Below the pieces are notes generated by a model, which saw only the letters and a list, made by a program, of their open reading frames with translations, was not told where the DNA came from and did not search any database. From positions 1 to 23,506 of the forward strand of contig JAMPAW010000042.1 of assembly GCA_023666975.1 (NCBI GenBank): a stretch of DNA of 23,506 nucleotides, written 5' to 3'. This document shows positions 1 to 23,506 of this stretch, in pieces. How positions within the stretch are numbered: the stretch's first letter is position 1; each line of letters opens with the position of its first letter. This DNA is from Clostridium sp. (GTDB lineage Bacteria > Bacillota_A > Clostridia > Lachnospirales > Lachnospiraceae). A program made the position numbers and the translations under genes.

Positions 1-336
1 GGTGCCAAAAAACGGCACCTAAGTACCAACGGCTCCAAAGCACCTGCTTATGATATTTGTCTATATTGTACAACTGAACTTTGAAGATTGGAGTTTCACA
101 ATTGCCTATTATAGTATAGTGGAACGGAGAGAAATGTCAAGTGATGGATTAGCCGGATGGAAATGCAGCCTGATTTGAGCGGCAGGTTTTATACTAGTTA
201 ACCTTAGTATTTGCCTTCGGCAAATGCTTAGTTTAACTGCATATACCGTGGTGAAATGTTGGATTCGGCAATCAATTTCGTTCGCGAGTATAATCCGCAG
301 AAAAATACAGGGAGGATTTACAGGGAGGACTGACAG
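1..336. other. Non-coding left edge and leader of the DUF389 gene
   Basis: No convincing gene is seen here. Frame 1 is open from the window edge to a TGA at 82-84, which could be the last 27 codons of a gene lying outside, but nothing in it is recognisable. A short hairpin GGTGCC/GGCACC lies at 1-19. A weak promoter candidate for the rightward gene is TTGGAG (88-93), 16 bp, TATAGT (110-115). A strong hairpin (196-238) follows, described separately. The stretch ends with the ribosome site GGGAGG at 323-328. Confidence 0.5.
196..238 (+). promoter_or_regulatory. Two-tier hairpin in the 5' leader of the DUF389 gene
   Basis: An inner stem GTATTTGCC (207-215) pairs with GGCAAATGC (219-227) around a three-base TTC loop, with one G:T pair. 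An outer stem AGTTAA (196-201) pairs with TTAACT (233-238) after a small internal loop. No T-run follows, so it does not look like a simple intrinsic terminator. It lies about 100 bases upstream of the GTG start at 337. It matches no riboswitch class I know; it may be a structured leader or a remnant of a terminator for an upstream gene. Confidence 0.5.
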
Positions 337-1965
337 GTGAGGAAAAACAGTAAGGAGAAAGCGGAGACTGGCAAAGAGCAGTTGAGTGAAAGGTTAGCGC
401 ATGATAAACAACGGCTGAATGAGAGGCTGGACCATGACAAGGAAGTGCTAAGTGAAAAAGCGCAGGGAGTGAAAAAGCAAATTGGTGAGAGAAGAAATAC
501 ATATAGTTTCAAGGGCTTATTTCATGCGGCATTCAATTTGAGTGCGGACCAGGCTGACTATGGAGAAATCAGTGAGCGGATAGAGTCGGGCATAGTGCTT
601 AGGGGAACAAATATGTGTATCCTGATTCTGGCAATTTTTATCGCTTCCGTGGGGCTTAATATGAATTCAACGGCTGTGATTATCGGTGCAATGCTGGTGT
701 CGCCATTAATGGGACCGATTATGGGAATTGGATTTTCCGTGGCCATTTATGACACAAATCTGTTAAAGCGTTCCGCAACCATTTTATTCTTTGAGGTAGT
801 GGTTGCGCTGGCGGCCTCAACGGTATATTTTACGCTGACCCCGATTACAACGGCAAGCTCGGAACTGTTAGCAAGGACAAGCCCGACAATATGGGACGTG
901 ATTATCGCTGTGTGTGGCGGCCTAGCCGGCATGATTGGGACAACGAGAAAGGAAAAATCGAATATTCTGCCGGGGGTAGCCATTGCCACGGCACTTATGC
1001 CGCCTCTGTGCACGGCGGGATATGGACTGGCGATGAGTAATTTGCGGTATTTTGCCGGAGCAATGTATTTGTTTTGTATCAATGGTATTTTTATCGCCAT
1101 TTCCACTATGCTGATTACTGTTTTTCTCCGTCTGCCGTCGCGCAATACGGCAAATGAAGAAACGAAAAAGCAGATTACCAAACGGGTTATTCTGGTGGCA
1201 GTAGTGGCCATTGTGCCGTCGGTATTTCTGGGAGCCAATATCGTTAAGGATTCTGTGTTTGAAAATAATGTAAACAGTTTTGTAGAGCGGGAGTTTCAAT
1301 TTGATGATACGCAGGTAGTAAAATATAATGTCGACAGTGAGAACAAAGAACTAAACGTAGCAGTGATAGGAATGACGCTCAGTGAGGACACGATAGCGGG
1401 TCTTAGAAATGCGATGAAAAATTATCATATCGACAGTCTCTCGTTGCGGGTACAGCAGACGGAGGTAAAGGCGGGAATCACTACAGATGAGCTGGAGGCT
1501 TATGTAAAAAGTGAGACCAGTCTGCTCACGGCCGAAAATGAGGAGGATTACAAAGAACTGCAGAGCCAGCTGATTGCGGCAAGGTCCGAGCTTGCGGAGT
1601 ATCTTGGACGGCAGATAGATGTAGAAGCGCTTAAGGAGGAAATCACTGTACTGTATCCTGTGGTTACGGAGCTGTATGCGGGCTATTTGGACAGCGGACA
1701 CAACGAGCAGATGACGGTTGTTTTGGAGGTCGGAGAAGGGTTGTCGAGAGAGGATATGCAGATATTGGAAAACTGGATAGCAAAGCGTCTGGATATAGAA
1801 GCACCGGTTCTCTATCAGAGTGTGGAGGGTGTGCTTTATCCTATGGGTATGGACGCTGCAGCGGTGGCAGAAAACAGTACGGAAAAACCGATAGAGACAG
1901 AGGATAATGGCGGTGAAAATGGAGATGAGGAAAATAATGCTGCACCAACGGAGGAAGATGAATAA
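337..1965 (+). CDS. DUF389 family integral membrane protein with charged N-terminal extension
   Basis: This 542-residue protein belongs to the DUF389 (TIGR00341-type) uncharacterised membrane family. Residues 1-50 are highly charged and probably helical, with near repeats SERLAHDKQRL and NERLDHDKEVL. Residues about 92-310 hold roughly seven hydrophobic segments, including the family-typical stretch SPLMGPIMG (122-130) and ATALMPPLCTAGYG (227-240). A hydrophilic domain follows (about 311-510), and the last 35 residues are rich in Glu, Asp and Asn. The start is GTG at 337, eight bases after GGGAGG (323-328); no ATG fits better. The family's molecular function is not established; transport or sensing is only a guess. 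It appears monocistronic, with its own structured leader. Confidence 0.85.
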   Translation: MRKNSKEKAETGKEQLSERLAHDKQRLNERLDHDKEVLSEKAQGVKKQIGERRNTYSFKGLFHAAFNLSADQADYGEISERIESGIVLRGTNMCILILAIFIASVGLNMNSTAVIIGAMLVSPLMGPIMGIGFSVAIYDTNLLKRSATILFFEVVVALAASTVYFTLTPITTASSELLARTSPTIWDVIIAVCGGLAGMIGTTRKEKSNILPGVAIATALMPPLCTAGYGLAMSNLRYFAGAMYLFCINGIFIAISTMLITVFLRLPSRNTANEETKKQITKRVILVAVVAIVPSVFLGANIVKDSVFENNVNSFVEREFQFDDTQVVKYNVDSENKELNVAVIGMTLSEDTIAGLRNAMKNYHIDSLSLRVQQTEVKAGITTDELEAYVKSETSLLTAENEEDYKELQSQLIAARSELAEYLGRQIDVEALKEEITVLYPVVTELYAGYLDSGHNEQMTVVLEVGEGLSREDMQILENWIAKRLDIEAPVLYQSVEGVLYPMGMDAAAVAENSTEKPIETEDNGGENGDEENNAAPTEEDE

Positions 1966-2023
1966 ATATTCACTCTATATTGAAAATAATGTATATTATT
2001 AATTGATTATTAGTGAAAATAGC

Positions 2024-2049
2024 AAAATATTCATAATACTGAATATTTT
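2024..2049. promoter_or_regulatory. 10-bp perfect inverted repeat abutting the argJ -35 box (candidate operator)
   Basis: AAAATATTCA (2024-2033) and TGAATATTTT (2040-2049) are perfect inverted arms separated by six bases, ending two bases before the -35 hexamer of the argJ promoter. The inner halves ATTCA and TGAAT are the half-sites of ARG boxes (consensus TGAAT-4-ATTCA), here in the outward arrangement expected at the junction of two adjacent boxes, although the outer half-sites are poorly matched. An ArgR-type operator is therefore plausible but not shown. Confidence 0.5.
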
Positions 2050-2051
2050 TA

Positions 2052-2080
2052 TTGACTTGTCAATCTGCTGGGAGTATAAT
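2052..2080 (+). promoter_or_regulatory. Promoter of argJ (SigA type)
   Basis: TTGACT at 2052-2057 and a perfect TATAAT at 2075-2080 are separated by exactly 17 bp. Transcription would start near 2087, giving a leader of about 47 bases before the ATG at 2134. There is no room for a riboswitch, so control would have to come from DNA binding, for example at the inverted repeat just upstream. Confidence 0.85.
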
Positions 2081-2133
2081 ACAAAACATTCCAGAAAGGA
2101 AAATTGGCTACAAATTAACGGAGGGGACAGAAC

Positions 2134-3378
2134 ATGAAATGGGAACAATTTGAGGGATATAGCTATATAGAGGGAGGAATCTGTGCTGCAGGAGGATTTC
2201 GCGCAAACGGAGTTCACTGCGGACTGTATGCGGATACGGATAAGAATGATTTGGCATTACTGGTCAGTGATACCCTTTGTGATGCGGCTGCGGTCTATAC
2301 GACGAATAAGGTAAAAGGTGCACCGATACTGGTGACCAAAGAGCATTTGGCAGCGACGAAGGGAAAATGCCGGGCTGTGATTGCAAATTCCAAAAACGCA
2401 AATACCTGTAATGCAGACGGAGAGGAAAAGGCGCAGAAAATGACGGAACTGGCAGCAGAGGAACTGGGAATTTCGGCTGAACAGATACTGGTTGCGTCAA
2501 CAGGAGTTATCGGGCAGATTCTTCCGCTGGAACCGATCGAGAAGCATATTGGTGAACTTGTGGCAGGGCTGTCCTATACCGGTAACAGGGAGGCGGTCAA
2601 TGCCATTATGACAACCGATACCGTGCCAAAGGAGATTGCCGTTAATTTTACCATAGGCGGAAAAAGCTGTACGCTTGGCGGAATGGCAAAGGGAAGCGGA
2701 ATGATTCACCCCAATATGGCGACCACCCTTAATTTCATTACAACGGATGCAGCGGTATCTGCGGATATGCTTCAGAAGGCTCTTTCGGAGGTAACCAAAA
2801 TAACCTATAACTGTTTAAGCATTGACGGTGACACATCTACAAATGATATGGTATGTGTGCTGGCAAACGGTGTGGCCGGCAATGAGGAGATTCAATCGGC
2901 AAATGGGGATTATCAGGTGTTTAAGCAGGCCTTGTATATCGTGATGATGAATCTGACTAAAATGCTGGCAAAGGACGGAGAGGGAGCGACCAAATTAATT
3001 GAGTGTGCGGTTTCTGAGGCGAAAGATATCGACACGGCAATCACTGTGGCCAAAAGTGTAATCCGGTCACCGCTGTTCAAATGTGCTGTCTTTGGCGAGG
3101 ACGCAAACTGGGGACGGATTCTTTGTGCAGTGGGATATGCAGAGGCGGATTTTGATATCCATAAAGTAGATGTAGACCTTGCATCGGACAAGGGGATTCT
3201 TCCTGTATGCCGGAACGGTGCAGGCGTTGAATTTTCAGAGGATTTTGCCAAGGAGGTTTTAAGCGCAGACGAAATCATGGTGAACATATCCCTTCATGAA
3301 GGAGAAGCAGGTGCCAAAGCATGGGGCTGCGACCTTACCTATGATTATGTGAAAATCAACGGGGATTACCGCTCTTAG
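2134..3378 (+). CDS. argJ: Bifunctional ornithine acetyltransferase / N-acetylglutamate synthase
   Basis: ArgJ moves the acetyl group from N-acetylornithine to glutamate (and in bifunctional forms from acetyl-CoA to glutamate), closing the cyclic arginine pathway in the cytoplasm. The 414-residue length is normal. The self-cleavage motif KGSGMIHPNMATTL is present; by family knowledge the chain is cut between Ala196 and Thr197, and Thr197 becomes the nucleophile of the beta chain. Other family signatures are NSKNANTCN near residue 90 and CLSIDGDTSTNDM in the beta chain. The ATG follows GGAGGGG (2120-2126). Unlike most genomes, no argC, argB or argD lies beside it; it has a consensus promoter of its own. 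Whether it is mono- or bifunctional cannot be decided here. Confidence 0.95.
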   Translation: MKWEQFEGYSYIEGGICAAGGFRANGVHCGLYADTDKNDLALLVSDTLCDAAAVYTTNKVKGAPILVTKEHLAATKGKCRAVIANSKNANTCNADGEEKAQKMTELAAEELGISAEQILVASTGVIGQILPLEPIEKHIGELVAGLSYTGNREAVNAIMTTDTVPKEIAVNFTIGGKSCTLGGMAKGSGMIHPNMATTLNFITTDAAVSADMLQKALSEVTKITYNCLSIDGDTSTNDMVCVLANGVAGNEEIQSANGDYQVFKQALYIVMMNLTKMLAKDGEGATKLIECAVSEAKDIDTAITVAKSVIRSPLFKCAVFGEDANWGRILCAVGYAEADFDIHKVDVDLASDKGILPVCRNGAGVEFSEDFAKEVLSADEIMVNISLHEGEAGAKAWGCDLTYDYVKINGDYRS

Positions 3379-3396
3379 GTATTTTTATGATAAATA

Positions 3397-3405
3397 TGGT
3401 ATACT
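3397..3405 (+). promoter_or_regulatory. Possible extended -10 promoter of pepD-ispF
   Basis: TGG-TATACT (TG at 3397-3398, hexamer 3400-3405) is a good extended -10 element in the 69-base gap between argJ and pepD. The -35 region is poor, so this is tentative; read-through from argJ is the alternative. Confidence 0.35.
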
Positions 3406-3447
3406 ATATGGAAAACAAATCAGGGACTGGCGAAAGGAAATAAAATT

Positions 3448-4905
3448 ATGGGTATATTGTCAGAATTGGAACCGCAGCGGGTGTTTTACTATTTTGAGGA
3501 GATTAGCAGGATTCCGAGAGGCTCTTACCACGAGAAAGCGGTCAGTGACTATCTGGTGAAGTTTGCTAATGAGCACAATCTCGAAGTCCGTCAGGACGAT
3601 CTGTATAACGTGGTGATGTTTGTTCCGGCCAGTGAGGGAAGAGAATCGGAGGAGCCTTTGATTTTACAGGGACATATGGATATGGTCTGTGAGAAAAATC
3701 CTGGGGCGGATATCGATATGGAACAGGAAGGGCTGAGCCTTCAGATAGCGGGGGATTATGTATCGGCCAGGGATACCACGTTGGGAGGCGATGACGGAAT
3801 TGCTGTTGCCTATATGCTGGCAATTGCAGATGACCGGGAGATTTCCCACCCGGATTTGGAATATGTCATCACGGTTTCAGAAGAGGTAGGTATGGAGGGT
3901 GCGAAGGGAATTGACCTGTCGATGCTGAGAGGAAGGTTTATGTTGAATCTTGACTCGGAGGAGGAAGGCATTTTTCTGAGCAGCTGTGCCGGAGGATTGT
4001 CTACTGTGTCTATCCTGCCGATAGGGCGAAAGACTTCGGAGGTACTAAACTGGTACGAGGTAACAGTCACGGGACTTTTAGGCGGACATTCCGGCTGTGA
4101 AATTGACAAAGAAAGAGGAAATGCAGATTTACTATTGGGACGGCTGCTGTTTGAGATACGGAATAAGGTTCCGTTTGCATTGAGTTCATTAGAAGGCGGT
4201 ACGAAGGATAATGTGATTCCGTCAGAGGCAGTGGCACAGATTGCCGTAGCCGAACAGAATGTTCCGCTGATGAAAACGATAGGTGAAAGGCTGAAAACGG
4301 TTCTACAGTCCGAGTATGCCAAATCAGATGCCAATGTAAATATCAGGATCGTACAACAGAATGCAGAGGCGAGAAGGGTATTGGACGAGGACAGTCTTGA
4401 CCGGGTGATTACTCTGCTGATGACGCTCCCAAACGGAGTGCAGGACATGAGTATGTCAATTCCGGGACTGGTGGAATCATCACTCAATTTGGGAATTCTT
4501 AAGCTCAATGAAGAGCATTTACTATTACAGCATGCAATAAGAAGCAGTGTGACAACAAGGAAATATTATATAGCCTGCAAAGTAGAGAGCCTGGTAAAAA
4601 GCCTTGGCGGGGAAGTTCACCGTCAGGGTGAGTATCCTGCATGGGAGTACAGGGAAGAATCCCTGATTAGACCGAGAGTGGTTGAGCTGTATCAGAAAAT
4701 GTATGGAAAAGCACCTGTGGTGGAGGGAATTCATGCCGGATTGGAATGTGGTCTGCTGGCTGCGCAAATAGAAGGCTTGGACTGTATTTCCATGGGGCCG
4801 GATATTCTGGATATTCATACAACATCGGAGAGGTTAAGCATTGCTTCCGTGGGCAGAGTGTATGAATTTTTGCTTGAACTTTTAAAACTGCGCTGGACGA
4901 AGTAA
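3448..4905 (+). CDS. pepD: Aminoacyl-histidine dipeptidase (M20 family, PepD)
   Basis: This 485-residue protein is a metal-dependent cytosolic dipeptidase of the M20 family that releases C-terminal residues from Xaa-His and other dipeptides. Visible metal and catalytic motifs are LQGHMDMVCEK (His76, Asp78), TLGGDDGIAVAYMLA (Asp115 region), SEEVGMEGAKG (Glu145/Glu146), LNLDSEEEG (Asp169) and, near the C-terminus, GPDILDIHTTSER with the last metal-binding His. The middle part contains the dimerisation/lid domain. The start follows AAGGAA with suitable spacing. It is followed after 28 bases by ispF, probably in one transcript. All key residues appear intact. Confidence 0.93.
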   Translation: MGILSELEPQRVFYYFEEISRIPRGSYHEKAVSDYLVKFANEHNLEVRQDDLYNVVMFVPASEGRESEEPLILQGHMDMVCEKNPGADIDMEQEGLSLQIAGDYVSARDTTLGGDDGIAVAYMLAIADDREISHPDLEYVITVSEEVGMEGAKGIDLSMLRGRFMLNLDSEEEGIFLSSCAGGLSTVSILPIGRKTSEVLNWYEVTVTGLLGGHSGCEIDKERGNADLLLGRLLFEIRNKVPFALSSLEGGTKDNVIPSEAVAQIAVAEQNVPLMKTIGERLKTVLQSEYAKSDANVNIRIVQQNAEARRVLDEDSLDRVITLLMTLPNGVQDMSMSIPGLVESSLNLGILKLNEEHLLLQHAIRSSVTTRKYYIACKVESLVKSLGGEVHRQGEYPAWEYREESLIRPRVVELYQKMYGKAPVVEGIHAGLECGLLAAQIEGLDCISMGPDILDIHTTSERLSIASVGRVYEFLLELLKLRWTK

Positions 4906-4933
4906 GAGAAAATGTTGAAGAGGAGATAATGAT

Positions 4934-5476
4934 ATGCGGATAGGAATGGGATATGATGTGCACAAATTGGTGGAAAACAGAAAACTCATATTAGGCGGGG
5001 TAAATATTCCTTATGAAAAGGGACTTTTAGGACATTCCGATGCGGATGTATTGACACATGCCATTATGGATGCGCTGCTGGGAGCGGCGGCGTTAGGAGA
5101 TATCGGAAAGCATTTTCCGGATACCGACGAAGCATACAAGGGCGCAAACAGCATTCAACTGCTGCGCGAAGTGAAGAAGCTGCTGGACGACAGACAGTAT
5201 ATTATCAGCAATATTGACGCAACGGTAATCGCACAGCGTCCGAAGCTGGCACCATTTATTCCGGATATGGTGACCACTATAGCAGAGGCATTGGAAATAC
5301 AGGAAGGACAGGTGAATATTAAGGCTACGACAGAGGAGGGACTGGGTTTTACCGGAACAGGTGAAGGAATCAGTTCCCATGCGGTATGTCTTTTGGAGAC
5401 GGTGGCAAATTATGATTACGGTATTATGGAGGCAAGACGGAATTGTGACGGCTGTAAGGGCTGTCCAGAGCGATAA
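4934..5476 (+). CDS. ispF: 2-C-methyl-D-erythritol 2,4-cyclodiphosphate synthase
   Basis: IspF converts CDP-ME 2-phosphate to ME-2,4-cyclodiphosphate with loss of CMP in the MEP isoprenoid pathway. Zinc ligands Asp8 and His10 (GYDVH) and His34 (LLGHSDAD) are visible, as are [10 protein letters not shown] and the [11 protein letters not shown] loop. The enzyme is normally about 158 residues; this one has 180, because of a tail after about residue 158 ending in three cysteines spaced C-x2-C-x2-C (Cys171, 174, 177). The ATG follows AGAGGAGATAATGAT. No ispD is adjacent. In Bacillus ispF also lies upstream of cysS, so the placement is ancestral. Confidence 0.95.
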
Positions 5477-5494
5477 GAATGGCTGACTTTTTAG

Positions 5495-5523
5495 TTGACA
5501 AAAGAAGTGCTTGAAAATATACT
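5495..5523 (+). promoter_or_regulatory. Promoter of cysS-mrnC-rlmB (SigA type)
   Basis: TTGACA (5495-5500) and TATACT (5518-5523) are separated by 17 bp. It lies in the 96-base gap after ispF, with a start near 5530 and a leader of only about 43 bases. This excludes the T-box leader commonly found before cys operons in Bacilli. It also argues for the later ATG as the cysS start, since an upstream in-frame codon at 5495 would lie inside the promoter. Confidence 0.85.
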
Positions 5524-5572
5524 TATGGTTAGTTTGCACGATAACATATCTGTGTGGGAAAGGAATGACAAT

Positions 5573-6979
5573 ATGAAAATTTATAATACAATGACCAGAA
5601 CCAAGGAGGAATTTGTTCCTATCCGTGAGAATAAAGTGGGTATCTATGTCTGCGGGCCGACCGTGTATGATTACATTCATATGGGAAATGCACGTCCAAT
5701 GGTGGTTTTTGATACGCTTAGGAGATATTTGGCCTATAAGGGATACGATGTAAATTATGTGTCCAATTTTACCGATGTAGACGATAAAATTATTAAGCGG
5801 GCGCAGGAAGAGGGAGTATCTGCTTCAGAGATTTCGGAGCGCTATATCGCTGAGGTCAAAAAGGATATGGCAGCCTTGAATGTGTTAGAGGCAACCACTC
5901 ACCCGAAAGCGACAGAAGAAATTCCGGATATGATTGACATGATTAGGGTGCTGATGGATAAGGAATATGCTTACGAAGTAAACGGAACAGTGTATTTTAG
6001 AACCAGAAGGTTCAAAAGCTATGGGAAGCTGTCCAAAAAGAATATTGACGATTTGGAAGCCGGGCACAGGGATATCAAGGTGGCCGGTGAAGATGCAAAG
6101 GAAGATTTTCTCGACTTTGTTCTCTGGAAACCCAAAAAGGAGGGGGAACCTTTCTGGCAGTCCCCATGGGGGGAAGGAAGACCGGGCTGGCATCTGGAAT
6201 GTTCGGTAATGTCCAAAAAATATATTGGAGATATTATTGATATCCATGCAGGCGGCGAGGATTTGATTTTTCCACATCATGAAAATGAGATTGCACAGAG
6301 TGAGGCGGCAAATGATGTGGAATTTGCACGATACTGGATGCATAACGGCTTTTTGAAGGTTGACGGTGAGAAAATGTCCAAATCCCTGGGCAATTTCTTT
6401 ACGATCCGCGATATTGGGGAAAAGTATCCGTTACAGGTAATCCGCTTTTTTATTCTCAGCGCACATTACCGAAGTCCGTTAAATTTTTCGGATACATTGG
6501 TAGAGTCGGCAAAAGCGTCGCTGGAGCGTATTTTGACGGCAATGACAAGGTTGGAGGATGCCCAGAAGACAGCAGAAGACAGGCAGATGACGGAGGAAGA
6601 GGAAGAATTACTTTCCCGTTTTCAGGAGTATGTGAACAAATTTGAATGTGCAATGGAGGACGATTTGAATACAGCGGATGCCATTTCGGTTATCTTTGAG
6701 ATGGTAAAGTTTGCCAACAGCAGCATTTCGACCGAAAATGCCGAAGGATTAATTCGGCAGGTGTATGACACAATTGCCGGTTTGTGCGATATTTTGGGAA
6801 TTGTGACGAAGGTGGAGGAACAAATTCTTGATGCGGATATTGAGGCGCTGATTGAAGAGCGGCAGGCGGCAAGGAAAGCGAAAAACTTTGCAAGGGCAGA
6901 TGAAATACGGGATTTGCTGGCTGCACAGGGAATTATTCTGGAAGATACCAGAGAGGGTGTAAAATGGAAGAAAGCATAG
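5573..6979 (+). CDS. cysS: Cysteinyl-tRNA synthetase
   Basis: This class I synthetase charges tRNA-Cys with cysteine. From the ATG at 5573 (AGGAA eight bases upstream) it has 468 residues, normal for the family. The HIGH-type motif is HMGN (36-39), KMSKS is exact at 267-271, and the zinc ligands expected from the family are visible as Cys27 (VCGPTVYDY), Cys210 (LECSVMS) and the HAGGEDLIFPHHENE region. The C-terminal helical anticodon domain ends with ARADEIRDLLAAQGIILEDTREGVKWK. It is followed by mrnC and rlmB as in Bacillus, so the three are an operon. Confidence 0.97.
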   Translation: MKIYNTMTRTKEEFVPIRENKVGIYVCGPTVYDYIHMGNARPMVVFDTLRRYLAYKGYDVNYVSNFTDVDDKIIKRAQEEGVSASEISERYIAEVKKDMAALNVLEATTHPKATEEIPDMIDMIRVLMDKEYAYEVNGTVYFRTRRFKSYGKLSKKNIDDLEAGHRDIKVAGEDAKEDFLDFVLWKPKKEGEPFWQSPWGEGRPGWHLECSVMSKKYIGDIIDIHAGGEDLIFPHHENEIAQSEAANDVEFARYWMHNGFLKVDGEKMSKSLGNFFTIRDIGEKYPLQVIRFFILSAHYRSPLNFSDTLVESAKASLERILTAMTRLEDAQKTAEDRQMTEEEEELLSRFQEYVNKFECAMEDDLNTADAISVIFEMVKFANSSISTENAEGLIRQVYDTIAGLCDILGIVTKVEEQILDADIEALIEERQAARKAKNFARADEIRDLLAAQGIILEDTREGVKWKKA

Positions 6980-7025
6980 AGCGGCATACAACAATGAAAA
7001 AGGATATGGTTAAAAGAGGTAGATA

Positions 7026-7457
7026 ATGGAAGAGCAGTTTAACAGTTTTCAGTATTTCAAAGAAAGTTTTCAAGTGGAACATGCTGCTCCGGAGAGTTAT
7101 TCCCCACTGGCTTTGGCATATATCGGAGATGCAGTTTTTGATGTGATGGTGCGTACAATTGCGGTCAGTAAAATTAACAAGCAGGTAAATAAATATCACA
7201 GAGAGGTGAGCCGGATTGTATGTGCTACTTCACAGGCGGAGATGATAACCGCTATCTATGACCGGCTGACGGAGGAAGAGCAGTTGATTTATAAGCGGGG
7301 GAGAAATGCCAATTCCTATACTAAGGCTAAAAATGCTTCCCGTGCGGATTATCGTAAGTCGACCGGTTTTGAGGCGGTTTTGGGATATCTGTATTTGAAG
7401 GAAGATTTTGCAAGACTGACGGATTTGGTTCATATGAGCCTGGAGATATTGAAATAG
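7026..7457 (+). CDS. mrnC: Mini-ribonuclease 3
   Basis: Mini-III is an RNase III catalytic domain without the dsRNA-binding domain; in Bacillus it matures 23S rRNA. The 143-residue protein carries SPLALAYIGDAVFDVMVR (about 26-43), which contains the conserved IGDA with catalytic Asp35, followed by the family-typical NKYHREVSRIVCATSQAEMI and RGRNANSYTKAKNASRADYRKSTGFEAVLGYLYL. The start follows AGAGGTAG. The position between cysS and rlmB matches the conserved order in Firmicutes, supporting orthology. Confidence 0.93.
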   Translation: MEEQFNSFQYFKESFQVEHAAPESYSPLALAYIGDAVFDVMVRTIAVSKINKQVNKYHREVSRIVCATSQAEMITAIYDRLTEEEQLIYKRGRNANSYTKAKNASRADYRKSTGFEAVLGYLYLKEDFARLTDLVHMSLEILK

Positions 7458-7499
7458 GTAATTGTTTAACGAAAGGAACAGAGAGAGGGAAATTCAGAT

Positions 7500-8246
7500 A
7501 TGCGTTATGAAGAGTATACAATAGAGGGAAGAAATGCGATTACTGAAGCATTTCGTTCCGGCAAAACGATTGATAAGCTGTATGTGTTGGACGGCTGCCA
7601 TGACGGGGCAGTGAACACGATTAAAACGTTGGCGAGAAAACAGGATACGATTGTCAACTATGTGACAAAAGAACGTCTGGACCAGATGTCTTCTACCGGC
7701 AAGCATCAGGGGGTGATTGCCCAGGCGGCTGCATATGAGTATGCCAAGGTGGAGGATATCCTTCAGGTGGCGAAGGATAAAGAGGAACCGCCGTTTGTTA
7801 TTGTGTTAGATGAATTGGAGGACCCTCATAATCTGGGAGCGATTATCCGGACTGCCAACTTGTGCGGGGCGCATGGTGTGATTATTCCCAAGCGGCGGGC
7901 AGTAGGGCTTACGGCTTCTGCAGTGAAGGCATCAGCAGGAGCGGTCAATTATACTCCGGTAGCCAAAGTAACTAATATAGCACAGACGATTGAAGAACTG
8001 AAGAAACAGGGATTATGGTTTGTATGTGCGGATATGACAGGTGAAGTGATGTATCGTCATAATCTCACCGGACCTATCGGGTTGGTGATTGGCAGTGAGG
8101 GAAGTGGAGTCAGCCGTCTGGTCAGGGAAAAATGTGACTATGTGGCAGCTATTCCGATGAAAGGGGATATAGATTCGTTAAACGCTTCTGTGGCAGCGGG
8201 AGTGCTGGCATATGAGATTGTGAGGCAGAGAATGGGGGCAAAATAG
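7500..8246 (+). CDS. rlmB: 23S rRNA (guanosine-2'-O-)-methyltransferase RlmB (SPOUT/TrmH family)
   Basis: RlmB methylates the 2'-hydroxyl of a conserved 23S rRNA guanosine (G2251 in E. coli numbering) with S-adenosylmethionine. The protein has 248 residues. An N-terminal substrate-binding domain (about 1-75; YTIEGRNAITEAFRSGKTIDKL) is followed by the SpoU domain with the three usual motifs: LDELEDPHNLGAIIRTANL, GLVIGSEGSGVSRLV and IPMKGDIDSLNASVAAGVL, which form the trefoil knot. It completes the cysS-mrnC-rlmB operon. In Bacillus the next gene would be yacP; here a tRNA follows. Confidence 0.95.
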   Translation: MRYEEYTIEGRNAITEAFRSGKTIDKLYVLDGCHDGAVNTIKTLARKQDTIVNYVTKERLDQMSSTGKHQGVIAQAAAYEYAKVEDILQVAKDKEEPPFVIVLDELEDPHNLGAIIRTANLCGAHGVIIPKRRAVGLTASAVKASAGAVNYTPVAKVTNIAQTIEELKKQGLWFVCADMTGEVMYRHNLTGPIGLVIGSEGSGVSRLVREKCDYVAAIPMKGDIDSLNASVAAGVLAYEIVRQRMGAK

Positions 8247-8272
8247 AAAACGGAAAAAGATGAAAAAAATAC

Positions 8273-8301
8273 TTTACAATAATAGTATTATTTGATATTA
8301 T
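8273..8301 (+). promoter_or_regulatory. Promoter of tRNA-Thr
   Basis: TTTACA (8273-8278), 17 bp, TATTAT (8296-8301), with a TG one base before the -10 hexamer (extended -10). The predicted start near 8308 is about 13 bases before the mature tRNA. Confidence 0.7.
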
Positions 8302-8320
8302 AGACAAGTCGTGAAGACAA

Positions 8321-8393
8321 GCTGGCGTGGCACAGTCGGTAGCGCACCTCATTGGTAGTGAGGAGGTCACGGGTTCGATTCCCGTCGCTAGCT
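8321..8393 (+). tRNA. tRNA-Thr (anticodon GGT)
   Basis: A 73-base cloverleaf is visible. The acceptor arms GCTGGCG and CGCTAGC pair over seven positions with one G:T. The anticodon stem CCTCA/TGAGG encloses the loop TTGGTAG, giving anticodon GGT for threonine. The T arm is ACGGG-TTCGATT-CCCGT. The 3' CCA is not encoded. No repeat of the tRNA 3' end was found elsewhere in the window, so it is not obviously an occupied integration site. Confidence 0.95.
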
Positions 8394-8421
8394 CGAAAGA
8401 ACAATGTCGTAAAATGGAAAA

Positions 8422-8465
8422 GGGCGGAAAAAACCAAGTAAAATAAGGGTTTTTCCGCCTTTTTG
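8422..8465 (+). terminator. Intrinsic terminator after tRNA-Thr
   Basis: The arm GGGCGGAAAAAACC (8422-8435) pairs with GGGTTTTTCCGCC (8447-8459) with one bulged A, followed by a run of T (8460-8464). It ends the tRNA transcript and isolates it from mazEF. Confidence 0.85.
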
Positions 8466-8475
8466 TATAAAGTCA

Positions 8476-8504
8476 TTGACAATGTATATACTATTGTATA
8501 TACT
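8476..8504 (+). promoter_or_regulatory. mazEF promoter with two tandem palindromic boxes
   Basis: TTGACA (8476-8481), 17 bp, TATACT (8499-8504). Two identical self-complementary boxes GTATATAC occur at 8484-8491 and 8496-8503, twelve bases apart, in the spacer and over the -10 hexamer. Toxin-antitoxin operons of this type are autorepressed by antitoxin and complex, so these boxes are the natural operator candidates. Confidence 0.75.
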
Positions 8505-8529
8505 GAATTGTAGGAAAGGAGATGATTTT

Positions 8530-8775
8530 ATGCAGGCAACAATTCAGAAATGGGGGAATTCACAAGGGATAAGAATACCAAAAGCATTTCTGGAAGCATT
8601 GGGAATGATGGAAAACGATCTGGTGGAACTTAACAGGGTTGATGACAATATTGTGATTACGAAAGTGAAAAAGGAAAAAGAAATTACTTTAGAAGATATA
8701 TTCAAAGACTATGATGGAGAATGTATCACTGAGGAATTTGATTGGGGTTCGCCTGTTGGAAAGGAAGTGTGGTAA
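8530..8775 (+). CDS. mazE: Antitoxin MazE (AbrB-like)
   Basis: This 81-residue protein is the labile antitoxin that binds and blocks MazF and represses its own promoter. Residues 2-46 are an AbrB/MazE swapped-hairpin DNA-binding domain with the diagnostic KWGNSQGIRIPK; the acidic C-terminus ends EFDWGSPVGKEVW, typical of the segment that occupies the toxin groove. The start is the ATG at 8530, after AGGAAAGGAG; an upstream ATG at 8476 lies inside the promoter. The stop TAA overlaps the mazF ATG by one base, so translation is coupled. Confidence 0.92.
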   Translation: MQATIQKWGNSQGIRIPKAFLEALGMMENDLVELNRVDDNIVITKVKKEKEITLEDIFKDYDGECITEEFDWGSPVGKEVW

Positions 8776-9101
8776 TGTACAATCCGAAGCGAGGTGATAT
8801 AGTATTTTTAGATTTTAGCCCACAATCTGGACATGAGCAAGCAGGAAGAAGACCAGGTGTAATTATCAGTAATGAGCAGTTTTTTATAAGAACTAAATTT
8901 GCGGTGGTGTGCCCAATCACAAATACAAGTAATAAATTTCCACTGCATATTCCATTAGACAATAGAACAAAAACAACAGGTGTAATATTGACAGAACATA
9001 TGAAGTGTTTGGATGTTATCAGTAGACATGTTCAGTTTGTTGAAAAAATGCCAGAAGATTTATTGGATAAGACATTGGCATATGTAAAAGCATTTTTCTA
9101 A
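8775..9101 (+). CDS. mazF: mRNA interferase toxin MazF
   Basis: This 108-residue protein is a PemK/MazF-family endoribonuclease that cuts single-stranded mRNA at short sequences and arrests growth. The family signatures are PKRGDIVFLDFSPQSGHEQAGRRPGVIIS, with the conserved Arg pair in GRRP, then VCPITNTSNKFPLHIPLD and the C-terminal ILTEHMKCLDV, which holds the second conserved region. Start ATG is in the TAATG overlap with mazE. Its stop codon overlaps by four bases the stop of a converging gene on the other strand. The gene appears more AT-rich than the surrounding housekeeping genes, consistent with acquisition. The cleavage sequence cannot be predicted. Confidence 0.93.
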   Translation: MYNPKRGDIVFLDFSPQSGHEQAGRRPGVIISNEQFFIRTKFAVVCPITNTSNKFPLHIPLDNRTKTTGVILTEHMKCLDVISRHVQFVEKMPEDLLDKTLAYVKAFF

Positions 9102-9826
9102 TAGCAAACCTTACATGCCCTCGGCTTTGGGCAATCCGATACAGAACCACTGTATATTGTGCGTGAACGGCTCAAGGTTGGGCAATTTCTCGTTTTGTGG
9201 TATACAGACCCATTTGGAGTCCAATATACGGTTCCGCCGGCTGTGCTGTGATTCGAGGTTGTTTTCTTTTTGGCAGATACGGTTATTTTGCATGTTGCCT
9301 TCTTGCCGGACGCCAGTATAACAGAAATCTTTGCGGTACCGCAGCTTTTAGCTTTGATTTTACCGCTTTTTGATACTGTGGCCACTTTCTTATTGCTTGA
9401 TTGGCACTTTTTAATCGAGTCTCCTTTGGCATACTTTACTTTTAAGGTGTAAGTCTTGGATTCCTGTATTTTAATCGTCTTTTTAGAAAGTTTAATATAT
9501 GGTTTCAGCTGAGGAATTATCTCTGTCTGCGTTTCATCACAAACAAAGCATTCGTGCTCTCTTAGACCGGTTTCGGAGATGGTTGCCGCTTCTGTTACAT
9601 ACCAGTCGTCCCATTCATGTTCACCGGTAGCGGGGATATCGGCATATTCCTTTTCATCACAGTTCGAGCAATATCGTTCCTGTTTTCCGGGTTCGCCACA
9701 GGTGGGTTCAATATAGGTTTCCCAAGAACTCCAAATGTGATTACAAGTACTTTCTGCAAATACCTGTGGTGGAAAACAAGACAATGCTAAAGTAATAATT
9801 AGAAAATGAAAAATACCTTTCTTCAT
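9098..9826 (-). CDS. Secreted Cys/Trp-repeat protein with Big2-like domain and Cys-rich C-terminal module
   Basis: Residues 1-24 form a signal peptide ending in VFA. Residues 28-105 contain two copies of a module of the form H-x-W-x2-W ... T ... G ... C-x2-C ... IP ... G (for example CNHIWSSWETY and EHEWDDWYV). Residues about 108-184 resemble a bacterial Ig-like group 2 domain, with KLSKKTIKIQESKTYTL and KKVATVSKSGKIKAKSCGTAKI. The last 45 residues hold VYWTPNGSVYHKTRNCPTL and ACKVCY, a Cys/His module like those found attached to secreted clostridial nucleases and other exported proteins. The protein is probably extracellular; its function is unknown. The start follows GGGAGG with seven bases spacing and there is a consensus promoter upstream. 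It converges on mazF. Confidence 0.8.
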   Translation of the reverse strand: MKKGIFHFLIITLALSCFPPQVFAESTCNHIWSSWETYIEPTCGEPGKQERYCSNCDEKEYADIPATGEHEWDDWYVTEAATISETGLREHECFVCDETQTEIIPQLKPYIKLSKKTIKIQESKTYTLKVKYAKGDSIKKCQSSNKKVATVSKSGKIKAKSCGTAKISVILASGKKATCKITVSAKKKTTSNHSTAGGTVYWTPNGSVYHKTRNCPTLSRSRTIYSGSVSDCPKPRACKVCY

Positions 9827-9857
9827 TTTGTGTCCTCCCGATCGTTTTCTTTGTTAA

Positions 9858-9886
9858 ATTATACGATAAACTTCTACATTAGTCAA
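9858..9886 (-). promoter_or_regulatory. Promoter of the secreted protein gene
   Basis: On the minus strand TTGACT (9886-9881) and a perfect TATAAT (9863-9858) are separated by 17 bp, starting about 25 bases before the ribosome site of the gene at 9826. It lies just after the stop of the upstream small gene, so the two can be expressed independently. Confidence 0.85.
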
Positions 9887-9891
9887 GATGC

Positions 9892-10062
9892 CTATGATAT
9901 TTCCGCATCTTTACATTGTTTTCCGTCTGGATAGCCGTTTCCTTGTAAGTCCGTAGTCTCGGATAGAGGAGAGTTTTTGGCTTTTCCTTTATCCGGACGC
10001 TCGCTTTCCCACACACCCTTAGGCATGGTCTCTACAGGTTTCTTTTTATCTGTCAATTTCAT
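9892..10062 (-). CDS. Small hydrophilic protein of 56 residues
   Basis: The minus strand has GGAGG followed after ten bases by ATG (10062-10060) and 56 codons to TAG at 9894-9892. The product begins MKLTDKKKPVETMPKGVW and has one Cys, one Trp, many Lys, Asp, Glu and Pro, and no hydrophobic segment, so it is soluble and probably poorly folded. I do not recognise a family. Codon usage resembles the neighbours and a strong ribosome site supports expression. It precedes the secreted protein gene on the same strand. It is below the usual length cut-off and is easily missed. Confidence 0.6.
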   Translation of the reverse strand: MKLTDKKKPVETMPKGVWESERPDKGKAKNSPLSETTDLQGNGYPDGKQCKDAEIS

Positions 10063-10156
10063 AAAATTTATACCTCCATGTTTTCAATATATGTTAAAAA
10101 TAGTATGTCGATTTTTTCGGGAAATATGAATTTTTAATGACAATTTTTTCAATGAT

Positions 10157-10185
10157 TTGATTATTCTTATTTTTTGTTGTATGAT
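10157..10185 (+). promoter_or_regulatory. Promoter of the membrane protein-sigH operon
   Basis: TTGATT (10157-10162) and TATGAT (10180-10185) are separated by 17 bp. The start would be near 10192, giving a leader of about 150 bases that includes the inverted-repeat element. This SigA-type match is good but not perfect. Confidence 0.65.
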
Positions 10186-10204
10186 GAAGAAGAGTAAGCT
10201 GGTA

Positions 10205-10286
10205 ATGGTAATTAGTCATGCGCAAAACTCTGTTTTCTCAACTGACCGTTGTACAATAGTGAGTTTTGCGCATGACTAAATGGTAA
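10205..10286. repeat. MITE-like element: 68 bp with 19-bp perfect inverted repeats and 7-bp flanking duplication
   Basis: The left arm TTAGTCATGCGCAAAACTC (10212-10230) and its exact reverse complement (10261-10279) enclose 30 bases. The outer ends abut identical direct repeats ATGGTAA (10205-10211 and 10280-10286), which extend to eight bases if one shared A is counted. Exact terminal repeats plus a flanking duplication are the signature of a transposed miniature element. It encodes nothing and has no T-run, so it is not a terminator. It sits about 20 bases after the predicted transcription start of the sigH operon, where its RNA would fold into a 19-bp hairpin. No second copy is visible in the window and no family can be named. 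Confidence 0.75.
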
Positions 10287-10315
10287 CACGTGTGGAGGTA
10301 GCACAGGAAGGAAGA

Positions 10316-10332
10316 ACTGCCCGTTTGGCAGT
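10316..10332 (+). promoter_or_regulatory. Hairpin between a strong Shine-Dalgarno and the start codon
   Basis: ACTGCC (10316-10321) pairs perfectly with GGCAGT (10327-10332) around CGTTT. It follows GGAAGGAAG (10307-10315) directly and precedes the ATG at 10344 by 11 bases. Without folding, the purine-rich site is too far (about 28 bases) from the start; folding would bring it to about 11. The only nearer site is a weak GAGA. Confidence 0.45.
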
Positions 10333-10343
10333 AACGAGATATT

Positions 10344-10958
10344 ATGGACAAGAATTCAAATAACACGGAAGAATTTGATATTATTGATTTTGATTTAAAT
10401 GAATTTGACGAGGAGTTTGAGAAAGAGGAAGAAAAACGCAAATTAAAAGAGCAAAAGAAGATTGCGGCCGCAAGGTCCAGAGCGGAGCGCGTCGGGCAGC
10501 AGGCAGGGCGGAACCGGCAGGATAATCGGATTATGCCTAACCGTGATATGCTGAAGACAATTTTGTTGATATTGACGGTTATTGTGATTGCGTGTCTGTT
10601 TCTGGGTGTGATTACGTTTATTGTAAATAACGCAGGCGGAGGAAACTCCTCGCAAAAAAAGAACCGGAACCGGGTGAGTACGGAGGAGGCCGCTACCGAC
10701 GGGCGTTTTTCCGGTTCGGATACGGATAAAGCCACAGAAGCCGGAGATGAGCAAAAGCAGAGAAATGAGGAAAAACAGAAACTGGAAGACAGTATTGATG
10801 AAATCACCAACAAGGTGCGAGATGATGTGAATACACAGCCGACGACGCAGGAGAGGACGACCACAGAGAATACAACAGAGGCGACGACGGAGGCAGTGAC
10901 AGAGGTACAGGAAGAAGTTCCGACAGAGAGTGATGTATACGCTCAGCCGGAAGAATAG
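10344..10958 (+). CDS. Single-pass membrane protein encoded upstream of sigH
   Basis: The 204-residue product has an acidic N-terminus (residues 8-30), a basic helical part (31-67, rich in Lys, Arg and Gln), one membrane segment (about 72-94) and an outer part that is low in complexity. The outer part has a charged helix (about 132-162) and a Thr/Glu-rich tail with TTEATTEAVTE. With no signal-peptidase site, an N-in, C-out topology is likely. I do not recognise a family. The stop is 15 bases before sigH, so the two form an operon, which suggests but does not show a membrane-anchored role connected with SigH. An in-frame stop at 10332 rules out a longer start. Confidence 0.75.
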   Translation: MDKNSNNTEEFDIIDFDLNEFDEEFEKEEEKRKLKEQKKIAAARSRAERVGQQAGRNRQDNRIMPNRDMLKTILLILTVIVIACLFLGVITFIVNNAGGGNSSQKKNRNRVSTEEAATDGRFSGSDTDKATEAGDEQKQRNEEKQKLEDSIDEITNKVRDDVNTQPTTQERTTTENTTEATTEAVTEVQEEVPTESDVYAQPEE

Positions 10959-10973
10959 AAAACGGAGAGTCTA

Positions 10974-11573
10974 ATGGATTACAGACAGTGCAGCGATGAG
11001 GAAATCATTGCGTTGATTCGACAGGGCAATGAGGAGGCAATTGAATATCTTTTGAAAAAATATTCCCCATTGGTCAAAAAATCAATCCGTACCCTGTATC
11101 TGATTGGCGCAGATACGGAAGATTTATCCCAGGAGGGAATGATTGGGCTGTTTAAGGCAATCCAGAACTATCAGGGAGATAACTCTGCTTCTTTTTATAC
11201 CTTTGCAAAGATTTGTATTGACCGGCAGATTTATACGGCGATTAAGGCGTCCAATCGCAAAAAGCATTCCCCGCTCAATTCGTATATATCCTTTTATAGC
11301 AGAATGAATGAGGAAGAGGCTGAACTGATTGAGAATCTGGAGGCGGGAAATGAGTCTAATCCGGAGCATGTCGTGCTGGACCGTGAAAACACCATGCATA
11401 TTGAAGGACTGCTGCAGGAGCATCTTAGCAAAATGGAAAAAGAGGTGCTTTCTCTGTATTTGGAGGGAAGAGCATATGCGGATATAGCGCAGACGCTTGG
11501 AAAACCGATAAAATCAGTTGACAATGCTGTGCAGAGGATTCGGGATAAAGTGAAAAGATTGTATGTGAGGTAA
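10974..11573 (+). CDS. sigH: RNA polymerase sigma factor SigH (Spo0H type)
   Basis: SigH is the sigma-70-class factor of stationary phase and sporulation onset. The 199 residues include region 2 (about 17-90), with the -10-recognising LIGADTEDLSQEGMIGLFKAI and SFYTFAKICIDRQIYTAIKASNRKKHSPLNSY, very like Bacillus SigH, and region 4 (about 145-195), with the helix-turn-helix EGRAYADIAQTLGKPIKSVDNAVQRIR. The ATG follows GGAGAG. Location downstream of rlmB agrees with the Bacillus order, where sigH follows yacP. Other Clostridia SigH are similar in length. The main uncertainty is whether it serves sporulation in this organism. Confidence 0.88.
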   Translation: MDYRQCSDEEIIALIRQGNEEAIEYLLKKYSPLVKKSIRTLYLIGADTEDLSQEGMIGLFKAIQNYQGDNSASFYTFAKICIDRQIYTAIKASNRKKHSPLNSYISFYSRMNEEEAELIENLEAGNESNPEHVVLDRENTMHIEGLLQEHLSKMEKEVLSLYLEGRAYADIAQTLGKPIKSVDNAVQRIRDKVKRLYVR

Positions 11574-11624
11574 CCGGAATATATCGAAGAGCGTTTTTAT
11601 ACATGAACAAAATGATGGCTTTCA

Positions 11625-11653
11625 TTGACGTAAATTGCTAAATATGTTAAAGT
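11625..11653 (+). promoter_or_regulatory. Promoter of glnS
   Basis: TTGACG (11625-11630), 17 bp, TAAAGT (11648-11653). The start would be near 11660, giving a leader of about 43 bases; no T-box is present. Confidence 0.7.
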
Positions 11654-11702
11654 AGTTAAGACAGCAAATATTTTAGGACGAGACGTAAAAGGAGTCAGCA
11701 TA

Positions 11703-13367
11703 ATGGAAAGCGAAACAGTATCTAAGAATTTTATCGAACAGATTATTGATAAAGACATAGAAGAGGGGAAATATAACAAAATTGTCACCCGGTTTCCACC
11801 GGAACCTAACGGTTATTTACATATTGGACATGCAAAGTCCATTCTTTTAAATTCTGGTCTGGCAAAGGAGTATAACGGAAAGTTTAATCTTCGCTTTGAC
11901 GATACCAATCCGATGAAGGAAAAATCTGAGTATGTACAATCGATATTAGATGATGTAAAATGGTTAGGAGCAGACTTTGGAGATAAGGTTTATTATGCAT
12001 CGGATTATTTTGACGCAATGTATGAAGGTGCGGTTAAGCTGATTAAAAAAGGCAAAGCGTTTGTCTGCGACCTGACGGCTGAAGAAATCCGTGAGTATCG
12101 CGGAACGCTGAAGGAGCCGGGGAAGGAAAGCCCTTACCGCAACCGCAGTGTTGAGGAGAATCTGGATTTATTTGAAAGAATGAAAAACGGTGAATTCCCG
12201 GACGGTACAAAGGTTTTGCGGGCCAAAATTGATATGGCTTCGCCGAATATCAATATGCGTGACCCGGTCATTTACCGTATTGCCAGAATAACACATCATA
12301 ACACCGGAGATAAATGGTGCATTTATCCGATGTATGATTTTGCGCATCCGATAGAGGACGCTGTAGAGGGAGTGACACATTCCATTTGCACGTTGGAATT
12401 TGAGGATCACAGGCCTTTGTATGACTGGGTGGTCAGGGAATTGGAATTTGAATTTCCACCTAAACAGATTGAATTTGCAAAGCTGTATCTGCAAAATGTC
12501 ATTACCGGTAAGCGGTATATCAAGAAATTGGTTGAGGACGGAGTAGTGGACGGCTGGGACGACCCAAGGCTGGTTTCCATTAGTGCACTCCGGCGGAGAG
12601 GGGTAACGCAGGAAGCGATACAGATGTTTATGCAGCTGTCAGGCGTTTCTAAGGCGAATTCCGTTTCGGATATGGCTATGCTGGAATATTGTATCCGGGA
12701 AGACTTGAGAATGAAAGCCAAACGTATGATGGCAGTTCTCGATCCGGTTAAGCTGGTGATTGACAATTATCCGGAAGGTGAATCAGAACTTTTGGAAGTA
12801 GAGAACAATCAGGAGAATGAGGCACTGGGAGTACGGCAGGTATCTTTTGGCAGAGAATTGTATATTGAGCGGGAGGATTTTATGGAAGAACCTCCAAAGA
12901 AATATTTTCGTCTGTTTCCCGGTAATGAGGTGAGATTGAAAAATGCGTATTTTGTTACCTGTACAGACTTTGTAAAAGATGAAAACGGACGAGTTGTCGA
13001 GGTACATTGTACTTATGACCCGGCGACAAGATCGGGTTCCGGTTTTGAGGGGCGCAAGGTGAAAGGGACTATTCACTGGGTGGATGCTGCTACTGCGGTA
13101 GACTCAACGGTCAGATTGTATGAGAATCTGATTCAGGACGGTGACGAGGAATTAAAAGAGGATTATTCTAATCTGAACCCCAATTCTTTAGTGGAGATGA
13201 AGAACTGCAAGCTGGAGGCTGCATTTGCGGGAACAGGCAAGGGGATACATTTTCAGTTTTTAAGAAATGGATTTTTCTGCACGGATATAAAGGATTCCAC
13301 GGAGGACAAGCTGGTGTTTAACCGGGTTGTATCACTGAAGAGTTCATATCGTCCGAAGAAGGATTAG
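11703..13367 (+). CDS. glnS: Glutaminyl-tRNA synthetase
   Basis: This 554-residue class I synthetase charges tRNA-Gln directly. HIGH is exact at 40-43 ([15 protein letters not shown]), FDDTNP follows, and the C-terminal anticodon beta-barrels include [11 protein letters not shown] and KVKGTIHW. The second signature, MSKR in most GlnRS, reads TGKR (268-271; [12 protein letters not shown]), and the usual WDDPRMPT reads WDDPRLVS. Length and the rest are normal, so a working but divergent enzyme is likely. Most Firmicutes make Gln-tRNA by the GatCAB route and lack GlnRS; its presence fits Lachnospiraceae and relatives. The start follows AAAGGAG. A GluRS is less likely because of the RRRG and barrel sequences. 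Confidence 0.92.
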
Positions 13368-13400
13368 ACAGCTGGTGTAAGGCAATGGAGGGGAGATTTT

Positions 13401-14168
13401 ATGGATAATTTGCAAGAAGAGGATATTGTATTTCAAAAGACATATGACTGTCCTGTCTGCTATAAGGAATTTAAGACATTAGCAGTGCGTGCGGGTAAAA
13501 TATACAGCAGGGATATGGCTGAAGATTTGCGGCCGATATACAAGGGGATTGACCCGTTGAAGTATGAGGCAATTGTCTGTCCGCATTGCGGATATGCAGC
13601 ACTGTCGAGATATTTTGACCAGTTGATGCCAATGCAGATAAAATATCTGCGGGAGTCGGTGCAGTCAAAGTGCAAGGGACTTCAGTATAGTGAGGACAAG
13701 TATTCCTATGATGAGGCGGTTCGGCGCTATAAAATGGTGATTATTTCTGATGAAGCAGAAAATGCAAAGAACAGCCGGAGGGCGTACACCTATTTAAAAT
13801 TGGGGTGGCTTTTGCGGAGCTGGCTGGAACATGAAGGCGAGACACTTTCGGAAAAGCGAAAGGAACAGTGTCAACAGGAGGAGCTTGAGAACATAGAAAA
13901 TGCTTATCACAGATATATGCTGGCATTTTCGTCTGAGACATTTCCGATGAGCGGAATGGACGAATTGACGATGACGGTTTTAGTTGCTGAACTGGCATAT
14001 AGAATTGGAAAGTATGATGAGTCACTGCGGACACTTTCCAAAGTGTTTGAGAATAAAAGCGCACCGCGGAGAGTGAAGGATAAAGCGTATTATCTGAAGG
14101 AGAGGATACGTTCGCGGCAGAAGGAACAGAAGGAAAAGGAAGAAGCAGAGCAGAACACAGAAGATTGA
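13401..14168 (+). CDS. DUF2225 family protein with two zinc-ribbon-like CxxC pairs
   Basis: The 255-residue product matches the uncharacterised DUF2225 family by its N-terminal FQKTYDCPVCYKEFKTLAVRAGK and by ICPHCGY-type sequence VCPHCGYAALSRYF. Cys17/Cys20 and Cys60/Cys63 could bind zinc. The rest is helical with TPR-like stretches (about 80-230), including LKLGWLLRSWLEHEGE and LVAELAYRIGKYDESLRTLSKVF, and ends in a charged coiled tail. It follows glnS by 33 bases with a GGAGGGGAG ribosome site. Function unknown; cytosolic. Confidence 0.85.
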   Translation: MDNLQEEDIVFQKTYDCPVCYKEFKTLAVRAGKIYSRDMAEDLRPIYKGIDPLKYEAIVCPHCGYAALSRYFDQLMPMQIKYLRESVQSKCKGLQYSEDKYSYDEAVRRYKMVIISDEAENAKNSRRAYTYLKLGWLLRSWLEHEGETLSEKRKEQCQQEELENIENAYHRYMLAFSSETFPMSGMDELTMTVLVAELAYRIGKYDESLRTLSKVFENKSAPRRVKDKAYYLKERIRSRQKEQKEKEEAEQNTED

Positions 14169-14210
14169 CAAAAGGAATAATGAAAAAACTGGCTAGGGGT
14201 GTTACGATTG

Positions 14211-14822
14211 ATGAGAAAATTAAAAAAAGATCAGAAATACATATATGTATTATTAAGTAGAACGCATACCGTACCGGCGAGACTGATTCGCATGTTTACC
14301 AGGGAGCCGTATTCTCATACTTCCATTGCATTGGATATTGAATTGAAGGATATGTACAGCTTTGCAAGAAAACATATTTATAATCCGTTTGACTGCGGGT
14401 TTATTGATGAGGACATTGAGACCGGCATATTTGGCAGGGACAAAAATATATCCTGCAGTGTCTATGCCGTACCCGTGACCGAGGAGCAATATGAAGCGGT
14501 TAAGAATGAGCTGAATGTTTTTATCAAGAACAGGGAAGAATACAGTTATAATTATACGGGTTTGTTTACGATTATGTTCGGAAAGAACGTAGAGGACGGA
14601 AAGCACTTTTTCTGTTCACAGTTTGTGTCGCATATTTTTTATAAGAGTGGAATCAAGCTGTTTGCAAAAGAAGAGGGATTGATAAAGCCCTATGATTTCC
14701 ATGTTCGGCTGAAGGATAAACGGATTTATAAGGGGAAACTTTGCGAATACAGAAACTTTCTAAAAGTTCATCAGTCGGATACCATTACCTTCATGCAGGG
14801 AGATTATCCGCAGGCAATCTGA
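14211..14822 (+). CDS. YiiX/YebB-like permuted NlpC/P60 (papain-fold) protein
   Basis: The 203-residue product resembles YiiX-like permuted NlpC/P60 proteins, a cysteine hydrolase fold used by amidases, peptidases and related enzymes. His36 in TREPYSHTSIALD and Cys135 in HFFCSQFVSHIFY are the probable catalytic pair; the order His before Cys is that of the permuted group. No signal peptide is seen, so it is probably cytosolic. A GTG at 14199 is in frame, but ATG at 14211 lies 11 bases after AGGGG and suits the first conserved residues better. It is 42 bases after the DUF2225 gene. The substrate is unknown. Confidence 0.8.
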   Translation: MRKLKKDQKYIYVLLSRTHTVPARLIRMFTREPYSHTSIALDIELKDMYSFARKHIYNPFDCGFIDEDIETGIFGRDKNISCSVYAVPVTEEQYEAVKNELNVFIKNREEYSYNYTGLFTIMFGKNVEDGKHFFCSQFVSHIFYKSGIKLFAKEEGLIKPYDFHVRLKDKRIYKGKLCEYRNFLKVHQSDTITFMQGDYPQAI

Positions 14823-14849
14823 TTATGTATACAACCGATTATCTATTAG

Positions 14850-14882
14850 GACAAAGCCAGACATTTGTTGTCTGGCTTTGTC
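14850..14882. terminator. Hairpin between convergent genes
   Basis: A 14-bp perfect stem, GACAAAGCCAGACA (14850-14863) with its complement (14869-14882), has a five-base loop. It separates the plus-strand YiiX-like gene from the minus-strand DUF6062-like gene. The T-run is short on both strands, so it may be a weak bidirectional terminator. Confidence 0.6.
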
Positions 14883-14886
14883 TGTC

Positions 14887-15621
14887 TTAATGATTCTCGG
14901 CAGAGTCAGATGTGATTGTGCTATGGGTTTTGATTACTGCCCGTGGCAGTGCATCCTTGGCGTTTTTCCATGGTTCGTTCTGGTAGCGGTAATCGAATTT
15001 GTTGATAAACCATTCGATATCCTCCTGCATGCGTTCCATATTGGAGAAATAAGCGGTATTGATATCGGCTATGAATGTCGTCAGCTGGTCTTTGCTCAGA
15101 AATTCTCCTGCCCGGTCATATAAAAGCGCATAATGGTAGGTGCAGAATCCCTTTGATTTTTTGATTTTGTCGGAAAAATCGGCATCCTTTTTGTACAGGT
15201 GGAAAATGGTGTCCACATAGCGGTTAAACGTATTATCGATGCGGCTGCAGATAAAGCAGTTGTGCTCTAACTTGGCAACGTAAGCGGAAAGACTGTTTGG
15301 CTCAGCCTTTTTAAAAAGGGATTTTCCGGACGGTGTATTCTCATGGGAAAGCTTTTGTAAATCCTTTGTCACTTTCGCCATATGTGTACTCAAAATCAGT
15401 GCAAGCCCTAAGCGGTTCTTTTGCACGTACAAATCCTGAATATGCTTCTGGCAGAAACCGCTTTCGTCGGTCATTGCCCGGTTATCGTCTTCCATATAGC
15501 TGGGACCTAAGGTGTATTCGATGGCGTTCTGCTCCAATTCCTGTTTCATTTTGCAAAGGGGACATTCACAGCCGCTTTCAAATGCATCGTTTACCGGAAT
15601 AGTATATAATTGTTCCTTCAT
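14887..15621 (-). CDS. DUF6062-like protein with duplicated CxxC...CxxH motif
   Basis: The 244-residue protein contains two similar units. Unit one has ECPLC (Cys20, Cys23) and SGFCQKHIQDLY (Cys57, His60); unit two has NCFICSRI (Cys122, Cys125) and KGFCTYHYALLY (Cys160, His163). The spacing between the two pairs is 34 residues in both, which argues for an internal duplication with one metal or redox site per unit. It matches the clostridial family called DUF6062; its function is unknown. There is no signal peptide. The ATG follows AAAGGAGAGG on the minus strand, and a promoter candidate lies at 15665-15693. Confidence 0.8.
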   Translation of the reverse strand: MKEQLYTIPVNDAFESGCECPLCKMKQELEQNAIEYTLGPSYMEDDNRAMTDESGFCQKHIQDLYVQKNRLGLALILSTHMAKVTKDLQKLSHENTPSGKSLFKKAEPNSLSAYVAKLEHNCFICSRIDNTFNRYVDTIFHLYKKDADFSDKIKKSKGFCTYHYALLYDRAGEFLSKDQLTTFIADINTAYFSNMERMQEDIEWFINKFDYRYQNEPWKNAKDALPRAVIKTHSTITSDSAENH

Positions 15622-15818
15622 CTGATTACCTCTCCTTTAACGTTATTCTGTTCATATATGGATTAGTTTATCGGATTTTCAGTGCGATTGCAAGTCCCGG
15701 AAACCCGTACATGGTTTAATAAGGTAAATATTTGGTAAAAATCTTAGTATTTAGGAATAGAATGGCCGGAAAATAAATACATTTAACAGAATCAACACAA
15801 TTAATTTGATTTTAGGGG

Positions 15819-15846
15819 TTGATTTTTTGTAAAAAATGGTTAAAAT
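15819..15846 (+). promoter_or_regulatory. Promoter of groES-groEL
   Basis: TTGATT (15819-15824), 16 bp, TAAAAT (15841-15846). The start would be near 15853, directly before the CIRCE operator, as usual for heat-shock operons controlled by HrcA. Confidence 0.7.
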
Positions 15847-15856
15847 AATAAATGTG

Positions 15857-15883
15857 TTAGCACTCGAATTAAGCGAGTGCTGA
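15857..15883. promoter_or_regulatory. CIRCE operator (HrcA binding site)
   Basis: TTAGCACTC, nine bases, GAGTGCTGA; the consensus is TTAGCACTC-N9-GAGTGCTAA, so there is a single mismatch. HrcA repressor, itself assisted by GroESL, binds here, giving heat-shock control. Confidence 0.96.
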
Positions 15884-15936
15884 CGACAAGTAAACTGATG
15901 GCCGTATGCGAGGCTGAAAAAAGGAGGACATTAATT

Positions 15937-16224
15937 ATGAAGTTAAAACCGTTAGGTGAAAGAGTTGTATTAAGAGAATGTGTGGCAGAGGAAACAACGA
16001 AATCCGGTATTGTTTTGCCTACTTCCTCTCAGGAGAAACCACAGTATGCGGAAGTGGTAGCCGTTGGACCGGGGGCCGTTGTAGATGGCGAGAAGATTGA
16101 GATGCAGGTAAGTGTTGGGGATAAGGTTATCTATTCCAGATATGCAGGCAATGATGTGGAGCTGGACGGAGACAAGTATATTATTGTTAAGCAAAGCGAT
16201 ATCCATGCGGTAGTAGAATCATAA
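15937..16224 (+). CDS. groES: Co-chaperonin GroES
   Basis: The 95-residue GroES forms the seven-membered lid of the GroEL cage. Visible are KPLGERVVLRE at the N-terminus, the mobile loop ETTKSGIVLPTSSQEKPQ (about 19-36), VVAVGPG and the C-terminal DKVIYSRYAGNDVELDGDKYIIVKQSDI. The start is the ATG at 15937, eight bases after AAGGAGGA (15921-15928); a longer frame from 15877 would run into the CIRCE element and is rejected. groEL follows after 67 bases. Confidence 0.97.
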   Translation: MKLKPLGERVVLRECVAEETTKSGIVLPTSSQEKPQYAEVVAVGPGAVVDGEKIEMQVSVGDKVIYSRYAGNDVELDGDKYIIVKQSDIHAVVES

Positions 16225-16276
16225 ATATGTACATGGTTAGCAGGAGTCTGACACAGAAAATAAATGAAATATATAA

Positions 16277-17923
<1,647 letters not shown>

Positions 17924-17953
17924 TTATTCCGTATACCGCTTAATCAAGAAGGG

Positions 17954-18013
17954 AAAATGCCCTCTTAGAGCAGATTGGTAATATATACCATTTCTCTAAG
18001 GAGGGCATTTTTA
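17954..18013. terminator. Bidirectional terminator after groEL
   Basis: AAAATGCCCTCTTAGAG (17954-17970) pairs with CTCTAAGGAGGGCATTTT (17994-18011) with one bulged base; an inner small hairpin GGTA/TACC (17977-17989) lies in the loop. A-tract and T-tract on opposite sides make it usable on both strands, fitting the converging genes here. Confidence 0.88.
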
Positions 18014-18457
18014 AAACCATTTATAACGGGCTTTTTCCTCATCAAATATTTTCCAGCGGATTAAATCGTCCACAAAAATGCAGACCAGTGACAGCATGAG
18101 CCATATGGAGGAATAGGCAAGGCAAATTTGACCGTATAAGTTGTAGGGCATTCCGGAGTAATCCCATACATTCCAGTGGAGCCTCAAATTTACGATATAT
18201 CCGGTTACAAATTCCAGTCCGGTGATGATGACGGCAGATATTATCATTTGTGTTAAGACTGATATTCGGAAATTCATGAGTTGGTTAATCAGACCGCAAA
18301 GTATCAGGGCAAGACCGCCGCAAATAATCATGGAGAAATGCGAGTAGCCGCGAAAAAGTATTTCAATATAGAAATATGCAAATCCTCCGACCAAGAACAA
18401 AAACAGATATTTGTATACTGCCGGAGAAGATTTCTTTTTTGGTAGCTGCTGATCCAT
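18011..18457 (-). CDS. CmpB-like membrane protein (putative ABC-transporter type IV family)
   Basis: The 148-residue protein has about four membrane segments (roughly 16-35, 41-57, 68-90 and 108-128). Features FRGYSHFSMIICGG, GLEFVTGYIVN, WNVWDYSGMPYNLYGQICL and SSIWL match the small membrane family annotated as 'putative ABC-transporter type IV' (CmpB). The function is not established. The ATG follows AGAGGT on the minus strand. The stop lies in the shared terminator. No ABC ATPase gene is nearby. Confidence 0.75.
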   Translation of the reverse strand: MDQQLPKKKSSPAVYKYLFLFLVGGFAYFYIEILFRGYSHFSMIICGGLALILCGLINQLMNFRISVLTQMIISAVIITGLEFVTGYIVNLRLHWNVWDYSGMPYNLYGQICLAYSSIWLMLSLVCIFVDDLIRWKIFDEEKARYKWF

Positions 18458-18554
18458 TTGTGTACCTCTTTTCTCAATTTATAATGAAAATAACGGTAGT
18501 AGTATTTGTGGAAAAGTGCTGTTTTATGCGGGAAAAATGATATGGCAGACAAAG

Positions 18555-18602
18555 AAAAAGACTGGTGAGAAAACGCCGTATGAGGCAGAATTATCACCAG
18601 TC
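18555..18602 (-). terminator. Terminator after the 77-residue protein gene
   Basis: On the minus strand GACTGGTGA (18602-18594) pairs exactly with TCACCAGTC (18568-18560), with an inner GCC/GGC stem in the loop, followed by TTTTTC (18559-18554). It separates the small gene from the CmpB-like gene downstream. Confidence 0.8.
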
Positions 18603-18624
18603 GCAGAGTCGCTAAATAAGTAAA

Positions 18625-18858
18625 TTAAGGCTCAAGCGGGGTCATTTTCAGACCCTTGTACATCTTGGTGTAAAAGCTGATCTCGTCCTGATATAAGACA
18701 TATCCGCGGGAACCGTCTTTTACAATATAAGCATATTTGTTTTTCTGGACATTCATGTATAATACTTCGTCCACATTAAGTTCTTTCGCCTTTGCTTTCG
18801 CTGTATATACATTAAGTGGTTCGAGTTTATATTTCTTAACTGCCTGCTCGACTGTCAT
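18625..18858 (-). CDS. Small protein of 77 residues, unknown
   Basis: The start is ATG (18858-18856), eight bases after AGGAGG; an in-frame GTG at 18867 overlaps that ribosome site and is unlikely. The product begins MTVEQAVKKYKLEPLNVYTA and is rich in Lys, Tyr and Val with an N-terminal helix and a probable beta part (VLYMNVQKNKYAYIVKDGSRGYVLY). I recognise no family. It has its own consensus promoter and terminator, so it is a well-defined single-gene unit. Confidence 0.75.
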   Translation of the reverse strand: MTVEQAVKKYKLEPLNVYTAKAKAKELNVDEVLYMNVQKNKYAYIVKDGSRGYVLYQDEISFYTKMYKGLKMTPLEP

Positions 18859-18935
18859 ATGAGACACCTCCTAATAAAATATGGATTGACAAAATGCCAC
18901 AATTTGTACATAATTATACATGTTCTTTTAATATT

Positions 18936-18964
18936 AGTATATTGTTTGTTGTTCACAAAGTCAA
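18936..18964 (-). promoter_or_regulatory. Promoter of the 77-residue protein gene
   Basis: On the minus strand TTGACT (18964-18959), 17 bp, TATACT (18941-18936). The leader would be about 70 bases. Confidence 0.8.
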
Positions 18965-19048
18965 TTAGTAATGTTGCACAAAAAGATACAAAAATACGTC
19001 ATATATTACCAAATTTAATTGTGAGGTTTGAATAAAGGAATCGAAAAA

Positions 19049-19705
19049 ATGGGAAATAAATCTAACTTTCAGCTAAAATTGGATGGAATTTTACAGGATA
19101 TAGAGCAGAGGACAAAAGTGGACGGCCGTGTTCCTGCGCTTTTGCTGCATAGCTGCTGTGCGCCTTGTTCCAGTTATGTATTAGAATATCTGAGCCATTA
19201 TTTATCGATTACTATTTTTTACTATAATCCCAATATATCAGCGTCAGAGGAGTATCAGAGAAGAGTTGCGGAGCAGAAGAGATTGATAAAAGAGCTTCCT
19301 GTTGAGAATCCCGTGTCTTTTGTTGAAGGACGCTATGATAATGATGACTTTTTGACTGCGGTTAAGGGATTAGAGCATTTGGGGGAGAGGAGTGCCCGCT
19401 GTTATGCCTGTTATCGATTAAGGCTTGCCGAGGCGGCAAAGGCGGCAAAGGAGCGGGGATTTGATTATTTTACGACAACGCTTTCTATCAGCCCGTACAA
19501 AAATGCGCAATGGATAAATGAAATCGGAGAAGAGCTGCAGCAGGAATACGGAGTGGATTATTTATATGCAGATTTTAAAAAGAGGAACGGTTATAAGCGT
19601 TCCATTGAACTGTCAGAGCAGTATCATTTGTATCGGCAGGATTACTGTGGCTGTGATTACAGCCGGGTAGAGGAGGAAGAGCGGAGAGAGAAAGGGAAAA
19701 ATTGA
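19049..19705 (+). CDS. queH: Epoxyqueuosine reductase QueH
   Basis: QueH (formerly DUF208) carries out the last step of queuosine synthesis, reducing epoxyqueuosine in tRNA to queuosine. The 218-residue product has HSCCAPCSSYV (Cys36, Cys37, Cys40), ARCYACYRLRL (Cys118, Cys121), TTTLSISPYKN and DYCGCDYS (Cys200, Cys202), the cysteine pattern of the Fe-S/metal centre in the family. The start chosen is ATG at 19049, eight bases after AAAGGAA; an in-frame TTG at 19028 has a poorer context. Other queuosine genes are not seen in the window. Confidence 0.92.
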   Translation: MGNKSNFQLKLDGILQDIEQRTKVDGRVPALLLHSCCAPCSSYVLEYLSHYLSITIFYYNPNISASEEYQRRVAEQKRLIKELPVENPVSFVEGRYDNDDFLTAVKGLEHLGERSARCYACYRLRLAEAAKAAKERGFDYFTTTLSISPYKNAQWINEIGEELQQEYGVDYLYADFKKRNGYKRSIELSEQYHLYRQDYCGCDYSRVEEEERREKGKN

Positions 19706-19726
19706 TTAGTTTTCCGGAAAAAGGGG

Positions 19727-19755
19727 TTGTCAAAGAGATAAAAGTATGCTAGGAT
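19727..19755 (+). promoter_or_regulatory. Promoter of carAB
   Basis: TTGTCA (19727-19732), 17 bp, TAGGAT (19750-19755) with TG one base upstream (extended -10). A start near 19762 leaves a leader of about 106 bases that contains a terminator-like hairpin. Confidence 0.65.
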
Positions 19756-19784
19756 AGTCACAATTAATATAAAAGAAAAGTTAT

Positions 19785-19841
19785 GAAAAAAGCCCAACCT
19801 ATAGCAACGGTGTGATAGGTCCTGTTTGTGGTTTTTTTTTT
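19785..19841 (+). terminator. Terminator-like hairpin with T10 tract in the carAB leader (possible attenuator)
   Basis: ACCTAT (19797-19802) pairs with ATAGGT (19815-19820); outside it, the A-run and GCC at 19785-19795 can pair with the GG and ten consecutive T (19832-19841). It lies between a probable promoter and carA, so it may attenuate pyrimidine-operon transcription (PyrR-type control is known for pyr/car genes). Alternatively it simply terminates queH. Confidence 0.6.
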
Positions 19842-19867
19842 GGCAAAAATCAGAAAGGAAGGTACAT

Positions 19868-20941
19868 ATGAAAGCATTTCTAATTCTGGAGGATGGCCAT
19901 GTGTTTGGTGGAAAAAGCGTCGGAAGCACGGAAGAGATTATCAGTGAAATTGTTTTTAATACTTCAATGACCGGTTATCTGGAGGTCTTAACAGACCCTT
20001 CTTATGCCGGGCAGGCCGTGTGTATGACATATCCGTTAATGGGAAATTATGGCGTTTGCTTTGAGGATATGGAGGCAAAACGGTCATGGCAGTTAGGTTT
20101 TATTGCCAGAGAGATTGCTAAACTGCCCAGTAATTTCAGAAATCAGGAATCCTTGGGGGATTTTCTTGTGGCAAACCGGATTACAGGAATAGAGGGCGTG
20201 GACACCAGAGCGATAACCAAGCTGTTGCGTGAAAAGGGCACGATGAGAGGGATGATAACCACGGACGAGAATTATGATATGGCGCAGATAATCCCACGGC
20301 TTAAGGAGTATGAGATTGGTGATGTGGTAAGTCTTACCACTTGTAAGGCAATCGAGCATTATGAGGGAAGCGGATACAAAGTTGCTGTGCTGGATTTAGG
20401 AGCAAAGAAAAATATTATACGGGAGCTGTCCAACCGTAATTGTGAAATCACGGTTTATCCTTCGTTTATTAAAGCGGAAGAGATTTTAGCAGATAAACCG
20501 GATGGCATTATGTTAACTAATGGTCCGGGAGATCCCAAAACGAATGTCGGAGTGATAGAAGAGGTAAAGAAACTGTTTGCGACGAAGATTCCGATTTTTG
20601 CTATTTGTCTCGGACATCAGCTGCTGGCACTGGCAAATGGTGCAGATACCGAGAAGATGAAGTACGGGCATCGTGGAGCGAATCATCCGGTAAAGGATTT
20701 AAAAACCGGAAAAGTATACATTTCTACCCAGAATCATGGTTATATGGTGAAAGAGGGAACCATTGACAGGGATATTGCAGAGGTGAGTTTTATCAATGTA
20801 AATGACGGAACCGTGGAGGGTGTTCATTATCTTGGCAAAAATGTTCAGACTGTGCAGTTTCACCCGGAAGCATGCGCAGGACCTCTTGATACCAATTATT
20901 TATTCGATGAGTTTATCAATATGATGGAGGTGTCTAAATAA
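19868..20941 (+). CDS. carA: Carbamoyl-phosphate synthase small (glutaminase) subunit
   Basis: CarA hydrolyses glutamine and passes ammonia to CarB for carbamoyl phosphate, used for pyrimidines and arginine. The 357 residues comprise the N-terminal CPSase small domain (about 1-140; [19 protein letters not shown]) and a class I glutamine amidotransferase domain with Cys247 in [11 protein letters not shown] and His332/Glu334 in [11 protein letters not shown]. The ATG at 19868 follows AGGAAGG. The stop overlaps the carB start by one base (TAATG), giving translational coupling. Confidence 0.96.
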
Positions 20942-23506
20942 TGCCAAAGAATCCCAATATTAAAAAAGTAGTAGTGATAGGTTCCGGTCCGATAGTGATC
21001 GGTCAGGCTGCAGAATTTGATTATGCAGGTACCCAGGCGTGCCGTGCGTTGAAGGAAGAGGGGATATATGTCATCCTGATTAATTCCAATCCGGCAACGA
21101 TTATGACGGATAAAAATATTGCGGACCAGGTATATATTGAACCTTTGACCCCGGAGATTGTGAAGAAGGTGATTGCAAAGGAAAAACCGGATAGCATTCT
21201 GCCTACTCTTGGCGGTCAGGCAGCATTGAATATTGCTATGGAACTGGAAGAGTCCGGTTTTTTGCGGCAGCACAATGTGCGTTTGATTGGCACTTCGGCA
21301 AGAACGATAAAAAAGGCGGAAGACCGGGATGAATTTAAAAAGACTATGGAGAAAATAGGAGAACCTATAGCACCGTCCAAGGTGGTGACCAATGTGGCAG
21401 ACGGTCTGGAATTTGTCAAAGAAATCGGTTATCCGGCTGTGCTTCGTCCTGCATATACTCTTGGCGGTTCAGGCGGCGGAATTGCAGCGGATGAGGAGGA
21501 GTTTATTAAAATTCTCGGCAATGGCCTGCGTCTGTCCCGTGTAGGTCAGGTTTTGGTGGAACGCTGTATTGCAGGATGGAAGGAAATAGAGTATGAAGTA
21601 ATGAGAGATGCGAACGGTACAGGCATCTGTGTATGCAATATGGAAAATTTAGACCCTGTGGGAGTGCATACAGGAGATTCTATTGTGGTAGCACCTTCCC
21701 AGACTTTAGCCGATAAAGAGTATCAGATGCTGAGGAGTTCGGCACTTAACATTATTGCCGAATTGAAAATTACCGGCGGATGCAATGTACAGTTTGCATT
21801 AAACCCGACATCATTTGAATATTGTGTGATCGAGGTGAATCCGAGAGTGAGCCGTTCCTCGGCTCTGGCATCGAAGGCAACCGGCTATCCGATTGCCAAG
21901 GTGTCTGCGAAGATTGCTCTGGGTTACCATTTGGACGAGATTAAAAATGCGGTTACCGGCAAGACCTATGCCAGTTTTGAACCGGCACTGGATTACTGTG
22001 TGGTGAAGATTCCCAGACTTCCGTTTGATAAATTTATTAAGGCAAGCCGTAAGCTCACGACGCAGATGAAAGCGACGGGGGAAGTGATGAGCATCTGTAC
22101 CAATTTCGAGGGAGCCTTGATGAAGGCATTGCGCTCACTGGAGCAGCATGTAGACAGCCTGATCTATGAAAATCTGAGTCAGCAGTCGTTGGAGGAGATT
22201 CGTCAGGAATTGTATCGGGTGGACGACCGCCGTATTTTTGTTGTGGCAGAGGCGGTCCGACGGGGAATTACATTAAATGAAATACATGAGATTACAAAGA
22301 TTGATATCTGGTTTTTGGATAAAATTCATAATCTGGTGAAGATGGAAGAACGTCTGGCACGGGAGGAACTGACAAGGGATCTTCTGGCGGAGGCAAAACG
22401 GTTGGAATTTCCAGACGAGACCATTGCGCACATAGCTGGCAGTGAAAGGCAAAAAGTCCATGATCTCCGCTTTGAATTTGATATTCATCCGGTTTATAAA
22501 ATGGTGGATACCTGCGCTGCGGAATTTGAGGCAGGTACACCGTATTACTACTCCTGCTATGACGGAGAAAATGAGGTGGACGCAACCAGAACAAGAAAAA
22601 AAGTTATGGTGCTGGGTTCGGGACCGATACGTATCGGGCAGGGGATAGAATTTGATTACTGCTCTGTGCATAGTACATGGGCATTGTCGGAAAGCGGTTA
22701 TGAGACAATTATTGTTAATAATAATCCGGAAACGGTGAGTACGGACTTTGATATTGCGGACAAGTTATATTTTGAACCGCTTACGGCGGAAGATGTTGAG
22801 GCGATCGTAAATCTGGAAAAGCCGGACGGAGCGGTAGTGCAGTTTGGCGGACAGACAGCAATTAAGCTGACGGAGGACCTGATTAAAATGGGAGTTCCTA
22901 TACTTGGCACTTCTGCAGAAAATGTAGATGCGGCGGAAGATCGGGAATTGTTTGATGAGATTTTGGAGCAATGCTGTATTCCGAGACCGGCAGGAAAAAC
23001 CGTGTTTACCTGTGAGGAGGCACTGGCAGCGGCTAATGAGCTGGGGTATCCGGTACTGGTAAGACCCTCCTATGTACTGGGCGGGCAGGGAATGCAGATT
23101 GCAATCAGCGACGAGGATATCGTGGAGTTTATGGAGATTATCAACCGTACTGTTCAGGAACATCCGATTCTGGTAGATAAATATCTAATGGGAAAAGAAG
23201 TTGAGGTGGATGCGGTCTGTGATGGTGAAGACATTTTGATTCCGGGAATCATGGAGCATGTAGAGCGGGCAGGTATTCATTCCGGTGACAGTATATCCGT
23301 GTATCCGGCGAGAAGTCTTTCGGACAAAATTAAAAGGGTGCTGGAGGATTATACGAAAAAGCTGGCGACAAGCCTTCATGTCATCGGCCTGATTAATATT
23401 CAGTTTATCGTCTATCAGGACGAAGTCTATGTAATAGAAGTAAATCCTCGTTCTTCGAGAACTGTTCCTTATATCAGTAAGGTAACCGGGATTCCGATTG
23501 TGGACC
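20941..23506 (+). CDS. carB: Carbamoyl-phosphate synthase large subunit, cut by the window edge
   Basis: CarB joins bicarbonate, ammonia and two ATP into carbamoyl phosphate. The first 855 codons are present and uninterrupted; the family is about 1070 residues, so the end of the second ATP-grasp half and the C-terminal allosteric domain lie outside. The internal duplication is clear: [23 protein letters not shown] near the N-terminus and [21 protein letters not shown] at about residue 553. [21 protein letters not shown] and [21 protein letters not shown] mark the ends of the two ATP-grasp units. There is no frameshift in the part seen. Confidence 0.97.

Follow-up and report, generated by a model that had tools for sequence, protein, structure and literature searches.

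A 68-bp palindrome in a sigH-operon leader as a probable MITE of a high-copy Lachnospiraceae family

Introduction

It is well known that MITEs are moved by insertion sequences with similar ends, as set out in the passages drawn on here (PMC10969869; PMC3049150). Section 3.3 of the review PMC10969869, the portion used in this work, describes MITEs as normally intergenic and names no preference for ribosome sites. According to the excerpts cited here, Correia elements lie predominantly immediately upstream of genes (PMC10969869) and pneumococcal repeats are found in excess between convergent genes (PMC3049150). IS1272, an insertion sequence of the IS1182 family, has been reported, in the part of the study cited here, to replace inverted repeats (PMC5678879).

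In the present study, we analysed a 23,506-nt contig of Clostridium sp. (Lachnospiraceae; GCA_023666975.1, JAMPAW010000042.1). The whole of this stretch is referred to as the window. A preliminary description had pointed to a MITE-like palindrome in the leader of its sigH operon, and the locus was compared here with related genomes, partner insertion sequences and the systems mentioned above.

Structure of the palindrome and its surroundings

The perfect 19-bp arms, the 30-bp centre and the ATGGTAA abutting both ends that had been reported earlier were all exact in the sequence (Table 1): the arms are complementary at 19/19 positions and the centre measures 30 nt. The flanking repeat can also be written as the 8-mer AATGGTAA (10204-10211 and 10279-10286). 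At the family boundary TAG...CTA the flanks read AATGGTAAT and AATGGTAAC and are identical at 8/9 positions; shifting the boundary by one base gives the 7/7 repeat. Elsewhere in the window no second match to the palindrome was found within 3 mismatches, and the shuffles gave 0/100. The predicted fold reached -34.4 kcal/mol; the mean for 200 shuffles was -15.0 (z -6.3). A chance palindrome was ruled out by the 0/100 shuffles and this z value. Thus far the element has the properties by which MITEs are recognised, being short and non-coding (68 bp) with terminal inverted repeats (19/19) and having a target-site duplication, ATGGTAA, at either end.

As for the surroundings, the window holds a tRNA gene at 8321-8393, which is its sole Rfam match, a pair of a MazE-like antitoxin and a PemK/MazF-like toxin at 8476-9101, and, on the minus strand at 9098-9826, a protein with a Big_2 Ig-like domain, located upstream of the sigH-operon leader and divergent from it.

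Table 1. Features of the window and insertion sequences with family-type ends
Feature	Positions in window	Strand	Remarks
Truncated copy of ~211-bp type-1 element	1-108	.	ends in GAGTTTCACAATTGCCTA; cut by contig start
Promoter TTGATT-N17-TATGAT	10157-10185	+	
Target repeat ATGGTAA, left copy	10205-10211	+	
MITE-like element, 68 bp	10212-10279	.	family boundary TAG...CTA = 10213-10278
Left terminal inverted repeat	10212-10230	+	type 2; TTAGTCATGCGCAAAACTC
AATA, then 33-bp L291 block absent	10255-10258	+	alignment to L291
Right terminal inverted repeat	10261-10279	-	perfect complement of left
Target repeat ATGGTAA, right copy	10280-10286	+	
GGAGG	10294-10298	+	15 bp past element end; family GGAG mostly 17-21 bp
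First gene of presumed operon, 204 aa	10344-10958	+	64 bp after element
sigH	10974-11573	+	
L267, insertion sequence, 1796 bp			viral contig; frame 485 aa; type 1; flanking repeat 10/11
L269, insertion sequence, 1767 bp			viral contig; frame 507 aa; type 1; flanking repeat none seen
L281, insertion sequence, 1770 bp			intact, in G307; type 1; exact 11-bp repeat TCATTTTAACC
L357, 1557 bp			viral contig; type-2 ends; exact 10-bp repeat TAAAATTTCA

A high-copy family in related genomes

Searching for the arm elsewhere in its exact form, as the preliminary description had proposed, was unsuccessful: the 18-mer of the window arm had zero matches in 84,980 species genomes. This was at first counted against a repeat, until the sister genome G001 reversed it. 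When up to 3 mismatches were allowed, G001 showed two arm matches facing each other across 209 bp, and the element so delimited gave 76 aligned pieces within G001, several of them per copy. The main family end TAGRTRATTGCGAAACTC was matched 104 times in this genome (52 forward and 52 reverse, up to 3 mismatches) against 6 matches (3 + 3) for the reversed-pattern control. A similar element was present in 31 of the 144 relatives searched. In 11 further genomes, picked from these 31 relatives already known to hold the element, the end was matched 16-146 times each within 2 mismatches, and the controls 1-5 times. The window contig itself carries one further family copy, of the longer type and truncated, in which window bases 1-108 match the last half of the longer family element. 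Other short forms of about 50-99 bp also exist. Multiple related copies at different sites and with differing flanking repeats, mostly of 8-12 bp, as expected of a MITE, were thereby found in G001 and the relatives.

The 211-bp element had no match among plasmids and one partial match, of 73 bases, among phages, and window positions 9400-12400 matched neither plasmids nor phages. An Rfam search on six element loci returned one match, far below the gathering score and outside the element. Matches to a 17-mer of the arm in 20 viral contigs were rejected, being one conserved, unrelated sequence without the palindrome.

The long elements (L164 1501-1711 and relatives) are predicted to fold as hairpins over nearly their entire length, with three copies giving -76 to -104 kcal/mol. 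Many distant matches to the long element are confined to its inner part, about positions 64-134, and no Rfam family matches it.

Two kinds of ends were distinguished in the family, type 1 close to TAGGTAATTGCGAAACTC and type 2 close to TAGCCATGAGCAAAACTC; the window end, TAGTCATGCGCAAAACTC, is type 2. Type-2 ends occurred in six of the 11 genomes (G319 24, G189 12, G001 7, G307 4, G316 2, G314 1), with 0 matches in the 11 genomes for the reversed-pattern control. Among the copies found, the one closest to the window element was L291, a 99-bp copy from another species (G319), which agreed with it at 58/66 positions (39/46 plus 19/20); the centres agreed at 23/28, a value reached by 0/20,000 shuffles. 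A 33-bp block of L291, itself ending in AATA, is missing from the window copy directly after the window's own AATA, and a deletion between short repeats would account for the 68-bp size, judging from this alignment.

Flanking repeats were scored, as length minus 3 per mismatch, in 104 paired elements including that of the window, a non-random sample with a few doubtful pairs. A score of at least 7 was obtained by 54/104 elements, compared with 30/19,822 pairings of flanks from different elements. At a score of at least 6, 56/96 type-1 elements had repeats, which were 7 to 16 bp long and usually 10-12 bp, and 6/8 type-2 elements had repeats of 8 to 10 bp. The window element scores 6 at the family boundary (8/9) and is therefore not among the 54 elements that reached 7. 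Its exact repeat of 7 bp is shorter than the 10-12 bp usual for type 1, and its 8/9 repeat falls within the 8-10-bp range of the six scored type-2 copies. Two elements, L129 (G001:C20) and L167 (G319:C1), have near-identical flanks and the same 10-bp repeat ATTTATTTTT; they are one old insertion common to two species, so that the family copies are not all independent.

Partner insertion sequences and their transposases

Insertion sequences with family-type ends were about 1.56-1.80 kb long and encoded DUF772/DDE transposases (Table 1). Exact type-1 ends occurred in four viral contigs, two of which hold insertion sequences (L267 and L269). The type-2-ended L357 shares 91% identity with the 427-aa frame of L275, which is one end of an L357-like element in G307, cut by the contig. 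L268, which was also found by an exact end, had no true second end and was set aside. Insertion sequences that pair an open transposase frame with the same kind of ends, as the MITE proposal foresaw, do exist in these genomes and contigs: L357 has type-2 ends, L275 retains one such end, and L281, L267 and L269 have ends of type 1.

DUF772 was present in all four transposases tested (L267, L269, L275 and L281). DDE_Tnp_1 was above the cut-off in L269 and L275 and below it in L281, and L267 had a related DDE domain below the cut-off. Against the NCBIfam profile for IS1182, NF033551, the scores were 68.4 (L267), 69.1 (L269), 98.7 (L275) and 70.8 bits (L281); the cut-off is 270 bits, and these enzymes are therefore relatives of the IS1182 family and not members of it. 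Replacement of a palindrome with no duplication, as for IS1272, was not seen either, the elements being flanked by direct repeats of 10 bp (L357), 11 bp (L281) and 14 bp (the pCY360 copy).

Relatives of the type-1 transposase numbered at least 3,582 among 7,998 candidates scored, with Blautia and Lachnospiraceae names among the matches listed, and were found on three plasmids, from Butyrivibrio, Roseburia and Agathobacter (pieces only in the last). Among 12 genomes, one (G307) had the type-1 transposase at full length, four had fragments and seven, including G001, had none. A PF01609 profile search of six genomes gave matches in three and none in G001. In the draft G001, no transposase of the DUF772/DDE kind was found, and none was recognised by eye in the frames beside nine G001 loci with mostly unpaired ends.

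On plasmid pCY360 of B. proteoclasticus (L358, 63845-65314), two type-1 insertion sequences lie in tandem; the 14-bp repeat CATTTATTTATAAA separates the copies and recurs after them, and their transposase gene is missing from the gene table shown.

Position of the elements before gene starts

In 76 of the first 89 paired copies, one flank contained, no more than 200 bp away, a start codon accompanied by a Shine-Dalgarno (SD)-like motif and an open frame. The start codon lay 24-36 bp from the element end in 60 copies (60/89 overall and 60/76 of those with a start), compared with 3.6% of 13,571 trials at random positions in the same loci, a control that includes coding DNA and whose distances spread wide whereas the observed ones peak. 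An SD-like motif began 11-21 bp from the element in 81/104 elements, and the other 11-bp bins up to 109 bp held 7 to 19; several of the 21/104 elements with no motif at 11-21 bp had a near variant. GGAG occurred 62 times at offsets 13-22, mostly at 17-21, against a mean of 0.69 for each of the offsets 30-55. For the truncated copy at 1-108, GGAG lies at 126-129 (offset 17), and three of the insertion sequences fit the same placement, with GGAGG at 17 bp (L357), AAAGGAG at about 14 bp (L281) and GGAGG at 19 bp (L269).

We think it fairly probable that this group of Lachnospiraceae insertion sequences and their MITEs choose targets by a GGAG at a nearly fixed 17-21 bp, which would guide them into the stretch that separates the promoter from the ribosome site and would have placed portable RNA hairpins in the leaders of many genes in each genome, the window's sigH operon included. 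The alternative, that the element is a MITE and its distance to GGAG and start codon arose by post-insertion selection or by co-option of leader hairpins, is possible and appears to us the weaker of the two. Selection would remove copies inside genes, and 71 of the 86 flanks with a motif belong to real gene starts (a start codon 20-45 bp away and a frame of at least 50 codons), so that motif and ribosome site are indistinguishable in most copies. However, mere tolerance would not confine the distance so narrowly, because sites further upstream would be equally harmless and 60/76 starts fall at 24-36 bp. Moreover, L267 lies inside an open frame with a coding AAGGAG at 17 bp, a single case, and the GGAGG of the window is followed by no start codon at the usual distance. 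The window is one of the remaining 15/86 motif flanks, some of which are the far side of an element with its gene opposite; in L115 the start codon, at 46 bp, misses the 20-45 bp limit by a base. Taken together, a DNA motif is a likelier cue than the ribosome site, with selection against gene-disrupting insertions certainly contributing to the pattern.

Under target choice by GGAG, a transposase of the DUF772/DDE_Tnp_1 kind acting on type-2 ends would make a staggered cut of 8-10 bp in the target, immediately before a GGAG-type motif, and the element would be pasted in, the promoter staying upstream and the translation signals downstream. If so, an element that reads a pre-gene motif avoids breaking genes, yet alters many leaders at once, and insertion would systematically supply new 5' leaders across a large family of gut bacteria.

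The sigH operon and the identity of the element

The sigH product passed the NCBIfam model NF006148 (216.8 bits, cut-off 208) and failed TIGR02859 (208.7 bits, cut-off 294.8). The window SigH protein was found in its own contig alone, and its nearest relatives were 96% and 94% identical, the latter lying on contig L021 of G001. The operon promoter is intact in the window, and 14 relatives out of 17 examined (L021-L037) have it as well. L021 is not one of the 14: its contig sets in at the site's right edge, and elsewhere in G001 the promoter gave no match. The element begins 26 bp downstream of the -10 box and would thus lie early in the operon mRNA. The position first described, just after the predicted start of the transcript carrying sigH, is refined in that the gene starting at 10344 comes first in the presumed operon and sigH follows at 10974.

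None of the 14 relatives in which the promoter was found carries a family element in this leader, as the MITE proposal predicted. Together with the family copies, their differing flanking repeats and the same-ended transposases, these 14 leaders support the MITE proposal, and we conclude with high confidence that the feature is a MITE, namely one shortened by internal deletion from a longer, hairpin-shaped element of a high-copy Lachnospiraceae family. That it is instead a native regulatory hairpin of the sigH leader (an attenuator, a protein site or an mRNA stabiliser) with a coincidental flanking repeat is very unlikely. Its leader does belong to a regulatory operon and its fold is strong, and one of the 14 relatives, L024, of another species, carries in roughly this position (G307:C65:164456-164503) another hairpin, whose arms measure 13 bp and which has one copy in its own genome and none in three other genomes. 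However, this hairpin of the window was seen in 0/14 readable leaders, and its sequence is a member of a multi-copy family. An intrinsic terminator or attenuator, for which the strong stem within the leader might speak, is highly improbable: a U-tract directly behind the stem is absent on both strands, and a terminator scan reported no terminator-like site at the element. Spread via RNA and reverse transcription could produce duplications of varying length like the 7-16 bp seen here, but it is just as remote, given the existence of DDE-type transposases whose elements share these inverted ends and have duplications of 10-14 bp.

For a MITE inserted at this point, with the promoter upstream and the translation signals downstream, the operon mRNA would start with about 20 nt and then the hairpin. 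Because no U-tract follows the stem, no termination is expected and the effect would be modest at most, possibly on mRNA stability or RNase processing. We expect the predicted hairpin to have little effect on sigH, and the window element is most likely a selfish passenger.

A second, small hairpin appears to lie at window positions 10307-10346, separating the AAAGGA-type SD motif from the start ATG of the operon's first gene (CTGCCCGTTTGGCAG); its sequence varies at this place in relatives L021-L036. A script found an AAAGGA-type motif before the first gene in 13/18 sequences. In 5 of these 13 (the window, L021, L026, L028 and L035) the hairpin was matched by at most 13/500 shuffles, and in the other 8/13 it was not so distinguished. 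In L021 (706-1502), the first gene and sigH are set apart by roughly 800 additional bases that contain an open frame; in the window the two genes are adjacent.

Comparison with known systems

The transposases share with the IS1182 family a distant similarity (68-99 bits, NF033551) and the DUF772 domain. Unlike IS1272, as characterised in the part of the report cited above (PMC5678879), the partner insertion sequences are flanked by 10-14-bp target repeats and do not replace inverted repeats. Over its whole length the L281 transposase is 79.8% identical to that of an unnamed insertion sequence on pCY360 of Butyrivibrio proteoclasticus and 67.6% identical to that of another unnamed one on a plasmid of Roseburia sp. 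831b. Both of these are full insertion sequences and have ends of type 1, not of type 2 like the window element. Among the open-licence literature matches listed, and as far as their text was available, none tied an insertion sequence or MITE to GGAG or a Shine-Dalgarno motif at a fixed distance, and none described this group with 8-14-bp duplications.

For the finding itself the consequence is modest, in that the sigH-operon leader of one uncultured species bears an extra hairpin. The family resembles the RUP, BOX, SPRITE, ERIC and Correia MITEs: all are short, form hairpins, occur in many copies and have inverted ends, with target repeats, no gene of their own and movement by a similar-ended insertion sequence. 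The window element is in this respect an ordinary member of the MITEs moved by insertion sequences. In contrast to pneumococcal repeats and typical MITEs, the family copies mostly end about 30 bp before a start codon, and the nearest parallel for this placement, within the portions of the literature used here, is provided by the Correia elements.
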